Virus record (IMG/VR): IMGVR_UViG_3300033148_006706
Span: 62,001 to 126,000 of that record
Source of the DNA: a virus
Length of the DNA: 64,000 bases
Strand: one strand, 5' to 3'
Of this stretch, positions 1 to 64,000 are shown piece after piece. Numbering within the stretch: the stretch's first letter is position 1; the number at the start of each line of letters is the position of its first letter. A model generated the notes under the pieces. The model was given only the letters and a program-made list of their open reading frames with translations, did no database searches and had not been told where the DNA came from. A program made the position numbers and the translations under genes.

Positions 1-197
1 TAGATTATTCTTTAATTGATATTGATATATCCAGATTTGATATATTAATAAGCAAAGTTTATAATAATCAAAGATACAAAGATTTAATACTCGATATTAA
101 TAATATCGATTATATTTGGAATCAAGAAATAGGACGAACAATAATTTTTCCTACTAAATCTGATTTAGAAAGGTTTATCGAAGATTTTATAGAATAA
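1..197 (+). CDS. C-terminal end of a small tail/baseplate protein (5' partial)
   Basis: The frame is open from base 3 to a TAA at 195-197, giving about 64 residues that begin upstream of the window. The end of the product contains WNQEIGRTIIFPTKSDL, a short segment resembling small LysM-like or adaptor proteins encoded just before the baseplate hub in contractile-tail phages; that link is inference. Its stop overlaps the ATG of the next gene by one base (TAATG), which suggests translational coupling within the baseplate operon. The N-terminus is unseen, so the exact family is uncertain. Confidence 0.6.
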   Translation, partial: DYSLIDIDISRFDILISKVYNNQRYKDLILDINNIDYIWNQEIGRTIIFPTKSDLERFIEDFIE

Positions 198-1381
198 TGA
201 AATACTACGGATATAATATAAAATTAAAAATTAATAAGAGCGTTGATCTCGATGATCCTAGTCTTTACTCTTTTTCTCTTACAGATAGTATCTTCAACTT
301 ACTTAATTTCGGCACTATATCGTTCTATGATATAGGCGGACATTTTAGAGAATTTCTAATATTGGAAAACGGCAATGAAGTAAATGTAACTTTTGGTAGA
401 GGGGAGACAATTAATAAATGTAATTATAATATAAAAAGTAACAGTATAGATAGAACAGAGAGTACAAATAGTATAACAGGAGAAATAAAAACAAAAGTAG
501 AACATGCTTGGGGATCAGCAGATGAAAAAATAAAAAGCATTGCTTACGATGATACGATATCTAATATAATTTTAAAACTTGCGAATAGCTATCAATTTAA
601 AAATAAAGATATTACTACAACTCACGATAGAGATATTTGGTATCAACCTTTATTAAATGATATTGATTTTATACAACAACAGTTATTGCCTAATGTGTAT
701 TCAACTTCAAGTAGCGATACTCCTTTATTTTGTTATACCACATACGATAACAATATTCACCTTATTAGCGCAAAAGAAATGTTTGACAAAAAACCAGTAA
801 AAGAATTGTTTTTTACTCCTGCATCTTATAAAGAATTTGAAAGCATGATATTTGTTTTAAAACACTGGACTGTTAATTCTGATGATTATGATAATTTGTT
901 GAATCAAACCATTACTTATATAGATAAAGAGAGCGGTAGTATAATAGAAAAAACAGATAAATTTAAAGATCATTTAATAAATAAAAGCGGTAAGTTATTT
1001 CACATAGGAGATGATAATCAAGCTAAAGGATACGAAAAATTCTTATATAAAGAAAAAGGGCAAAGAGAAAATATCTATAAAGGACAAATTATTAATAAAT
1101 TAAAAAAGAATTATTTTATAAATGAGTTGATGATTACCTGCCCCTATGATCCTAATTTAAAAGCAGGAGAAACGATAAAGTTAAATATTTTTTTATCTGG
1201 GGAGGGAAAGAATCCTGTAAGATCAAAAAGACTCAGTGGAAAATATATAATTGAAGCTAGCGAACAGATATGGAGTGCACAATTAAAGAAAGCTTTTTCT
1301 AAATTGCTTATTGGAGTACCCTCTAGCGGTACCGATCCTAATATTCCTAGTGATTATAGATATAAAGAACTTTTGGTATAA
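197..1381 (+). CDS. baseplate hub protein (gp27/gpD-like)
   Basis: This 394-residue protein lies directly before the spike gene, where contractile-tail phages place the hub that trimerises at the tail tube end and holds the spike. There is no single diagnostic motif. The mixed beta-rich sequence, the length and the synteny (hub, then OB-fold spike, then gp25-like wedge) support the call. The start is coupled to the upstream stop. A short internal frame beginning at 1311 in the spike frame overlaps this gene and is rejected as an N-terminal extension of the spike. Confidence 0.65.
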   Translation: MKYYGYNIKLKINKSVDLDDPSLYSFSLTDSIFNLLNFGTISFYDIGGHFREFLILENGNEVNVTFGRGETINKCNYNIKSNSIDRTESTNSITGEIKTKVEHAWGSADEKIKSIAYDDTISNIILKLANSYQFKNKDITTTHDRDIWYQPLLNDIDFIQQQLLPNVYSTSSSDTPLFCYTTYDNNIHLISAKEMFDKKPVKELFFTPASYKEFESMIFVLKHWTVNSDDYDNLLNQTITYIDKESGSIIEKTDKFKDHLINKSGKLFHIGDDNQAKGYEKFLYKEKGQRENIYKGQIINKLKKNYFINELMITCPYDPNLKAGETIKLNIFLSGEGKNPVRSKRLSGKYIIEASEQIWSAQLKKAFSKLLIGVPSSGTDPNIPSDYRYKELLV

Positions 1382-1385
1382 AACT

Positions 1386-2177
1386 ATGTACAATATAAGA
1401 TTATACTACGGAAAAGTAGAAGAGAATAACGACCCTGATAAAGAATCAAAAATACAGGTACGATTATTACCTGAGATGAAAGATGTAGCAAAGTCTGATT
1501 TGCCCTGGGTACGTCCTTTTCTAGTAGAGAATATGACGGAGGAGGCAACATCTCATTGTCCTTTAGAAGAAGGTAGTACAGTTTGGGTATTCTTTTTAGA
1601 CGAGTACTTTAAATATGGCTTTTACATTAAAGCAACTTTTTTAGATGATTTATTTGATTATGACTCTGTAAAAAGCGATATTGATTCTATAAGTGATTTA
1701 GACTCTCAATCCTATCCTCAACCGAAGTTTACAAGATATAAAGACGGAACTATAGTATTTCACAATTCTGAGACAGGGGAGACAGGAATTTATCATAAAA
1801 GCGGTTCTTATAATGTAATCGATAAAGATGGAAATGTTTTTTCTTATTCAACCGGAGATATTAAAATTTATAATGATAATGGCTCAATCACAATAGATTC
1901 TAACGGGGAGATAGAATTAAATAATTCAAATACTTCTACCTTTACTGTTAAGAATGGAAGTTTTGAATTTGATGGCAATGCAAAAAGTTTAGTTAAATAT
2001 GAAGATTTAATTACCGCATTGGATTCAATGTTTACTCAAATTCAGACCATGGTAATGATTGATCCTCTTACAGGAGTTGCAGGGCCACCTCAAGCTCCTT
2101 TTAATCAAATGAAAACCACTATTTGGGATGCTATCAAAACTAATGCTAAATCAACTACAATAAAAACTCAATCATAG
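1386..2177 (+). CDS. baseplate central spike protein (gpV/gp5-like)
   Basis: The 263-residue product begins with an OB-fold-like region (residues about 1-100, KIQVRLLPEM and LPWVRPFL, as in spike N-terminal domains). It continues as short beta repeats (DKDGNVFSYSTGDIKIYND, then SITIDSNGEIELNN) typical of a triple-stranded beta-helix spike, and ends in a helical tail. The ATG at 1386 was chosen over the longer frame from 1311 because the latter adds a hydrophobic extension overlapping the hub gene. Role: the membrane-piercing tip of a contractile tail. Confidence 0.75.
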   Translation: MYNIRLYYGKVEENNDPDKESKIQVRLLPEMKDVAKSDLPWVRPFLVENMTEEATSHCPLEEGSTVWVFFLDEYFKYGFYIKATFLDDLFDYDSVKSDIDSISDLDSQSYPQPKFTRYKDGTIVFHNSETGETGIYHKSGSYNVIDKDGNVFSYSTGDIKIYNDNGSITIDSNGEIELNNSNTSTFTVKNGSFEFDGNAKSLVKYEDLITALDSMFTQIQTMVMIDPLTGVAGPPQAPFNQMKTTIWDAIKTNAKSTTIKTQS

Positions 2178-2199
2178 AAAATTTTACTAATATATTATA

Positions 2200-2607
2200 A
2201 TGGCAATAAAAGACATTAAAGAAATAGATTATCCTCAAGTTTATGATCTAGATTATAGGGGCGGGATAGACGCCCAAGGGTTTATAAGGGAAACTTGGGG
2301 CGATAGGGCTCTAGTAAATAGTCTTAAATTATGGATTTCTTCTTTTAAAGGGGATTTAATTAATAATCTCAATACGGGAGGAAGAGTTGTACAACATCTT
2401 CTAAAACCTATGCGTCAAGTGGATATACAAAATTTCAAGCAATCGATTCGTGATGGCATAGCAATGGATTACGGCCCCACTTTAAAGATAAAGAAACTCG
2501 AAATAACACCCAATTATGAAGAAAGGGTGTTTGAAATTTATATGGAAGTTTATTCAAAAGAATTAAAGTATGTTACAGGATTATATGAAAAAATAAAAGG
2601 AGTTTAA
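2200..2607 (+). CDS. gp25-like baseplate wedge protein
   Basis: The 135-residue protein sits between the spike and the gp6/gpJ-like wedge, the usual place of the gp25/gpW family that nucleates sheath assembly. A long helix with HLLKPMRQVD followed by beta strands (KIKKLEITPNYEERVFEIYMEV) fits the family fold. There is no Shine-Dalgarno sequence before the ATG. Instead the motif ACTAATATATTATA directly abuts the start, a motif that recurs at other starts in this genome. Confidence 0.65.
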   Translation: MAIKDIKEIDYPQVYDLDYRGGIDAQGFIRETWGDRALVNSLKLWISSFKGDLINNLNTGGRVVQHLLKPMRQVDIQNFKQSIRDGIAMDYGPTLKIKKLEITPNYEERVFEIYMEVYSKELKYVTGLYEKIKGV

Positions 2608-2611
2608 AAAA

Positions 2612-4507
2612 TTGGATTTTTCTTTTAATAGTATAAAAGATAGAATAATAACAAGTTTAAGAAGTAAGTCCGAATGGGCAAATATACTTTATTTCTCCAC
2701 CAATATGCGGCTTATTGAAGCAGTTGCAAAAGAGATTGAAGAGTTGGCTAGGTATGATGAATATTTAACTAGAGAAACAAAATGGGATTTAGCTAGAAAC
2801 AAATCATCTTTAGTAACGCAAGCTGCAGTACTGGGATATAAACCTCATAGAAAAATAGGTGCTAGGCAAAAATTGTGGGTTAGTTCTAAAGAGAAAGCGT
2901 TTTCTCCTGAGTGGAATCAATATACGGTTTATGAAGCAGGAGATGTGGTACGCTATGGTGAACAAAATACACTGTATGAAGCGCTAGTAGATAATCAAGG
3001 AGTGGAACCTACTAACACTAATTACTGGAAAAAAACCACTGCCGTTCATTCTTCTGTTATAGGTATTCCTAAATACAGCATATTTAAAACAGAAAATGAT
3101 ATCTATTTTACATCAATGAGCTCGGTTGATTTGCTTACTACTGAGAACTATGCAGAAATTGATGTAGTACAGGGCATACCGAGAACATTTACAACTATTG
3201 CGCAAGGTTTAATTTATGAAGAAATAGAAATAGAAAATGATAGTATAGATAACAGTTTCTATGAATTAAGAGTTAATAATGATCTTTGGACAGAATATAA
3301 TGATATTAGACAGGCCGAAGCTGATGATAAAGCTTACCAAATATTAAATAAATTAGATTTTACAGGAATTATTATTAGATTTGGAAATAATTTAACTGGG
3401 AAAAAATTAAGTGCAGGCGATACCATAACTTTTAAATATGTAGAAACTTTAGGGGAACTAGGTGATGCGTTATCTAAAGGTGTCGTAAATACTGTTGTCT
3501 CCACTCTAGTAGACAATAAGGGAGAAACTGTTGATGGATATTGTTATAACGATGAAGTTATATCGGGCGGTAAGGATGTAGAGCATATAGAGGATATAAG
3601 AAGTAATGCAAAATATACGTTCCAGTCTGGTTATAATGTAGTAGGTAAAAACGATTACAAAATATATCTATTAAATAATTTTGATTTTATACAAAAATGC
3701 GTTGTATGGGGAGCGTATGAACAGAACATTGATGATGGAAAAGACCCTTGGGATTGGATCTCTACTCAAGAAAACCTTGTCTACATTTCAGCATTTACAA
3801 CAGGAGAAACCCCTACTCAATTACAAAACAATCAAAAAGTGGAGATAATACAAGATATAAATGAAAAGAAGCCCCCTACTGATATTATTATTTTTAAAGA
3901 TGTTGTATTCGTTAATATGATCTTTAACACAACAGCCTATTTATCAAGTACCACCTATTTATTGTCAGAAACTAAAACACTCTTAGAGCAAGCTATCCAA
4001 GAGGAATACAATATTACAAATTTAGATTTTGAACAAAATATCTATGAAACAAATTATAAAGCTTTTATCGATAATTTTGATGAAGTAAGGTATCATAATA
4101 CAACTATACAATTTTATAATGTTGAAGACTTTACAAGTGGAGACTATAGTCAAGCAATTCCTTACGAAGCTAGCGCAACTGCTATTATGATTCCTGTAAA
4201 AACAAAATCGGTATACGTTTATATTAAAGACACTTCGGATGAAGATGCTACATACGTTCATATAGGAACAGATAATGGTGGAGGGGGATTTAATCCAACA
4301 GAAGGATATGATTTAAGTGGAAGTACTATTAACTATAATACAGGAGCAATTCAAATAAAAGAGTCTTCAGGAATGAGTGGAGATTATTCTAAATATGAAA
4401 TGAAAGTGGTATATAGCACATCGGAAGATGATTTAATTTTACAGGGCAGAAATCATATTTTCTATTTAAGAGAAGTTAATGTTGAAACTCTTTATCTTAC
4501 CGAATAG
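2612..4507 (+). CDS. gp6/gpJ-like baseplate wedge protein with inserted carbohydrate-binding-type segment
   Basis: At 631 residues, the start is TTG with a good ribosome binding site (AAAGGAG about 10 bases upstream). The N-terminus resembles baseplate J / gp6 wedge proteins (helical segment with LARNKSSLVTQAAVLGYKP). Residues about 98-142 contain W-x5-Y-x5-GD-x-V and P-x6-W spacing, the pattern of chitin/cellulose-binding type 5/12 modules. Such a module in a wedge protein could contact surface glycan; that role is inference. The C-terminal half contains a second small beta domain. Confidence 0.65.
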   Translation: MDFSFNSIKDRIITSLRSKSEWANILYFSTNMRLIEAVAKEIEELARYDEYLTRETKWDLARNKSSLVTQAAVLGYKPHRKIGARQKLWVSSKEKAFSPEWNQYTVYEAGDVVRYGEQNTLYEALVDNQGVEPTNTNYWKKTTAVHSSVIGIPKYSIFKTENDIYFTSMSSVDLLTTENYAEIDVVQGIPRTFTTIAQGLIYEEIEIENDSIDNSFYELRVNNDLWTEYNDIRQAEADDKAYQILNKLDFTGIIIRFGNNLTGKKLSAGDTITFKYVETLGELGDALSKGVVNTVVSTLVDNKGETVDGYCYNDEVISGGKDVEHIEDIRSNAKYTFQSGYNVVGKNDYKIYLLNNFDFIQKCVVWGAYEQNIDDGKDPWDWISTQENLVYISAFTTGETPTQLQNNQKVEIIQDINEKKPPTDIIIFKDVVFVNMIFNTTAYLSSTTYLLSETKTLLEQAIQEEYNITNLDFEQNIYETNYKAFIDNFDEVRYHNTTIQFYNVEDFTSGDYSQAIPYEASATAIMIPVKTKSVYVYIKDTSDEDATYVHIGTDNGGGGFNPTEGYDLSGSTINYNTGAIQIKESSGMSGDYSKYEMKVVYSTSEDDLILQGRNHIFYLREVNVETLYLTE

Positions 4508-4518
4508 GGGCGTGATGA

Positions 4519-5934
4519 ATGGACATAACTAAGAATTTGCCTAAAATAATGAGAGGGAATTCCTTTTGGACTCAATTTGTTGAGAGCATTAAAGATGAAC
4601 TTCTTAATATTCAAGCAGAAATAGAAAAGAAGAAAAATTTTTATAATGTCAAAGAAATTGATTCAATAGAAGAATTAACTGATATAAATAAGTCCTTAGG
4701 TACAGAAGTTGATTTAACTCTTTTTGAAAACAAAACCACAGAAGAACAAATTAACTATATGAAGCAGGAGACCGAAGGAATTACTTATAAGATAAGAACA
4801 AAAGGTGTGTATGATTATTTTCAATATGTATTTAATAGAATTTACGAAAGAGGCAATCTATATATCGCTTATGTAACCGATACCGATTATATCTTTAAAG
4901 CGATTGATTATAAAAGAACTTTAAGAGAAGTAAAAAATCATGATTTTTCTACACCTTTTGTAAAAACTTATAATGTGTTTCCTTTCTTTGACTTAACAGT
5001 AGATATACAAGGACTAGATGATATCCCGGTAAAACATTTAGATGAAGACCCGACATGGTATTTAGACTCTGATTTATTTGAGTCTACAATTAAAATTACC
5101 AATCATATTATGGTTGAATTTATATTAGATGAAATAGTATCACAATTTGATAATAGCATAAGTGGTAATTTCTTAATTACAGAAGAATATTTTAGATATT
5201 TAGAACGGGCTACAGAATACGGAAGAAGAGTAAGCGATATTCCTCATATAGGGGGGCAATTAACATTATTAACAGATATGAGCGGGGATTATAATGTTAT
5301 ATATGACATTGAAGCATACTGTAGAACTACAGAATATTTAAATGATGAAGAAGATTTTATTTATCTATTAGCCGGAAATGATAATGATGGGTTTTTTTAT
5401 AAAAAAGAAATTAATTTTAATGAACGATATACAGATTCTAAAACAAATCCCACATATTTTATGATGCAATCTTATATTCCAGCTAGGGAAATATATCCGG
5501 ATATAATAGCACAAGGAGATGGAGTTAATACCACTTTTGATAGCAATACTTACGGATTATTAGAGCATCCTGAGATAGTTCCTAATACTTTTAAAGTGCT
5601 CTATGTGCATAATGCAACTAATTATGAAGGGTACGATGATGGGAATGGTAATATAACAAGTGATGATGGAAGTACACACGGTTCAATCACCTATGCTACG
5701 GGAGCTTATACTATAATAACCTATGACGATGGGGAGGAGATAAGTTATGCCCCTGATGATGGAACTAATATCGAAACAAGATATAAAACTAAAAAAGATT
5801 TAAAAATTTCTAAGATAAGAGTATTAAATAGCGATGAAAATGCAGTAATAGAAGGAAATTTTCCATTAGTTCAATTTTATAATGAAAATAATTATTTAAG
5901 CATACAATGTATTGTTTATAACAGCGAGAGTTAG
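4519..5934 (+). CDS. tail protein (gpI-like position)
   Basis: A 471-residue protein encoded 11 bases after the wedge gene and before the collar fibre, the position of P2 gpI-like proteins that join wedge and fibres. The N-terminal 110 residues are helical (ESIKDELLNIQAEIEKKK), as in that group. The remainder is beta-rich with several acidic, glycine-rich loops. No catalytic motif is visible, and the family assignment rests mainly on gene order. Confidence 0.55.
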   Translation: MDITKNLPKIMRGNSFWTQFVESIKDELLNIQAEIEKKKNFYNVKEIDSIEELTDINKSLGTEVDLTLFENKTTEEQINYMKQETEGITYKIRTKGVYDYFQYVFNRIYERGNLYIAYVTDTDYIFKAIDYKRTLREVKNHDFSTPFVKTYNVFPFFDLTVDIQGLDDIPVKHLDEDPTWYLDSDLFESTIKITNHIMVEFILDEIVSQFDNSISGNFLITEEYFRYLERATEYGRRVSDIPHIGGQLTLLTDMSGDYNVIYDIEAYCRTTEYLNDEEDFIYLLAGNDNDGFFYKKEINFNERYTDSKTNPTYFMMQSYIPAREIYPDIIAQGDGVNTTFDSNTYGLLEHPEIVPNTFKVLYVHNATNYEGYDDGNGNITSDDGSTHGSITYATGAYTIITYDDGEEISYAPDDGTNIETRYKTKKDLKISKIRVLNSDENAVIEGNFPLVQFYNENNYLSIQCIVYNSES

Positions 5935-5941
5935 GATAACA

Positions 5942-5974
5942 TACTAATATTATATAATATACAAAGGGAGAAAA
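5942..5974 (+). promoter_or_regulatory. putative phage promoter motif plus RBS before the collar fibre
   Basis: ACTAATATTATATAATAT lies in the 44-base gap before the collar gene, followed by a ribosome binding site AAAGGGAG and the ATG at 5979. The first 12 bases match the motif seen before several other genes on both strands. Here the spacing allows transcription to start between the motif and the RBS. Confidence 0.4.
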
Positions 5975-5978
5975 TTTA

Positions 5979-7589
5979 ATGAGTAGAAATATAACAGATT
6001 TTGGAACTCAAAAAATCTATTTTGATTATGCTGCTCCGGCAATATCGGAAGAATTTAATAATATAATGCATAAAGTAGTGAGAAGCGGTTTATATAGAGG
6101 GGGTAGTTTATCAGTTGAGTCAACATCACAAGTTAGAATATCCCCAATGGTTGTATTTATAGAGAATTCTAATAAATCTAGTGCTGATTTATCAGTACGA
6201 ATTGAAACCACTGAAGATATAGTTCTAAATATAGACGAAACCGACCCATTTGTGATTTGTCATTATGAATGGTATAACGATCCTGTCTCTTACATGGAAG
6301 TTAAAACAGTAGCAGGAGGTTTAATAGGAGAGTACGATTTAATACTGGGAAGTGGGGTTTTTACTAACGGGGATTTAACTGGATTTGATACAACCGAAAG
6401 AGATTATATATCTTGGGATGCTGATACCACTAGATTAGGAGAGTCAGCTACGATAGTAAGTTCCCCATCCGGAGGAACTCAAACTAATTTAAGCGGGGAA
6501 ACTGATATAGTAACTGCAATACAAGAAGTGTTCAACAGATTGATTGATTTAAGTGGAGTAGAAGACGATGCGGTTAAGAATCGACATATTGATTTTGGCA
6601 CTTCAGCAACTCAAATAAACAGTAATGATATTCCTATAGGAAAAAATATAACCACCGGCGGTACAATAGATAGTGTTACACAATCCGATATTACTTCCAA
6701 TGTTATTGAAATACTGTTTGATGCTTTAGCTGATTTAAGTGGAGCAGATGACAATTCTGTAAAAGAACGACATGTTGATTTTGGTACAGGACAAAATCAA
6801 ATTGACGGGGATTTACTTCCTCTAGGAACCGCAATATCTAAAGTAATTTCAGAAGCTACTAATGTAGATTTTGCTAACAGTAAAAAAATAAGAGAAGCCC
6901 TGAAAGACACTATAGATAGAATTGCTCAAGTATCAGATCAAGTAACTACGAATAAAAACAGCATAAGTTCTTTACAGACAGATGTAAATACAAATAGCGA
7001 TAGAATAGATAAGACCTATGGAATTCCTGTAGGAACTATAATGATGTTTGACGGAAGTAATTGGCAAGATGATGTTACTCTGCCTGGATGGTATGCTTGT
7101 GTAGCCGCAAATAGTGTACACGGAGCTCCTGATTTAGAAGATAAATTTATAAGAGGAGGCAGTAAAGGAACTAAAGGAGTTGACTATGGAGTAACAGGAG
7201 GTAGTGATACTGCTACTTTAAATAGTAATAATCTACCTCCTCATACTCATAGTATTAGTTTATCTCACAATGCAAGTATAGGAGCTACAGCTCCCAGTCA
7301 CAGTCATGGAATGGCACATACGCATAAATATACGAGATTTACCGTTGATTATCATCGTACTACTGTTGTTACAGAAAATATTAACAAGTTATGGGCAGGC
7401 CGGTCTGAGGTAAATACAGGCGGTTCAAGTAGTGCAAATACAGGTGTTTCTGCACCATCGCATAGCCATTCTATTTCTATTAGCAATCATTCTGGTAATA
7501 CAGGGAACGGGGGGTTTGCTAATTCAGCATTTAGCATCGTTCCCCAATATTATTCTGTTATCTATATAAGAAAGTGTTATCAAAGGTAA
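5979..7589 (+). CDS. tail collar/short fibre protein with metal-binding His cluster
   Basis: The 536-residue product ends in a phage tail collar-type tip. Residues about 415-455 and 490-510 are rich in HxH pairs (PPHTHSISLSHN, SHSHGMAHTHKY, SHSHSISISNHS), like T4 gp12, whose His residues coordinate a metal inside the trimer. The C-terminal FSIVPQYYSVIYI is typical of collar domains. Two internal repeats (RHIDFGT..QIN and RHVDFGTGQNQID) and a heptad-like segment near residue 325 suggest a trimeric shaft. The C-terminal tip probably contacts the host surface. Confidence 0.8.
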   Translation: MSRNITDFGTQKIYFDYAAPAISEEFNNIMHKVVRSGLYRGGSLSVESTSQVRISPMVVFIENSNKSSADLSVRIETTEDIVLNIDETDPFVICHYEWYNDPVSYMEVKTVAGGLIGEYDLILGSGVFTNGDLTGFDTTERDYISWDADTTRLGESATIVSSPSGGTQTNLSGETDIVTAIQEVFNRLIDLSGVEDDAVKNRHIDFGTSATQINSNDIPIGKNITTGGTIDSVTQSDITSNVIEILFDALADLSGADDNSVKERHVDFGTGQNQIDGDLLPLGTAISKVISEATNVDFANSKKIREALKDTIDRIAQVSDQVTTNKNSISSLQTDVNTNSDRIDKTYGIPVGTIMMFDGSNWQDDVTLPGWYACVAANSVHGAPDLEDKFIRGGSKGTKGVDYGVTGGSDTATLNSNNLPPHTHSISLSHNASIGATAPSHSHGMAHTHKYTRFTVDYHRTTVVTENINKLWAGRSEVNTGGSSSANTGVSAPSHSHSISISNHSGNTGNGGFANSAFSIVPQYYSVIYIRKCYQR

Positions 7590-7592
7590 GGT

Positions 7593-10500
7593 ATGGGTAC
7601 TGAGCAGTTTGATGATATAGTTGGGAAAAAGATAAAATCTAATCTTGAAATAACCACTGAGGAAAAATATCCCGGTAATCCCGAGTACGCTAACAATGTA
7701 GATGGAGATTATACTAATGCAATTGGTGATGCGGTTGAAGCGTATGTCAATGGAGAAGAAACTCAACCACCCGATATTCCTCAATGGGATTCCCCAGCTT
7801 ACGACTTAGAAATAATAGAAGATGGAACGGGTCTAAAAAAACCTAAAATTACACTTCACTGGATTGATACATCTTCTGATATATTAACAGAAAATTTTCT
7901 TATTTATAAGACAGATAACTCGGGTGGAACTTTTGGTACTTTAACCTTATATGATAAAATACCAGCGGATGAAACTGATTACGTAGATGAAAAATTATCT
8001 TTTAATACAGGATACCGTTATGCAATAAGAGCGGAAGATAGATTTCTAAATCGTTCTGATTTAACAGATTATCAGGAGATTACAACTCCTACGGTTCCTG
8101 AACCATCTCGACCTACTGATAAAATCGTAACAGGTGCCGGGGTAAAACAAATCGGTTTAAAATTTCAAGGATCGCCATCTTTTGAAGATATTTTATATTA
8201 CCAAGTTGAATCAAGAAGTGCTACGGCAGATCCAGATGGATACGGTGGTTATGAGGTACCTGCATCTCCTTCTTGGGGAGATTGGGAAGTAATAAATCAA
8301 TCTCTTTCTACTCGAATAATACATGAAAATTTAGACTATACTAAATGTTATCAGTATAGATACCGCTCGGTAAATTCTTACGGAGTATCAGGGAGTGCAA
8401 ATAGCGAAGAAGGACATAGTGAGCTATTATCAGATATAGTTATCCCGCTAAAAGTAAAAAGAGATGACTTAGATTGGGATATCCAGGATCAAATAGATGG
8501 TAAATTAGATTATTATATAACACATTCTTCACAAGACCCTAAATATCATCCTGTTTACGGTTGGCCTGATACAAGTAAAGACGATTTAGATCATCATAGG
8601 GATATTTGGTATCAAATCGATACTGGGCTAAAAAAAGTTTTTAATGGTTATACTGGACTATGGGAAAATCAACCAAATATAACTAAATTAACTATTGCCG
8701 ATGATAATGTCCTTACTCCTTCCGAGAAATTAATATTAAAGAAAGAATGGAATACGATAGCTAAAGAAAAAATAGTATTACTTACTCAATTTGGTTTAAA
8801 AGAAGGAGAAATCGGTGGTGTTGAAACCGAGAAATATAACTACATAAGCGCTTATAATACACTAGATAGTTATCTAAATAATATAATAGATGGAATTCTT
8901 AAAGAATCAAACTACTTACAAGTAATAGAAGATATTGCAGGAGCTACGGCCAGAGATGATGGGTTTATCTTTTTATTCTTTCAAGATTCTACTCCTACAG
9001 CAAATGGAGCAGGAGATTTATGGATAAATACCGAAGATGAGTTAGATATTCTTTATAAATGGAACGGCTCAAATTGGATAGAACAGACAGGTGTTTCAGA
9101 AGAGGATAGATTAAAAATAGTTTCATTAAAACAAACAACGGGTAGTGATGATGAGATTGTAATTTATTTTCAAGATTCAGAGCCTAGTATTCCCGCATCC
9201 GATGAAGATGACCTGTGGGTAGATACTGACGGTGGAGATTATCTCTACAGACATACTTCTGGAGGAACATGGGAGATAGTCGAATCTGCTATTCTAGACA
9301 TAAACGGTGAAGAGCTAAGAGGAAAGTTTAGAGATTATTATGATGCAAAACAAGAATTAGTCAAAGCGATATCTGACGTATCCGCTGATGATATGAGAAC
9401 AAGATTTGTAAATAATACCTATATGATCGATATCGAAAATGATAAAATAGACAGTACAACATACTTTGTAGATTTCATAAATAATGTTACTAGAACCTCT
9501 ATTAAAGTCTATTCAGTAAAGGACGAGGATAAAAACAATTTAACTGGCCTCCAAGCAGATGATTTACTAGTTGCTACAGATACATTTAAAGAGTATCGAT
9601 ACAATGGAGCGTCTTGGGAAGAGTTAACAGAGACTAATACTGATTTTTTGCGAGCATTTATTGATGCTGATCATTTGAGAACAATTTACATTCCTGCCTC
9701 TGATGCTGACTTACCAAGCTTTTATCAGGCTAGAGACTTACTTATCCCCACAGCTACATTTTCTAATAATGATGGTTCTACTACTAAAGAATTTCAAAAA
9801 AATTCTGTATATATTACCACAGTAAATGAAATTAGCGCATTTAATAACGCCCACTGGGGATTAAGTATAAAATATACCGATGATACGCTAGCCAAGTATA
9901 AAACATCGGTATTTGATTCTCCACCTAATTGTGAATATAATGCGGGGGAAGAACGATGGGAAGTTAATACAAGTCTAGGCGATAGTTATGTAAGTGAAGA
10001 TATATTTGTGCCAGGGCAGGAATATGTAATTTTTGATGGGAGTACAACAAAAACATTTGATAAGGGAGAGGTTTATGTAGCTAGCATAGCGGATGAGGAG
10101 GCGCATAGAAGAGATGGCTATCCGTTTGTAAATACTCATTGGGAAAGAAAATTAAGATTCAGTCAAGAACTGGATGATATAACAGAAGATAATAAATTAA
10201 GTCCTACTGAAAAGCTAGCTACAAAGAAAGAGTGGGAGATAATTAGAAAAGAGTATCCTTCGATAATAGAAGAAGCTGTAGAGCAGGGGGTAAATACTTT
10301 TAGTTTTAAATCGGCTTACGACGAATTAGATGATTACCTGAATAATGAAAGTACAGGATTATTAAATGATACGAGCACTACTTCTGATATCGTAGGCGAT
10401 ACTTTTAGATCCAAGTTCAGTAATTATTACGATGAAAAAGCTAAAATTCTTAGATCGATAGCGTATATGGCGTCTCAAGACGCTTACAGTGGAACTGATT

Positions 10501-13500
10501 ATATAACAAAAAGAGAACATGTGGGGGAGGCGGTAGATGATGATACAGAATTGTGGCCTTTAACCTCTTCTGCTTGTAATTCATCTTTTGGTACAGAGCC
10601 TCTAAATAGAAATGTAGTACTTCAACCAAAAATGCACTCCTGGCTTGGACAAAGCGGGGGGGTTTTTCAAGAAACAAGCAACGTATTAAAAGACCCTTGT
10701 GATTTATCTACATCAAATTGGAGTAAAAACAGTTGCACTACTGAACTTGTAGAAAAAAAGATAGTAAACTTTCCGTTTACCAAAGCTGAATCGTCAACAG
10801 CTTCGGGGTATGTTTATCAAACCTTTGTTCCTACTGCCTCAAGAATAGCGGTGAGTGCTGTGGTGGAAAAAGGCAATACGGATAATACAGCTTTATATCT
10901 TTATGATTCTACTGCAGGTACATATATTGAAAGAGGGCTGTTTACATTCAGCACTGAAACCTTTACTCCAGATGATAGTTCAACAATTTATGAAGTAATA
11001 ACTATAGAACAATATAGACGGTACGTAATTAAATACTCTGTCGATGTAACTGGTGGAAATACTTTACAATTACGATGTTATGCAGCATGGAATGGTTTAG
11101 CGGGAGATTTTACTTATTGGGCTGCTGTACAGGTTACTGAAACTAATTACCCCGTAGCTTTTATTTCTCCAAAGAAATACCCCTCGCTCACCCGACCTAA
11201 AAGTGGATGGAAATACAATTTTCCTCTACAATCACAAATGCGAATAAAAATGGAAGTAACACCTTGGTTTAATTATGGTACGAGTATTAATCATCGATTT
11301 TATGAGTGGTATATAGATGATACACATCGTTTAATATTATATTACGAAGCATCTGATGATAAAATTTGTATATATTGGAGAGATGGAGGTACTGTTAGAT
11401 ATCTTCGATCTCCTCAATTTGATGACAGTACCTCTTATCTCAATATTAATCAAAGACTGAAAATAGATGTAGCATTTGATCCTAATGGCTCAGGAAGTTT
11501 TCTTAAAATTTATGATAAAGATGATAATCTGCTCTCGGAAGATACAACATGGGATGGAACCCCTGATACTTTTACATCTAATTTTAATAATTTTTATGTG
11601 GGACAATATGAAACTGGACTACAAGCCGATTCTGAAATACACTCTTTACAAATTTGGTCGGGGGCTCTTACCGACACTGGAGATCCTACATTTCAATTAA
11701 AACCAGAACCTTTAATTTACGGATATCTTGAACAGAAAGAAACAAAAAGCGATACAGTTGGGGTATTTAATGAAATCAATACTCTGGTTTCAGATTCAGA
11801 AAATCTTACCACAGCAAATTGGGTTCCTTACCACTGTACAACTGAATTAACTGATCAATATGTAGAGGGGCATCGATTAACGAAACTTACAGCTACTAGC
11901 GCCAATGCACAAGCATATCAAACTGTTACTTTTACATCATCTGAGAAAAAAGCGATTACTGGAATTGTAAGAAAAGGAAATTATGATCCAGCAGGATTTT
12001 TTTTACATGATGCAAGTACTTCTACAAATAAATTATATCTTAAAATCAACTTTTCTACAAAAACAATTACTGGGGCAGTCGGTTCTTTAATTCATGCTAT
12101 TTGGCTTGACAATAAGACAGTGCAAGTATACGCTGTATCTAATGCAGTAACTCATACTAATGCACATCGAATATATTGTGATGTAGACGGAGATGATTTA
12201 GGCTCTGCCGGGGATTATACCTATTGGACTGCAGTACAGGTATATGATAATGTGTTTCCTTATTCTTATACTCCTAACGACCGTGATGCTTGTTTCTTAC
12301 AAACCCAAAGAGCGCTAACAGAAAAGCATACAATAGAGTGCAAAATCTGGCCTTTCTGCAACTACGACACTGCTGGAACCCATTACATAGCCTCCTGGTA
12401 CGTAGATTCAAATAATTATTATATGCTTAGATTCTACTCTGCAAAGATTCAATTACTATATAAAAGAGGAACGGGAGAGGCGATTTTAGAATCTTCTGCC
12501 TACACTTCACAAAGCGATTGGAATAAAGCACATGATATAGCAATAATAGCAGATCTAGGAACAGGAGATACAACAGGAACAAAGTTAATAATAGACGGAG
12601 TAATAGTAGATGAAACATGGAGTGGAAACATTGATAGCTTCTCCCCTATTTTTCCCACCCTTACAATTGGATCTAAGACGAATAATAATACAGAGTATTT
12701 TGAAGGTTTTATATGGAATCTTGCCTATACTGCACGGAAAAAAGAAGTTTGGGAAGTACAACAACACTATCAAAGACAACGACCTTATTATGATATCAAC
12801 TCTATAGCTAATGAATCTGATACTATTTACATAGATCCTTATAATGTGTATATAAAAAATTTAAAAGTATTCGATAGCGTATTTTTCGGTAGACAAGAGT
12901 CAGAGAGTCTTCCTTATTTTAAATGGGATACAAATAGTGGAAAAATAACAATAAATAAAACTCTTATTACTGCAAGCGACAGTTATAACTATTGGGACTT
13001 AGATACCGGGGGATTTAGAGTAGGCAATGCTAGTAGTTATATATATTATGACCCCTCAGGAAATGGTTCTCTAACGCTTAAAATGGATGCAATATATGCA
13101 TCAACCTTAGAAACTCTAGTAAATGGAAAACTTTCAATTTCAATGGAAGGTGATTTAACAGGAGAACCCCCCTCTCTTCAATCTCCTATCTACGTGACAA
13201 CCGAAGATACAGGGGGTGCTGATCCTGCTTATGGTATCATTAGCCATTTAAATGAGATAAGATTAAGAACGGGTAATGCAGACCCACAATCAGCTTCTGA
13301 TGCAATAGTTATAGATAATAATCAAAATGTTGGCATCGGGACGACTAGTCCAAGTGCACTATTAGAGATAAAAACAGCTATAGCTGCAAGTTCAGGTCTC
13401 CTAATTACAGGTGGTGCGTCTTCTAGCAATGCTCTCAAAGTCGCTGGAAGCGCAGGAGATGGTGGGGGGAATGTCGTAGAAATATCTCCTAGTTGGAATA

Positions 13501-14315
13501 CTAACAATGGGCCGACGGCTCTTTTGATTAATCCCGAGAATATTGGCGGAACCCAGACTGGAGCAAAACTGCTAGATATTCAATATGATGGTTCAAGTAA
13601 GCTTATGGTAGATAAATCAGGCAACGTCGGCATCGGAACGCCAAGTCCAGAGAGTAAATTGCAGGTTATTGTTCCAACAGCTGCTTCTGGCTTGGGGCTT
13701 CTCATTAGTACGGCACTAGGAACAAATTATGATGATACAAGCATTCCTTTTAGAATTATAGAGTCGGCAGGGACATTGTTTACAGTACAAGGAAACGGTA
13801 ACGTCGGCATCGGGACAACGGGTCCGGGGGCGAAATTAGAAGTAAAAGCGGGTTCCGAAGGGCAATCTTCGCCTGTAGAAGCAATAAGAATCTGGGGTCC
13901 AAACAGTCCAACTAATATGAATTCTGCCCAAGATTTGAAATGGCATTTTGCTAGTGCGGGTTCTGCAGGTATAAGAGCATATCGTGGAGGCAGTTGGAAT
14001 ACTTATTTGCAATTTTTGACTAATGCTGCTTCTGCTGGTTCAGATAATCCTCAGGTAAGAATGACTATAGATGATACAGGCAATGTCGGCATCGGGACGT
14101 CGAATCCAAGCCAGAAACTTTATGTTTCGGGTAATATCCAAGCTACAGGAGCTATAATTGCAAATACTGCTGGATCTGTTTATGTGCGATATGGTATAGG
14201 TGATCCGGGAAGTGGGAATGGTAAATTAGCAGTATATGCAAGTACTTTAAATACCTTTCGTGCGGGGACTCAATGGGGGTGGCAACACTTTAATCCAGAT
14301 GGACAAGGATGGTAA
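7593..14315 (+). CDS. giant mosaic tail fibre
   Basis: The 2240-residue protein is assembled from recognisable modules. Residues about 60-290 contain two fibronectin III-like domains. J-type repeats (SEKLILKKEW near 376 and TEKLATKKEW near 870, each followed by a FR..YYDxK element) are seen in phage tip/fibre proteins. Two paralogous lectin/LamG-like modules lie at about 1030-1370 and 1400-1725, each preceded by a TTELxxxxVxxxxxTK segment. At about 1911-2175 there are four GNVGIGTxxPxxxL repeats as in trimeric adhesins and fibres. No C-terminal intramolecular chaperone (S74-like) is visible. It is the main candidate receptor-binding protein, and the next gene may assist folding. Confidence 0.8.
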   Translation: MGTEQFDDIVGKKIKSNLEITTEEKYPGNPEYANNVDGDYTNAIGDAVEAYVNGEETQPPDIPQWDSPAYDLEIIEDGTGLKKPKITLHWIDTSSDILTENFLIYKTDNSGGTFGTLTLYDKIPADETDYVDEKLSFNTGYRYAIRAEDRFLNRSDLTDYQEITTPTVPEPSRPTDKIVTGAGVKQIGLKFQGSPSFEDILYYQVESRSATADPDGYGGYEVPASPSWGDWEVINQSLSTRIIHENLDYTKCYQYRYRSVNSYGVSGSANSEEGHSELLSDIVIPLKVKRDDLDWDIQDQIDGKLDYYITHSSQDPKYHPVYGWPDTSKDDLDHHRDIWYQIDTGLKKVFNGYTGLWENQPNITKLTIADDNVLTPSEKLILKKEWNTIAKEKIVLLTQFGLKEGEIGGVETEKYNYISAYNTLDSYLNNIIDGILKESNYLQVIEDIAGATARDDGFIFLFFQDSTPTANGAGDLWINTEDELDILYKWNGSNWIEQTGVSEEDRLKIVSLKQTTGSDDEIVIYFQDSEPSIPASDEDDLWVDTDGGDYLYRHTSGGTWEIVESAILDINGEELRGKFRDYYDAKQELVKAISDVSADDMRTRFVNNTYMIDIENDKIDSTTYFVDFINNVTRTSIKVYSVKDEDKNNLTGLQADDLLVATDTFKEYRYNGASWEELTETNTDFLRAFIDADHLRTIYIPASDADLPSFYQARDLLIPTATFSNNDGSTTKEFQKNSVYITTVNEISAFNNAHWGLSIKYTDDTLAKYKTSVFDSPPNCEYNAGEERWEVNTSLGDSYVSEDIFVPGQEYVIFDGSTTKTFDKGEVYVASIADEEAHRRDGYPFVNTHWERKLRFSQELDDITEDNKLSPTEKLATKKEWEIIRKEYPSIIEEAVEQGVNTFSFKSAYDELDDYLNNESTGLLNDTSTTSDIVGDTFRSKFSNYYDEKAKILRSIAYMASQDAYSGTDYITKREHVGEAVDDDTELWPLTSSACNSSFGTEPLNRNVVLQPKMHSWLGQSGGVFQETSNVLKDPCDLSTSNWSKNSCTTELVEKKIVNFPFTKAESSTASGYVYQTFVPTASRIAVSAVVEKGNTDNTALYLYDSTAGTYIERGLFTFSTETFTPDDSSTIYEVITIEQYRRYVIKYSVDVTGGNTLQLRCYAAWNGLAGDFTYWAAVQVTETNYPVAFISPKKYPSLTRPKSGWKYNFPLQSQMRIKMEVTPWFNYGTSINHRFYEWYIDDTHRLILYYEASDDKICIYWRDGGTVRYLRSPQFDDSTSYLNINQRLKIDVAFDPNGSGSFLKIYDKDDNLLSEDTTWDGTPDTFTSNFNNFYVGQYETGLQADSEIHSLQIWSGALTDTGDPTFQLKPEPLIYGYLEQKETKSDTVGVFNEINTLVSDSENLTTANWVPYHCTTELTDQYVEGHRLTKLTATSANAQAYQTVTFTSSEKKAITGIVRKGNYDPAGFFLHDASTSTNKLYLKINFSTKTITGAVGSLIHAIWLDNKTVQVYAVSNAVTHTNAHRIYCDVDGDDLGSAGDYTYWTAVQVYDNVFPYSYTPNDRDACFLQTQRALTEKHTIECKIWPFCNYDTAGTHYIASWYVDSNNYYMLRFYSAKIQLLYKRGTGEAILESSAYTSQSDWNKAHDIAIIADLGTGDTTGTKLIIDGVIVDETWSGNIDSFSPIFPTLTIGSKTNNNTEYFEGFIWNLAYTARKKEVWEVQQHYQRQRPYYDINSIANESDTIYIDPYNVYIKNLKVFDSVFFGRQESESLPYFKWDTNSGKITINKTLITASDSYNYWDLDTGGFRVGNASSYIYYDPSGNGSLTLKMDAIYASTLETLVNGKLSISMEGDLTGEPPSLQSPIYVTTEDTGGADPAYGIISHLNEIRLRTGNADPQSASDAIVIDNNQNVGIGTTSPSALLEIKTAIAASSGLLITGGASSSNALKVAGSAGDGGGNVVEISPSWNTNNGPTALLINPENIGGTQTGAKLLDIQYDGSSKLMVDKSGNVGIGTPSPESKLQVIVPTAASGLGLLISTALGTNYDDTSIPFRIIESAGTLFTVQGNGNVGIGTTGPGAKLEVKAGSEGQSSPVEAIRIWGPNSPTNMNSAQDLKWHFASAGSAGIRAYRGGSWNTYLQFLTNAASAGSDNPQVRMTIDDTGNVGIGTSNPSQKLYVSGNIQATGAIIANTAGSVYVRYGIGDPGSGNGKLAVYASTLNTFRAGTQWGWQHFNPDGQGW
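13326..14110 (+). repeat. DNA-level repeats encoding GNVGIGT modules in the fibre tip
   Basis: Four copies of a segment close to GTCGGCATCGGGAC occur near 13328, 13625, 13801 and 14093, each encoding NVGIGT. They are more GC-rich than the surrounding sequence and are conserved as DNA, with third positions kept, not only as protein. Such blocks can serve as homology for recombination that swaps fibre tips. Confidence 0.6.
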
Positions 14316-14317
14316 AA

Positions 14318-14860
14318 ATGTATATAGGATTTGAAACAAAAAAACTAGAATTAGATAGAGTTGAAGCTCTATACCCGCCAACGATCATATTATCAGAAAC
14401 AATACCAGAAACGACATATTATCTAGTAATTGAGGAATATTCTCAGTATTTTTATTTTAACGAAAAAGGCGAATTCAAAACAAAAATGTGGGAAGGGTGG
14501 AATAATTATCCGTTGTATACATTTAACCGTGATAAGTATGAAGCTGGAGAAGATCCTTTTGAACCATTTGACCCATATTCATCGAAAACATTTAAACACC
14601 GAATACGTCGAGAGCGAATTGAAAATCAAATTAAATGGCAACTACGATACCCAATCGAAATTAAGAAACTTCGCAAAGCACTCAAAAGAGTAATTATGCT
14701 ACTGGAAGCTTCAGGAGCAAATATTAATTGGCCAGAACTAAAAGAATTTATGGAATATTCTAACACAATTGAAACAGTGATCTCTAAGCACCCAAAGGTT
14801 TCTAAATATCTTAATAGAATAGACCTTAAAACTGAAAATGGGGTTAACAATGATGCTTGA
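14318..14860 (+). CDS. small protein downstream of the fibre, possible fibre assembly factor
   Basis: 180 residues from ATG 14318. An in-frame ATG at 14309 is less likely because the ribosome binding site AAGGA (14305-14309) is 9 bases from 14318 but touches 14309. The N-terminal part is beta-like with YYLVIEEYSQYFYF, and the C-terminal half is basic and helical (HRIRRERIENQIKWQLRYP). Position directly after the fibre is where assembly chaperones are usually found. No family was recognised. Confidence 0.55.
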   Translation: MYIGFETKKLELDRVEALYPPTIILSETIPETTYYLVIEEYSQYFYFNEKGEFKTKMWEGWNNYPLYTFNRDKYEAGEDPFEPFDPYSSKTFKHRIRRERIENQIKWQLRYPIEIKKLRKALKRVIMLLEASGANINWPELKEFMEYSNTIETVISKHPKVSKYLNRIDLKTENGVNNDA

Positions 14861-15038
14861 TAATGAAGTACAACAAAAATTCTTAGAAGATAGCGGATAT
14901 GCTCAGGGTTGGGGGTGGACATTAACTGATGAGGATATTGAGCAGATGAAAAATTGCGATAACCGTGATGTTCTCTACCCAGCGCTTGAAAATAAGCTTA
15001 TACAGGAGTGTGAAAGCGAGCAGGAGGCGGCTATATGA
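14850..15038 (+). CDS. small acidic hypothetical protein
   Basis: 62 residues starting at ATG 14850, which has GGGG six bases upstream; an earlier in-frame ATG at 14838 has no ribosome binding site. It overlaps the end of the upstream gene by 11 bases and its stop overlaps the next start (ATGA), so it is embedded in an operon. The sequence contains GYAQGWGWTLTDEDIEQM and is otherwise uninformative. Confidence 0.6.
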   Translation: MMLDNEVQQKFLEDSGYAQGWGWTLTDEDIEQMKNCDNRDVLYPALENKLIQECESEQEAAI

Positions 15039-15412
15039 AATTAGGAATAATAGTTAATAATCAAAATATTTTGGAAAAAATAAACAAAATGGATCTGCCC
15101 GGAAGTAAAGTTTTAAAATTAAGAAAAATAATAAAAAAATTTATGGAAGAATTACGACAATTTGAAGAAGAGAAGAATAATTATATTTTAAAACACGGTG
15201 AGAATGGAGAACTAAATAGAGACTCCAATCCGGAAGCTTATGAAAAAGCAATTCTTTTTCTAAACGAAATGATGAACAGCGAGATAGATATAGAACCAGC
15301 TCCCATTCTTGATGATAGCGATATAGAAAATAATAAATTTAGTGTTGCGGATTTAGATAGGCTGGAGGCCCTGGGATTATATAAACCCGATAGTGATGAG
15401 AAAATATCATAA
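15035..15412 (+). CDS. small coiled-coil phage protein (DUF1617-like)
   Basis: 125 residues with a strong ribosome binding site (GGAGG) and a 4-base overlap with the previous stop. The N-terminus MKLGIIVNNQNILEKIN followed by a charged helix and a C-terminal VADLDRLEALGL resembles small DUF1617-type phage proteins of unknown role found near tail and lysis genes; the resemblance is by eye. The middle is rich in K and E and likely helical. Confidence 0.5.
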   Translation: MKLGIIVNNQNILEKINKMDLPGSKVLKLRKIIKKFMEELRQFEEEKNNYILKHGENGELNRDSNPEAYEKAILFLNEMMNSEIDIEPAPILDDSDIENNKFSVADLDRLEALGLYKPDSDEKIS

Positions 15413-15487
15413 ACTTAATGTGCAAAGTTTATAATATGCATAAGGCGAGGAAAATATAAACATAAAATCTAAATGGGGGAGGCAGAG

Positions 15488-16195
15488 ATGAATTATGAAG
15501 AACTTTTGCAATTTGGGGGCACATTCTATAATGATAACAACAATAATGCCGGAGTAGAATGGTATGTAGAAGAAAAAGAAAACCAGCTTATTATTAGAAT
15601 TCCTGGCACTAATTCTTTTAGAGATTGGATAACAAATTTTATATTCTTCCCTATGTCGTATTATTATCCAGATGCTAAAGTGCACTCAGGTTGGTATAAC
15701 GAGTATATACAGAGCGGAATAAATCTTAAAATGAAAAAAATAATTAAAGAGGGGGCTTATAAAAAAGTAACAATAATGGGGCATTCAAAAGGCTGTACTA
15801 CAGCATTGTTTCTTACTCAATATTTATCTCTAACTTTTAAATCTGATAATGTTAAAATTGAAACTTTTTTGCTTGGATCCCCTAAAGTGGGCAATCTTAA
15901 ATTTAAAAGACTATTAGAAAAAAATGAAAACGCCTTTATACACAATATTCAAGTAAGGGGTGATATTGTTTGTAAAATGCCTCCTAATCTTATCTTGTTA
16001 TTTCTTCTCCCTTATTTTTTTCTAATTAATAAAAAATTCATATTTTGTTTTTTCTGGCACATTGGACACGGAAAAAAGATAAAAATAGGAAAAAAGAGCT
16101 TTATAACTTTTAAAGGTCATGAGTTTGATAATTACAGAAAATTACTTATAGAGGAAGAAAAAGAAAGGAAAAGAAAATGGATAAACAAAAAATAA
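15488..16195 (+). CDS. class 3 lipase-like alpha/beta hydrolase in the lysis cassette
   Basis: 235 residues from ATG 15488 (GGGGGAGG six bases upstream; the frame also has an ATG at 15473 inside this RBS region, rejected). A full serine-hydrolase triad is visible: nucleophile elbow IMGHSKGCTTAL near residue 100, Asp in QVRGDIVCKMPP, and His in FKGHEFDNY near the end. Family marks include IIRIPGTNSFRDW, VHSGWYNEYI and LLGSPKVGN, the hallmark pattern of lipase class 3. A very hydrophobic stretch (ILLFLLPYFFLINKKFIFCFF) between Asp and His could sit in a membrane. It precedes holin and endolysin genes, so a role in membrane disruption at lysis is plausible but inferred. Confidence 0.8.
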   Translation: MNYEELLQFGGTFYNDNNNNAGVEWYVEEKENQLIIRIPGTNSFRDWITNFIFFPMSYYYPDAKVHSGWYNEYIQSGINLKMKKIIKEGAYKKVTIMGHSKGCTTALFLTQYLSLTFKSDNVKIETFLLGSPKVGNLKFKRLLEKNENAFIHNIQVRGDIVCKMPPNLILLFLLPYFFLINKKFIFCFFWHIGHGKKIKIGKKSFITFKGHEFDNYRKLLIEEEKERKRKWINKK

Positions 16196-16506
16196 AGAGT
16201 AGTACAAAGGCAATTACCTGGGCAGCTTTCTTACTTAACCCTTTAGCATGGATAGCAGACTGGTTCTTTAAAAAAAGTACCATCGATTATTTAATAAAAA
16301 ATAAAATAGATATAACCCGTTTAAATGATATAGAAAAATTTATTACAGATATTCCTTTAGCTACCATTGCAACCGCCTTTGTTACAATAGCTACAGCATA
16401 CGTAGCGGGACAAAAGGGTAAAACGATCAGCAAGAATATTGGCGCTCCAAAAGGCAAGGGCACAGATGAAAACGATCCTGATGATGCGCCTCCTCCTCTA
16501 AAATAA
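16177..16506 (+). CDS. small membrane protein, holin candidate
   Basis: 109 residues overlapping the lipase-like gene by 19 bases. There are two hydrophobic helices (about residues 12-32, AITWAAFLLNPLAWIADWFF, and about 60-78, PLATIATAFVTIATAYVAG) and a hydrophilic Gly/Pro/Asp-rich tail ending PPPLK. The size, topology and position before the endolysin fit a class II holin, but sequence identity to a holin family was not recognised. Confidence 0.55.
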   Translation: MDKQKIKSSTKAITWAAFLLNPLAWIADWFFKKSTIDYLIKNKIDITRLNDIEKFITDIPLATIATAFVTIATAYVAGQKGKTISKNIGAPKGKGTDENDPDDAPPPLK

Positions 16507-16530
16507 TTTCAGAGATATTACTAATATTAT

Positions 16531-17283
16531 ATGTACAGCGAGAGAATAAACAAGTTTTTAAAAGAATATGATATAAATGATAATCTTGATTTTGATGATT
16601 TAAAATTTAGAGTTGGCGCTCCAATTACTTCTAGCTTTGGATTAGTCGCCGGATACAGAAAAGTAAACAACGAATATATATTTGATTCTGTTAGAATTCA
16701 TACAGGTGTTGATAGAAGTTGGGGAGAGAACGGAAGCGTATATGCACCGTTTTATTTTAATAGAAGCGAACTACACGATTATGGTGCAGATCATGTATAT
16801 GGAAGCCTAATACGTTTATTTAACGATGAGTATGGCTTTGAAATGCGTATAGTCCACATGAATCCAAAAACCGATATTGATAAAACAGCATATCAACTTT
16901 TAACCAACAATCAACCCATAGAACGAAATACTTATTTGGGGGTTTGCGGAACATACGGTAGTGCCAGTAGTGGAAGACATACCCATACAGAAATAGTATC
17001 TATTAAAGAAGAAAACAAAATACTGGATGTTATCCTATATAGGAAGTTTGGAGCAGATATTTATAATAGCTATACGGAAAATCACATAATAAATTTTTAT
17101 AGATCAAAGAGGGTTTTTAAAAATAAAAAAGTTGAAGAAATTTTAGACCATTTCAATAATTTAAAAAAAGCTAGAAGAGTAGTAGGTATAATAAATGATT
17201 ATTTATATGAATACAAAGATTGGTACTATGGAATGGAAAAAAGAATACGGTACAGTAGTGAAAAGTTGTTTAACGGATTATAA
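16531..17283 (+). CDS. M23-family peptidoglycan endopeptidase (endolysin)
   Basis: 250 residues with the zinc ligands of M23 peptidases: HTGVD near residue 61 (first His and Asp) and SGRHTHTEIV near residue 150 (HxH). No signal peptide and no separate wall-binding domain are seen; about 80 residues of helical C-terminus follow the catalytic core. It would cleave peptide cross-links of host peptidoglycan at lysis, probably released by a neighbouring holin. No Shine-Dalgarno sequence precedes the ATG; the motif ACTAATATTAT runs directly into it. Confidence 0.8.
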   Translation: MYSERINKFLKEYDINDNLDFDDLKFRVGAPITSSFGLVAGYRKVNNEYIFDSVRIHTGVDRSWGENGSVYAPFYFNRSELHDYGADHVYGSLIRLFNDEYGFEMRIVHMNPKTDIDKTAYQLLTNNQPIERNTYLGVCGTYGSASSGRHTHTEIVSIKEENKILDVILYRKFGADIYNSYTENHIINFYRSKRVFKNKKVEEILDHFNNLKKARRVVGIINDYLYEYKDWYYGMEKRIRYSSEKLFNGL

Positions 17284-17306
17284 AAAAATAAAGGAGAGAA
17301 GAACGT

Positions 17307-17588
17307 ATGAATTTAAATTGGAATAACATCATGGCATGCGCAGTTATAGTGATCGGATTAACAGAGTATGTCAAAAGTTGGGATAAAAAGGAAAAGTTAA
17401 AAAAGATTTATAAACTATTCCCACTAGGTTTTTCATTTGCGGCTAGTCTTCTTTTAACGTTTATAGAAGGTTTTACGATAAATAGTTTTCTCTTTACTGG
17501 ATTGATTGTATTGGCTTTCTCAACACTTGGTTACGAAGCGATACTTAAATTTGTGCAGTCAATTATTGAAAAATTAAAATTAAAATAA
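17307..17588 (+). CDS. small holin-like membrane protein
   Basis: 93 residues with a strong ribosome binding site (AAAGGAGAG). There are two to three predicted membrane helices (residues about 6-20, 35-53 and 58-75) separated by a Lys-rich loop, and a basic C-terminus IIEKLKLK. Size, topology and its place after the endolysin suggest a holin. Together with the protein at 16177-16506 it may form a holin/antiholin pair. Confidence 0.6.
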   Translation: MNLNWNNIMACAVIVIGLTEYVKSWDKKEKLKKIYKLFPLGFSFAASLLLTFIEGFTINSFLFTGLIVLAFSTLGYEAILKFVQSIIEKLKLK

Positions 17589-17600
17589 GAAATACGGACA

Positions 17601-17681
17601 ATGCTAGATAAATTTATAAATTGGTTATTTTCACACATATTAAAAGATAATGAATACTTTAAAAAGGCGGTCATAACGTAA
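17601..17681 (+). CDS. possible 26-residue peptide in the lysis operon
   Basis: A short frame (MLDKFINWLF...) lies in the gap before the next gene, and its TAA overlaps that gene's ATG (TAATG), as in coupled genes. It is amphipathic or hydrophobic at the N-terminus. It has only a weak ribosome binding site, so it may simply be leader sequence. Confidence 0.3.
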   Translation: MLDKFINWLFSHILKDNEYFKKAVIT

Positions 17682-18469
17682 TGGCATGGGTACAGCTTAT
17701 TAAATGGTTACAATCACAAGATACATTAACACTTATCATCGCACTTGGAATTTTAATATTTCTTATTTATAAAGGAATAATACGTATTCCTTCTATAAAT
17801 AAGACAATCAGAAGAAAAAAATGTGAAAATCCTCACATAAGTTGTATTAATTATATTGATTTAGGGAATCGTTTATCAAAGCTTATGGTACTAAAAACAG
17901 AGATTGATAGAATTATAAACTTGGATATACTGAGAGAGCAAATGAACCTAGTAGATCAGATTGTATATGATATAAGAAAAAAAATGGAGCTTCATTTTGA
18001 TAAGATACTTAAAAATCAACAGCCCGATATACAGGATGTCAATTCAAGTATTGAACATAAAATCTTTGAAAATATTGCTAAATTAGGAGAGAAAACAATA
18101 AGAGATTTATTTCGATTTATAATGAAAGAAAATCGCATTCCAAACAATGAAGCTGAATTTATCCTATACGCTAAAAACAGGGCTAATAACGTTATTAACC
18201 GAGTAATTGAAGAGCTTTCAGTTAACTGGCATCGAGGACTCAGCATTACTAAAGAAATTTATATGAAAGCTTACTATGGAAAAATACAAGATTTCCGTGA
18301 TTTAAACTCTGAAATCGAAGAACAAATAATAACCACACTAAAGAGATGTAGGGACATTAACAACAGAAAATGGCTTGAAATTATGCAATATGATGATGAA
18401 GCTGCCGCTTTATTCCCCGAAATATATGAAGAAGCAATGAAGAAAGAAGGAGAAAAGCGGCAGACATGA
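17681..18469 (+). CDS. membrane-anchored helical protein at the end of the lysis operon
   Basis: 262 residues with one N-terminal membrane helix (about residues 15-33, TLTLIIALGILIFLIYKGI) and a long, mostly helical, charged remainder. The topology resembles an anchored spanin or lysis accessory protein, but no spanin motif or lipobox was recognised and 262 residues is long for a spanin. It is the last gene of the plus-strand late block and ends one base before the convergent gene ends. Confidence 0.6.
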   Translation: MAWVQLIKWLQSQDTLTLIIALGILIFLIYKGIIRIPSINKTIRRKKCENPHISCINYIDLGNRLSKLMVLKTEIDRIINLDILREQMNLVDQIVYDIRKKMELHFDKILKNQQPDIQDVNSSIEHKIFENIAKLGEKTIRDLFRFIMKENRIPNNEAEFILYAKNRANNVINRVIEELSVNWHRGLSITKEIYMKAYYGKIQDFRDLNSEIEEQIITTLKRCRDINNRKWLEIMQYDDEAAALFPEIYEEAMKKEGEKRQT

Positions 18470-18817
18470 CTAGAATTGTATTTTAAAATACTTATATACT
18501 CTCGCCTCGAAATAAAAAAGTTCTTTTCTTAACTCTTCCATTCTTAAGTTATTTTTTTCTGGAATATTTTTATAAAAATCAAACTTAGCATCTTCAGGAT
18601 CTGTTGGATGTCGTTCGCTGTTTGCTTTATTAAGATGTCGATTAAAACTTACGTAGTGTGGTTCTTTTTTAGCCCTCTCAATAGCGATACGCCTTCCTAA
18701 ATCTTTAGAAAAGGTGTCCTTTGGATGACATAGCGACCACCCGATCCTGTCTTTTTCTAATGCAACTAAGCATCCATAAGGTTGACGATTCTCTTTTCTT
18801 ATGTACTGAACTAACAT
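18470..18817 (-). CDS. conserved small phage protein
   Basis: 115 residues starting at ATG 18817, seven bases after GGAGG; an ATG two codons earlier is too close to the RBS. The sequence YGCLVAL..DRIGWSLCHPKD.F.K.LGR.IA.ERA resembles small proteins of unknown function seen in diverse phages. The stop codon directly abuts the stop of the convergent lysis-operon gene, leaving no room for a conventional terminator. Confidence 0.6.
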   Translation of the reverse strand: MLVQYIRKENRQPYGCLVALEKDRIGWSLCHPKDTFSKDLGRRIAIERAKKEPHYVSFNRHLNKANSERHPTDPEDAKFDFYKNIPEKNNLRMEELRKELFYFEARVYKYFKIQF

Positions 18818-18846
18818 AATCATTCCTCCATCTTAATTTTTTTCAA

Positions 18847-18875
18847 GATCAAATAATGTTTTAACATATTTGATC
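18847..18875. repeat. inverted repeat GATCAAAT...ATTTGATC
   Basis: Eight-base arms GATCAAAT/ATTTGATC enclose a second inverted pair ATGTT/AACAT with a two-base loop and a one-base bulge. There is no T-run on either strand, so it is not a simple terminator. It lies between the primase and the last minus-strand gene and may be a protein-binding site or a transcript-end hairpin. Confidence 0.4.
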
Positions 18876-18901
18876 TAATATTCTCAGTTTCTAAATTCAT
18901 T

Positions 18902-19003
18902 CTAGTTTTTTTCCTCTTCTGCACTAAAAAAAGAATTAAAAGATACTATAAGAAAAAAAATCAAAACGGCTTTTATTAAATACCTTATAATACTCCCTCC
19001 CAT
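18902..19003 (-). CDS. possible 33-residue membrane or secreted peptide
   Basis: A short frame overlapping the 3' end of the primase gene. Its product MGGSIIRYLIKAVLIFFLIV... ends in FFSAEEEKN, which looks like a signal peptide or single membrane helix. The ribosome binding site is weak, so this is tentative. The rest of the 18818-18984 gap holds only the inverted repeat and a possible 26-codon frame. Confidence 0.3.
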   Translation of the reverse strand: MGGSIIRYLIKAVLIFFLIVSFNSFFSAEEEKN

Positions 19004-20004
19004 GTTATCTTTTTATTCTTTATCTTATTATAAAAATCGTATTGAGATAACCGCCATTCTGCACTCTCTATAGGATGTTCAACAGCGTATTCTAGATCTT
19101 CCAGAGTACTGTCAGCAGGATCTTGACCTGCCCCCGGCATAAAAACAATGAGATAATCATAATCATAAAACTTATTTATTTGTGTAATCATAGAGCGTCC
19201 TGCATCATCGTTATCAGGAAACAATATAAGATTTTTCACTTTACTCAGCAGCTTCTTTTGACCGGTACCTAACGAACTACCTAGTGTTGCTACAACATTT
19301 TTAGAAATATACCTCCAGATACGAAAAGCACTTTTTATTCCCTCTACTACATATAAAGGCTTTCGCAAACTAATACCGTCCCAATTCCATAATATATCCG
19401 CCTTACTGCCTTTCGGGTAGATTACTTTCAATTTCTGCTCTTCCGTATAATCTCTGCATTCCATATTCACTATTTCGCCGTTCTCTAATAATGGAATACA
19501 TATTCTATCTTTAATAAATGTACCTTTCTTGTTTTCTTTAGAAAAAGAGATATACGCTTTATTTGTATAACGAATATCAAATTCATCTATCATTTCCTTA
19601 TTAACATTTATTTTTTTAAGATATGTAAGAACCTGCGAATTTGACAAAGGATTATATAAACGCCCACCTGATATTCTTAACTCTTTCTTTAATTGTTTCT
19701 TCTCTGCTATAAGTTGATTTTGACCTAATGTCTGATTAAAAAGCCTTGATAATACCTCATCGCTTTTAATATATTTACTATAATTTCCGTTAGAAAGTTT
19801 TGTAACAAATGCATAAAAATTGTACGTAGCACCGCAGCTCCAACATTTACAATAGCCGTTGTTTTTTAACATTGTCATTGAGGGATTCCTATCCCTATGA
19901 TTTTGATTTATACACCGAAATTTTATATATTTACCTTTATCTTCGAATTGTATTCCAAGTTCACGAACTATTGATAATATTTCAGTAGTCGTTAAGTAAA
20001 TCAT
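18985..20004 (-). CDS. DNA primase (CHC2 zinc finger plus TOPRIM)
   Basis: 339 residues. The N-terminal zinc finger (C31, H36, C54, C57; CINQNHRDRNPSM and CKCWSCG) matches bacterial/phage DnaG-type primases. A TOPRIM core follows with VVEGIKSAFR near residue 217 and FPDNDDAGRSM near 263, holding the metal-binding Glu and Asp residues. There is no fused helicase domain, so the replicative helicase must be separate. The start overlaps the stop of the upstream clamp-loader gene by 4 bases, indicating one operon. Confidence 0.85.
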   Translation of the reverse strand: MIYLTTTEILSIVRELGIQFEDKGKYIKFRCINQNHRDRNPSMTMLKNNGYCKCWSCGATYNFYAFVTKLSNGNYSKYIKSDEVLSRLFNQTLGQNQLIAEKKQLKKELRISGGRLYNPLSNSQVLTYLKKINVNKEMIDEFDIRYTNKAYISFSKENKKGTFIKDRICIPLLENGEIVNMECRDYTEEQKLKVIYPKGSKADILWNWDGISLRKPLYVVEGIKSAFRIWRYISKNVVATLGSSLGTGQKKLLSKVKNLILFPDNDDAGRSMITQINKFYDYDYLIVFMPGAGQDPADSTLEDLEYAVEHPIESAEWRLSQYDFYNKIKNKKITWEGVL

Positions 20005-21164
20005 CTTTTAACTTGCTCACGTACTTTATATTTTTCTCTTTTGCGTATTATTGGAATACTTCTTATTTTATTAATATACTTTAATAGAGCTGCTTTAAAA
20101 TATTTTTCATTAAATGAATATCCAACCCTTGATTTTTCAATATCTAAAACCGTATCTAACAATTTATTATAGTTTACGTTATTTACTATCTTAACAAATT
20201 CCTCCTCTTTAAATTCTTCAGGTAGTTTATTTAACTGATTAAATACACCAGCATCGACAAGATATTTATACATAAGATTATAAAGATATTCGTTTTCAAA
20301 TAAAGGGCTCTCTATTAAATTAAAAATACTATCTACTTTTTCGGCATTAAGTAAATTATGTATAAATTCAAACTGATTAGACTGATTCATAATACCCAAT
20401 TCTTTCTGTACTTCTTCTACAGTATATAACTCCCCTTCCATTACTCTATCAAGCATTTGTAAAGCATTACGATACGAACCAAGAGCATTGTTAGCTATTA
20501 ATAAAAGAATTTCGGGCGCTTCTTCTTCAAAAGTTTTAGGGAATCTTTTATCAGCATATAAAGTATCAACAAGATTGAAAAACACTTCTTTTATATATTT
20601 AAAAATATCTTCATAATTTGCCATGTAAAACTTATAAATTTCATATCGTGTCTTAAGGGCTAAATGAAACTTTTCACTCTCGGTAGTACAAAGAATAATA
20701 TATACGTTCTTACGAGGTTTTTCACTTAATAAAAGCATAGCCCCTTTTGCTTGAGCTGAATTTAACAAGTGTGCTTCATCAATTATTATTACCTTATTCT
20801 TATCAAAGAAAGGAACATAGGATAGCATATCCGATAAACTTTTAACCCCTTCTTTACCTAAATCCGTAGCATCTATATAAGTAGTATCCCGTTTAAACCT
20901 GCCATCGTTTATATCTTTACATGCTTCACATTTATTACAAGGCTCAACACAATCCTTTTTTATAATAGGTTCTTTACAATTGAGAATCTTAGCTATAATA
21001 AATGCCAGTGTGCTTTTACCCGTTCCACTATGACCTAGGAACATCATATAGGAAGGAAAATTATTTTTTAGACTTCTATTTTTAAATTCTTTTACTATTC
21101 TCTTATTGCCTTGCATTTCATCTAAAGTTTTTGGTCTATACTGTATTCCTAGCATATTACTCAT
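20001..21164 (-). CDS. dnaX: clamp loader ATPase, DNA polymerase III gamma/tau-like
   Basis: 387 residues with a typical DnaX AAA+ layout: YRPKTLDEMQGN at the start, Walker A GHSGTGKS at 44-51, a Cys-rich zinc module (C63, C72, C76, C79, C82), Walker B IIIDEAH at about 126-132, and a Sensor/arginine-finger region LALKTR. It would open and load the phage sliding clamp encoded at 60521-61600. A translation start overlaps the stop of a 59-codon gene (ATGA). A phage DnaX, as opposed to T4 gp44/62-type loaders, implies a bacterial-style clamp system. Confidence 0.85.
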   Translation of the reverse strand: MSNMLGIQYRPKTLDEMQGNKRIVKEFKNRSLKNNFPSYMMFLGHSGTGKSTLAFIIAKILNCKEPIIKKDCVEPCNKCEACKDINDGRFKRDTTYIDATDLGKEGVKSLSDMLSYVPFFDKNKVIIIDEAHLLNSAQAKGAMLLLSEKPRKNVYIILCTTESEKFHLALKTRYEIYKFYMANYEDIFKYIKEVFFNLVDTLYADKRFPKTFEEEAPEILLLIANNALGSYRNALQMLDRVMEGELYTVEEVQKELGIMNQSNQFEFIHNLLNAEKVDSIFNLIESPLFENEYLYNLMYKYLVDAGVFNQLNKLPEEFKEEEFVKIVNNVNYNKLLDTVLDIEKSRVGYSFNEKYFKAALLKYINKIRSIPIIRKREKYKVREQVKR

Positions 21165-21340
21165 CGTTGCTTTAATCTCCTTATTTTTCTATTTAAAATA
21201 TCACAATATTGTAAAGCTCGAATACTAAGTACATTAATTTGCAATCTCTCACTAATTCTATCTTTATCGTTTCCTTGATTATTAGATGAAAGATATTCAA
21301 TGTTGTTTAATATTTCTATAATTTGTTTCAATTCATTCAT
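21161..21340 (-). CDS. 59-residue hypothetical protein before dnaX
   Basis: This short gene starts at 21340 with an excellent ribosome binding site (GGAGG, seven bases upstream) and its TGA overlaps the dnaX ATG. The product is helical and charged (MNELKQIIEILNNIEYL..., ending DILNRKIRRLKQR). Its coupling to dnaX and its place directly after a terminator make it the first gene of the dnaX-primase operon. Function unknown. Confidence 0.7.
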   Translation of the reverse strand: MNELKQIIEILNNIEYLSSNNQGNDKDRISERLQINVLSIRALQYCDILNRKIRRLKQR

Positions 21341-21356
21341 TATACCGCCTCCATTT

Positions 21357-21395
21357 AAAAAATGGAGCCGAGCGATATATTTACCACTCAGCTCC
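21357..21395 (-). terminator. rho-independent terminator after rIIB
   Basis: On the minus strand an 11-bp stem (GGAGCTGAGTG / CGCTCGGCTCC with two G-U pairs) and a 10-base loop are followed by A then six T. It lies 10 bases past the rIIB stop and separates the rIIAB transcript from the dnaX-primase operon. Confidence 0.75.
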
Positions 21396-21404
21396 TGACG
21401 ATGA

Positions 21405-22619
21405 TTAGGAGGATTTATCTACTCTCTCAACCGAAGGGGCTAAGAGTTCTGGAACTGACAATTTTTTTCCATTCTTTTCGATACAAGCCACTAAATATCT
21501 TTTATATGATGTGGCCTGTTTATGACGTACACCATTCCTTATACGATAATTTTCCATAAATTCCATATTCTCAATTCTGTTAATTGCGTCATCTACTGTC
21601 TCATTGGCCTCGATAGTTGTTAGAATATATCCTTTATAATCATTATTAATATGTTGCCAATTTGCTTTTCGATATAATACTGAAAAATTTTCTAAATATT
21701 TTACTCCATCGTTTTCAGTAAGCCCATATTCATTTTCTAACCAATAATTGTAATAATCTTCTTTTTCTTCATATTCCTCCTCTCTATCTGCATCATCATC
21801 ATATATAAGATAATCACCATCAGATACAAAATAATCTTTAATTTTAGTATTTTTCCAATCTTCGATAATCTTCACTACTTCATACTTACATACTCTCATT
21901 TTAGCATTATTATAGTCTGCTGGTACAGTTACTACATCCTTTGGATTAACTTTTACTAATACAGTTACATCCCTTTCCGATTCTAATGTACCGTAGTAAA
22001 GCAAATAATTATAACTACATACATGAAAGCCATAAGAACATGTCATATATCTATCAGGATCAACTTTGTCCCTATCCATTTCAATTATTTCACCTGGAGA
22101 ATTATTTATACTCCTGGTATAAATGTCAACCAATATGCCCTCTTCATTCCTTATTACTTTCTTATAAGCTAAGAAACATCCATCCTCAGTAATTGGTAAA
22201 TTGTTGTGTTCTAAAAACAAATACAATTCGTTTACACTTTGTGGAGAGGGATTTTCCATCATGTTTTCAATAAACTTTACAATACTCTTCCAATCTCCTT
22301 GTTGATCAATAACTTCTTCAAGTCTGTCAACAATAGCGGATCTTATCACTGTATCTTTATACTTGATAAGCCCATTTTCAATGGTGATTGGACTATCTTT
22401 CAGATAATTTTCAAATTTTACTTTTCTGTCCAGTAGTTTCTTAAGACTTTGAACTAAACGACTAACGGAATCCTCATCCTCCCATTGATCAAAAGCAAGT
22501 AGCATGTGACTTACTGGCTTGTAGTTATCTTCGGTAGAATGAACAGCATAAGATACACCGTCCATATACAACTGAATTTCATCCTTTGTCATAAAAAACT
22601 GCAATCTGTTCTTATTCAT
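21405..22619 (-). CDS. rIIB: rIIB-like protein
   Basis: 404 residues. The central region matches T4 rIIB-type proteins: LFLEHNNLPITEDGCFLAYK near residue 155, then SYGFHVCSYNYL and VKVNPKDVVTVP. Longer than T4 rIIB (312 residues), with an acidic insert (DDDADREEEYEEKEDYY) and an extra C-terminal segment. T4 rIIA/rIIB form a membrane-associated pair involved in lysis control and exclusion phenotypes. Here rIIB lies 34 bases after rIIA in one operon ended by a terminator. Confidence 0.8.
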   Translation of the reverse strand: MNKNRLQFFMTKDEIQLYMDGVSYAVHSTEDNYKPVSHMLLAFDQWEDEDSVSRLVQSLKKLLDRKVKFENYLKDSPITIENGLIKYKDTVIRSAIVDRLEEVIDQQGDWKSIVKFIENMMENPSPQSVNELYLFLEHNNLPITEDGCFLAYKKVIRNEEGILVDIYTRSINNSPGEIIEMDRDKVDPDRYMTCSYGFHVCSYNYLLYYGTLESERDVTVLVKVNPKDVVTVPADYNNAKMRVCKYEVVKIIEDWKNTKIKDYFVSDGDYLIYDDDADREEEYEEKEDYYNYWLENEYGLTENDGVKYLENFSVLYRKANWQHINNDYKGYILTTIEANETVDDAINRIENMEFMENYRIRNGVRHKQATSYKRYLVACIEKNGKKLSVPELLAPSVERVDKSS

Positions 22620-22653
22620 TTTATTTATCCTCCTAATATATAATATATATTTT

Positions 22654-24891
22654 TTATTGATAGTTTTTAAGTAAATCTATCAATATCTTCACATTTTCTT
22701 CTTTTATTCCTACTCCATAATAGTCCTCTATTGAATCCTTGTCCACTATTTTTAATATCGGGTATTTATCTTCTACCTTTTTAAGCAAATCGCTTGTTTT
22801 TATAAACATTTCCGATAATTTTTTATTATTTAATACATCAAATTCATCTACAGAATATTCAAAATCGTATATTATTTTTTTCAAATTCTTTAAATCCCTC
22901 TCAATTTCCGGTATACTACCTTTTCCTTTTTTTCTATTAATTAACTCTTTCACATCTTTGTCACTCTCAAATACTTTTTTATCACAATCGTCAACTATCT
23001 CTAGTATAGTTACAAGTTTTCTTTCAATATATGATAAGGATTTATCATGATGCATTAAAAAACTTGTATATCCATATTGTTTTATAGCTTTAGAGCTATT
23101 AAATTTTTCTTTCAATAATACTTCTATTGATTTAAAGAATGGTTTGAATTTTGTTAATTTTTTAAATCTTTTCGTGTTAATTTCGTATCCATTAATTACA
23201 AATATTGGAATACTGTCATTAAGCACTTCAAGACTTTTCAAAATATCTAATTTTAAATTAGGAACTCTTCTATTTTCATCTCTAACATCTTTATACGAAT
23301 TTCTATATCTTATTACATAGTATAACTGTGAATTATTCTTGTATATATCACTTTCTAGCAATTCTTTATATGTAAAACTTTTATTTATGCCATCGCAGTT
23401 ATGTAAAATAGTATAAAATCTATTACTATCTTTATTTTCTGTAGCAGAAGAGTCTGTTTTACTTCTCTCTCTACCTGGTTTTCTTATATATTTAAGTTCA
23501 CTTATCTTATTTAGCTCTCCATCAACTCCCAATTTTTGAATATAATCTTCTGGAATGACTAATGCATGAAAGTTATATTGTCTCATGTTTTGTTTTAATT
23601 TGTATATTCCGCTATTTGGATTATTTTCATCATTTATAAAAATTTTTGTCTTAGGAGACCCGATTTCACTATAAGAAATAAATGAATTTAAAACAGATGA
23701 TTTTAAAACTACTCTATCTTCATAAGTATCATAAAAAGAACCTTTTTTTTGAACTTTAAAAAATTTTATTTTCTTTCTATCATCACTATTATCTATTTCC
23801 AATGCCTTTTGTAAAGGTTTTCCTTTATACCAAACGTTTCTATTAATAAAATCACGAAAAAAATCAACTTTAGAAACGATAGTATAGTAACTTCTAATCA
23901 CTTCTAACAATGTCTTATTATCACTGAAATATTCTTCTTGAATTTCATCTTGAACTTTCTTTACAATTTCTTTTAATTTTAATATAAGATTATTTACAGT
24001 TCGTGTATCTAATGAAAGCGCCTCCCTACTTGGGGCAATATCAAGCTTACCAATTGGAAATTCTATCACTATAAGTAAACTACGAAGAAAATGCGTAATG
24101 ATAGTCTTAAGCTCATTGTTTAAAAGATTGCTATCAGATATCAACCCCGATTTTGATAACGAATCAACTCTATATTCAACGTTCCCTTGCACAGCAATAA
24201 GACCGTTGTTATATCGTCCTTTATATATTCTCCAATCACTTCCTTTAAATATAGCATCTTTAGGGTATTCAAGTGGAGCAAAATCACCTTCTCCACCTAT
24301 AACTCTTGGCTTAATCCGAAAGGGGCGAAATACTTCTTTAGCGTTTGCCTCCCACATGTAAAAGTCTCCCTTATCTACTTCAACTTGTACTTTAACTCCA
24401 TTATGCTCAGAAGTACTCATCTCTGTTACTTTTGAAATACAAGGAATGTTTTCCTCATTAAGATAACAGGCATAGATTTTCTTTTCCCCATTATATACCG
24501 ACTCAACAGTAAAGGATTCCTTATACGCAAAAGGAGATTTACTCCCCAAACCCAAGACACCCACAAAGTCATTGCTTTCAGTTTTATCGCTTCCAAAATA
24601 GCTACTGTATAACGATAAAACTTTTTCCTCACTCATTCCTGTACCATAGTCTTTAACATAGAAGTATGGTTCAAGGGAATTAGGAAGATGCACTTCAAAT
24701 GGTTCTCTTTCTTTACCTGCCTCTACATGTGAATCGTATGCATTGGTAGAGAGCTCACGAATAACAGCCTTTATTTTATTTGTATATAATTTATCTGAGA
24801 GAATTTGAAAAGCTTTTGGACTGGCAGTGATAGAAAAATTCTGCCCTTGGAGATTAGTTTTTACATTCTTTTTCTTAATCACTAATTGCAT
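22654..24891 (-). CDS. rIIA: rIIA-like GHKL ATPase
   Basis: 745 residues with a GHKL ATPase N-terminus: N-box RELSTNAYDSHVEAG near residue 45, VKDYGTGMS near 78 and GVLGLGSKSPFAY near 110. T4 rIIA has this architecture. The order rIIA-rIIB and the adjacent spacing match T4. The C-terminal half is long, lysine-rich and helical. An in-frame RBS GGAGGG precedes the ATG. This pair is one of the clearest T4-like marks in a genome that otherwise uses a family A polymerase and a DnaX loader. Confidence 0.85.
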   Translation of the reverse strand: MQLVIKKKNVKTNLQGQNFSITASPKAFQILSDKLYTNKIKAVIRELSTNAYDSHVEAGKEREPFEVHLPNSLEPYFYVKDYGTGMSEEKVLSLYSSYFGSDKTESNDFVGVLGLGSKSPFAYKESFTVESVYNGEKKIYACYLNEENIPCISKVTEMSTSEHNGVKVQVEVDKGDFYMWEANAKEVFRPFRIKPRVIGGEGDFAPLEYPKDAIFKGSDWRIYKGRYNNGLIAVQGNVEYRVDSLSKSGLISDSNLLNNELKTIITHFLRSLLIVIEFPIGKLDIAPSREALSLDTRTVNNLILKLKEIVKKVQDEIQEEYFSDNKTLLEVIRSYYTIVSKVDFFRDFINRNVWYKGKPLQKALEIDNSDDRKKIKFFKVQKKGSFYDTYEDRVVLKSSVLNSFISYSEIGSPKTKIFINDENNPNSGIYKLKQNMRQYNFHALVIPEDYIQKLGVDGELNKISELKYIRKPGRERSKTDSSATENKDSNRFYTILHNCDGINKSFTYKELLESDIYKNNSQLYYVIRYRNSYKDVRDENRRVPNLKLDILKSLEVLNDSIPIFVINGYEINTKRFKKLTKFKPFFKSIEVLLKEKFNSSKAIKQYGYTSFLMHHDKSLSYIERKLVTILEIVDDCDKKVFESDKDVKELINRKKGKGSIPEIERDLKNLKKIIYDFEYSVDEFDVLNNKKLSEMFIKTSDLLKKVEDKYPILKIVDKDSIEDYYGVGIKEENVKILIDLLKNYQ

Positions 24892-24975
24892 TTTAAGTCC
24901 CTCCTAATCATTTATTGTTATCTATTAATAATATATAAATTTTTGCCAATTTTTTTAAATTTTTTTTTAAAAAAT
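24892..24975 (-). promoter_or_regulatory. AT-rich promoter region for rIIA-rIIB
   Basis: The 84-base gap contains TTGGCA followed by AT-only sequence with TATATT and TATTAT boxes and then the rIIA ribosome binding site. The -35-like box is good, but the spacing to any single -10 box is not ideal, so the exact promoter is uncertain. Confidence 0.4.
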
Positions 24976-25956
24976 TTATTTTTTTAAACGCCGTCTTATT
25001 TTCTTTTCTATTCTTCCTGGCACATCTCCTACATAATCTTTCTCAATTTCCCTCACAATTTCTTTTTCTACCGTAGATTCTTCATTTTTTATAATAGGAG
25101 AGGATTCTATTTTTTCCCTTTTAGGTTCTGCTAGAGCAGCAGGTTTCAGTTTTACACGTTTCTCATCTTTTTTACTTTTCTTTTTAATCCCTTTATTTTT
25201 TCTTTTATCGCTATTATAAAACTCTATTGATACATTACCCGCTACCATAAGCAGTACAGCAAAGGGGTCAAATACAACACATAGAAGAATAATAAGAACA
25301 CGAGCTGCATTATCATAAAAATCTTGCGCATTTTTTTCTCCATAAATAATCATTGCTATATATTTAACTGGGCCTACGTTCACTTCATAAGACTCCTTTT
25401 CATTTTTTAACTTATAAATTTGATCTTGATACTGAGCAATATTATCTTCTGCTTGTTTAATACGATTTCTTAATTCAATTCTTTCGCTTTCCTGTTCCTC
25501 TCTTTTTTTCAAAGCTATCGTTATAACATTTAAATCAATATAACTTTGTAAAGCGTCATCTAATAAATTAATATCTTTTTGAGCTCGATCTATTTCTCTC
25601 CGTTCACGTTTAATTAAGTTTTCAAGTCTTTCTATTTCATTATCATATCGGATTGCTACAACTCTTTGTCCTACATAAGCTTTTGACAAATATCCAAAAA
25701 TCCCAATAGTTGAAATAATAATAAGAATAATAATAGCAATAAAGAAATAAACTTTGATAAGATTTTTAGATTTTTTCCATGTACTATAGAGCCAGAGAGT
25801 GGCAGATATTTTAGCCAACTCCATAGAGGCGCCCATTATCGTAACTCCCCATAAAGCGCCGCTAAATATGGTGCGTATACCTGTAATAGAGAAAATTGCT
25901 GATATAATAGAAAGAACAACAGCAGATATTATTGAGAGAATCCCTATTATAGGCAT
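24976..25956 (-). CDS. membrane protein with cytoplasmic coiled coil
   Basis: 326 residues. Three N-terminal hydrophobic helices (about 5-25, 30-50 and 67-90, including GALWGVTIMGASMELAKI) are followed by a long coiled coil (about 103-190), a further membrane helix (about 215-237, ARVLIILLCVVFDPFAVLLMV) and a Lys-rich tail. The GxxMELAK helix and overall layout recall coil-containing membrane proteins common in marine and T4-like phages, role unknown. There is no ribosome binding site; ACTAATATATT runs directly into the ATG. Confidence 0.65.
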   Translation of the reverse strand: MPIIGILSIISAVVLSIISAIFSITGIRTIFSGALWGVTIMGASMELAKISATLWLYSTWKKSKNLIKVYFFIAIIILIIISTIGIFGYLSKAYVGQRVVAIRYDNEIERLENLIKRERREIDRAQKDINLLDDALQSYIDLNVITIALKKREEQESERIELRNRIKQAEDNIAQYQDQIYKLKNEKESYEVNVGPVKYIAMIIYGEKNAQDFYDNAARVLIILLCVVFDPFAVLLMVAGNVSIEFYNSDKRKNKGIKKKSKKDEKRVKLKPAALAEPKREKIESSPIIKNEESTVEKEIVREIEKDYVGDVPGRIEKKIRRRLKK

Positions 25957-25978
25957 AATATATTAGTTAACGGAGGTT

Positions 25979-26434
25979 TTAAAAAGTCTCTATGACATCA
26001 ATTTCTCGTATCTTCTCCTCCAATTTCTCTCGTAATATATTCTTACTTTTGCGATAACTTGTATCTCTAGAATCGATATAATAAAGTAACTCATATATCT
26101 GCTCACCTGTCAGCTCGATAAATATATCATGTGGTTGCATCAACAATTTTAAAGTATCTCGGCTAACGAGTCTAAAATCATTTCTTTTACAAGGGCCTAG
26201 AAATCCTAAATCTCCATTTAGAATATCCACCCCCATAAACCCTTCTTCTTCTGAAATATTCAATGCCGGATTTTCAGTCCACACTACACGACCTATAATT
26301 TCTCCGTTTGTAACTATGTCTCCAGTTTTAAATTGAATATGAGGGGTCTTTTTATACTCTTCGATTTGTTTTCTTTTATATTCCTCTTCTAATTTATCTA
26401 TAGCATCTCTTAATTTTTGAAAAATTTCTTCCAT
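25979..26434 (-). CDS. hypothetical protein (151 residues)
   Basis: Starts at 26434 after AGGAG. A helical N-terminus (MEEIFQKLRDAIDKLEEEYK), a small beta domain with FKTGDIVTNGEIIGRVVW (SH3-like look) and a helical C-terminus. The first 17 codons are duplicated in the vestigial frame at 26681-26761, showing this gene's 5' end took part in a tandem duplication. No family was recognised. Confidence 0.6.
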   Translation of the reverse strand: MEEIFQKLRDAIDKLEEEYKRKQIEEYKKTPHIQFKTGDIVTNGEIIGRVVWTENPALNISEEEGFMGVDILNGDLGFLGPCKRNDFRLVSRDTLKLLMQPHDIFIELTGEQIYELLYYIDSRDTSYRKSKNILREKLEEKIREIDVIETF

Positions 26435-26700
26435 ATTTTACTCCTGTTTTTAATTTTTATTTTTCTTTCTAATCGTTCTTGAAATCCGATAAGAGCTAAA
26501 GCAAATTCCAGCACAAAATATTCTCTTGCAATATCTGTGTTACTATAAAACCGTTCTCCTAATATCCGATTATTAATAGCTTCGGTGATTTGATTAATAT
26601 CCTGAATGAATGCGATTTCATTATCTTCTGACAATTCCTGTAAAAATGAAAAACCAACAGTAAACAATACCATTAGAATTTCACATATAATCTTTTGCAT
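26410..26700 (-). CDS. signal-peptide protein, truncated duplicate copy
   Basis: 96 residues. The first 72 are nearly identical to the intact copy at 26784-27194 (signal peptide, then ELSEDNEIAFIQDINQITEA). Alignment of the DNA shows about 167 bases lost just after FQER, so the frame runs through the intergenic RBS region and into the next gene, ending in KIWKKFFKN. The result is a copy lacking the last 60 residues of the family. It keeps a good RBS (GGGGAG), so it may still be expressed, and it overlaps the start of the next gene by 25 bases. Confidence 0.6.
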   Translation of the reverse strand: MQKIICEILMVLFTVGFSFLQELSEDNEIAFIQDINQITEAINNRILGERFYSNTDIAREYFVLEFALALIGFQERLERKIKIKNRSKIWKKFFKN

Positions 26701-26761
26701 ATTTATACTCCCCTTCTAATTTGTCTATAGCATCTCTTAATCTTTGAAAAATTTCTTCCAT
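26681..26761 (-). pseudogene. vestigial start of the 151-residue gene inside the duplication
   Basis: The minus-strand frame MEEIFQRLRDAIDKLEGEYK repeats the first residues of the gene at 25979-26434 and then stops after 26 codons, where the second copy of the signal-peptide gene begins. It marks one junction of a tandem duplication whose left period is 327 bases (ATG 26761 versus ATG 26434). Confidence 0.65.
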
Positions 26762-26783
26762 ATTTTACTCCTGTTTTTAATTT

Positions 26784-27194
26784 TTATTCCCCTTCCCAAA
26801 CTTTCTCTTTTAATACCTCTTTAAGAGTTACATTATGCCAATTAATATTTTCTTTCCTATACTCATCGAAAAGGTATTCTACCATGTAGCCCAATATTCT
26901 TGATATTTTAATATCGTTTATCATTTCGATTTTATTTTCCTCACTTAAAAAACCGTAATTATCAATTCGTTCTTGAAATTCAATAAGAGCTAAAGCAAAT
27001 CCCAGCACAAAATATTCTCTTGCAATATCTGTGCTACTATAAAACCGTTCTCCTAATATCCGATTATTAATAGCTTCGGTGATTTGATTAATATCCTGAA
27101 TGAATGCGATTTCATCATCTTCTGACAATTCTTGTGAAAATGAAAAACCAACAATAAACAATACCATTAGAATTACACACATAATCTTTTTCAT
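26784..27194 (-). CDS. small exported protein with signal peptide (intact copy)
   Basis: 136 residues with a classic signal peptide (MKKIMCVILMVLFIVGFSFS, cleavage probably before QELS). The mature part is helical and acidic (EDDEIAFIQDINQITEAI...). RBS AAAGGAG is good. It is the parent-like copy of the truncated duplicate downstream. A periplasmic or surface role such as superinfection exclusion is conceivable, but nothing in the sequence proves it. Confidence 0.65.
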   Translation of the reverse strand: MKKIMCVILMVLFIVGFSFSQELSEDDEIAFIQDINQITEAINNRILGERFYSSTDIAREYFVLGFALALIEFQERIDNYGFLSEENKIEMINDIKISRILGYMVEYLFDEYRKENINWHNVTLKEVLKEKVWEGE

Positions 27195-27221
27195 ATTTAT
27201 ACTCCTTTGTCTTTAAATTTT

Positions 27222-27407
27222 TTATAAGTTTTCTATATTGATCAATTCTCCATGCTCAGCATTAAAATCAAATCTTCTTCCTTCTGCATAGATACTATTA
27301 TCAATAATTTTAAAATTGCTGTTTAACAGCACAAATAAGGCTTTAAATTTTTCAAAGTCATTACTTAAACCGCTAATTTTAATAATTTCACTTGGTACTC
27401 TCATCAT
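27222..27407 (-). CDS. hypothetical protein (61 residues)
   Basis: Starts at 27407 with GGGGG five bases upstream and overlaps the preceding stop by 4 bases. Small alpha/beta-like product (SEIIKISGLSNDFEKFKALF) without recognised motifs. Part of the thymidylate kinase operon. Confidence 0.5.
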   Translation of the reverse strand: MMRVPSEIIKISGLSNDFEKFKALFVLLNSNFKIIDNSIYAEGRRFDFNAEHGELINIENL

Positions 27408-27607
27408 ATTACCCCCTTACTATCATTTATTTGAAATTTACCACAATAATCTTCCGCTCCGTATGTTACAGGAAACCGCTCGGGATTTCTTGTAACATTT
27501 GATATCGTAACAGATATCGCAGGAGGATTAAACCTGCATTCTCCTATTTTCTTATTATTTAATTTTTGTTTCCAATATAAACAATCTTTACATGTATACC
27601 TGCTCAT
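27404..27607 (-). CDS. small four-Cys (zinc-binding-type) protein
   Basis: 67 residues from ATG 27607, ten bases after GGGGG; a GTG three codons earlier touches the RBS and is rejected. The pattern CKDCLYW...GECRFNPP...FP...YCGKF is a recurrent small phage/prophage family with four Cys likely binding a metal. Function unknown. Located immediately downstream of the kinase gene. Confidence 0.6.
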   Translation of the reverse strand: MSRYTCKDCLYWKQKLNNKKIGECRFNPPAISVTISNVTRNPERFPVTYGAEDYCGKFQINDSKGVI

Positions 27608-27612
27608 AAATT

Positions 27613-28245
27613 TCACACCCCCATTACTTTTTTAAGAGTTTCTTCAACATTATTTCCGGGAATTACTCTATTAAAATTATACTTTTGAGACAAATACTCG
27701 TATGCAATTCTTACTCTTTGAATAGATTCTGTATCCATGTTTTCGTATATATCATTTACGTTTTTTTCTTCTTTTATATCAGCAATTTGAAAAGGGAAAT
27801 AAAATACCATATCAGGTTCAAGATTCAGAACTGATATTTTACTTAAAAAGTATGAAAGTTGTAAATCTTTATCCAGATCATATTTATATATAATTTGCTT
27901 CCCATACAATTGATAAGCAAATGTACTATACCACCACCGGTCACAAATTACGGTTTTCCCATCTTTTAAAGCGGGCAATACTATCTTAGTGACATGCTCT
28001 ACTTTATCAGCAAGAAATAGAAAAAAATTTGTTAAATCATGAATTTGCCAACGCTTATCCTTGCATAAACTCCTAAGCAAGGGGGCTAAAATACCATAAT
28101 TATCATCCCCAGGTTGAAATGTAAATATCGCTTTAATTCCTGTATTATTTAAATATTTTACCATCGCTCTAGCAACAGATGTCTTGCCTGTTTTATCTAT
28201 TCCCTCGAATACTATTAGCTTATTTCTAAATTTATCTAGTTTCAT
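27613..28245 (-). CDS. tmk: thymidylate kinase
   Basis: 210 residues. P-loop FEGIDKTGKTS at 13-23, DRWWYST near residue 106 (the DRY/DRW motif of thymidylate kinases) and overall length match Tmk. It phosphorylates dTMP to dTDP and would support dTTP supply during replication of an AT-rich genome. The lid region is short. Operon with the two small downstream genes. Confidence 0.85.
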   Translation of the reverse strand: MKLDKFRNKLIVFEGIDKTGKTSVARAMVKYLNNTGIKAIFTFQPGDDNYGILAPLLRSLCKDKRWQIHDLTNFFLFLADKVEHVTKIVLPALKDGKTVICDRWWYSTFAYQLYGKQIIYKYDLDKDLQLSYFLSKISVLNLEPDMVFYFPFQIADIKEEKNVNDIYENMDTESIQRVRIAYEYLSQKYNFNRVIPGNNVEETLKKVMGV

Positions 28246-28317
28246 CTATATTATTCCCCGTCTTTAAAAATGGCGCTATTCTTTAATAATAATAATATAT
28301 ACTTTTTTTAAAAAAAT
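28246..28317 (-). promoter_or_regulatory. AT-rich leader upstream of tmk
   Basis: The gap contains a run of A/T with GTATATATTATTATTATTAA, a plausible promoter -10 region, and then GACGGGG as ribosome binding site before tmk. No hairpin terminator for the upstream glycan operon is visible, so read-through is possible. Confidence 0.3.
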
Positions 28318-29238
28318 TTAAACTAAGAAGTCAGGATATCCTCTGACAAAACATATTCTATCTAAACCAAATTCATCTATTATTTCCTGAAATCGCCTTC
28401 TAAAGGATACGCCACTTTTATACTTTGTGTATAGATCGCCTCCTCCGAAATCAAACCCTGATAAAAATATTTTGTCAAAACCTTCATACAATGCCTGTAA
28501 AATCCAAAAATACCCCGTATTACCTTTTCTATCATTATAGTAAAATACATTATTCCCTCTTGTACTATATAAACTAAACTTTTTACTTTTATAATTTTGT
28601 ATTTCTCTAAAAAGTTTCTTATCCAATACTCCAATACGAGTAAATGGCAAATCTTCTTTATATGCATGGTTACACCCCCATAGCTCGCCTTTCCAATTTT
28701 GTATAAAAGAAATATCAGGCTCCTCTGTCCTGGTTACCCCGTTACCTAAAATGAGCACCTTATTAGAGAAATCATTATATATGGTTTCCCCATACAATTT
28801 TACTTCTTCTTGTATAATTCCATCATAATCATTCTCTATAAAATATATATTATCACTAAAATTAAAATCATGAGATAGCTTCTGTAAATCCCGTATCCAG
28901 TTAGCTTTATTCTTCTTTTCGTGATTGGTTCTTCCTAGGTTAATTCCGCAAATATAGATATTCTTATATTCCTCGGTTAATGCATGATAAATGGCAAAAG
29001 AAAATAAATTGAGATTAGAACCATCCGTATTACATAATATATCAAAATTTTTACCAAATTCTCTTTTATACTCCTGCGCTTTAAACAAGCCAAGATTATC
29101 TACAAATATTTTACTAAATTGAATTGATTTATCTAGAAAACGAAAATTGAATCCCCATATTTCCTCTTTCCATTCTTTAACAAATTGTTTAGATTCTTTA
29201 CATAGATTATCGTTGCCGAGAATTAGGATACTTTTCAT
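28318..29238 (-). CDS. two-repeat sialyltransferase-like (GT42/DUF115-type) protein, copy C
   Basis: 306 residues made of two related units, each with ILGN(G/D)...W..E(I/L)WG.N. The C-terminal unit (VLILGNGVTR near residue 165, then NTGYFWILQALYEGFDKIFL and SGFDFGGGD) closely follows the Campylobacter Cst-II pattern: GNGPSL, TSGVYM..A.ALGYKEIYLSGIDFY. Likely a CMP-sugar-using or related GT-A-like transferase. One of three adjacent paralogues; the N-terminal unit here is more degenerate (GNDNLCKES), so it may be inactive. Coupled by a 4-base overlap to the previous gene. Confidence 0.6.
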   Translation of the reverse strand: MKSILILGNDNLCKESKQFVKEWKEEIWGFNFRFLDKSIQFSKIFVDNLGLFKAQEYKREFGKNFDILCNTDGSNLNLFSFAIYHALTEEYKNIYICGINLGRTNHEKKNKANWIRDLQKLSHDFNFSDNIYFIENDYDGIIQEEVKLYGETIYNDFSNKVLILGNGVTRTEEPDISFIQNWKGELWGCNHAYKEDLPFTRIGVLDKKLFREIQNYKSKKFSLYSTRGNNVFYYNDRKGNTGYFWILQALYEGFDKIFLSGFDFGGGDLYTKYKSGVSFRRRFQEIIDEFGLDRICFVRGYPDFLV

Positions 29239-30392
29239 ATTAAAAAATCGGGCTGTTTTCCAATGAATGACATATTCTTAATCCCAAATTCTTTACTAAC
29301 AGATAAAAACTGTTTTTTAAATAGCGCCCCATTTTGTTCACTGGAATTATAAATATTTGAATTATCAAAATCAAATCCTCCTAAAACAATCTCTTCAAAT
29401 TCTTCATAAATAGCCTGTAAAACAAGAAGAATTCCTGTACTCCAATTTCTCTGTTCTTTGAATAGAAAGACTCCCAATTGCTTATTTTCATATTCTTCAA
29501 ATCCATCAAACTTTAAAGTAAATATATCATAATCATAATTATTGTTAAGCTTATATTGAAGCGCCTTATCAACCATATATTTTTCTCTACAGCCAACTGC
29601 TTTAATAGTCCTTACATTTTCCACTTCTCTATATGCTTCATTACATACCCATATCCTATGTCGCCACTTATTTATAAATTTTTTAACTGATGGTTGTAGA
29701 CGAGATTTGCCATTCCCCAATATTAAAACTTTTTCATTTAATACAATATGAGCGTTCTTATTATTTACCTCAAGATGATTTATCCCCTTTAAATACAATT
29801 TTGCATAATAATCTGAAGGCTCATCACTCATAATAAAAGGCTTATGATCCTTCCCTATAAATATTACTTTATCCAGTCCAAGCTCATCTCGTATAAGTCG
29901 CCAATTCCTTACCCATTTCTCCTTATTCTTTATATGATGATTTTGTACATATATATCTTTTCCACCTAGATCAAATCCAATTACATAAATTTTATCATAT
30001 CCTTTTATTATAGCCCTTGCTACCAAGGTACTGCCAGAGTCTTTAATAAATAATCCAGGAATATCAATCATTTCTACACCCGGAAGCGTTTTAGCTTTTG
30101 GATTTTTTCCAAATATGCGATATTTACCCCCGTATCTTTTTTTATATTCTACAATTTCTTTTAATGCCGATATATCGCCAATTATTAAATCTAATCTTGG
30201 AAGCGAACCGTTATAGTATTCTAAATAAGCTGAATTACAGGCCCAAATTTCCCCGCTCCATTTTTGTATAAAATCCTGATGTTCTAATCTTGATATTCCA
30301 TTTCCAACAATAAGCACTTCTTTTATTTTTTTTATAGAATTCTGGTGGCTGTTATTTAAATTTTTATTTTCAATAATTGAAGGATTTTTCAT
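29235..30392 (-). CDS. two-repeat sialyltransferase-like protein, copy B
   Basis: 385 residues. Both units carry the motif set: VLIVGNGISRLEHQDFIQKW and GEIWACNSAY, then KDSGSTLVARAIIKGYDKIYV, GFDLGGKDIY; and again VLILGNGKSR, WVCNEAY, STGILLVLQAIYEEFEEIVL, GGFDFDN. The GNG-S-R / SG..L...A...Y.KI.L.GFD order is that of GT42 sialyltransferases and MptE/DUF115 proteins. Nearly identical N-terminus to copy A, so the pair arose by recent duplication. Part of the operon following NeuA. Confidence 0.6.
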   Translation of the reverse strand: MKNPSIIENKNLNNSHQNSIKKIKEVLIVGNGISRLEHQDFIQKWSGEIWACNSAYLEYYNGSLPRLDLIIGDISALKEIVEYKKRYGGKYRIFGKNPKAKTLPGVEMIDIPGLFIKDSGSTLVARAIIKGYDKIYVIGFDLGGKDIYVQNHHIKNKEKWVRNWRLIRDELGLDKVIFIGKDHKPFIMSDEPSDYYAKLYLKGINHLEVNNKNAHIVLNEKVLILGNGKSRLQPSVKKFINKWRHRIWVCNEAYREVENVRTIKAVGCREKYMVDKALQYKLNNNYDYDIFTLKFDGFEEYENKQLGVFLFKEQRNWSTGILLVLQAIYEEFEEIVLGGFDFDNSNIYNSSEQNGALFKKQFLSVSKEFGIKNMSFIGKQPDFLI

Positions 30393-31501
30393 GCTATATA
30401 TTTTTCTCTATTTAAGAATTTTGGTTGCCCCTCAACAAATTTAATTTTATTTACATTAAACCAGCATCTTATTAAATTCATCTGTTTTCTATACGTTAGC
30501 CCTTCTACCGCCCTGTTCTTATAGATATGATCTCCCCCAAAATCAAAACCACTTAACCATATCATATCATACTCTTCATACAAAGCTTGTACTAAAAGAA
30601 GCATGCCCGTTTTAAAAGAATTAGTATAAAACAGCTTAACATCTTTGTTGACTTTTTCTATAGTATAAACATCATAATCAAGATTATGCTTCTCTTTAAA
30701 CTCAAGCATATCAAAAACTAAATGCGTAAACCTGGTTCCTACTCTATCAATTCTATTAAGATTATTATATTCTCTGTAATATGCATCATTACAAACCCAT
30801 ATTTCTTCTCTCCAATTTTTTATAAATCTTCTATTAAGAGAATTCTCTCTACTTCTTCCATTTCCTAAAATAAGCACGTTATTAGTTCTTTTAACATTCT
30901 CTTCTTGATAACTTTTTACAGGATAATTAACAAAAAAGTTTTCTTTTAAATGATCTTCTCCATTCATATATTTTCTAGCATAACTATTTATAGGCATCTC
31001 ACTTAATATGAAAGGCTTATGATCTATTCCCACAAAATGAATTCTTTCTAATCCAAACACCCTTGCTATTTTTCTCCAATTATCCACCCATTTACTTTTA
31101 TTTCTTCTTTCATGATTTTTTACATATATATCTTTTCCGCCCAGATCAAATCCTACTAAAAATATCTTACCATAATTTTCATATAATGCCTTTACAACAA
31201 GCGTTGACCCGGAATCTTTAATATATCTTTCTGGAATTTCAACTTTTTTTACTTCTGGTATACTTAATGCTTTTGTATTTTTACATAATAATTTATAATT
31301 TAATTTATATCTTTTTTTAGCTCTATAAGCTTCTTTTAATGCATCCTTATCTCCTATTAGAATATCTATTCTTGGAATTTTTTTATCAATCAGGTCTTTA
31401 AAAGCCCAATTGCAAGTCCAAATTTCTCCTTGCCATTTTTGTATAAAATCCTGATGTTCTAATCTTGATATTCCGTTACCTATAATAAGAACTTCTTTCA
31501 C
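30389..31501 (-). CDS. two-repeat sialyltransferase-like protein, copy A
   Basis: 370 residues with two GT42/DUF115-like units (VLIIGNGISRLEHQDFIQKW... IFLVGFDLGGKDIYVKNH, then VLILGNGRSR... WICNDAY-like segment, KTGMLLLVQALYEEYDMIWL, SGFDFGGDHIY). It follows the NeuA-like gene by a 4-base overlap, which suggests it uses the CMP-sugar that NeuA makes; that is inference. Contains a conserved HKPFILSE segment shared with copy B between the units. Confidence 0.6.
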   Translation of the reverse strand: MKEVLIIGNGISRLEHQDFIQKWQGEIWTCNWAFKDLIDKKIPRIDILIGDKDALKEAYRAKKRYKLNYKLLCKNTKALSIPEVKKVEIPERYIKDSGSTLVVKALYENYGKIFLVGFDLGGKDIYVKNHERRNKSKWVDNWRKIARVFGLERIHFVGIDHKPFILSEMPINSYARKYMNGEDHLKENFFVNYPVKSYQEENVKRTNNVLILGNGRSRENSLNRRFIKNWREEIWVCNDAYYREYNNLNRIDRVGTRFTHLVFDMLEFKEKHNLDYDVYTIEKVNKDVKLFYTNSFKTGMLLLVQALYEEYDMIWLSGFDFGGDHIYKNRAVEGLTYRKQMNLIRCWFNVNKIKFVEGQPKFLNREKYIA

Positions 31502-32211
31502 TTAAATTTCTCCTTTAGCAATAATTCAACAATTCTAAAGTCCGTCTTTACATCTATTTCAAAATGGGTATAATAGTCCATTATAAAAAGCCCAACCGGA
31601 TCAGTTAACCTGTTTTTTGATTTAATAATATTACTAATCGTGTTTATATACATAGCCCCGTTTTCCATATAAATGTTATTTTTGTAAAAACGCTTCTCTT
31701 GCCTTAAAGGCCTAGATTTAAAATCATAATTCAAGGGAATAGCCCGAGATTTTTGATATTTATGGGAAAAACTTTCAGTCCATAAAAACCTGTGATTTAG
31801 ATCCGCTACTGATAACATTGAATTGTATGACCCCTTTTCATATTCATCAATCATTTTATTAACATCCTTATAATTAAGCAAAGGATTAGTAGCTTGGACA
31901 AGTATAAAAACGTCTTCATTATTTTCGTATCCTTTTCCCAAATACTCCAATATAGCATCCTCGGTTGTTGAATTATCTTGTGCATTTTTATGTTCCCTAT
32001 CATAAAAGATAATTTTATTAAATTGAAATTTTTTTATTATTAATTTATATTCTTCCGAATCGATTGCAACTATTATTTTATTAACTTTACTTTGCTGTAG
32101 AGCACTTAAAACCCAATATACTAGAGGTCTATGATTAATCTTTTTTATATTCTTATCTTTTATTCCTTTACTGCCACTTCTTATAGGAACAAACGATATT
32201 ATATTATTCAT
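31498..32211 (-). CDS. neuA: CMP-nonulosonate (acylneuraminate) cytidylyltransferase
   Basis: 237 residues. The nucleotide-binding N-terminus FVPIRSGSKGIKDKNIK and HRPLVYWVL is the signature of CMP-sialic acid synthetases, and VQATNPLL follows as in the family. Product length is usual. It would activate a nonulosonic acid with CTP for the transferases encoded just downstream. No Shine-Dalgarno sequence is present; ACTAATATTAT directly precedes the ATG, 14 bases after the sulfotransferase stop. Whether the substrate is Neu5Ac, legionaminic, pseudaminic acid or Kdo cannot be told. Confidence 0.8.
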   Translation of the reverse strand: MNNIISFVPIRSGSKGIKDKNIKKINHRPLVYWVLSALQQSKVNKIIVAIDSEEYKLIIKKFQFNKIIFYDREHKNAQDNSTTEDAILEYLGKGYENNEDVFILVQATNPLLNYKDVNKMIDEYEKGSYNSMLSVADLNHRFLWTESFSHKYQKSRAIPLNYDFKSRPLRQEKRFYKNNIYMENGAMYINTISNIIKSKNRLTDPVGLFIMDYYTHFEIDVKTDFRIVELLLKEKFK

Positions 32212-32225
32212 ATAATATTAGTCAC

Positions 32226-32828
32226 TTAAAAAATATAATCAAATCTTTCTAAATCATCAGCATATAAAGTACTAACTATATCAACAGATTTTTTATCGTA
32301 ATATTCTTTATAATTTTTTCTTCGTGGCGCTCCGAAACTTTTATTAATCTGTTTAGGCTGTGGTATTCCTATTAAATCAAATATGTGGCGTATTTCTTTT
32401 TCAAAGTTTTCAAATCTTGCAATATAATCATAATTTTTACTACCTTTAGGAATTGCAAACCAACGTAACTGCGGTACATAGTGTATTTTATGTAAAGACT
32501 CTTTTAATTGAGTTTGAATAAAATCGTTAAAATCTTTTTTTATAGCACTAAATACTTTATTGTCATTTAAATCTTTTTGAGAAAGTGAACCTCTGTTTGC
32601 CCGTGACCAATACGAAACAAGTCTATCAAAAGGATTTCTTACAATAGTAAACGTAAAGTATTTATCCCATTTTTTGGGGTACGCTTGTATGTATCGAATT
32701 GGGAAGGCATGTCTCCCACCTACTTCTTTTGGATTTATGACCATATTTTCATCAAATAATGCATTTATCGTATGCCCTCCAGTACGAGGAATACTTACAA
32801 AAATCGTCTTGTACTTATCACTTACCAT
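32226..32828 (-). CDS. carbohydrate sulfotransferase
   Basis: 200 residues from ATG 32828. The 5'-phosphosulfate loop IFVSIPRTGGHTI (residues about 9-21) and the 3'-phosphate motif FTIVRNPFDRLVSYW near residue 62 identify a PAPS-dependent sulfotransferase of the family 2 type acting on sugars. A longer frame to 32963 adds residues that overlap a truncated glycosyltransferase and was rejected. In the cluster it could sulfate the glycan built by the neighbouring transferases. Confidence 0.8.
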   Translation of the reverse strand: MVSDKYKTIFVSIPRTGGHTINALFDENMVINPKEVGGRHAFPIRYIQAYPKKWDKYFTFTIVRNPFDRLVSYWSRANRGSLSQKDLNDNKVFSAIKKDFNDFIQTQLKESLHKIHYVPQLRWFAIPKGSKNYDYIARFENFEKEIRHIFDLIGIPQPKQINKSFGAPRRKNYKEYYDKKSVDIVSTLYADDLERFDYIF

Positions 32829-32832
32829 ATTA

Positions 32833-33033
32833 TTATACTCTCGTTGTTTGTAATATGAAGAACCCATGCCCATTAGGCCAGCTTTTATAATTATCTTTAT
32901 ATCTACACCCTTGTACACCCCCCCAAGAAATATCATCCCAAAAGATAAATATCTTATCCACATAATCAGTTATCGAATTTATAGACTGCTGGACAAAATC
33001 TTCCCCATAAAGACATCTATATATTGCTATCAA
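32833..33033 (-). pseudogene. truncated glycosyltransferase N-terminus
   Basis: 66 residues starting IAIYRCLYGEDFVQQSINSI and then DKIFIFWDDISWG, which looks like the beginning of a phage GT-A-type glycosyltransferase. The similarity ends near residue 50 and the frame stops after unrelated sequence. The rest of the domain is missing, so this is most likely a remnant left by deletion. It overlaps the previous gene by 17 bases and stops 4 bases before the sulfotransferase start, so it could still be translated. Confidence 0.55.
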
Positions 33034-33721
33034 AATTCTTAATAAACTCCTTTAATTTTTCAGCATCCCGTATTCTTTCCCATTCTTTCTCTCTATATAA
33101 TGCTTTTACTTTATCTCGTTTTCTTCTCGCCCTTTGATCTCTATATGTGTCATCCAACTCTGACTTACCCACACTGAAATGTAAATGCTCTATATACAGA
33201 TCAGGTATATATACAAGCCTATCTATTCTTTTTGCTAAATCAGTAAGCCAAGTATCGTTATAATCTGCACTAAAGTAGGGAGGTACAAAATATCCTACTG
33301 TTTCTATCCAATTTTTATGAATAAAGCCATGGGTTCCTAACTCCCCACTATCTACAATTCCATCTCTACCGTATACGAATAAAATTTTATCAGGATATTT
33401 TTCAAATTCGCTTTTAACAATTCTATCCCATTCTTTTGTTTTATAAACAAGATCATCTCCTGCATGATGATAAATAGGACCTGTTGCTTTTCTGTAGCAT
33501 TCATTCCACATATTACTAAGTACAATCCTTTCACCAATAATGAATTTTATATTATAATTTTTTTGCAATTCTAGTGCTTTATCTCTTGATCTTTTATCGT
33601 CATTATCAATATAAAAAACAATTTCAACACTATTAGAATCCTCTGCTTTAGAAAATGCTGAATTGCATAATCTTTCCATTCCTGACGGTCTGTTTCTTGT
33701 TGGCACTAGTAAACTAATCAA
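33017..33721 (-). CDS. GT2-like glycosyltransferase
   Basis: 234 residues beginning ISLLVPTRNRP, the opening strand of GT-A family 2 enzymes. Further marks are FYIDNDD and AGDDLVYKTKEW, a DD metal/nucleotide motif near residue 95. A C-terminal basic helical tail (DQRARRKRDKVKALYREKEW) follows. It would transfer a sugar from an NDP donor onto the glycan. Tight spacing to both neighbours places it in the same operon. Confidence 0.75.
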   Translation of the reverse strand: MISLLVPTRNRPSGMERLCNSAFSKAEDSNSVEIVFYIDNDDKRSRDKALELQKNYNIKFIIGERIVLSNMWNECYRKATGPIYHHAGDDLVYKTKEWDRIVKSEFEKYPDKILFVYGRDGIVDSGELGTHGFIHKNWIETVGYFVPPYFSADYNDTWLTDLAKRIDRLVYIPDLYIEHLHFSVGKSELDDTYRDQRARRKRDKVKALYREKEWERIRDAEKLKEFIKNFDSNI

Positions 33722-33725
33722 CTTT

Positions 33726-34301
33726 TTACTCTCCTATTCTAATTATTTCCACTCCGGGCTGATCTTTTATATATCTCCAGGGGTCAAGAATACAAGAGCC
33801 TTTTGGAAAAGAATATGTTCCAAATTCTTTATGTCTTGTTCCAATAAAATAGATAGCTGGCTCTTGTAATGGAGGGGGACTTTTATCAATATACGGATCA
33901 TACATTTGAGCATCTATATCTTTTTCCCTTAGTATATTCTTTAAAAGGATAGCGGGGCTACCAACTTCTAAATTAGTCTGTTCTTTAAACGCTTTTCCTA
34001 AAATAATTACGGGCAAATCCAACTGCTCTTTCTTTTCTTTTACTAATTCTGCCAACCATTCAGTTTGTTTTTCTCTGCAAAGCATAATATTTTCAAACCA
34101 ATCGTACGAAAGATTAAGTTTTCTAGAAAGCCATGAAAGAGCTATATTATCACGGGGATGACAATTATGCGAAACAATATTAGATTTTTTCTCTATCCAA
34201 AATAAATCATCATTATTCTGATGATTTGGAAATAACTCTAAATTATACACATCCCCTTCATAATATAATGTTTCAATTTTTTTAATATTCTTTTTTTTCA
34301 T
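33726..34301 (-). CDS. split-intein C-half fused to C-terminal part of NDP-sugar dehydrogenase
   Basis: 191 residues. Residues 1-46 are an intein C-terminal fragment: short basic start MKKKNIKKIE, block F GDVYNLELFPNHQNNDDLFW, and the splice end NIVSHN with penultimate His and terminal Asn. Residue 47 is Cys (+1) and begins CHPRDNIALSWLSRKLNLSY, the active-site region of UDP-glucose/GDP-mannose dehydrogenases. The remainder (about 145 residues) is the C-terminal UDP-binding domain. The gene has its own RBS (TAGGAG) 30 bases after the N-half gene. Without trans-splicing this product lacks the NAD domain. Confidence 0.85.
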   Translation of the reverse strand: MKKKNIKKIETLYYEGDVYNLELFPNHQNNDDLFWIEKKSNIVSHNCHPRDNIALSWLSRKLNLSYDWFENIMLCREKQTEWLAELVKEKKEQLDLPVIILGKAFKEQTNLEVGSPAILLKNILREKDIDAQMYDPYIDKSPPPLQEPAIYFIGTRHKEFGTYSFPKGSCILDPWRYIKDQPGVEIIRIGE

Positions 34302-34331
34302 ATTTTAACACTCCTATTAGCTAATCTTCTT

Positions 34332-35459
34332 TTAATTTCTATTATCATAATATAATTTATCCGTTTGTTTTACTTTATCTGCTCGAATAATTTCCATTTT
34401 ACCATTCCTAAATACAGGAATTAAATGATCCTCAGTACAAATAAATTCTTCATCCTGAACAGAGAATTTATACAATTTGCCTTTATATTTTCTTTTAGTT
34501 ACGTCTTTTATTAATTTTTCTTCTTTTTCAGAACAATCGCTATTAATAGATTCTATAAAAAATTTTTTATTTTCTGATGAGTGGAAAATCTCATAGAAAT
34601 CCCCTATAGTAAATATTTCATTATTAACTTTTATTTTTGAATCATATAAAACACATCCTCCACCATCTCCCATTCCGCCCCTCATATATTTATTTGATAT
34701 AATTCTATCAGTTGCAAGTGAAAGAGCCCTAGTTACTTCATCTACATTTGTATTTGGAGTCTTATGACATATCTCCATAACGGTATTCATCATAACTATT
34801 TTTGTCGATATCGCAGTGTTATAAACCACTTTTATAAGCTCTGCATTTTCTATTGTTGTTTCAAATACAGGACGATCATGTAAAGTTTTATAAAAAAGTT
34901 TTACTGTTTCTTTCGCTGCAAAACTATCAGTTCCTAATAATACAAACTCGGGGTTCATAAAATCGGGTATTGTGGTTCCCATAGCTATAAAGAAAGGATT
35001 ATAACATAGATCTATATAAGGAGACATAAACGGACGAATTTCTCTTTCAATAGTCCCTGGTAACACTGTTGAAATAATAACCACAATTTTATGTCTTTTT
35101 ATTTTATTTAATTCCTCTGAAAGTTGTATTACTGATTCTTTTAAGTAACTATAGTCAAAATCTTTTCTTTCATCCGGTAATCTTGTAATTCCTTCATATT
35201 TTTCAGCATGAGGCGTTTGTACAGCAATAAAAATTATATCAGAACGCCCCGCTACATCCTTAATTGGTAATATCTTGATATTACTATTATCGAGTAGCTC
35301 TTGAGCCCCCTCTTCTCTATATGGAATTTTTTTATCTTTTATAATTTCTTTAACTTTCTCGGAAGGATCATATCCCACTACTGAATGGCGCCCAAATTTT
35401 TCTATTGCTAAAGCGCAAGGTAGCCCCAACTTTCCAAGACCTAAAAATCCTATATTCAT
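34332..35459 (-). CDS. N-terminal part of NDP-sugar dehydrogenase fused to split-intein N-half
   Basis: 375 residues. Residues 1-268 are the NAD-binding part of a UDP-glucose/NDP-sugar 6-dehydrogenase: IGFLGLGKLGLPCALA, VQTPHAEKYEG, STVLPGT, NPFFIAMGTTIPDF, and end GGMGDGGG. At residue 269 an intein begins: block A CVLYDSKIKVNN and block B FICTEDHLIPV with the conserved His, ending at residue 375. No homing endonuclease is encoded. Intein halves of 107 and 46 residues are typical of split mini-inteins. Ligation would recreate GGG-CHPRD, putting the catalytic Cys at the splice junction. Start overlaps the upstream stop by 4 bases. Confidence 0.88.
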   Translation of the reverse strand: MNIGFLGLGKLGLPCALAIEKFGRHSVVGYDPSEKVKEIIKDKKIPYREEGAQELLDNSNIKILPIKDVAGRSDIIFIAVQTPHAEKYEGITRLPDERKDFDYSYLKESVIQLSEELNKIKRHKIVVIISTVLPGTIEREIRPFMSPYIDLCYNPFFIAMGTTIPDFMNPEFVLLGTDSFAAKETVKLFYKTLHDRPVFETTIENAELIKVVYNTAISTKIVMMNTVMEICHKTPNTNVDEVTRALSLATDRIISNKYMRGGMGDGGGCVLYDSKIKVNNEIFTIGDFYEIFHSSENKKFFIESINSDCSEKEEKLIKDVTKRKYKGKLYKFSVQDEEFICTEDHLIPVFRNGKMEIIRADKVKQTDKLYYDNRN

Positions 35460-36457
35460 TTGAAAACTCCTTCGTATATTCTTAAATAATCATTCAATAT
35501 TTTTTCATTATTCCAATGCTTCTCCATAAATTCTCTTGAATCCCGCTGAAGTTTCTTTAACAAACTTCTATTTTCATTTAACTCTGTAATTGTAGTAGCT
35601 AAAGAGTGCTTATCTGCCAGCACCCAGGGCAATTCATACAATTCGCACTTTAAGAACTCGGTAAGGTATTGAATCATCCAGTCTTTTAAGTTACACATAA
35701 CTACTTTCCCTTGTGATAGCCCCTCCAATGATGATAAATGATAGCTGCCAGTATAAATATCGTCAATATGAATATCACCTGAGGCTCGTCTTTTTAAACA
35801 CTCATCAAATCGTTCTCCGTAGATAATATCTTTTTCTATAATACCTTTACTTTCTAATTCATTTAATATAGCAGAAACCTCGCTATAACTTTTATAAGCC
35901 CATGTGGATTTCCTCTTTTTTTTAAGTTTTTCCAACGGCTCCTTATTAGATGGGCTATAAGTAACTTTTATTCTTTCATTATTAACTTCCTTGTATTGAA
36001 GCAAAGGGTCGCATATATCAACAACATTACGCACTGGATAAAAATCATCTTTAAGTAAAGACTTCAATCTTACCGCTTGATACTGTGCAATACAAGCTAT
36101 TCTGTCTATTCTTACCCATTTCTTAATAACATTAAACATTTCATTAATTACTTTCTCAGGCTCACCGTGCATCTGGTACACAAACGGTTTATTAATATTG
36201 CTTAGCATTTGCCATCCCTTGCTATTTTTATGTAAAGGAGGCTGATTATGAATGTGTATAATATCTGCCCAGTTAAGATATTCTTTAAATTGTTTTAAAT
36301 CTTCTTTACCTTTACCCCATACAACATCTGGTATTATTTTCATACTACTTAATCGAGATTGAATGCACTTTGATTCTATCCCATTTTTATTTAAAAAATT
36401 ACTTAACCTAACCGGCGCTCCTGCTAATGGTGATCTACAAAGATGCAATATTTTCAT
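35456..36457 (-). CDS. GT4-like (GT-B fold) glycosyltransferase
   Basis: 333 residues. Begins MKILHLCRSPLAGAPVRL and has IIHIHNQPPLHK and YQMHGEP in the N-terminal Rossmann domain. The C-terminal domain has DDIYTGSYHLSSLEGLSQGKVV, the donor-binding E-x7-E-like region of GT-B enzymes where SLEGLSQG is conserved. It likely transfers a hexose or uronic acid; the donor is unknown. It overlaps the previous gene by 23 bases. Confidence 0.75.
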   Translation of the reverse strand: MKILHLCRSPLAGAPVRLSNFLNKNGIESKCIQSRLSSMKIIPDVVWGKGKEDLKQFKEYLNWADIIHIHNQPPLHKNSKGWQMLSNINKPFVYQMHGEPEKVINEMFNVIKKWVRIDRIACIAQYQAVRLKSLLKDDFYPVRNVVDICDPLLQYKEVNNERIKVTYSPSNKEPLEKLKKKRKSTWAYKSYSEVSAILNELESKGIIEKDIIYGERFDECLKRRASGDIHIDDIYTGSYHLSSLEGLSQGKVVMCNLKDWMIQYLTEFLKCELYELPWVLADKHSLATTITELNENRSLLKKLQRDSREFMEKHWNNEKILNDYLRIYEGVFK

Positions 36458-37214
36458 CTAGTAGAAACTCCTCATCGTTAAACAATTTAAAGACAACATC
36501 ATTATAATATTTGTCTTTCATTAAATGTAAGTTTTTCCAACTATTGAGATAATCCTTTCTTGAGAACGATAGTTTTCCAACTTTCTTTTTATGCTCGATA
36601 CTCTTAGCGTATTGCGCACTCTCTTCAGCACTTTCAATATAACTCCCATCAAATCCAACATAATATATTTCTTTATATCCCATATACGCTGTAAGAAAAT
36701 AAAACGCTCCCACTACCGAACCTTGTGCCTGTACAATTATATTATCTTTATATTCGGTATTGAAGCTCCCCTTCCGGATATCATTATCATCAATATTATT
36801 TGATTTAAAAAAATATATGTTCTTCAGATTCTTTATCTTTTCATAAAGTGACATAATTATTTCTATATCTAATGGGCTATCATTTCTTTTTTCCTTTTTC
36901 TCAATATGAAATGAAAAGATAGCATGCGGTAGTAATACATATTGAGCTAAATGTAATTTATCTACATTTCTTCTAAGTCCTTGATAATGAAAATTAACAG
37001 CATACTGAACACTCTTACTAGCTGTAAAGATAGATATAGCATCAGTAAGTGTACAAATATCATACTGCCTTTGCCCTTCCAGTTTCTTAATATTCAGCGT
37101 ATCTATAGAAGGGCCGGAGCCAATAAGTAAAGCCTTGTTATTTCGAGGCTTCCTCGGTACTTTTTCTAAAGTAGGCAGAAAAGGCTCTCTTAAGTCATCG
37201 ACTGTTGTTATCAT
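36435..37214 (-). CDS. sialyltransferase-like (GT42/DUF115-type) protein
   Basis: 259 residues. ALLIGSGPSIDTLNIKKL near residue 30 and QGSVVGAFYFLTAYMGYKEI near residue 175, followed by YYVGFDGSY, reproduce the GT42/DUF115 order of a GxGPSL nucleotide loop and an SG...A...GYKEIY..G.D segment. Single unit, unlike the three two-unit paralogues downstream. Probably another glycosyltransferase of the cluster. Confidence 0.6.
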   Translation of the reverse strand: MITTVDDLREPFLPTLEKVPRKPRNNKALLIGSGPSIDTLNIKKLEGQRQYDICTLTDAISIFTASKSVQYAVNFHYQGLRRNVDKLHLAQYVLLPHAIFSFHIEKKEKRNDSPLDIEIIMSLYEKIKNLKNIYFFKSNNIDDNDIRKGSFNTEYKDNIIVQAQGSVVGAFYFLTAYMGYKEIYYVGFDGSYIESAEESAQYAKSIEHKKKVGKLSFSRKDYLNSWKNLHLMKDKYYNDVVFKLFNDEEFLLDENIASL

Positions 37215-37951
37215 TTCTTCTTACCTGCTCTTCTTAATCGTGCCTCATAATTATAATAATCGGGGTGTTCTATGATTTTTTTTACAATATTATAAATAAA
37301 ATCATGAGTTTTTATCTTTCCTTTTTGTAGTAATTGCCACATATACTTAGCATTAGAATATTGATCATGTGGATCAACACGACCCCGATTTTTTATGTTT
37401 GCTTTATCACGAATTTTCTTAGGCAGATAGTCTGGAAAATATTCTCTATAATCGTTGGGAATAAATAAATCAGGTTTCATATAATAAAAGTCTATTCCAG
37501 TAAACCAAAGTTCTTTTGGATTATATTGTAAAAAATGTTCCATGATAATAGGGCCGTACAGTACGCCTTTTATTTTTTTGCTAAGTTTTGCTATTGTATC
37601 AGCAAGCGTAAATGTAGGAATGGTTTTAGAGTATTTATCAATAAGATTCCTCTGATTTGTTTTCATTCCTAATAATTTCACCCCATATTTATCTCTCCAT
37701 GTTTTTAAATACCCCGCCGGTTGCATTTCACGATTAAATTGTACATTCATACAAAGTATATCGCATCTCTTACCATAATTCTCCACATAAGCAACTTTAT
37801 CTAAAAGAAAAATAGCGCCGTTTGTTCTTATTACGCAATCGAAACTGTCTATTTCTTTACCGAGATATTTCCCTTGTAATATCGGAGACGGGCCAACAAA
37901 TATTACTCGTTTCTCTTCTACCTGCTGCTGTAATAACTTTTCTACGTTCAA
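37211..37951 (-). CDS. GT29/GT42-like sialyltransferase candidate
   Basis: 246 residues. RVIFVGPSPILQGKYLGKEI followed by DSFDCVIRTNGAI strongly resembles the L-sialylmotif layout of family 29 (VGNSGxL...G..ID..D.V.R.N.A). LWFTGIDFYYMK and a late VDPHDQYSNAKYMW, with a His in the place of the VS-motif-like region, also fit. It could use the CMP-sugar made by the NeuA-like enzyme. Overlaps both neighbours by 4 bases. Confidence 0.6.
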   Translation of the reverse strand: MNVEKLLQQQVEEKRVIFVGPSPILQGKYLGKEIDSFDCVIRTNGAIFLLDKVAYVENYGKRCDILCMNVQFNREMQPAGYLKTWRDKYGVKLLGMKTNQRNLIDKYSKTIPTFTLADTIAKLSKKIKGVLYGPIIMEHFLQYNPKELWFTGIDFYYMKPDLFIPNDYREYFPDYLPKKIRDKANIKNRGRVDPHDQYSNAKYMWQLLQKGKIKTHDFIYNIVKKIIEHPDYYNYEARLRRAGKKK

Positions 37952-38499
37952 TATTTCTTCCTTATAACACAGGATGTATCTTTAAATATTTCATCTGGAA
38001 ATTTAAGTACTTCATTAAAAGCCTTTCTGACTCCTGGATGATGCTTACTATTACTATAATCATGTAGCGCCAGGAAGCCATTTATTTTTAATTTTGGCCA
38101 CCATAAGCCAATATCTTCCTTTACATTAAGAAAATTATGATTAGCATCGATATAAATAAACATTAAAGAGTTATTTTGAAACATTTTACAAGCTTCTTTA
38201 CTTGTTGTTTTTATTTTATAAATATTAGAATACTTTTTACAAAGTTCATCAAATTGCTTTTCTACTATTTCCATAGGATATTTATATGAAGAAGCGTCAT
38301 TTTTATCATATCCGTTTTTCCAAGCATCAATCGCTATAACCTGATCAAAATTTTTTGCAAATATTTCTGTACTATCTCCTACGTAAGAGCCTATTTCTAC
38401 AACTTTGGCAATAGTAGGATCTATTCGCTTTACATAAGCACATAAATCTTGAAGTCCCGATTTTGCATTTCTAGCTTTTCGTATACTAATTTTTTCCAT
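37948..38499 (-). CDS. SAM-dependent methyltransferase (Methyltransf_24-like)
   Basis: 183 residues from ATG 38499 (GGAG six bases upstream; the longer frame from 38529 overlaps the previous gene and lacks an RBS). KVVEIGSYVGDST is the SAM-binding loop and AIDAW the acidic end of strand 2. MFIYIDANHNFLNVKEDI and GFLALHDYS match family 24 methyltransferases, often found in sugar O-methylation. The start overlaps the upstream stop (TAATG). Confidence 0.75.
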   Translation of the reverse strand: MEKISIRKARNAKSGLQDLCAYVKRIDPTIAKVVEIGSYVGDSTEIFAKNFDQVIAIDAWKNGYDKNDASSYKYPMEIVEKQFDELCKKYSNIYKIKTTSKEACKMFQNNSLMFIYIDANHNFLNVKEDIGLWWPKLKINGFLALHDYSNSKHHPGVRKAFNEVLKFPDEIFKDTSCVIRKKY

Positions 38500-39278
38500 T
38501 ATATCTCCATACGATAATAATACATCCAAAGTTCTTCTAATTCATCATACCCTTTATTTAATTTATCCCTAGGGGATTTATCCCAAGGCTTTTGACTTAC
38601 AAAGTGAAGTAGTCTTACTTTTTCGTTAGTTATTCTATACAATAAATCTCTATTTCTACTAAAGAAAATTTTATGTTTCTTACCTTTCCACATTCTCTTC
38701 TCACAATTATATTCTTTCGGAAGAATGTGAATCATCTTTTTAAAGTATTTATTAATAGCTTTTTGATCCGGCATTGAAAATCCCCGCCTTGAAAACTGTA
38801 AAATATTTTTATACAGCTTAAAGTCTAGATAGGGTTTATTTACAACAATGACGCCAGTATTTATTCCGCTTCGTAGATTATCGCTTCCTGATCCATAAGC
38901 CTGCACTCCCGCCAATCTTGCTCCACATCGAAAAAGTGGATTTAAATCTCCTAATGCAATAGTATCCATATCGATAAAAACAACTCTATCACAATCAGTA
39001 TAAGAAAAAATATCAAGTTTGTAATACGTATTTTTTAAACAATCGTCTGTTATTGACATATTAATGTGTTTATAATTTTCAAATCTTGGTTTTACAAACT
39101 CTACATTATCATGTAATAAAGAAGCCATATAACCTTTATTTGAATTAGAAAGCCCCATATCAATAAATCGCCATTTATAATTTAATATTTTGGGACTATT
39201 TTTTACCACCGATTTATAAAAAGCAATAAAGCCGGGCATAAACGCATTATCTATCATTGACAGTAGAATAATTTTCAC
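38499..39278 (-). CDS. GT8-like glycosyltransferase
   Basis: 259 residues. VVFIDMDTIALGDLNPLF contains the DxD metal motif of family 8 (glycogenin/LgtC type). SGINTGVIVVNK, MPDQKAINKYF and LLHFVSQKPW follow in the expected order, with the last His as metal ligand. It would retain the donor's anomeric configuration, typically using UDP-glucose or UDP-galactose; the donor here is unknown. Second gene of enzymes after neuB. Confidence 0.82.
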   Translation of the reverse strand: MKIILLSMIDNAFMPGFIAFYKSVVKNSPKILNYKWRFIDMGLSNSNKGYMASLLHDNVEFVKPRFENYKHINMSITDDCLKNTYYKLDIFSYTDCDRVVFIDMDTIALGDLNPLFRCGARLAGVQAYGSGSDNLRSGINTGVIVVNKPYLDFKLYKNILQFSRRGFSMPDQKAINKYFKKMIHILPKEYNCEKRMWKGKKHKIFFSRNRDLLYRITNEKVRLLHFVSQKPWDKSPRDKLNKGYDELEELWMYYYRMEI

Positions 39279-39280
39279 TC

Positions 39281-39532
39281 TTATATCTCTTCGTATGTCC
39301 TATTAAATATATCGATTTTACAGGGATAGAACTCTCCATTTACTCCTTGTATTACATAATTTCCTTTTTCACATTTCATGTCCCCCTCTAACGTTTTTAT
39401 AACTAAGGCATTACTTGACTCCACAGATAAATGACAATGAGATTTACAAAGTTTTTTTATCTCATCCAAATTATTTCCATCCCATCTTATTGCTTTCACA
39501 ATGATTGGCTTCTTTCTGAATTCTTTCCACAC
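39281..39532 (-). CDS. conserved small phage protein
   Basis: 83 residues. MWKEFRKKPIIVKAIRWDG and NYVIQGVNGEFYPCKIDIF match a widespread small phage/prophage family of unknown function (pattern G.WI..GV.GE.YPCK..IF). It has no evident link to glycan synthesis and sits as a passenger between neuB and the GT8 gene. Confidence 0.65.
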   Translation of the reverse strand: MWKEFRKKPIIVKAIRWDGNNLDEIKKLCKSHCHLSVESSNALVIKTLEGDMKCEKGNYVIQGVNGEFYPCKIDIFNRTYEEI

Positions 39533-39533
39533 T

Positions 39534-40388
39534 TTAATTACCTCCGATCCTTAAATTCTTTTTCTTCTCTTCTTCTCCTGGATATAATACTCTTGGCCCG
39601 TATCCTTTGGATAACCCCCTCTCAATATCTCTTACTCCTTTAACAAGCTCAAATAAACCATTAGGTTCAACTGAAGCTGCTTGATCACTACCCCACAGAT
39701 TATGATTCAACGTTATATGCTTTTCTATCCATGTAACTCCATACGCAAGCACTGCAAATGCATCTTTAATTCCGTAATAATGAGAGCTATAACCGATTTC
39801 TTTTCGAGGATACTTTTCTTTCAACCATTTTACATACTGTAAATATAAATCATCAATAGAAGTAGGATACACACTATTTGTATGCATAATAACATGAGGA
39901 TCTAATATATTAACAGCTTTTTCTATTTCCTCCTCAGTACTCATGCCCGTCGACATTATCCTATAATCAAATAAATCTCTACATAATTCAAGAAGTGCGT
40001 CGTTGGTAATAAGAGCAGATGGAATCTTTACAATATCCACAAATTTCTTCATGAAATAAGCGCTGTCTAAATCCCAAACCGATGCAAACCAGCCTATTCC
40101 ACAACTAAAACAATAATTATCAATTTCAGCATAATTGTCTTCATTAAATTCAATATCTTTTTTATATTGCAAATATGTAATAGGCTTTTGTCTCCAAGGT
40201 ACAATTTTTTCTTTATTTTTCTTATCTTCAGGAACGCAGATATCCGGATTTCTTTTCTGGAACTTTACATAATTACAATCTGCAGCACTAGCAATTGTAA
40301 TAAGTTTTCTAGCACTTTTAATAAACTCTAACTTATCATTTCCAAAGAATGCATTTAAGCCAATCTCAGCTATTATCTTAACTTCCAT
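39534..40388 (-). CDS. neuB: NeuB-like nonulosonic (sialic) acid synthase, catalytic barrel only
   Basis: 284 residues. KIIAEIGLNAFFGNDKLEF, YVKFQKRNPD, WFASVWDLDSAYFMKKF, KIPSALITN, MSTGMSTEEEI, IGYSSHYYG and WIEKHITLNHNLWGSDQAAS are consecutive landmarks of the NeuB TIM barrel that condenses phosphoenolpyruvate with an N-acyl-hexosamine. The C-terminal SAF (antifreeze-like) domain of about 60 residues that closes the site in NeuB is absent. It heads the glycan operon behind a promoter-like motif. The substrate (ManNAc or another 6-carbon sugar) is not known. No NeuC epimerase is in the window. Confidence 0.82.
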   Translation of the reverse strand: MEVKIIAEIGLNAFFGNDKLEFIKSARKLITIASAADCNYVKFQKRNPDICVPEDKKNKEKIVPWRQKPITYLQYKKDIEFNEDNYAEIDNYCFSCGIGWFASVWDLDSAYFMKKFVDIVKIPSALITNDALLELCRDLFDYRIMSTGMSTEEEIEKAVNILDPHVIMHTNSVYPTSIDDLYLQYVKWLKEKYPRKEIGYSSHYYGIKDAFAVLAYGVTWIEKHITLNHNLWGSDQAASVEPNGLFELVKGVRDIERGLSKGYGPRVLYPGEEEKKKNLRIGGN

Positions 40389-40425
40389 ATTATACTACTC
40401 CAAAGATAGAATAAAAAAATTTGAG

Positions 40426-40441
40426 TCTATTATATTAGTAT
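40426..40441 (-). promoter_or_regulatory. promoter-like ACTAATATAATA motif before neuB
   Basis: On the minus strand, TACTAATATAATAGAC lies about 40 bases upstream of the neuB ATG, with the RBS TTTGGAG between. It matches motifs before the sigma-like gene, the collar fibre and others. It is the best placed promoter candidate for the 12-kb glycan operon. Confidence 0.4.
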
Positions 40442-40448
40442 TTCTCTT

Positions 40449-41243
40449 CTACTGGCTTAAAATTATTTCGCTTGTAGATGTGAGATAATCGATTGGATTA
40501 ACAAGTTTCCCGTTTTTCCTAATTTCGTAATGAAGATGAATCCCATACGATTTTCCCGTATTTCCCATTAACCCAATTACTTGACCTCGTTTTACCTTTT
40601 GGCCTTCTCTTACATAAGTTCTACTCATGTGTGCATATAAAGTAGTATATCCGCCATTATGTTTAATCTTTACCATCTTTCCATATACAGGGTGCCAAAT
40701 CCAAACATCTGTAACTATTCCATCAGCGGTAGCTATTATCTTAGTCCTATCACTTGCAGTTATATCTATACCTTTATGAAAAAAGATCTCTTTTGTGAAA
40801 GGATAAATCCTATTACCAAATCCCGATGTAATTCTAACCTCCGGACTATAACATACAGGAAACACATTGGGAATATTATGAGTATACTCTTTCCTTTTAT
40901 CAAAGAAATTTTGAACATTATTTAAGAAGCTATCAAAGCTTCCTGTTCCATTTTTAATTGCTGTCACTAAATTTTCTATAGAGGTATTTTGTACAGTATT
41001 ATCAATACCGCCAATATTTATATATTGTTCCTTATTATAAAGAGAAACTACAATATCTTTAAGCGTTTCTCTATACTTAATTTGATTACTCTCCAAGTTG
41101 TTTATTTTCTTTTCTTTTTTCTCAAGTTCCTGTTTATATGCGGTTTCTTCTTTTCTTAATTTATTTTGATACCAAATATTTAAATCGATAATAAAAAATA
41201 TAAAAAAAAGAAAAAGAAATCTCCAAAATAATTTTTCATTCAT
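40449..41243 (-). CDS. membrane-anchored M23 metallopeptidase
   Basis: 264 residues. An N-terminal membrane helix (residues about 8-22, FWRFLFLFFIFFIIDLNIW) and a coiled coil (about 28-60) precede a LytM/M23 domain: TSGFGNRIYPFTKEIFFHKG, with HKGID as first metal site, GYTTLYAHM, and HLHYEI as HxH. It is separate from the lysis-cassette endolysin and is likely a peptidoglycan hydrolase displayed in the periplasm or carried in the virion. Confidence 0.82.
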   Translation of the reverse strand: MNEKLFWRFLFLFFIFFIIDLNIWYQNKLRKEETAYKQELEKKEKKINNLESNQIKYRETLKDIVVSLYNKEQYINIGGIDNTVQNTSIENLVTAIKNGTGSFDSFLNNVQNFFDKRKEYTHNIPNVFPVCYSPEVRITSGFGNRIYPFTKEIFFHKGIDITASDRTKIIATADGIVTDVWIWHPVYGKMVKIKHNGGYTTLYAHMSRTYVREGQKVKRGQVIGLMGNTGKSYGIHLHYEIRKNGKLVNPIDYLTSTSEIILSQ

Positions 41244-41256
41244 TTTAAAACCTCTC

Positions 41257-41700
41257 CTACAGGCGATTTAAAACTTTCACAACCTTTACAAAGTATCTGT
41301 TTCCTTGATGTACTTTGTAATTATTAGTAACTGCTTTAGGACCAATATTATAAGCCATAATGGCTTTTTCCCATGAATTAAAGTAAGTATATAGCCACTT
41401 AAGATATTTTAAACCCACCTCTATATTATGATAAGGGTTCCAGGGATTAAATTTCTTTTCTCTATTCCAGAATTTCTTTTCAAAATAACTTATATAAACA
41501 GGATTTAGTTGAAAGATACCGATATCCCCGGATACCCCTCTGATATTCCGCCAACCTGATTCTACTTCAATTATTGCAATTGCTATATCAGAGGGGATAT
41601 CATATTCTTTACATTTATCTATTGTAAAGTCTTTTAAAGGGGAACTAAAAGAATATAAATGAGTAAAAAAGTACAATAATATAACTACAAAATTCTTCAT
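41257..41700 (-). CDS. lytic transglycosylase (SLT family) with signal peptide
   Basis: 147 residues. The signal peptide MKNFVVILLYFFTHLYSFS is followed by IAIAIIEVESGWRN, whose Glu-Ser is the catalytic motif of soluble lytic transglycosylases, then GIFQLNP and ekaIMAYNIGP. It cleaves glycan strands of peptidoglycan. Paired with the adjacent M23 protein it forms an exported wall-degrading set transcribed away from the lysis cassette. Confidence 0.8.
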   Translation of the reverse strand: MKNFVVILLYFFTHLYSFSSPLKDFTIDKCKEYDIPSDIAIAIIEVESGWRNIRGVSGDIGIFQLNPVYISYFEKKFWNREKKFNPWNPYHNIEVGLKYLKWLYTYFNSWEKAIMAYNIGPKAVTNNYKVHQGNRYFVKVVKVLNRL

Positions 41701-41709
41701 TTTCCTATA

Positions 41710-42486
41710 TCACATATAAGCATGGTATGCTATCTTCTTATATAAATCCTCACTACATATTTCACAAAATCCAACATCTTTGATGAGGAACTTAGAAAGA
41801 TCTCTAACAAATTTTTTGTCTTTGATACTCATATACCAGTTAACATAAGAAACAGGTTTTTCTTTTTTATTAGAGAATTCGTTTCGATATTTATCATATT
41901 TAGAAATTGTTGATTGAGATAATCTCATCTTTATAAAAGTTTCATACTTCTTATATTTCTTATTATTGTGAAAAAATTGCAATAATAGATTATTTACAAT
42001 CTTTCTTTTATCGTATTCGATCTTTTTATATGTCGCTAGATGATTATCAATGTAATCTTCAAAATTTAAATTATTTTCCTCATCGATCACAGAATCTTTA
42101 TTTAGACACGATAATCTTAACTTTCTATATATTCCCTGTTCATAATCTAATTTTACAAATGAATGGTTTTTCATCTCTGTTTTGAAAAACTTCTTAGCCT
42201 CATTCATTAACTTCATTTTAAAGATATTTGTTATATCAAAATTATCATCTATTTTATTAACATCAATATATTTAACAACTTCATTTAATATAAGATAAGC
42301 TTCCATTTTAAAATCTTGGAAATCGTCATAATTTTTTGTCCATTTCAGTAATTTCCCGCTTACCTTATTAACTAAAGGTTGATACTTTTGCCATAGCTTT
42401 TCCATATTATATTTGACATTCTTATTATTCTTAATTTCTTTTATTAATTGTTTATCGCTTTTAATTTCTTCTTTTATCTTTCTCAT
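41710..42486 (-). CDS. sigma-factor-like protein (candidate late sigma)
   Basis: 258 residues. LWQKYQPLVNKVSGKLLK and DFQDFKMEAYLILNEVVKYI followed by ITNIFKMKLMNEAKKFFK resemble sigma-70 region 2 (core-binding and -10-reading helices), with spacing as in phage sigma factors such as T4 gp55. The C-terminal part has a possible region 4-like helix pair (RLSQSTISKYDKYRNEF). It has its own ACTAATAT motif and RBS. It may direct host RNA polymerase to phage promoters; that is inference. Confidence 0.55.
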   Translation of the reverse strand: MRKIKEEIKSDKQLIKEIKNNKNVKYNMEKLWQKYQPLVNKVSGKLLKWTKNYDDFQDFKMEAYLILNEVVKYIDVNKIDDNFDITNIFKMKLMNEAKKFFKTEMKNHSFVKLDYEQGIYRKLRLSCLNKDSVIDEENNLNFEDYIDNHLATYKKIEYDKRKIVNNLLLQFFHNNKKYKKYETFIKMRLSQSTISKYDKYRNEFSNKKEKPVSYVNWYMSIKDKKFVRDLSKFLIKDVGFCEICSEDLYKKIAYHAYM

Positions 42487-42487
42487 T

Positions 42488-42505
42488 TTCTTCTCCTTAA
42501 AATTA
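42488..42505 (-). promoter_or_regulatory. ACTAATATAAT motif and RBS before the sigma-like gene
   Basis: On the minus strand, GACTAATATAATTTTAAGGAG leads into the start at 42486. The first 11 bases match the recurrent motif. If the sigma-like protein reads this motif, the gene could be autoregulated. Confidence 0.35.
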
Positions 42506-42553
42506 TATTAGTCATAAGTTATAAGCTCCTAAAAAAATGATTTGCATAACTTT

Positions 42554-42775
42554 TCATGAAATACCCCCTATTATCGAGGGATATTCCCCTTCTATATATG
42601 TATTTGTCAAAGTAGAATTATCAGAAAACTGTTGCCTTACTCCGACAAACAATTTGCCTTTTGGAGTTTTACCTCTAAAGGTTATTTCAATAACTTCTTT
42701 CATTTGGCCAAAACAATTGGGAAGTATATCCCCAATTGTTATATTTTCAATGTCTTCTTTAGAAAACCTTTTCAT
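42554..42775 (-). CDS. hypothetical protein (73 residues)
   Basis: Starts at 42775 with AAGGAGG seven bases upstream. Small beta-rich product (DILPNCFGQMKEVIEITF..GKLFVGVRQQF) resembling tiny phage modulators but without a recognised family. Lies between the VWA gene and the sigma-like gene. Confidence 0.55.
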   Translation of the reverse strand: MKRFSKEDIENITIGDILPNCFGQMKEVIEITFRGKTPKGKLFVGVRQQFSDNSTLTNTYIEGEYPSIIGGIS

Positions 42776-42796
42776 ATTATCCTCCTTGTAATCAAT

Positions 42797-43366
42797 TTAT
42801 TCTAACAGTTTAATTTCTTTTTTAATTTCCTTCTCTAACAAAAGAGAAGTATCTTTAGTGTTTACTGTAGTTTGACGTCCTCCGGTAATTTCTGCAAGCT
42901 TTTTCATAAACTCTTCTCCTTTATCTCCACCAGGGCCAATATAAATAATATTGACTGGCGTTGCAAGTTTAAGCGCTTCTTCTATTGCTTGAGATTCAGA
43001 ATCGGGTAAGCCATCGCTAATAACAATTATTGTTTGTCTTTTACTCCGCGGCAATGTCGTACATAAACGGAAAGCTTCTGCCATATTTGTTTCTCCTGCT
43101 GGAAATGTTTCAATTCCTAGACAAGCGCTTTCTGAAAATGAAATATATGATGCCCTTGGATAGTCTTGAATTGCTTCCATTAAAGCATCAAACTTGGATT
43201 TACCCTTCACATATTCTGACATCGATCCAGAGCAATCAAGCAATAAAGTTAAACTTGATTGCGCTTCAATTCTTTTCTTTTCTTTTTTTATGTCAGCTAA
43301 ACCTTTTTTTAAGCTATCTGACAATGATAGCATTGAATCTTTTTTAAAAACTAAAGCTTTTTTCAT
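42797..43366 (-). CDS. von Willebrand factor A (VWA) domain protein
   Basis: 189 residues. A single VWA domain with a complete MIDAS metal site: SLTLLLDCSGSMSE (DxSxS) near residue 43, GETNMAEAF (Thr), and VISDGLPDS (Asp). A short helical N-terminus precedes it. VWA domains bind partners through the bound metal. No AAA ATPase or TROVE domain neighbours it in the usual way. The partner may be the overlapping upstream gene product at 43363-43947. Function unknown. Confidence 0.75.
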   Translation of the reverse strand: MKKALVFKKDSMLSLSDSLKKGLADIKKEKKRIEAQSSLTLLLDCSGSMSEYVKGKSKFDALMEAIQDYPRASYISFSESACLGIETFPAGETNMAEAFRLCTTLPRSKRQTIIVISDGLPDSESQAIEEALKLATPVNIIYIGPGGDKGEEFMKKLAEITGGRQTTVNTKDTSLLLEKEIKKEIKLLE

Positions 43367-43947
43367 ATTTCTACCCTCTCTTCTATTTCATTTAATATTT
43401 TATTGCATAATACAAAGAGCCGATCAATACAAGCCTCTAATTCTCCCTCGCTGTCAGTACTCTCAGCTCTCGCTATTATGCTTGAAATTTTTTCAAATTG
43501 CCTCTCAGCTTTTTCAATAAATTCATCATCAATTAGGTCTTGAAAATAACAATGTTTAACAAGCGTGAGAAGATTAATAGGAATATATTCAATGTCTTTC
43601 TTTTTTATTGAGTATTTGGCTTTCGCTATTACAGCAGGCAATGGCCTAATTATTTCAAAGTTTTCATGCATAAAAACTCTATGAGTCCCCGTATGAGAAA
43701 GCCATTTATTCTTTTTATCTACAATACAAAAGGCTGGAGGCGGCCTATCATTCCTTTTTTGAAGAGGATAAAATCTAAAAGATCTTCTTCCTCTTGAATT
43801 TAAACTGCACACGATAAAGACCCTTCTGGTATAAAATTCCTTTAAATTTGGAGTCCATACCATCGGATCTGATTCATGATTCGGAACAATTTTAGTACAT
43901 GCGGTTGCCACGAACTTAGACGGATTCTCTTTATCAAATGTAAACAT
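43363..43947 (-). CDS. hypothetical protein coupled to the VWA gene
   Basis: 194 residues from ATG 43947 (GGAG eight bases upstream; the longer frame from a GTG at 43977 is rejected). It has a beta-rich N-terminal half (MFTFDKENPSKFVATAC, RRSFRFYPLQKR) and a helical C-terminus. Overlaps the VWA start by 4 bases, suggesting the two proteins act together. No family was recognised. Confidence 0.6.
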   Translation of the reverse strand: MFTFDKENPSKFVATACTKIVPNHESDPMVWTPNLKEFYTRRVFIVCSLNSRGRRSFRFYPLQKRNDRPPPAFCIVDKKNKWLSHTGTHRVFMHENFEIIRPLPAVIAKAKYSIKKKDIEYIPINLLTLVKHCYFQDLIDDEFIEKAERQFEKISSIIARAESTDSEGELEACIDRLFVLCNKILNEIEERVEI

Positions 43948-44209
43948 GAAACCGTCTCCATTTTGCACTTTTCCCACGAGGCAGGCCTTTCTGTGGCCTC
44001 CAAAATCCTTCTGCTCGTGCTAATCGATACATGTATCGATCAACTGCTCGAGCCAGATCAACTGATTTTTCAGTAACTTCACAACAAGCTAAACTTACTT
44101 GTTGCCTAAAATCTTGAGGCATTTCTTCTTCTAACCACCGCCATCGTCGATAAGCGATGGCAAGAGCATAGGGAAAATGTGGACGAGGGTCATTGTATAT
44201 CTTCTTCAT
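43934..44209 (-). CDS. hypothetical basic/aromatic protein (91 residues)
   Basis: RBS AAGGAGG. The product is rich in Arg, Trp and Tyr (YRRWRWLEEEMP, DRYMYRLARAEGFWRP), helical in the middle, with a basic C-terminus GKSAKWRRFHVYI. Overlaps the next gene by 14 bases. Function unknown. Confidence 0.55.
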   Translation of the reverse strand: MKKIYNDPRPHFPYALAIAYRRWRWLEEEMPQDFRQQVSLACCEVTEKSVDLARAVDRYMYRLARAEGFWRPQKGLPRGKSAKWRRFHVYI

Positions 44210-44246
44210 TTTATTTTCCTCCTTAACATCATTTAATTTTTAGGAA

Positions 44247-44552
44247 TTAAATTCCAGATAGCTTTCTTTTTATTTTCAAATGCGATTCATACAGACAGCG
44301 AATCTTTCCTTGATTGTCAATTCTAAGCAAAGCTTCACCAAGCGTATTTTCAGTACCAAAAGTCTCTCTTATTCCATTACATTCTTTGTAAATTCTCCAG
44401 AAGAATTTGGTTTTATAACCATCCCAGTTACCTGATCGGGAAATGATTCTAGATTCTTTAATGATTTCATATCCACGGAAGTACCATTTCCCGTTTTTTC
44501 TTTTAGCTTCTTTTTTTAATTCCTTGATTTTAGTCTTATCATTGTCATTCAT
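44247..44552 (-). CDS. hypothetical basic protein (101 residues)
   Basis: RBS AAAGGAGAG seven bases before the ATG. Lys-rich start (KIKELKKEAKRKNGKWYFRG) and an integrase-arm-like beta pattern (WRIYKECNGIRETFGTENTLGEALLRID), but no firm family. First gene after tRNA-like element E1. Confidence 0.55.
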   Translation of the reverse strand: MNDNDKTKIKELKKEAKRKNGKWYFRGYEIIKESRIISRSGNWDGYKTKFFWRIYKECNGIRETFGTENTLGEALLRIDNQGKIRCLYESHLKIKRKLSGI

Positions 44553-44600
44553 TTTTCTCTCCTTTACATTTTAAATTCATTAGTTATAATACTACATTCT

Positions 44601-44663
44601 GCTTACAATGTAAATATATAACTGCACCTGGAAATTAAACTGGGGCTAGCCACCAGGATAGCT
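44601..44663 (-). ncRNA. tRNA-like intergenic element E1 (degenerate)
   Basis: Minus-strand copy of the repeated element, beginning 3 bases after the stop of the gene at 44667. It keeps CCTGGTGGCTAG (D-loop-like), a T-loop-like TTTAATT and the terminal TTACATTGTAA hairpin, and is the same 66-base length as E4. Pairing in the acceptor-like stem is partly lost, so this copy is degenerate. Confidence 0.5.
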
Positions 44664-44666
44664 ATT

Positions 44667-44945
44667 CTATAAAATAACTACATCAGCATCGACGGGCTCA
44701 TATAAAACCACATGCCCGCTGGCTTCTTCAATACTCTTGACAGAAGCTCCCGCCCAGCCAAACGGGCCTCCGACTCCGAAAGGGTCAATTTTAATAGCAT
44801 TGAAAAAATCAACGCTATCCATGCCTTCCCAAACCTTGTTGTCATCAACAAAGAAAACTGCGTAAACATCTTCGCCCTTGTCGACGACTTGATCTTTTAT
44901 TACTGTGTCATACTGCACAGTAAATTTCACTGCTACCTTTTTCAT
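44667..44945 (-). CDS. hypothetical protein (92 residues)
   Basis: Start ATG 44945 has AAGGAGAG upstream. The longer frame to 44996 reads through tRNA-like element E2 and is rejected. Product MKKVAVKFTVQYDTVIKD... has a small beta fold with DVYAVFFVDDNKVWEGMDSV and a glycine-rich loop. Function unknown. Confidence 0.6.
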   Translation of the reverse strand: MKKVAVKFTVQYDTVIKDQVVDKGEDVYAVFFVDDNKVWEGMDSVDFFNAIKIDPFGVGGPFGWAGASVKSIEEASGHVVLYEPVDADVVIL

Positions 44946-44971
44946 TTTTTCTCTCCTTATCATAATATTCT

Positions 44972-45040
44972 GCTTACAACATAAGCATATAACCATGCCC
45001 AGGAATTGAACCCGAGCCTTATACCACTAGAATGAATAAT
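44972..45040 (-). ncRNA. tRNA-like intergenic element E2
   Basis: Minus-strand element between genes. Elements in order: TCTAGTGGTATAAGG (D-loop-like, two bases longer than E4), T-arm CTCGGG-TTCAATT-CCTGGG closing with G-U pairs, an acceptor-like 3' side ATGGTT, and hairpin GCTTAT-GTT-GTAAGC. The T-loop has the T54-T55-C56-R57-A58 pattern. The hairpin differs from E4 by one base that keeps pairing (C-G to U-G). Confidence 0.6.
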
Positions 45041-45051
45041 TGGAATTATAA

Positions 45052-45357
45052 TTATTTATGATAAAATCTTGCTTTTATTCTCCCACTCTTAGTTGTGTAC
45101 AATTCAATAGCATTCTCCCACTCTACACTTGAAGGGGGGTCACCATAGATAACAACCTCTCTTCTTTCACTGTCATCTACCCACTTATAAAAAGTTTCCT
45201 CCTCTATCCAAGAGTGATCCGAAAATATTACTTTTGCGTAATCCCTAAATACTTGATAATCTATCTCTCCATCCGTATAGAAGCACATCGCTACATCTAT
45301 ACCCTGCTCATAAATAAGGTAATCGGGAAGGTCGCTTATCCTAATAATATCTCCCAT
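45052..45357 (-). CDS. hypothetical acidic protein (101 residues)
   Basis: RBS AAAGGAG. Product MGDIIRISDLPDYLIYEQGI... with an acidic middle (SWIEEETFYKWVDDSERREVV) and a basic C-terminus. It may be an alpha/beta domain of about 100 residues. No family was recognised. Flanked by tRNA-like elements E2 and E3. Confidence 0.55.
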   Translation of the reverse strand: MGDIIRISDLPDYLIYEQGIDVAMCFYTDGEIDYQVFRDYAKVIFSDHSWIEEETFYKWVDDSERREVVIYGDPPSSVEWENAIELYTTKSGRIKARFYHK

Positions 45358-45405
45358 CCTTATCTCCTTTACGTTTTAGACCCGCCGGTCATAATATTAT
45401 ATTTC

Positions 45406-45451
45406 GCTTACAACGTAAGCTTACAATTGTACCCAGGAATTGAACCAGGGA
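45406..45451 (-). ncRNA. tRNA-like intergenic element E3 (lacks D-like part)
   Basis: On the minus strand a T-arm CCCTGG-TTCAATT-CCTGGG (one U-U mismatch) starts two bases after the stop of the gene at 45453 and is followed by the hairpin GCTTAC-GTT-GTAAGC. The 5' acceptor and D-like part are missing or replaced by the gene end. The AATATAATATTATGA tail shared with other elements follows. Confidence 0.55.
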
Positions 45452-45452
45452 A

Positions 45453-46022
45453 TTATTCATAATAATTAAAAAGAACAGGCATTATAAAAGCCATATACCG
45501 GAATTTATTATACTGCTGCGATGATACAAGAATCAAAGGATTAAAAGGTTCCGCAGGTATTTGTACTTCCAGAAAATAACCGGAAGGAATATTCTTTAAA
45601 TAGTCACGTAAATGATCGTATTCGATAGTCCAAGTTTCTTTTGTGTTCCAGTTTTTGGACATTTTAATGATTATGTCCGTGTATATGAGCGGTATCGAGC
45701 TAACAGGATATTGAACTAAATATTGAGTTTGTAATTTATATTTCTGCATCACCCGCTTGTGATCTGGGAAATTAATATTATCAGATTGAATCAGATATTT
45801 ATTTTTTAGATCAATATAATAAATTCCTTCGGGCAAAATTATATCCTCGTCTGTAGTTTCAACAATATACATTCTCTTAGTATCGGTACTTACAAGAGAA
45901 TAACCTGTTGAGAGGATATGACCGAAAAACGGCAACCGAGTGCCTTTCCCGGCAGCTACCTTCAAGTATTTTATCAGCGGTTTTAAATCTTGATGAATAA
46001 AAATCTGATCTTTTTCTTTCAT
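45453..46022 (-). CDS. sliding-clamp-like protein (possible truncated beta clamp)
   Basis: 189 residues. ILSTGYSLVSTDTKRMYIVE resembles the ATDxxRL strand of DnaN, INFPDHKRVMQ the FPDY segment, and PAEPFNPLILVSS...YMAFIMPV the C-terminal P..I....Y...IMP strand pair. It is about half the length of a full clamp. It may be a clamp-fold decoy, an accessory processivity factor or a distant relative. RBS GGAGG. This is inference from short patterns. Confidence 0.4.
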   Translation of the reverse strand: MKEKDQIFIHQDLKPLIKYLKVAAGKGTRLPFFGHILSTGYSLVSTDTKRMYIVETTDEDIILPEGIYYIDLKNKYLIQSDNINFPDHKRVMQKYKLQTQYLVQYPVSSIPLIYTDIIIKMSKNWNTKETWTIEYDHLRDYLKNIPSGYFLEVQIPAEPFNPLILVSSQQYNKFRYMAFIMPVLFNYYE

Positions 46023-46043
46023 TTTGTTATCCTCCGTTTTATT

Positions 46044-46481
46044 CTATCTATCAAATTTAAAATAAACTCTCGGTTCAATCTCCCCAGGACGTCCAACGTC
46101 AAACCCGATGGGCATGATCGGTTCTAATTCATAAGCTCCTAGAAAGCCCTCGAGAAGATTCTCTTGATCGATTTGATCAAGAGTAAGAAAGATTGCCTCT
46201 TCAGCTGGAGATAGGGAAGCGCCAACATTACCTAAGAACCAGAGTTGACCGAAATTGAGATTTTTAACCTCAACTTCAACTCTGTACCATGGGTCATCAG
46301 CAAGAATGATCCATTTTGGAAAACTCTGCCCCCGCAAGGCTTTCCTAAGATCATTTACAGATGGGAATTTATACTTCCCGTTTGTATTGATCGTTAGAGA
46401 TAGAGAGCGAGGGGCTGGAGCTCCTTCTTTCTTTACTCCATCCCAAGAGAATCCAGGGCGGATTGAAAAAGAATATTTCAT
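46044..46481 (-). CDS. paralogous hypothetical protein, copy 1
   Basis: 145 residues from ATG 46481. This start matches its paralogue at 47116-47580 (MKYSFSIRP versus MKRSFRIRP), so an earlier ATG at 46502 is rejected. Shared landmarks are WDGxKKxG.P.P, LRKAL/MREAL, FGQLWFLGNVGASLSPAE and a C-terminal D(V/L)GRPG..EP...F. Function unknown; the two copies are separated by a pair of small genes and elements E4 and E5. Confidence 0.65.
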   Translation of the reverse strand: MKYSFSIRPGFSWDGVKKEGAPAPRSLSLTINTNGKYKFPSVNDLRKALRGQSFPKWIILADDPWYRVEVEVKNLNFGQLWFLGNVGASLSPAEEAIFLTLDQIDQENLLEGFLGAYELEPIMPIGFDVGRPGEIEPRVYFKFDR

Positions 46482-46515
46482 TTCTCTCATTTCTCCTTTC
46501 ATTATAATATATTCT

Positions 46516-46578
46516 GCTTACAACGTAAGCTTACAGCCGTGCCCAGGAATCGAACCTGGGCTAACCACCAGGACGGCT
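46516..46578 (-). ncRNA. tRNA-like intergenic element E4 (best copy)
   Basis: Minus strand, 5' to 3': acceptor-like AGCCGT, CCTGGTGGTTAG (contains GG as in a D-loop), T-arm GCCCAGG-TTCGATT-CCTGGGC with 7-bp stem and 7-base loop, acceptor 3' side ACGGCT, then hairpin GCTTAC-GTT-GTAAGC. The acceptor-like stem (46535-46540 / 46573-46578) pairs perfectly. The anticodon arm is absent and no CCA end is encoded. It lies between a stop codon (46591) and the next ATG. Confidence 0.75.
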
Positions 46579-46590
46579 AATTCCAATTTG

Positions 46591-46821
46591 TTAGTACTGC
46601 AATTTTTCCAAAAGCCACACATACCCATCCCATTCATAGCGAATAGGATGAACGATAAACCCGTCTTCTCTCGTATGGTTGCGAAGATATCTTTCTACAG
46701 CTCCAGGGCTTCTCTTTATAATTCTGTATGGATGATCTTCCTGCTGCTGCAGAAACCACATGAGATCAATGATCTCATCCTTCTTTCCGTTCTCCCAAAT
46801 TTTTACCACGTCATTTCTCAT
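46591..46821 (-). CDS. hypothetical protein (76 residues)
   Basis: RBS GGAGAGG. Product MRNDVVKIWENGKKDEIIDL... with charged helices and a C-terminal HPIRYEWDGYVWLLEKLQY. No family was recognised. Directly upstream of element E4. Confidence 0.5.
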   Translation of the reverse strand: MRNDVVKIWENGKKDEIIDLMWFLQQQEDHPYRIIKRSPGAVERYLRNHTREDGFIVHPIRYEWDGYVWLLEKLQY

Positions 46822-46838
46822 TTCTTCACCTCTCCATT

Positions 46839-47015
46839 TTAATAATCTTCTCCAGGTTCTCTTCTTAGAACCTTTTGAAGTCTAATTTTATATGCTCGAG
46901 GACTTAGAACTTCTAAGTCCTCATAATTTTTGACGAAATCAAAGCACTTTTCCATATTCCCCTCAAAGAGGACATCTGCCCTTTTGAAGGAAACCACAAC
47001 CCACTTTTTCTCCAT
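46839..47015 (-). CDS. small hypothetical protein (58 residues)
   Basis: Short gene with strong RBS AAGGAGAG five bases before ATG 47015. Product MEKKWVVVSFKRADVLFEGN... ends RLQKVLRREPGEDY and looks like a compact alpha/beta domain. It precedes the 76-residue gene by 17 bases. Function unknown. Confidence 0.6.
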   Translation of the reverse strand: MEKKWVVVSFKRADVLFEGNMEKCFDFVKNYEDLEVLSPRAYKIRLQKVLRREPGEDY

Positions 47016-47046
47016 CTTTCTCTCCTTTCTTTTTCATAATCTTCTA

Positions 47047-47062
47047 CTTGCCATACGGCGAG
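47047..47062 (-). ncRNA. intergenic hairpin E5 (element remnant)
   Basis: Minus-strand hairpin CTCGCC-GTAT-GGCAAG, one mismatch from the E6 hairpin. The tRNA-like part is not recognisable in the 50 bases before it, though AGCT ends there. It is probably an eroded copy. Confidence 0.4.
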
Positions 47063-47115
47063 CTATATTCCTATAAATATATCACTTAGCGAACTTTTGG
47101 CCCCAGCTTCCCCCT

Positions 47116-47580
47116 CTAAAATTTTAGAAAAAGTGCAGGCTCGGGCCCACCGGGACGCCCCAAATCCAAGCTTACAGGTCGGATATGTATCCCACCGTGA
47201 ATGTCCAAGAACTTGTCGAGAAGATTCATTCGGCTCCCATCATCGGATGTGACATATTCTTGGTTAGCCTGATTCATAACTGAGAGAATTTCTCTCTCGG
47301 CTAAATTGAGAGTTGCTCCAACTTGGCCAAGAAAGAACAATTGATCAAATGTCATATCCCTGATATCACATTTGACTTCGATTCTCACATCTGGGCCATC
47401 ATTAACAATAGTCCAGATAAAGCCATGCCCGTCCAGGGCTTCCCTCATATCTCTTACTGACGAGAAACTCCGCTCTCCGTCAGTGAGAATTATTAAAGTC
47501 ATTGAGTGCGGGTCTGGCACTCCATGCTTTTTTGCCCCATCCCAGAAGAATCTAGGGCGAATTCTAAAAGACCGCTTCAT
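47116..47580 (-). CDS. paralogous hypothetical protein, copy 2
   Basis: 154 residues, paralogue of the gene at 46044-46481 (same N-terminal MKxSFxIRP, FDQLFFLGQVGATLNLAE and C-terminal LGRPGGPEPA). RBS AAAGGAGG. The insert VTSDDGSRMNLLDKF is unique to this copy. The two copies have diverged well beyond a recent duplication. Function unknown. Confidence 0.65.
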   Translation of the reverse strand: MKRSFRIRPRFFWDGAKKHGVPDPHSMTLIILTDGERSFSSVRDMREALDGHGFIWTIVNDGPDVRIEVKCDIRDMTFDQLFFLGQVGATLNLAEREILSVMNQANQEYVTSDDGSRMNLLDKFLDIHGGIHIRPVSLDLGRPGGPEPALFLKF

Positions 47581-47798
47581 TTTCTTCCTCCTTTAATAAT
47601 ATTATTAGTCTCCTTTAACAGAGACTCTTCACTATAATGCCCCCCGCAATATAGACAATATAAGTAATCTCCATACCCATATATCTTTATATCAGATAAA
47701 GATATGGGATCGCCAACATTAAGCGCTTCAATTGCACATTTAACATGATAGCGCAAAGGATTCGCTATCACTTCATTATACATAGTACTATTTTTCAT
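47577..47798 (-). CDS. small zinc-finger-like protein, copy 1
   Basis: 73 residues with LYCLYCGGHYSEESL (CxxCGG knuckle) plus an upstream Cys. Paralogue of the gene at 48280-48504: both share MYNE..A.PLRYHVKC.IEA and SLS(D/N)IKIY.YG. The unusually well conserved N-terminal half suggests a functional surface. It overlaps the next gene by 4 bases. Confidence 0.6.
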   Translation of the reverse strand: MKNSTMYNEVIANPLRYHVKCAIEALNVGDPISLSDIKIYGYGDYLYCLYCGGHYSEESLLKETNNIIKGGRK

Positions 47799-47825
47799 TT
47801 TCTTTCTCCATTTAATGATTTTCTA

Positions 47826-47889
47826 CTTGCCATACGGCAAGTTACAGCCGTGTCCGGGAATCGAACCCGGGCCTAACCACCAGGACGGC
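47826..47889 (-). ncRNA. tRNA-like intergenic element E6
   Basis: Minus strand: GCCGT acceptor-like side, CCTGGTGGTTAG, T-arm CCGGG-TTCGATT-CCCGG, ACGGC side, then hairpin CTTGCC-GTAT-GGCAAG. Compared with E4, the T-stem changes A-U to G-C on both sides, and the final hairpin has different bases but keeps its stem, which is covariation evidence for RNA structure. Starts 8 bases after the stop of the gene at 47897. Confidence 0.75.
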
Positions 47890-47896
47890 AATCCCT

Positions 47897-48124
47897 CTAT
47901 TCCTCAAATTGCTCCCATCGGGAGCTATAAATATATGCTCCCGCGCAAGCGAGCATCTGCACGTGTTTATCACAAAACTCGCCGCCATCACCTTGACCCC
48001 ACCACACATGCCAGACGCCTTCAGCGTCTTCCGGATACTCGAGAATCCCTGCAGGGTTCTCTAGCCCGCAATACGGACAAGATTCAGCATCTCTTAAAAT
48101 TTCGTCAATTGTCTTCTTCTTCAT
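47897..48124 (-). CDS. small Cys-rich protein (75 residues)
   Basis: Begins MKKKTIDEILRDAESCPYCG (CPYC knuckle) and later has FCDKHVQMLAC, so a four-ligand zinc site is possible. RBS AAAGGAAG. Overlaps the upstream gene's end. Codon use is GC-richer than the phage average. Function unknown. Confidence 0.55.
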   Translation of the reverse strand: MKKKTIDEILRDAESCPYCGLENPAGILEYPEDAEGVWHVWWGQGDGGEFCDKHVQMLACAGAYIYSSRWEQFEE

Positions 48125-48287
48125 TTTCTTCTTCCTTTAGTCTGTCACAATAGACATTACCATTTTCATCTACTCCCGAGTTACATCCGCCACCAAATGG
48201 CGAACATGACAACCCGGACGACTTCCAAGTGTAATCATAATACGGGCAATCATCACCCGACATAATTTGAGACGGTTCTTTATTCAT
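48105..48287 (-). CDS. small Cys-rich acidic protein (60 residues)
   Basis: RBS AGGAGAG. Four to five Cys (DDCPYYDY, LSCSPFGGGCNSG, VYCDRLKEE) and an acidic tail. It overlaps the upstream gene by 8 bases and the downstream gene by 20. Function unknown. Confidence 0.5.
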   Translation of the reverse strand: MNKEPSQIMSGDDCPYYDYTWKSSGLSCSPFGGGCNSGVDENGNVYCDRLKEEENEEEDN

Positions 48288-48504
48288 TTTTCTCTCCTCT
48301 TATAATTTCATTGCTTTCCTTCATTAATGACTCTTCACTATATTGTCCTCCACAATACGGACAATATAATGAACCACCATACTTATATATCTTTATATTA
48401 GATAAAGATATATAATCATCAATGTCAAATGCTTCGATTAAACATTTGACGTGATAGCGCAAAGGATGCGCTACCGCTTCATTGTACATAGCATTGTTTC
48501 TCAT
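48280..48504 (-). CDS. small zinc-finger-like protein, copy 2
   Basis: 74 residues, paralogue of the gene at 47577-47798, with LYCPYCGGQYSEESL. Both copies end in a short charged helix. The presence of two copies in one array, like the other paralogue pair, points to cassette duplication in this region. Confidence 0.6.
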   Translation of the reverse strand: MRNNAMYNEAVAHPLRYHVKCLIEAFDIDDYISLSNIKIYKYGGSLYCPYCGGQYSEESLMKESNEIIRGEKNE

Positions 48505-48528
48505 TTTCTCTCTCCATATAAAATTTTA

Positions 48529-48726
48529 TTAGCTTGTCCGCCATCCACAATTAAGACAGCGAACAAGGGGATCATCCCCCTCCAATCCGGTTACCTGAAG
48601 CTCCTGCTCTCCGCATTTAGGGCAGGGCTCAATCGGATACCCGGAACTCATTCCAAGTACCCATTCCACACCAACAAGGTTAAAAACCTTGCCGGATATT
48701 TTAATGGTTTTTTCTATTTTCTCCAT
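48529..48726 (-). CDS. small zinc-ribbon protein (65 residues)
   Basis: C-terminal zinc ribbon CPKCGEQELQV...VRCLNCGWR (two CxxC knuckles 20 residues apart). It overlaps the 3' end of the upstream coiled-coil gene by 26 bases. RBS GGAGGGAG. Likely a small nucleic-acid or protein binder. Confidence 0.6.
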   Translation of the reverse strand: MEKIEKTIKISGKVFNLVGVEWVLGMSSGYPIEPCPKCGEQELQVTGLEGDDPLVRCLNCGWRTS

Positions 48727-49828
48727 TCTCTCCCTCCTCTAGCTTTTTTATAATTACTTCCATACTATCAGTCTGGAAGTAATTACTAAGACGGCTTAAC
48801 ATCATGTCAACTGTGCCGTCTTCTTTATCTGGAAAAAGCTCAATGCTTTTTTCCAGTTTCCTTTGTTCTTTGAATAGGCTATTAACCCGTTCTCTTAGTT
48901 GCTCAATTTTAGCGCTGTATTTTTTTACTTTCCTTTCAGCGCTCTTTTGAGCAATTATTTTTTCATTGAGTATCCCCCTATATTTCTCAGTCACATCTTT
49001 TTCTCTTTCATAAGACGTAACTTCCTTTTCCCCCCAACAGCCGCCCCTCATACCATCGGGGGATTCCTCAATATAATGACTTTCAACTCTCTGAACAGGG
49101 TACACCGTATATACCCGCTGTTCATCAAGGTCAATCTCAATAAGTTTAGAACTAAGAATTCCTTTTATTCCCTCTCCTTCGGATATTTTTCCACGTATCC
49201 GAGTTTCGAGCTCAATTCTCTCAGCTTGGCGCTTAGCTTCGCCGAGAGAAGATAGAGCCCCTTTCATTCTAGTAATCTTTTTTTGAATTTTTTTAATTTT
49301 GGGGAGTATCTCTTTTTTCAGGTGGGTGACTTTTTTAAATCGGGGCAGTAAAACTTTACGCCCCCAAGCCAGGGCTTCTTGGTGCCGTTTTCTTAAATCG
49401 GCTTCCCTGGCTTCTTTTTCAGCTATTTTATACAAGCGATAGGCTTCTCCCATCGCTTGCCATTCTTCTTTTTTTAAATATTTCTCAATTCCTGACTCCC
49501 AACTGCCATCTTCGTTCGGGTAGAAGACAGCAATCCTCTCCTCTCTATCGTCAGGGAAAACCTTAACGACAGAGACTCTGGGAGTCCATGTCCTCAGGCT
49601 GACTTTAGTGGGAACTTGCCAATCCCACTTTCTAATTTCAACCCGAGGCTCTGCTTTTCGGAGCGGTGTGGCGATAAAAAACCGCTCCTTTTCAACCAAT
49701 CTACATTCCCACCACTCGCCAATGGTGGGCTGAAAACAAGAACGGCGATCTATCAAAATCACCTTCCCGTTTTCGTTTTTTCCAAAGAACGGCCCTTTCG
49801 AGCCGTTCTTTACTTGGAGGAGTTTCAT
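48701..49828 (-). CDS. OB/TRAM-like and coiled-coil protein (375 residues)
   Basis: Residues about 20-60 (GKVILIDRRSCFQPTIGEWW) look like a small OB/TRAM-type beta domain. Two coiled coils follow (about 140-215 and 285-345) around a short beta insert with DEQRVYTVYPVQRVE. No Shine-Dalgarno is seen before the ATG at 49828; the region is AT palindromic (ATTTAAATATTTAAATG). Its function is unknown and it is much the largest protein of the small-gene array. Confidence 0.6.
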   Translation of the reverse strand: MKLLQVKNGSKGPFFGKNENGKVILIDRRSCFQPTIGEWWECRLVEKERFFIATPLRKAEPRVEIRKWDWQVPTKVSLRTWTPRVSVVKVFPDDREERIAVFYPNEDGSWESGIEKYLKKEEWQAMGEAYRLYKIAEKEAREADLRKRHQEALAWGRKVLLPRFKKVTHLKKEILPKIKKIQKKITRMKGALSSLGEAKRQAERIELETRIRGKISEGEGIKGILSSKLIEIDLDEQRVYTVYPVQRVESHYIEESPDGMRGGCWGEKEVTSYEREKDVTEKYRGILNEKIIAQKSAERKVKKYSAKIEQLRERVNSLFKEQRKLEKSIELFPDKEDGTVDMMLSRLSNYFQTDSMEVIIKKLEEGENGENRKNH

Positions 49829-49836
49829 TTAAATAT

Positions 49837-50211
49837 TTAAATACAAAACTGATCTACGCAAACCAGCATTGATACTCGATCAGCTAGTTTGCATACCCTA
49901 GCCTTTCCCAACGGCCGACCGCTTGCCTTTATTGCGGTTAGCGTCGGGAAAGACACCAAAACGATATCGACGCTGCTGTCAGCCTCAAGCTCATCAAGAG
50001 CTTGAATGATAGCTGGAGGCAGCTCAAAAGCCATCTCCACATCGACCCAACCTCTAGAATTCTCGATCTTTTTCTCGATTTGCTTGACCGAGAATCTTCT
50101 TACAGTTTCACAGTCGACACGTGACAGCACCGTGCCATCTGTGAACTTGAAATCGTGCGGACTGGAGAAATTTACAACTCGCAGTCCATTCTTCAATTTT
50201 ACTTTTGTCAT
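49837..50211 (-). CDS. hypothetical protein (124 residues), first gene of the small-gene array
   Basis: ATG 50211 lies six bases after AGGAGG; the longer frame from 50232 begins inside the structured leader and is rejected. Product MTKVKLKNGLRVVNFSSPHD... ends with KLADRVSMLVCVDQFCI. It is less AT-biased than the polymerase block. Being first after a strong promoter, it may be highly expressed. No family was recognised. Confidence 0.6.
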   Translation of the reverse strand: MTKVKLKNGLRVVNFSSPHDFKFTDGTVLSRVDCETVRRFSVKQIEKKIENSRGWVDVEMAFELPPAIIQALDELEADSSVDIVLVSFPTLTAIKASGRPLGKARVCKLADRVSMLVCVDQFCI

Positions 50212-50235
50212 TTTTCCTCCTAATCTAATCATTTT

Positions 50236-50385
50236 TTCGTTTCCAGCCGCGTGGGATTCGAACCCACCCCGGCTAATGCCGGTTCCCGCATCGGAATTTC
50301 ACCTTGCGGCCGATGCCCCTGTCTGCAGCCAGGCGTCCGGGACTTTTTTACGGTGGGACACTCACCGAAATTTCATTTTTAATTA
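50236..50385 (-). ncRNA. GC-rich structured leader RNA with T-arm module
   Basis: The minus-strand transcript from the promoter at 50391-50419 would run through strong helices: CGGTG/CACCG, outer TCCCG/CGGGA, CCTG/CAGG, CATCGG/CCGATG, CCGGC-ATTA-GCCGG, and a T-arm GTGGG-TTCGAAT-CCCAC followed by GCGGCTG. The last bases can pair with CGGCCGC upstream to form an acceptor-like stem, but no 7-base anticodon loop can be placed, so it is not an ordinary tRNA. The dense GC helices are exceptional in this genome. It ends about 25 bases before the first gene of the array. Confidence 0.65.
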
Positions 50386-50390
50386 ACTGC

Positions 50391-50419
50391 ATTATACCCC
50401 CCTTTGCAAAAAAAGTCAA
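50391..50419 (-). promoter_or_regulatory. consensus sigma-70 promoter for the leader RNA and small-gene array
   Basis: On the minus strand TTGACT (50414-50419), a 17-base spacer ending in six G, and TATAAT (50391-50396). This is the clearest host-type promoter in the window, with start expected near 50384. It drives the structured RNA and probably the small genes downstream. Confidence 0.8.
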
Positions 50420-50462
50420 TAGTTTTTTCTAAAAAAATAAAAAAATTTTAATTTTTTTCTGG

Positions 50463-50487
50463 AAAAATAGTAAACACATGTTTACTA
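50463..50487 (-). terminator. rho-independent terminator after the polymerase gene
   Basis: On the minus strand TAGTAAA-CATGTG-TTTACTA hairpin followed by five T, about 48 bases beyond the polymerase stop. It separates the replication operon from the promoter of the small-gene array. The rest of the 50420-50534 gap is A/T-rich without further signals. Confidence 0.6.
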
Positions 50488-50534
50488 CTCCTATATCTCT
50501 AAAATCTCTAATTCTCCTGTCAAATTTAAGATTG

Positions 50535-53222
50535 CTATATCAGCTCATCCCCAAATCCCCATACCTGATTTTTATCATAATAATCAGCTATATTTATTTC
50601 AAGTTCAAGTGGAATTCCTTTATTCTCCGGTCTATCTTTCTCAAATTCTTCTTTTGCTACTTTAAACAACTCATTTACCTCTTCTCTATGTGTATATCCT
50701 ACAATAGCGTCATGTACATTTCCACATAATCTGCTTTTCAAATTATTTTCTTTAATATATTTGTTTAATTTAATAGCCATTAATATCATAATTGCGTTTT
50801 CATAACTTTGTACTGGAGAATTTAACGCTATATTTTTAAGATTTTTAATCACTCCTTTTCTATCATCCTTTCCTTGATATTTTAATTGTGGCAGTCTCCT
50901 GATTGCCCCAAACGGGCTTCTTACGTACCCATCAATTTCAGCCTGCCCTTTTATCTCATTTGTACCCACAATTTTATCTATCCAACTCTTCAATCCACTA
51001 TATTTTTCAAAATATTTACCTCTTATATCACTAGCTACTGCCCAACATTTAGCAAAATAAGATTTATTAGAAATAGATTTAAACATATCAGATTTATCAT
51101 CATTTAATAATGAAAGCATTTTATCAACCTTGTTTTGCAAATTAAAATCATTTATATATTTAATTACGTCCCTCTCACCCCATTCTTTCTCAATAACAGT
51201 TTTAGCAAAATTAAAAGCTGTTGCACCGAATTCTAATTGAAAATTGATTCCCTTGGCTTTAAATCTTATCTCTTTTATATTATCATCCCCAGCTTTTTTT
51301 AATTTAATAAACTCTTCAAGAGATAAATCCCTTCTTAGTACAAATTGAGCAGTCATACTATGCATATCGCCACCCAATTCTGTAAAAACCTTCTTCATTT
51401 CTTTATCTTGACTATAAATAGCTCCAATACGTAACTGAAATCCCGATGCGTCTTTTTCATCTATAACATAATCCTCGCTCGGGGGAATAAATATCCTGCG
51501 ATACCATTTAGCTCTTTCTCCGTGTTTCGGAATATTTTGTCCATTCGGGTTTTGACTCCAATTCCTGTGAGAACTTGTAAGAAAGGGGCCAAATGTGGGG
51601 TGTATTCTATCATCACGCTTCCTATATTGAAAGAATCCTGAATTATCTTCTCTTTTGCCCACAAAGGTATTCATAAGAGTCTTCAGGGCCCTGTACTCTT
51701 GAATAAGCTTAGCCTCTTTATGTCCATCGTTAATCCATTGAATTAACTGATCATCTCCAGTTAAATATATATTATTTATTTTTAAATCTGCATTTAATTT
51801 TTTAATTAAACCGGGCTTAGGCTTTTCTTTACTTCTGCCATAATCTTTCCATCCTAACATTTCCAATACAGCCCCCAATTCATTACCGCTATCCAGGTCA
51901 AAGTCAACTTTTAAAGATTTTATTATTTCATCTTTTTTTTCACTTATTAATTTCTCCAATTCTAATGAATATTTTTCAAGTAAATTCCAATCAACACACA
52001 TCCCCTCTAATTCTATATCTAGAAAAACATTCACAGCTGGCATAACAATATCATAAAAATATTTTTTTAAACTCCATTGGCTCTCAGGAAATTTTTCTTG
52101 TACAGGAAAGGCTCTATCAATTCTTTCTATTTCCTTTACTTGTTGTTCATATATCTGATATGTAACAATAGCATCCATAATAGCATAGGGATATCTAACT
52201 TCTTCTGGAATCCTGCTATAATCATTTTTACATTCAGGATATTTCTTTTTATACAAGTCTAATTCTCTATCATATCCCCCGTGTATTGTATAGAGCCATG
52301 CATCACTTTTAAGTGATGAGCGTTGCATTTCGTTTATAACATGACTGGCATTCCATGTATCATGATATATGTTGATATTTTCTCTAGGAACCCCTTTTAG
52401 AATGAAAAATTTTGTATCATATTTTCCATTTTGCATGATAAGCATTTTATTCTTAATAAATTCTGAAAAAAGATATATATCAACTTTCTTCCAATCTAAT
52501 AAGTAACCGGTTATACCATCAAAGGAGATAGTTACTTCGAGTATTTCGCTATCAGGATGCCAGGGATCTAGTAATTTAGTTTCAATATCACAGGCCATCT
52601 TACAAGCTTTATCTTTATTAGCCTGCAGCCACACGTTAGGGTCCTCAATTACTTCTTTCTTTATTCTTTGTTTTTCTATTTTCGGAAATTCTATCATAAA
52701 AGCGTTTCTAATTTGATGTTTAGCAAAAATGTAAGACCAATTATCAAGGATTTTATTTTTTCTAGGGTTGATAAAATTATATAAATTGTCAATCGGGAAA
52801 ATTATAGAATCTAAATCAGGAGCATAAAAATAAGTTTTGTTAAATATAATATCATAAAAACCTTTGATATCTAAATCGTCGCTTTTAATAATAGAATATA
52901 ACGCCCTGCCTACTGTAATAATTTTACTTTTTGGTTTTATATACTGCTTCAAGTCTATACATCTGTCGGCATAAAAATCAATTATTTTATTTGGTTCTTT
53001 ATCTAAATTGAAATTGAAACAGTTCAAGACAAGTATATCTGCATCAACTATACTAGAAATAAATCTTAAGAAAATTTCTCTAGTTTTATAATTATAATTT
53101 TTATCTAAAACAACTACAAAATCATAAGATTGATCTTTATTAGATTTAAATACTACTGAATCGATCATATTATAATATTTTTTAATATCGAGGTTTCTAT
53201 TTAGAGGCTTACTAAAAATCAA
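50535..53222 (-). CDS. family A DNA polymerase with 3'-5' exonuclease
   Basis: 895 residues, TTG start with GGGGAG RBS. Exonuclease motif I MACDIETKLL (212-215), polymerase motif A DEKDASGFQLRI (Asp591), motif B RFKAKGINFQ (653-662) and motif C NVHDAIV (His837-Asp838). Motif A has Gln for the usual Glu (QIELR), and motif C has Ala for Glu after the catalytic Asp. The N-terminal 200 residues are not recognised with confidence; LKQYIKPKSKIITVGRAL resembles uracil-glycosylase-type folds. This is the replicative polymerase candidate. Confidence 0.85.
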   Translation of the reverse strand: MIFSKPLNRNLDIKKYYNMIDSVVFKSNKDQSYDFVVVLDKNYNYKTREIFLRFISSIVDADILVLNCFNFNLDKEPNKIIDFYADRCIDLKQYIKPKSKIITVGRALYSIIKSDDLDIKGFYDIIFNKTYFYAPDLDSIIFPIDNLYNFINPRKNKILDNWSYIFAKHQIRNAFMIEFPKIEKQRIKKEVIEDPNVWLQANKDKACKMACDIETKLLDPWHPDSEILEVTISFDGITGYLLDWKKVDIYLFSEFIKNKMLIMQNGKYDTKFFILKGVPRENINIYHDTWNASHVINEMQRSSLKSDAWLYTIHGGYDRELDLYKKKYPECKNDYSRIPEEVRYPYAIMDAIVTYQIYEQQVKEIERIDRAFPVQEKFPESQWSLKKYFYDIVMPAVNVFLDIELEGMCVDWNLLEKYSLELEKLISEKKDEIIKSLKVDFDLDSGNELGAVLEMLGWKDYGRSKEKPKPGLIKKLNADLKINNIYLTGDDQLIQWINDGHKEAKLIQEYRALKTLMNTFVGKREDNSGFFQYRKRDDRIHPTFGPFLTSSHRNWSQNPNGQNIPKHGERAKWYRRIFIPPSEDYVIDEKDASGFQLRIGAIYSQDKEMKKVFTELGGDMHSMTAQFVLRRDLSLEEFIKLKKAGDDNIKEIRFKAKGINFQLEFGATAFNFAKTVIEKEWGERDVIKYINDFNLQNKVDKMLSLLNDDKSDMFKSISNKSYFAKCWAVASDIRGKYFEKYSGLKSWIDKIVGTNEIKGQAEIDGYVRSPFGAIRRLPQLKYQGKDDRKGVIKNLKNIALNSPVQSYENAIMILMAIKLNKYIKENNLKSRLCGNVHDAIVGYTHREEVNELFKVAKEEFEKDRPENKGIPLELEINIADYYDKNQVWGFGDELI

Positions 53223-53288
53223 TTTGCTCCCCTTTTGCTTCGATATCTATTTCAAGATTAGTTGCTTTAATAAAGTTTAAACAATTAT

Positions 53289-54254
53289 TTATCTTTCATT
53301 ATTAACATAAGGTATTTGCTTGATCATTCCATTCCACAATTTAACAAGATATAATTCGGGAAATTTACCTCCTCCCGCTTGCTTATGTCCATGAATATTA
53401 TGCAAGTTATTTACATCAAACCCTTCCCTAGCCCTCACTGACACTTTCCCGTTTACAGCCTTTTTATTACCCCCCTGAAATGTATTAATATTAATTATAT
53501 ATACAATATCATCATATTTCTCAAGCAGCTTAGAGCAAACAATACTTACTCTAGAAGAACCATAATAAAGAATAAATTTATTTCCTCTATTATCAATTCT
53601 AATTTTCATATTCTGTTCAGCATTTAATAGCTCTTCCTGTTCTTTAGCGATGCCCTCCTGTATAATGTTATGTTCATAATCTGTCCAATACCAATCTCCT
53701 CCCTTCTCAAATTTAGAAAGCTGGAGATGAATAAAGGGCATAAACTTCTGCCAGGTTTTCTCTTTCGCTTCATAATCTGTACATTTCCAAAGTACTCTAT
53801 TAAGATTTTGAGCTTCTTCCCATAAAGGGGAGCCTTTATTCCAAGTATCATATATATTTATTAAATCAACAAAATGTTTCACAATCTCAGGAATTGTTTT
53901 TTTCTTATCTTTAATAAGCCATTCGTAAAAAAGTAAAGTTCCTGATTTTGATATATCCACATAAATATTATCGTCTGAGGGGAGTTCCAAGGACATCTCA
54001 TGGTGGTCAAAAATAAAGTAATTTTTAAAATTACATTTAATATAATTAAAAAAAGAAACGCTAATTGAAAAATCAGTTATAAATATAATATTATCCTTTC
54101 CCTTATAATCTTCAACTATATACTTCTCGTCATCATTTTTCTCTTCACCATATATAACAGGAATATACTGATCAATTGGCAGTTCAAAATATTTAGATAA
54201 AATTATAGGAGCAATACCGTCCAAGTCTATATAATGTGTCAATAAGATATTCAT
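53289..54254 (-). CDS. DHH-family phosphoesterase (RecJ/NrnA-like)
   Basis: 321 residues from ATG 54254 (MNILLTHYIDLDG; upstream in-frame ATGs at 54263 and 54284 are possible). THYIDLDG and FDHHEMS carry the Asp/His metal residues of DHH proteins, and the C-terminal VSVRAREGFDV...GHKQAGGGKF is the DHHA1 substrate-binding domain. Such enzymes are 5' exonucleases or small-RNA/oligonucleotide hydrolases. Sits between polymerase and uracil glycosylase genes. Confidence 0.8.
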   Translation of the reverse strand: MNILLTHYIDLDGIAPIILSKYFELPIDQYIPVIYGEEKNDDEKYIVEDYKGKDNIIFITDFSISVSFFNYIKCNFKNYFIFDHHEMSLELPSDDNIYVDISKSGTLLFYEWLIKDKKKTIPEIVKHFVDLINIYDTWNKGSPLWEEAQNLNRVLWKCTDYEAKEKTWQKFMPFIHLQLSKFEKGGDWYWTDYEHNIIQEGIAKEQEELLNAEQNMKIRIDNRGNKFILYYGSSRVSIVCSKLLEKYDDIVYIININTFQGGNKKAVNGKVSVRAREGFDVNNLHNIHGHKQAGGGKFPELYLVKLWNGMIKQIPYVNNER

Positions 54255-54312
54255 TTTAAACATAAACCCCCATTTAAGAAACATTAACTAAAAAAACAAC
54301 TCAATATTTCTT

Positions 54313-54900
54313 TCAATCATTGTTTAGTTCCAGTTCTTTTAATTTTAAAAATCCATGTTTCCATTCATTCCATATTTTATTATTACTCAGATCCTCCTTT
54401 AAACTTCCTACATTTCTAATAATGTACGAGGGATGATATAAAGGAAAAATTGTATACCCAAAATCATCATCCTGTAATATCTTCTCTTTATACTTACCAA
54501 TACCATTTAGTCCAAAGGCTTTTAATGCGTTATCTCCAAAAGGCACAACAATAGTATATCCTTTCTCCTTTAAGAATTTAAGTTCATTATATAAACCTTT
54601 CTTACAGTAACGAACCGCTTTTATCGAATCCGGATGAAAAAAATTATTATTGGGCGGCCTGCAAGAAATTCTATTTGTCACCCATTGTATATTTCTCTTA
54701 ATGCCTACTTCAGCTAACATTTTATTAAGAGCTTGCCCAGCCCGCCCTACAAAAGGGCGTTTTAATCTATCTTCATCTTTTCCAGGAGCTTCTCCCATAA
54801 ATATGATCCTACCTCCATACGCCCCCTCGCCCCACACCTTATTTTGTCTTTTAAATGGACAGAAATTACATTCGCTTTCTTTCCTTATAAATTTAAACAT
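54313..54900 (-). CDS. family 4-like uracil-DNA glycosylase
   Basis: 195 residues. CNFCPFKR near the start, GEAPGKDEDRLKRPFVGRAG and a C-terminal LYHPSYIIRN are the standard family 4 (iron-sulfur) motifs. Further Cys at CRPP and YCKKGL give the four ligands of a [4Fe-4S] cluster. Excises uracil from DNA, relevant for an AT-rich phage making dTTP itself. Confidence 0.85.
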   Translation of the reverse strand: MFKFIRKESECNFCPFKRQNKVWGEGAYGGRIIFMGEAPGKDEDRLKRPFVGRAGQALNKMLAEVGIKRNIQWVTNRISCRPPNNNFFHPDSIKAVRYCKKGLYNELKFLKEKGYTIVVPFGDNALKAFGLNGIGKYKEKILQDDDFGYTIFPLYHPSYIIRNVGSLKEDLSNNKIWNEWKHGFLKLKELELNND

Positions 54901-54937
54901 CTTATTTATGTTCTCCTCAATAATAGATAATTAAAAT

Positions 54938-56770
54938 TCACACATCGCCTTTAAAAATATTTTTCCACTCGTCCTTACTTAAAGTTTCTTTTTGAAATAA
55001 TTTCTCATCGAGATCAGTTTTTTGAATCAAAGCTTTTTCAATATACTCATCTAAACTTTCTTCAAAAATTATAGGATTAATAATAACCCGTTTACTTTGT
55101 CCAATACGGTGAAATCTTTTTATACTCTGACTCCAATTTGTATAGCTAAAATCACGACTGAAATAAATTACCCGAGAGCATTCAGTTAAATTTATTGCTG
55201 TACTCATTACTCGAAAACTGCCAACGAGCAGATTACTATCCTTATCTTGCTTGAATCTTTCTATCTTAGCATCTCGTTCTTCTTGAGTTTTTTCAGTATT
55301 GCCGTGTATAGTAATTGGATTATATTTGCTATACCGTTCTGAAAGTAAATCAATTGTTCTCGGATGAAAATCAAAAATAACCAGTTTTTCCTTTTCTTCA
55401 TTTAAATAATTATTTACAAGAGAATCAAGAATATCAATCTTTCCATGATGCTTTTCAAATTTAAACTTTTTTACAAGGTCTGCTAATGTGCGTGAATAAA
55501 CAGGGTCAATCTTCCCTTTTAACAACTCAGCATTTTCATAAGCGAGCGAAATATATGCAAATTTATTTCTTAACTTTTTTGGTACTAATCTTCCATCGTT
55601 CTCTTTCTTGATAATTGTAATAACATAATTAACAAGAGCCTCGTAGATTTGTTTCTGCAAATCACTTAATTCTGCATATACATTTTTAATATATAATTTA
55701 GGCAATTCAAGAACTTCATCTGATTTATATCGTACTACTAACTTTTTAAACTGCTTTTCCCACCATTCTTGTTTATCTTTATAAACATAATTTACGGCAT
55801 AATCACTAAATCTATTACCTATATTAGCAATATCATCAATCCACTGGTAGTATGATTTGCCTATTATATTATTATCAAGAAAAGTTATCTGATTGTATAT
55901 TTCATCAAATCTATTTGGAGTAGGAGTTCCAGTAAGCACATATCGAAAATCAAAATACTGTTTATGCAAAAGAATTACTTTAGCCTGTCGAGATTGAATA
56001 GACTTAATATTATGAGACTCATCAAGTATAATAGCTCGTTTATTACCAAATAAATCCCAAGGGATGACAGGTTTTCTATATTTTTTATTTAACCTACCAT
56101 TATTTAACTTTCTAAACCAATCATCACTAAGCGTTAAGTAATGCCGATATGTCATGATAATTACCTTAACATTAGACAGGTCTTGTTCAAATGGATTTCT
56201 ATTACTATTCGCTTGTGATATTAATATATTATCTTTCGTAAGAAAATTAGAGAAATGAAGTAATTCTCTTCTCCAGTTATAAACGCCTTCTGAAGGCGAT
56301 ACGATTACGATTTTATCAATTTCGTTTTCAGCATACAATTGATTCAGTAAAGAAGTAACAATATACGTCTTTCCAGTACCCATTTGAAGAAACAATGCAA
56401 GTCTATTCTGTTTAATACCTTTTCGTATTGCGTCAAGTTGAAAATTCTCATAGGGCGGTTTCCCCTTAATAGGCGGCACGATAAGATACTTCTCATCAAA
56501 TATTTTCCTTCTAAATTCTGTTTCCGGTTGTGTTTCTTTAAGAGATTGCTGCATCATTTCTTCTTCATTTCTAACAATAATCGTATCAATCTCTTCAAGT
56601 TTGTATTTAATCTTTATAAAAGAAGAAGCCTTACCATACCATGCTTTATACTCAGGGTCATACCGAAATTCTTTAGTACTTTTTATAATATCTTTTATAC
56701 TATTGAAATAATCACCATTGAATTTTATACCAACCAACTTAGCTGGCTCATTATACTCTACCTTAATCAT
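54938..56770 (-). CDS. SNF2-like DNA helicase/ATPase
   Basis: 610 residues. N-terminal small domain (residues 1-60, WYGKASSFIKIKYK) recalls HARP-type domains. Then SF2 motifs: LALFLQMGTGKTY (I), IILDESHN (II), LTGTPTPN (III) and a C-terminal helicase domain with VGSFRVMSTAINLTECSRVI and QSIKRFHRIGQSKRV (VI). The DESH box and RIGQ pattern are those of SNF2 proteins. Probably a fork-remodelling or recombination motor; no DnaB-type replicative helicase appears in the window. Confidence 0.82.
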   Translation of the reverse strand: MIKVEYNEPAKLVGIKFNGDYFNSIKDIIKSTKEFRYDPEYKAWYGKASSFIKIKYKLEEIDTIIVRNEEEMMQQSLKETQPETEFRRKIFDEKYLIVPPIKGKPPYENFQLDAIRKGIKQNRLALFLQMGTGKTYIVTSLLNQLYAENEIDKIVIVSPSEGVYNWRRELLHFSNFLTKDNILISQANSNRNPFEQDLSNVKVIIMTYRHYLTLSDDWFRKLNNGRLNKKYRKPVIPWDLFGNKRAIILDESHNIKSIQSRQAKVILLHKQYFDFRYVLTGTPTPNRFDEIYNQITFLDNNIIGKSYYQWIDDIANIGNRFSDYAVNYVYKDKQEWWEKQFKKLVVRYKSDEVLELPKLYIKNVYAELSDLQKQIYEALVNYVITIIKKENDGRLVPKKLRNKFAYISLAYENAELLKGKIDPVYSRTLADLVKKFKFEKHHGKIDILDSLVNNYLNEEKEKLVIFDFHPRTIDLLSERYSKYNPITIHGNTEKTQEERDAKIERFKQDKDSNLLVGSFRVMSTAINLTECSRVIYFSRDFSYTNWSQSIKRFHRIGQSKRVIINPIIFEESLDEYIEKALIQKTDLDEKLFQKETLSKDEWKNIFKGDV

Positions 56771-56774
56771 TTTT

Positions 56775-57740
56775 TTATCTCCTTCTCATTTTGGGCGGAT
56801 TAAATAGAATTTTTGCAGGATCCTTTTCTTTTTCTGCATCCTCTCTACATATATAAATATACATTTTTTTATCTATTTCTTTAATGTCAAATCCCAGAAT
56901 TTTATAAATTATTTCAAGCGCTTTCGGATTAAATTTGCCTGGTATAATGTATTGATCAATTTCTTCTTCCTTTATTGGAAAGAAAGATATAAGCTGGTGA
57001 TTAAGATTAAGTCTGTTTTTATTTTTTCTAAACTCATTTTTAACTTTATCGCTTATGTAATCTATAATATCCAAATTCTCTAGTATTTCATACACATCTT
57101 TATATTCACTACATAACCTCTCAACTATTTTAGTCTGTATTCTCGGCACACCAACAGGAATTTCATCACTTGCGTCACCTTTTATCACTTTGTATAAAGT
57201 TACAGAATCTACAGTGGGTTTAAAGTTATATTTATTAATAAAAGCACATAAATCAATAATTTGCTTATTTCTATATAGGTGTGTATTTTCACTAATACAG
57301 CGAGCCCAATCTAGATCTTCAGATATAAGCAAGTTTTTACTTTCTTTTGAAATATTTTTTAATATATAAGGAACAATATCATCGGCCTCATATCCTGTAC
57401 CATAAACTATTACATATTGTTCGCTTTTATTAAGAAGAATAAGTCGTAAATAGTCCATTCCCTTGTAGAAATGTTTAGGCCTTCTAAATCGAATCATTTT
57501 ATAACCGGGATCAATCATTTCTTGTCGTAAATTATACTTAGAATCATGGTTATCAAATAAAAACCAAAATTTTGTATTCTTTTTAGCGAAATTCCTCTCC
57601 CATTTCAATACGGAATTTAAAAATCCCCATATCCCCCCTGTTATTATAGTGCGCCCCTTTACTCGATGGGTCATATTTTTAAATATAGAATAATTTCGAG
57701 TATACCAAAGATTTGAATCTACTAAAATATTATCATACAT
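56775..57740 (-). CDS. FEN/5'-nuclease (T5 D15-like)
   Basis: 321 residues. ILVDSNLWYTRNYS start, YEADDIVPYI, LLISEDLDWARCI and GDASDEIPVGVPRIQTKIVERL (helix-hairpin-helix with metal Asp residues) match the structure-specific 5' nucleases that remove RNA primers and flaps. Works with the family A polymerase encoded in the same operon, which lacks a fused 5' nuclease. Confidence 0.82.
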   Translation of the reverse strand: MYDNILVDSNLWYTRNYSIFKNMTHRVKGRTIITGGIWGFLNSVLKWERNFAKKNTKFWFLFDNHDSKYNLRQEMIDPGYKMIRFRRPKHFYKGMDYLRLILLNKSEQYVIVYGTGYEADDIVPYILKNISKESKNLLISEDLDWARCISENTHLYRNKQIIDLCAFINKYNFKPTVDSVTLYKVIKGDASDEIPVGVPRIQTKIVERLCSEYKDVYEILENLDIIDYISDKVKNEFRKNKNRLNLNHQLISFFPIKEEEIDQYIIPGKFNPKALEIIYKILGFDIKEIDKKMYIYICREDAEKEKDPAKILFNPPKMRRR

Positions 57741-57746
57741 ATAGTA

Positions 57747-58142
57747 TCATTCAGTTAATGTATCCTGTAAATATAATCGAAATATTTCTTTTAACATATT
57801 CTTATTTGAACTTATTTGTTGTAAGAAATTATCTAAATTTTTATTATCATTTACAATACTTTCAATATCTGTTTCCTTAAAAGCATCATATCTTCTTATT
57901 AATTGTTCAAATTTTTCTTCATTTTCTATTTTCTCATTATTCAAGTTAAACGGAATATATTTATTAATTGCCTCAACAGAGAATATATTTAATTTAATAA
58001 GAAAAAGTTTAATAAAAACTATCAACTCTTCGGGACTAACATCCCCCATTAAATCCAAGGTACTTGTATAATTATCATCTACATTATTACTATAGTCTTT
58101 ATAAATGTATTGTATCTTAAGTTCATGTATAATTGCCGACAT
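57747..58142 (-). CDS. hypothetical protein (131 residues)
   Basis: Acidic, helical product (VSPEELIVFIKLFLIKLNIF) between the metallophosphoesterase and FEN genes, hence likely part of the replication/repair operon. No motif was recognised. Confidence 0.55.
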   Translation of the reverse strand: MSAIIHELKIQYIYKDYSNNVDDNYTSTLDLMGDVSPEELIVFIKLFLIKLNIFSVEAINKYIPFNLNNEKIENEEKFEQLIRRYDAFKETDIESIVNDNKNLDNFLQQISSNKNMLKEIFRLYLQDTLTE

Positions 58143-58179
58143 AATTTATTAATCTGCTCCTTTTAATACTAATTAATAG

Positions 58180-59556
58180 TTACTCCGTCACCTTACTGTA
58201 ATCCGGTTGATAGTAAAAGGTAGAAATCTTCCCCCTTTTTTTATGCCATAAGTGCGCTTGCGCTTCTTTAAGATGACTGTGACCTTCAGCATAAGCCCAT
58301 GCACTTATAGGAGCAATAGATGGGAGTACAAGTACTCTTACTCCCATTTTTTCCATTACCGAGTATGCATGAAGGTGCCCAGTATGAATCTCTCTAAACT
58401 CAGTTTTACCCCAAAGTTCAGGCACTTCTCTTGCCATAATAAGCGGAATACTATCTATTTTTTTCTTTCTCCCGCCACTTTTCGTACCATGATCAAATCC
58501 GATAAGACATTTGCCCCATCTATAGTATTTCCGAAGCTTAGGTTCATTATCAATTTCTACTTGATTTGTTGTACGATAATGATGCTTTAATGTCTCACCT
58601 AGATAATAGGCCCTTTGTACATCATGATTTCCGGGAATAATAGGAACAATAACGTTGGCAATTGTTAAAAGCATATCGATTCCTCGTATTGCCATTTCCA
58701 CTCCATAAGTGAAGCTCTTTTGATATCTACAGTCTTCATGCTGTACGGTACCGGAAAACGTTGTGTTTTGAGCATTATCAACATTAAAATAATCGTTGCC
58801 TATTGGAAACAAAATTCTCGAAATATCGTATTCCTTACAAACTTTAATAATATTATCTACACATTCTATAAATTTTTCTCTCGTAACTTTAATATCATAA
58901 TTTGCATCGCCCGTTTCTTCTCCCCATGCAAGTAGTCCTAGATGTGTATCAGGAATAGAAACTTCTAACATAAGATCGTTATTCTTTATGTTTCTCTTAA
59001 TTTCGGGATATTCAAATTTATAATCTTTAAGAAACTTCTTAATTTTCTTAGCTGCTGTTTCTATAGACTCCTCTTTTCTTCTTTCAAAAACAGCTTTTAT
59101 TTTACATTGATAATTTCTATTTACTACCCATTGATTCTTTTTAGTAGATGTGCCGTTTATAACGCCATCGTTCCATGACAAGTCTTGCTCTTTATATTTT
59201 GCTGATACGTCCCAGTAGTTCGTAGTAATTGTATAATTTCTTACTTTCCATACCGCCATATCGATTTCAGCATAAGTAATCAAATCTTCTAAAGTTTTAA
59301 TATCCGGAGATACCGATACAATCGTCTGTTTTTTGTCGCTTACTGTTCTTGTAATAGTTGTTTTATTTGAATTGTTAAAATCTTTCTTAAACTCTACACG
59401 TAATATTCTTGTTATGTTATCATTAAAAGTTTCATAAGTAAAATTACTTAAAACCTCCCTTTTACACTGATCTATATTATTTCTTACCCAATCTTCTCCT
59501 TTTTCTTTTAAATAAAAACGAATCCACTCTGTAGAGTATTTAAATCTTTTATCCAA
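58180..59556 (-). CDS. calcineurin-like metallophosphoesterase
   Basis: 458 residues. Metal motifs SIPDTHLGLLAW, PIGNDYFN, IIPGNHDVQR and HTGHLHAYSV are spread as in Mre11/SbcD-type and other calcineurin-like enzymes. The N-terminal 140 residues are basic and helical (DNA-binding-like). Its place in the replication block suggests a nuclease acting on DNA. No SbcC-type ATPase partner is adjacent. Confidence 0.75.
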   Translation of the reverse strand: MDKRFKYSTEWIRFYLKEKGEDWVRNNIDQCKREVLSNFTYETFNDNITRILRVEFKKDFNNSNKTTITRTVSDKKQTIVSVSPDIKTLEDLITYAEIDMAVWKVRNYTITTNYWDVSAKYKEQDLSWNDGVINGTSTKKNQWVVNRNYQCKIKAVFERRKEESIETAAKKIKKFLKDYKFEYPEIKRNIKNNDLMLEVSIPDTHLGLLAWGEETGDANYDIKVTREKFIECVDNIIKVCKEYDISRILFPIGNDYFNVDNAQNTTFSGTVQHEDCRYQKSFTYGVEMAIRGIDMLLTIANVIVPIIPGNHDVQRAYYLGETLKHHYRTTNQVEIDNEPKLRKYYRWGKCLIGFDHGTKSGGRKKKIDSIPLIMAREVPELWGKTEFREIHTGHLHAYSVMEKMGVRVLVLPSIAPISAWAYAEGHSHLKEAQAHLWHKKRGKISTFYYQPDYSKVTE

Positions 59557-59857
59557 CCCCTTTTTTTCTCCTTCTTTTTTTAATCTGTTTGTGATGAAAA
59601 TCTAATTTATGCCCCCTCCTTCTTGATTTCTTAGCCTCTAATCTTCTCTCTTCTCTATTTTTAATTCCGGGCAGGGTAAGAAACTTTTTTATAATTGTTC
59701 GATTATTAACAACATATCTTTTTTGATAAGCGTAATCTTCAAACTTTCTGACAACAGAGTATTTTCCTTTTGGAAAAAAATCATTAAGATTTTTTCCTTC
59801 TGGAATTTTTTTTACATCTTCTTCAGTATAAAAAAGAACATGACCTATTATTCTCAT
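59549..59857 (-). CDS. basic hypothetical protein (102 residues)
   Basis: Strongly basic C-terminal tail (EERRLEAKKSRRRGHKLDFH then KQIKKRRRKKG), likely binding nucleic acid. Overlaps the metallophosphoesterase start by 8 bases, so the two are translationally coupled. Function unknown. Confidence 0.55.
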   Translation of the reverse strand: MRIIGHVLFYTEEDVKKIPEGKNLNDFFPKGKYSVVRKFEDYAYQKRYVVNNRTIIKKFLTLPGIKNREERRLEAKKSRRRGHKLDFHHKQIKKRRRKKGVG

Positions 59858-59873
59858 AATTATTTATGCTCTC

Positions 59874-60494
59874 CTACACTTTTTTTGTAATAACGTTATT
59901 ATATTTATCTACTTCATATCCTTCAGATACGAGCTTCGACTTATTATCAAAATATTTCCATCTGTTACGAGGATCAGTTATATCGTTTAAAATTTTTTTA
60001 AGAAAATATGTACAAGGAATTTTTAATTTAAATCTTTTTATTTCATTTGTTACAAGATTTCTTATTATAAGTTCATCTACTTTCATAATTACTTTTTCTA
60101 TTCGCCATTTTACTTCCTTTTCTTGAATAATCCCCCCACTTGGTGTAATATCCTTAAGGGATATATCCCCCCTTGAAACCATACAGTTAAGCTCCTCAGT
60201 TGTAAATTTCTGCTCATATTTAACAACTTGAATCATAATTGGATAATGCTCATTTATAAGTTTTTGACGTATATCATAAATATTCGATTTCACATCTTTT
60301 GTAAAATCAAAATTAAAATCAAATAATTTTTTCTTTTTGTAATCTTTTCCTACATAATGATAAAGAGTAACTCCTTTATCCGTTATGATAGGATTATGTA
60401 AAAAAAGGGGGGATTTAGAACAAAAATTTTTAAATCTTTTTTCAAATTCATCTAGAAAAATTCTCACATCAATTTTTTCATCATTTACTATCAT
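59874..60494 (-). CDS. hypothetical protein (206 residues)
   Basis: Mixed alpha/beta product (MIVNDEKIDVRIFLDEFEKR..., C-terminal YEVDKYNNVITKKV) in the operon between the clamp gene and the basic protein. A region of about 60 residues (VKWRIEKVIMKVDELIIRN) looks like a small RNA/DNA-binding beta domain. No family was recognised. Confidence 0.55.
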   Translation of the reverse strand: MIVNDEKIDVRIFLDEFEKRFKNFCSKSPLFLHNPIITDKGVTLYHYVGKDYKKKKLFDFNFDFTKDVKSNIYDIRQKLINEHYPIMIQVVKYEQKFTTEELNCMVSRGDISLKDITPSGGIIQEKEVKWRIEKVIMKVDELIIRNLVTNEIKRFKLKIPCTYFLKKILNDITDPRNRWKYFDNKSKLVSEGYEVDKYNNVITKKV

Positions 60495-60520
60495 TTGAGT
60501 ATTACCTCGTTTCCTATATC

Positions 60521-61600
60521 TTAGTAATCTTTGAACTTGGATAGAGCAACATGAATCTCTTTATTAGTCAAGCCTATAATATTATAGGCGTTCTTATCTT
60601 TATCAGTAAGATCAATCTGAATTAGAATATCAGAGTCATCAATAACATTGATAGCTTCATAAAAGCTCCTTCTAGCGATCCAAAATCCATACCCAATTTG
60701 ATCTTCATCAATTTTTTCAACGTTTACAACATGTTTAATTCTGGTATAAGCGTCGTCATCTGACTTTATTAATATGTGTTTTTCATCTATTGCCTCTATG
60801 TAAACTCTCTCATTTACCTCATTATAAACGAATTGCCCTACAAATTCGAGGTTTTCTAAAAAAGAGTCTTTTTTAATATGAATAAATTTATCATGTGTGT
60901 ATAAATTTATAATATCATCTGAATCTAAATTTTCAGGTATCTTTAATTCTAAATATTCAACAAATTGAATTTTTATTTCTTTATTTTCATCGCAAATAAA
61001 AAGTTGTTTTTTATCTTTATTAAAATAAATTTGTAATTCTCTGAACGGCAATGCTTTTATAACAGAAACAACCGACCTGTTAAAATCTGCATGATAATCT
61101 ATTTCTTGATCACTATTTAAGACGGCTTCATAAAGACACGTCCCATCCGTACTTACAATCTTATTCTTATAAAAACGAACCCCCCCATAATTTCTAGCCG
61201 ACTCATCACCGGCAAATTCCAAGCCTTTTATCATTTTTTGAATGCCCTCAGAACTTAGGCTAAATTTCTTCGCATTATCAAAATCAAAATTTATATAATA
61301 AAAAAAATCAGAACCAGAGAACGAGTATAAATTATATTCATTATTTCCCACGCAAAAAGCTTTATTTTCTTTTACTTTTAACTCCTCAAAAATAGCACAA
61401 AGAGCAAGTAATTCCTTACCTGCTACATAGAAGTTATCCACTTTGTCTGGATCAACAGTATGCTGAAATTGAACTTCAGCAATAAAATTATCGCTAGTTA
61501 TTCTAAAAACAGATTCTTTAAAATCGAGATAAACCTGATTTTCATTGGCCATTCTAACTAAGTTAGAAAATTTAGAAAATTTCTCTGTAATAATCTTCAA
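60521..61600 (-). CDS. dnaN: sliding clamp, DNA polymerase III beta-like
   Basis: 359 residues, TTG start with AAGGAG. Three repeats of the beta-clamp fold are suggested: AGKELLALCAIFEELKVKEN near residue 62, GVRFYKNKIVSTDGTCLYEA near 148 (the VATDGHRL-like strand) and a third domain around residue 240. The C-terminus DKNAYNIIGLTNKEIHVALS fits. It pairs with the DnaX loader on the same strand 40 kb away. First gene of the replication operon behind a divergent promoter region. Confidence 0.7.
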   Translation of the reverse strand: MKIITEKFSKFSNLVRMANENQVYLDFKESVFRITSDNFIAEVQFQHTVDPDKVDNFYVAGKELLALCAIFEELKVKENKAFCVGNNEYNLYSFSGSDFFYYINFDFDNAKKFSLSSEGIQKMIKGLEFAGDESARNYGGVRFYKNKIVSTDGTCLYEAVLNSDQEIDYHADFNRSVVSVIKALPFRELQIYFNKDKKQLFICDENKEIKIQFVEYLELKIPENLDSDDIINLYTHDKFIHIKKDSFLENLEFVGQFVYNEVNERVYIEAIDEKHILIKSDDDAYTRIKHVVNVEKIDEDQIGYGFWIARRSFYEAINVIDDSDILIQIDLTDKDKNAYNIIGLTNKEIHVALSKFKDY

Positions 61601-61679
61601 TTTGCTTCTCCTTAATGCTTAATTTTTTACATGATATAATATATATTAATTTTAAGAAAATTTTAACTAACATTACACT
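61601..61679. promoter_or_regulatory. divergent promoter region between the clamp gene and the regulator operon
   Basis: The 79-base gap is AT-rich. A plus-strand TATAAT box (in GATATAATATATATTAA) and a minus-strand TATATTATATC box overlap, suggesting back-to-back promoters for the replication operon (minus) and the winged-helix operon (plus). A regulator encoded by the latter could control both. Confidence 0.4.
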
Positions 61680-62075
61680 ATGAAGAATTTAACAACAATT
61701 CAAGTATTTATAGTGTTTCCAAAAAGAAAAGATAAATGGAAATATTATATTAATGACAATCTTAAAGATAGTCATACTCTCCATCGTGATAAAATTCAAC
61801 AACTCATATTACAATATATAAACTCTAAAGCTGGTAATCAAGTAATAGAGCATCTAAACAAATATCATGCTTTCATAGTATATACAAAACAGAATAAAGT
61901 ATATAGATTACAAGTCGATAAGGAGTCAGCATTTAAACAAATGAAAGAAAAATTCAACAGAGAAGCATTTAATGCAGATAAAATTTATAAAAAAATAAAA
62001 AAAGAGCAAACAAAAAATGAAGATGATATGTTTATCTCTCAAAATAATGCGCTATTGAAAAAAATCTTAAAATAA
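61680..62075 (+). CDS. hypothetical protein (131 residues)
   Basis: Opens the divergent operon. Lys-rich, helical product (KRKDKWKYYINDNLKDSH, KEKFNREAFNADKIYKKIKK) that may bind nucleic acid. Its stop overlaps the next start (TAATG). Leading sequence has no clear RBS (ACTAACATTACACTATG). Function unknown. Confidence 0.55.
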   Translation: MKNLTTIQVFIVFPKRKDKWKYYINDNLKDSHTLHRDKIQQLILQYINSKAGNQVIEHLNKYHAFIVYTKQNKVYRLQVDKESAFKQMKEKFNREAFNADKIYKKIKKEQTKNEDDMFISQNNALLKKILK

Positions 62076-62974
62076 TGTATCTTTTAAAAAAAACGCCTAT
62101 GACCAACTTAAACGAAAAACAAAAAGAATTTCAATATCTTATTAACGACATTACTAATGAAAAATCACTTTATTATCTTTTCACAAAGCACACAAAAGAA
62201 CCGTCGTATAAAACAGAATATAAAATTATTTACAGACTTGTTAATCTGCAGTATGACGATCAAATAATTGAAAAGTTTTTTAAAACTTTTATCTGGAAAA
62301 ATACAAATCTTAAGCAAAACAGAATAAACTCTCTCCGATCGTCTATCCAAAAAGCCAGAGTCTATTATAATAACCATAAAAGCAAGTTTGACTATGAATA
62401 TGATATAATTATTGGACAAGTAGACTACTTTACAGCTTTGACAGTTTATGAAAGAGTAACGCTTAGGGCAATTTTAAGAATTGCAAAAACTATAGGCCGA
62501 TTCGATAATTTACAACTATCCTTAAGAAGAATAGCTAAAAAATCAGGAATAACTCCTCCTGCGGTTAATAATAATATTAAGAAACTTATAAAAAAAGAAA
62601 TTATAGCAAAAGTAAAAAAAGGTAAAATGAAAGTAGCTACAATTTACACCATAAACAAAGATAGGATACTTAAATCTATTTTTTCCAAAGAAAATCTAAA
62701 AATAGATAGCGTATCTGTTAAATCTAGCAAAAATAAAACTAATGCGAGAATATTCGGCGGGGGGGAGTTGGGCAAAACAGGGTATCTTATCTTAAATATG
62801 TTTTTAGACAACCCAAAAAAAGAATTTAGCATCCAGGAAATATCTAAAGCATTAGCAATAAGTTTTCCAACCTCTAAAAAGAAAATTGATTTTTTAGAAA
62901 GAGAGAAATATTTAAAATCGAGAGAAGTAAAAACTAAAGGGAGACCTAAAAGAATGTATAGACTAAGAGATTGA
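62075..62974 (+). CDS. winged-helix DNA-binding regulator or initiator
   Basis: 299 residues with two predicted winged-helix units: residues about 138-198 (LSLRRIAKKSGITPPAVNNN, KLIKKEIIAKVKKGK) and 232-295 (FSIQEISKALAISFPTSKKK, LEREKYLKSREVKTKGRP). The N-terminal 100 residues are helical. Architecture fits a transcription regulator or a RepA-like initiator; the nearby 82-bp inverted repeat makes the second reading worth testing. Confidence 0.6.
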   Translation: MYLLKKTPMTNLNEKQKEFQYLINDITNEKSLYYLFTKHTKEPSYKTEYKIIYRLVNLQYDDQIIEKFFKTFIWKNTNLKQNRINSLRSSIQKARVYYNNHKSKFDYEYDIIIGQVDYFTALTVYERVTLRAILRIAKTIGRFDNLQLSLRRIAKKSGITPPAVNNNIKKLIKKEIIAKVKKGKMKVATIYTINKDRILKSIFSKENLKIDSVSVKSSKNKTNARIFGGGELGKTGYLILNMFLDNPKKEFSIQEISKALAISFPTSKKKIDFLEREKYLKSREVKTKGRPKRMYRLRD

Positions 62975-62983
62975 AAGGGGGGA

Positions 62984-63065
62984 CTTTTTTAAATAGATTA
63001 ACAATTCTTATATTAATATATATATATTAATATTAATATATGAATTGTAAACCTATTTAAAAAAG
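62984..63065. repeat. 82-bp AT-rich inverted repeat, origin candidate
   Basis: 24-base arms (62984-63007 CTTTTTTAAATAG..ACAATTC and 63042-63065) are complementary except two positions and flank a 34-base AT-only core that contains its own palindrome (TATTAATATA repeated). It could extrude a cruciform. There is no following T-run, so it is not a terminator for plus-strand transcription. Possible origin, protein-binding or recombination site. Confidence 0.6.
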
Positions 63066-63177
63066 ATCCTAATATATACTCCTGTTAAATATGATAAAAA
63101 TATAGAAAATATGCCCGCCAAGTGCCGACTTAAATTTTTTTCTGTTTATGTGTATATTAGATATGTAAAGTAGAATT

Positions 63178-63222
63178 TGTGATATTGTATATCACATTTA
63201 AAAGATCATCTGAATAGATGAT
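63178..63222 (+). promoter_or_regulatory. two hairpins in the leader of the last gene
   Basis: TGTGATAT-TGT-ATATCACA (63178-63196) and ATCATC-TGAATA-GATGAT (63205-63222) form two hairpins before the RBS TAGGAGG and ATG 63261. The first resembles an operator-size palindrome (8-bp arms). They may modulate transcription or translation of the following gene. Confidence 0.45.
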
Positions 63223-63260
63223 ATAAAAAATTATTTATATTTATTTATAGGAGGCTATAA

Positions 63261-64000
63261 ATGGGAATTAATGACTTTACAGAAGATATGTTTAACAGTG
63301 CAATTAAGAAGCACAAAGAGGAAATTGAGAGAGAATCTCAAAGAGGAGCAACATTTGTAAGAAATTTTGAAGATATAGTGTATTCTGCACTTCAGACAAA
63401 TCAATTAAAGTTTATACGAATTATTGGTGTTCCGATGGAACACAGATTAGCTTATGATCCATTATATTCACCAAAGCTTGTTTATATTTCCTGGATAGAA
63501 GACGATGGAGGAAATAGAATGCGGGTAGTTTGGCCTAATAGGCTAGAAGATAGAAATTGGCCACTTTATCGAATAATGGATAAAGTTCTCTCTTATGATT
63601 ATATAAGAGAAACTAATAGTAAACTTTATCATTACAGTAAAAAATATCCAAAGCTTTTCAATAGAGTATTTAGAAATTTACGTATAAGAGACATGGATCT
63701 TAAAGAAGATGGAGAGTTGACTAAAGAATGCAGGGAAAGTATTAATCCTTATGAAACAGGATGGAGACCATCCCAGTATGTGGTTATGAATGTTATTGAT
63801 AGAGCCATGTACGATTGGCACAGAAAAAATAAGCATACAGTAATTCTTTCAAAGAAGTCAACTTTAAGAACTCGTTTAGATGGATCCCAGTATTTTATAT
63901 ATGAGCCGGGAGTACCTAGGACAGTATATGATCTGCTAATGAGTGATGAAATTGCAGGAGCGTATGGATACTTTAAAAAGTATGATATTATTATTAAAAA
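63261..64000 (+). CDS. partial CDS (3' end beyond window), possible phage ssDNA-binding protein
   Basis: Open from ATG 63261, with RBS TAGGAGG seven bases upstream, to the window end (about 246 codons). MGINDFTEDMFNSAIKKHKE, KFIRIIGVPMEHR, YISWIEDDGGNRMRVVWPNR and MYDWHRKNKHTVILSKKS suggest a compact phage protein. The pattern resembles large-phage single-stranded DNA-binding proteins in my memory, but this is weak. Its two leader hairpins suggest regulated expression. Confidence 0.45.
   Translation, partial: MGINDFTEDMFNSAIKKHKEEIERESQRGATFVRNFEDIVYSALQTNQLKFIRIIGVPMEHRLAYDPLYSPKLVYISWIEDDGGNRMRVVWPNRLEDRNWPLYRIMDKVLSYDYIRETNSKLYHYSKKYPKLFNRVFRNLRIRDMDLKEDGELTKECRESINPYETGWRPSQYVVMNVIDRAMYDWHRKNKHTVILSKKSTLRTRLDGSQYFIYEPGVPRTVYDLLMSDEIAGAYGYFKKYDIIIK

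What the first reader, a model, noticed from the sequence alone, without database searches (positions are those of the whole stretch)
44601..47889. Repeated tRNA-like elements without an anticodon arm between small genes
Intergenic gaps downstream of five genes carry the same minus-strand element: a 5-6 bp acceptor-like stem, a CCTGGTGGTTAG segment with the GG of a D-loop, a T-arm whose loop reads TTCGATT or TTCAATT (the T54-T55-C56-R57-A58 pattern), and then a separate hairpin. E4 (46516-46578) and E6 (47826-47889) show compensatory changes (T-stem A-U to G-C; hairpin GCTTAC/GTAAGC versus CTTGCC/GGCAAG), E1-E3 and E5 are partial. This is a tRNA elbow mimic lacking the anticodon arm, placed 2-20 bases after stop codons. 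It could mark cleavage by RNase P or RNase Z to cut a polycistronic message, shield 3' ends, or bind a phage or host protein that recognises tRNA elbows.
Basis: partly seen in the sequence, partly recalled or inferred. Interest (0 to 1): 0.9.

Follow-up and report, generated by a model that had tools for sequence, protein, structure and literature searches.

The report
Anticodon-less tRNA mimics between phage genes
Between small genes of this phage lie short RNAs that copy the elbow half of a tRNA but have no decoding arm, and the same module turns up between genes of many unrelated phages, probably as a signal for the host's tRNA-trimming enzymes to cut long viral messages into separate pieces.

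Summary
E4 and E6 are well-formed tRNA-like elements with no anticodon arm, and E2 is one with a single acceptor mismatch. E3 keeps only a T-arm, E1 has lost its T-stem and E5 keeps only the downstream hairpin. A strict structural search of the whole 139,904-bp record finds only E4 and E6; shuffles give none. The record's relatives held here are identical, so they carry no information. The module is nevertheless not private to this phage. The same architecture (stop codon, often a hairpin, armless tRNA elbow, hairpin, next gene) recurs in Streptomyces phages (7-10 copies per genome), mycobacteriophages, a Microbacterium phage, cyanophages, Streptococcus and Lactococcus phages and many uncultured phages. 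In annotated actinophages and a cyanophage, 33 of 33 copies sit in same-strand intergenic gaps. Pairing is 99.7% with 66 double changes. All 38 copies have the D-loop GG although it was not required. Flush hairpins are enriched on both sides. Rfam has no matching family. Most likely these are tRNA-style punctuation signals that recruit host RNase P and/or RNase Z to cut polycistronic phage mRNA. Cleavage has not been shown.

The parts
46535..46578 (-). E4: complete armless tRNA-like element (acceptor 6 bp, D-like linker with GG, 7-bp T-arm with TTCGATT)
   Evidence: sequence; fold (z -3.75); descriptor; covariance model R2 29.5 bits, E 3e-5
46516..46530 (-). E4 downstream hairpin GCTTAC-GTT-GTAAGC, before Shine-Dalgarno and start of gene 46044-46502
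   Evidence: sequence; fold
47846..47889 (-). E6: complete armless tRNA-like element (acceptor 5 bp, CCTGGTGGTTAG linker, T-arm with TTCGATT)
   Evidence: sequence; descriptor; model R2 24.4 bits, E 1e-3; alternative fold about as stable
47826..47841 (-). E6 downstream hairpin CTTGCC-GTAT-GGCAAG
   Evidence: sequence; compensatory to the E4 hairpin
44991..45037 (-). E2: armless tRNA-like element (acceptor 5 of 6 pairs, D-loop TAGTGGTATAAG, 7-bp T-stem, TTCAATT)
   Evidence: sequence; T-arm called; free fold weak
44972..44986 (-). E2 downstream hairpin GCTTAT-GTT-GTAAGC
   Evidence: sequence; fold
45432..45450 (-). E3: T-arm remnant (one mismatch), 2 nt after the stop codon of gene 45453-46022
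   Evidence: sequence
45406..45420 (-). E3 downstream hairpin GCTTAC-GTT-GTAAGC
   Evidence: sequence; fold
44620..44663 (-). E1: decayed element (CCTGGTGGCTAG kept, acceptor 5 of 6 pairs, T-stem lost, loop TTTAATT)
   Evidence: sequence; fold one search shows no tRNA-like fold
44602..44614 (-). E1 downstream hairpin TTTAC-ATT-GTAAG
   Evidence: sequence
47047..47062 (-). E5: hairpin only (CTCGCC-GTAT-GGCAAG, one mismatch), no tRNA-like part
   Evidence: sequence
50244..50312 (-). Leader tRNA-like RNA upstream of the same gene array: 7-bp acceptor CGGCCGC/GCGGCTG, T-arm GTGGG-TTCGAAT-CCCAC, 38-nt insert
   Evidence: third-best R2 match; weak as a free fold (z -0.56)
50391..50419 (-). Best sigma70-like promoter of the region (TTGACT-17-TATAAT), upstream of the leader and the small-gene array
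   Evidence: 11 of 12 matches; consensus match only

Best explanation
These are cis-acting RNA punctuation modules. Each contains a minimal tRNA mimic: an acceptor stem stacked on a T-arm (about 11-13 bp in all), with a D-like linker whose GG docks into a TTCRANN T-loop to make a tRNA elbow, and no anticodon arm. When the phage's polycistronic message folds, host tRNA end-processing enzymes recognise the mimic: RNase P would cut at its 5' side and/or RNase Z at its 3' side. The upstream message then ends just after the stop codon, often at a hairpin that holds the stop codon, and the downstream message starts at a short hairpin before its ribosome-binding site. Shown here: the structure, covariation, placement, orientation and flanking hairpins, and recurrence across phages. 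Inferred: that the elbow forms in 3D, that RNase P/Z cleave it, and that the purpose is to separate and stabilise the messages of individual small genes.
For: Structure and chance: only E4 and E6 pass the strict descriptor, none in shuffles. Recurrence: Saftant 8, RedBear 7, Leviticus 10, Konstantine 5, plus Rope, Hubbs and S-RIP2; Streptococcus and Lactococcus phages and further Rope copies; uncultured phages. Placement: 33 of 33 in same-strand gaps, none on the opposite strand; stop-to-element mostly 6-20 nt; element-to-start mostly 33-52 nt. Covariation: 99.7% of cells paired, 66 double changes, score 0.54 against 0.14 shuffled and at most 0.11 slid, including a D-loop closing pair G-C/C-G (14/13) that was not selected for; a separate low-GC set scores 1.03 against 0.21. 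Of 41 hits to a D-loop plus T-arm pattern, 17 have a flush acceptor of at least 6 bp against 1.3 expected. GG present in 38 of 38 when not required. Flush hairpins upstream in 22 of 38 (control 18%, p 6e-8) and downstream in 25 of 38 (control 22%, p 2e-8). In annotated elements the two bases after the acceptor are usually A, C (28 and 30 of 33) and no CCA is encoded, which suits CCA-less tRNA ends cut by RNase Z. Literature: acceptor-stem/T-stem/T-loop hairpins are cleaved by E. coli RNase P RNA at the canonical site (PMC11143913); RNase P and RNase Z both recognise the elbow (PMC4810234).
Against: There are no transcript ends or cleavage data. In annotated elements the base before the acceptor is mostly A (26 of 33), not the favoured U, and the 3' RCC motif is only partly present. 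Actinophage acceptors are 5 bp rather than 7. In the window only three of six copies are intact, while the downstream hairpin persists in all six, so the hairpin could be the more important part there. E6 has a competing fold. Some uncultured examples do not fit a simple gene-punctuation role: L084 carries six copies separated by about 100 nt of A/C-rich, apparently non-coding DNA.
Confidence: 0.6

Rival explanations
1. The elements are not cut; they act as uncleaved RNA caps or binding sites. The tRNA-like fold and hairpins shield 3' or 5' ends or recruit a tRNA-elbow-binding factor (CCA-adding enzyme, EF-Tu, a modification enzyme, a phage protein), or they act as decoys for such factors.
For: The conserved surface is the elbow (T-loop plus GG), which many proteins besides RNase P/Z recognise (PMC4810234). 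L084 has an array of copies with no obvious genes between them, which looks more like a decoy or sponge than punctuation.
Against: The tight placement between stop codon and next gene with hairpins flush on both sides is what a cut site would need and a decoy would not. Most copies sit between genes rather than in a separate transcript unit.
Confidence: 0.22
2. They are DNA-level gene-shuffling cassettes, like the promoter-stem-loop cassettes of T4-type phages: repeated intergenic DNA that promotes recombination between gene modules, with the tRNA-like look inherited from a captured tRNA gene.
For: Repeated copies between small genes of unknown function; decayed copies E1, E3 and E5 beside intact ones.
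Against: Within one phage the stems differ between copies by compensatory changes, which lowers DNA homology but keeps RNA structure. Of the window copies only E1 overlaps a promoter-like site, and such sites are not enriched in the region (24 against 18.8 expected).
Confidence: 0.08
3. They are decaying tRNA genes or attachment-site fragments with no present function.
For: Some window copies are degraded; phages can carry tRNA fragments at attachment sites (example in PMC8022706).
Against: There are no tRNA genes in the whole record (ARAGORN's single call in the window has no anticodon). Acceptor and T-stem co-vary in the well-sampled sets, and up to 10 copies per genome sit only between genes.
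Confidence: 0.04
4. They are DNA operators of the stoperator kind: repeated, directionally oriented protein-binding sites in intergenic DNA. R4-like Streptomyces phages are thought to use stoperators (own knowledge).
For: T-arms are near-palindromic, intergenic and on one strand; stoperators of cluster A mycobacteriophages are intergenic and in one orientation (PMC3029335).
Against: Stem sequences vary freely as long as they pair, while loop and linker GG are fixed. A DNA-binding site would conserve the stem sequence.
Confidence: 0.03

Closest known systems
tRNA punctuation of polycistronic RNA (mitochondrial transcripts; processing by RNase P and RNase Z; own knowledge)
   Same: tRNA folds placed between genes on one transcript, with cuts at their ends to free each mRNA.
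   Different: Here the folds are minimal mimics without anticodon arm or full D-stem and cannot be tRNAs; they lie in DNA phages of bacteria and often have a hairpin on one or both sides. Cleavage is not shown.
Viral tRNA-like structures of plant RNA viruses (such as TYMV; its reaction with RNase P is cited in PMC11143913)
   Same: Elbow mimicry by a virus; at least one is an RNase P substrate.
   Different: Those are single 3'-terminal, pseudoknotted structures of RNA genomes; these are many intergenic copies in DNA phages, without a pseudoknotted acceptor.
mascRNA/menRNA of MALAT1-type long non-coding RNAs
   Same: A short tRNA-like element marks a cut site for tRNA processing enzymes in a long transcript (principle noted in PMC4810234).
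   Different: Single eukaryotic element with a reduced anticodon arm (own knowledge); here there is none and copies are repeated between genes.
RNase P substrates that are not tRNAs in bacteria and phages (P1/P7 C4 antisense RNA precursor, a polycistronic operon mRNA, the adenine riboswitch; cited in PMC11143913 and PMC5723415)
   Same: mRNA or phage RNA processed by RNase P.
   Different: Those are individual cases; I found none described as an elbow-bearing armless element repeated between genes.
AT1-type model substrates (acceptor stem + T-stem + T-loop hairpins; PMC11143913)
   Same: The same minimal part of tRNA, cleaved by bacterial RNase P at the canonical site.
   Different: AT1 is engineered and lacks the D-like GG linker; these are natural.
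PeSL (promoter-early stem-loop) cassettes of T4-type phages (own knowledge)
   Same: Repeated intergenic cassette with a hairpin before small genes.
   Different: PeSLs carry an early promoter and a simple stem-loop; here there is a tRNA elbow and no consistent promoter.

Membership tests
tRNA | Anticodon arm and D-stem present; recognised by tRNA finders | tested here: not met
   No anticodon arm in any copy; ARAGORN finds no normal tRNA in the record and its one call has no anticodon
tRNA-like structure (elbow mimic) | T-loop TTCRANN closed by a G-C pair on a 5-7 bp T-stem | tested here: met
   E2, E4, E6; surveyed elements. E1 and E5 fail, E3 has a stem mismatch
tRNA-like structure (elbow mimic) | GG in a D-like loop between acceptor 5' strand and T-arm | tested here: met
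   Present in E2, E4, E6; 38 of 38 actinophage elements although not required
tRNA-like structure (elbow mimic) | Acceptor stem flush with the T-arm, kept by covariation | tested here: met
   E4 6 bp, E6 5 bp, E2 5 of 6
tRNA-like structure (elbow mimic) | Elbow actually forms in three dimensions | not testable with these tools
   Needs chemical probing or a solved structure
RNase P / RNase Z punctuation signal | Lies between co-directional genes on the coding strand | tested here: met
   33 of 33 in annotated phages; all window copies
RNase P / RNase Z punctuation signal | Favoured U at -1 and 3' RCC(A) for RNase P | tested here: not met
   N-1 is A in 26 of 33; A73 and C74 mostly present but no CCA. 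These are preferences, not absolute requirements
RNase P / RNase Z punctuation signal | RNA ends at the acceptor base in vivo; cleavage in vitro | not testable with these tools
   No transcript data held
Any Rfam 15 family | Match at the curated threshold | tested here: not met
   No match in the window; only sub-threshold T-arm matches to tmRNA with the lax search
Intrinsic terminator | GC-rich hairpin followed by a T run | tested here: not met
   No terminator-like site at E1-E6 on the minus strand

The most novel reading that the evidence does not exclude
A widespread, so far uncatalogued class of phage cis-RNA: modules of stop-codon hairpin, armless tRNA elbow and 5' hairpin that recruit host tRNA-maturation enzymes to dissect polycistronic phage messages into separately capped mRNAs, evolved or spread repeatedly in phages of Actinobacteria, Cyanobacteria, Firmicutes and uncultured hosts.
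Probability: 0.5. Interest if true: 0.93.

Novelty: new variant of a known kind. Interest (0 to 1): 0.87.

Why it matters
If true, many phages use their host's essential tRNA-trimming machinery as an mRNA-cutting system, marking cut sites between small genes with about 40-nt mimics that current tRNA and RNA-family searches miss. That would explain part of the long 'empty' gaps in small-gene arrays of well-studied phages, would predict exact mRNA ends, and gives natural minimal substrates for RNase P and RNase Z. It can be tested directly in cultured phages such as Streptomyces phages Saftant and Leviticus or mycobacteriophages Konstantine and Rope.

Tried and rejected
Close relatives: the two IMG/VR records sharing this region are 100% identical wherever compared, so they say nothing about conservation. 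DNA polymerase relatives are only about 25% identical. Pfam and PHROGs say nothing useful about the small genes next to the elements. The covariance model trained only on actinophages (R1) matches the window only at the T-arms, at non-significant E-values; the low-GC model R2 ranks E4 and E6 first in 140 kb, but its training set was picked with a D/T-loop pattern taken from E4 and E6. A structural alignment across all types failed because linker lengths differ. A pattern with the tRNA-like AGTGGTTA loop returned mostly other hits, many of them apparent real tRNAs; L029 was the clear element. Terminator, promoter, operator and tRNA-gene readings were considered and disfavoured (see rivals). Paper searches found no description of such elements in phages, but the library lacks most subscription journals and all bioRxiv preprints.
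Full report
WHAT WAS CHECKED. The window is part of a 139,904-bp uncultured virus record, a tailed phage with baseplate and tail-fibre genes, rIIA, a DNA polymerase and helicases. No normal tRNA gene is found in it; ARAGORN's one call, 46534-46626, has no anticodon and is the E4 element plus the end of the gene before it.

THE ELEMENTS. E4 is complete: AGCCGT-CCTGGTGGTTA-GCCCAGG-TTCGATT-CCTGGGC-ACGGCT, followed by GTAA and a hairpin GCTTAC-GTT-GTAAGC, then the ribosome-binding site and the next gene. It folds so (z = -3.75). E6 has the same layout with compensatory changes in the T-stem and hairpin; its fold competes with an alternative. E2 has a different, also tRNA-like, D-loop (TAGTGGTATAAG), a 7-bp T-stem and one acceptor mismatch. 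E3 keeps the T-arm, E1 the D-loop and most of the acceptor, E5 only the hairpin. A strict descriptor (5-bp T-stem closed by G-C, TTCRANN loop, flush acceptor, GG in an 8-16-nt linker) finds E4 and E6 and nothing else in the record, and nothing in 60 whole-record or 400 regional shuffles.

NO HELP FROM KIN. The related records are identical over this region, so selection cannot be read from them. I therefore looked for the architecture elsewhere.

THE SAME MODULE IN OTHER PHAGES. A DNA similarity search with E4 hit un-annotated gaps in Streptomyces phages. In phage Saftant every T-arm found in the genome, 8 of 8, is an armless element with a flush 5-bp acceptor, all on the coding strand between small genes at 42.9-47.5 kb. 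RedBear has 7, Leviticus 10, Konstantine 5, and Rope, Microbacterium phage Hubbs and Synechococcus phage S-RIP2 have at least one; a second region of Rope has more, and Streptococcus phages LYGO9 and Javan384 and Lactococcus phage 63302 also carry them. A Saftant element with flanks matches 677 places in 152 phage records, 113 of them Streptomyces phages. An E4-like pattern has a single hit in 257 Gb of bacterial and archaeal genomes, in a Limosilactobacillus contig of the same length as a viral contig found with the related pattern.

IS IT RNA STRUCTURE? Twenty-eight actinophage elements of equal length: 99.7% of cells paired, 9 of 12 pairs with double changes, covariation 0.538 against 0.137 in column shuffles and at most 0.108 when slid. 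The scan required pairing of the stems, so the stem count leans towards pairing; but a D-loop closing pair (columns 7-13, G-C 14, C-G 13) was never selected for, and GG is present in 38 of 38 when not required. A separate low-GC set gives 1.034 against 0.211. A control that does not select for the acceptor: among 41 pattern hits with a T-stem, 17 have a flush acceptor of at least 6 bp; swapping 3' flanks among hits gives 1.3 on average and 6 at most (four of the 17 are related copies in L084). In that set the two bases before the D-loop (AA) are invariant though not in the pattern. Model R2, built from this set, ranks E4 and E6 first and second in the 140-kb record (29.5 and 24.4 bits) and the leader element third; its training hits share the D/T-loop pattern derived from E4/E6, so this is supportive rather than independent.

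WHERE IT SITS. In seven annotated phage regions all 33 elements lie in gaps between same-strand genes, none on the opposite strand; gaps are 2-20% of the sequence there. Most start 6-20 nt after a stop codon and end 33-52 nt before a start codon. Flush hairpins precede 22 of 38 elements, often with the stop codon in or beside the loop, and follow 25 of 38, against 18% and 22% at random positions. The window shows the same downstream hairpin at all six sites.

HOW IT PROBABLY WORKS. [quoted passage not shown] An element that is just that part of tRNA, placed between genes, with hairpins where the new ends would lie and no encoded CCA, reads most simply as a cut signal. That step is inference. 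Against it: A rather than U precedes most elements, the RCC motif is partial, actinophage acceptors are short, and some uncultured phages carry arrays with no obvious genes between copies (L084), which would suit a decoy or another elbow-binding role. In a few contigs the next start codon follows within 2-3 nt (L183, L099), which would give leaderless messages after a 3' cut.

NOVELTY. No Rfam family matches and no description was found in the papers held, which exclude most subscription journals and all preprints. tRNA-like structures and tRNA punctuation are known kinds; armless elbows repeated between genes of DNA phages look like a new variant, possibly a new class.

Noticed in passing
window 50390-50244 (-): The leader of the gene array, just after the best promoter-like site, holds a larger tRNA-like RNA: 7-bp acceptor, T-arm with TTCGAAT and a 38-nt insert with a CCGGC/GCCGG hairpin; no Rfam match.
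   Followed up: partly
L084 900-1950 (-): Six armless tRNA-like elements (five strict, one imperfect) separated by about 100 nt of A/C-rich, apparently non-coding DNA: an array that may be an RNA of its own (decoy?).
   Followed up: partly
L059 1319-1734 (Bacillus phage Ray17) and L061 1192-1679 (Mycobacterium phage Tourach): Long intergenic gaps with tRNA-like RNAs that have a 7-bp acceptor and T-arm but large unrelated inserts, similar in style to the window's leader RNA.
   Followed up: partly
   Followed up: no
L308 and L314 (Lactococcus 936-group phages CB14 and 63302): The gap after the middle-expressed genes holds a series of T-arms, some with tRNA-like spacing and some armless, none annotated.
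   Followed up: partly
window 46044-46502 and 47116-47580; 47577-47798 and 48280-48504 (all -): Two pairs of similar-looking small genes within the array; only one of each pair is directly preceded by an intact element.
   Followed up: no
L012 500-1250: tRNA cluster with repeated 'ATATTAAAACA' cassettes and odd T-arm-bearing segments between normal tRNAs.
   Followed up: no
window 47826-47891 (-): In E6 the acceptor 5' strand (TTGCCGT) can pair with the downstream hairpin instead, so tRNA-like fold and hairpin could be mutually exclusive (a possible switch).
   Followed up: no
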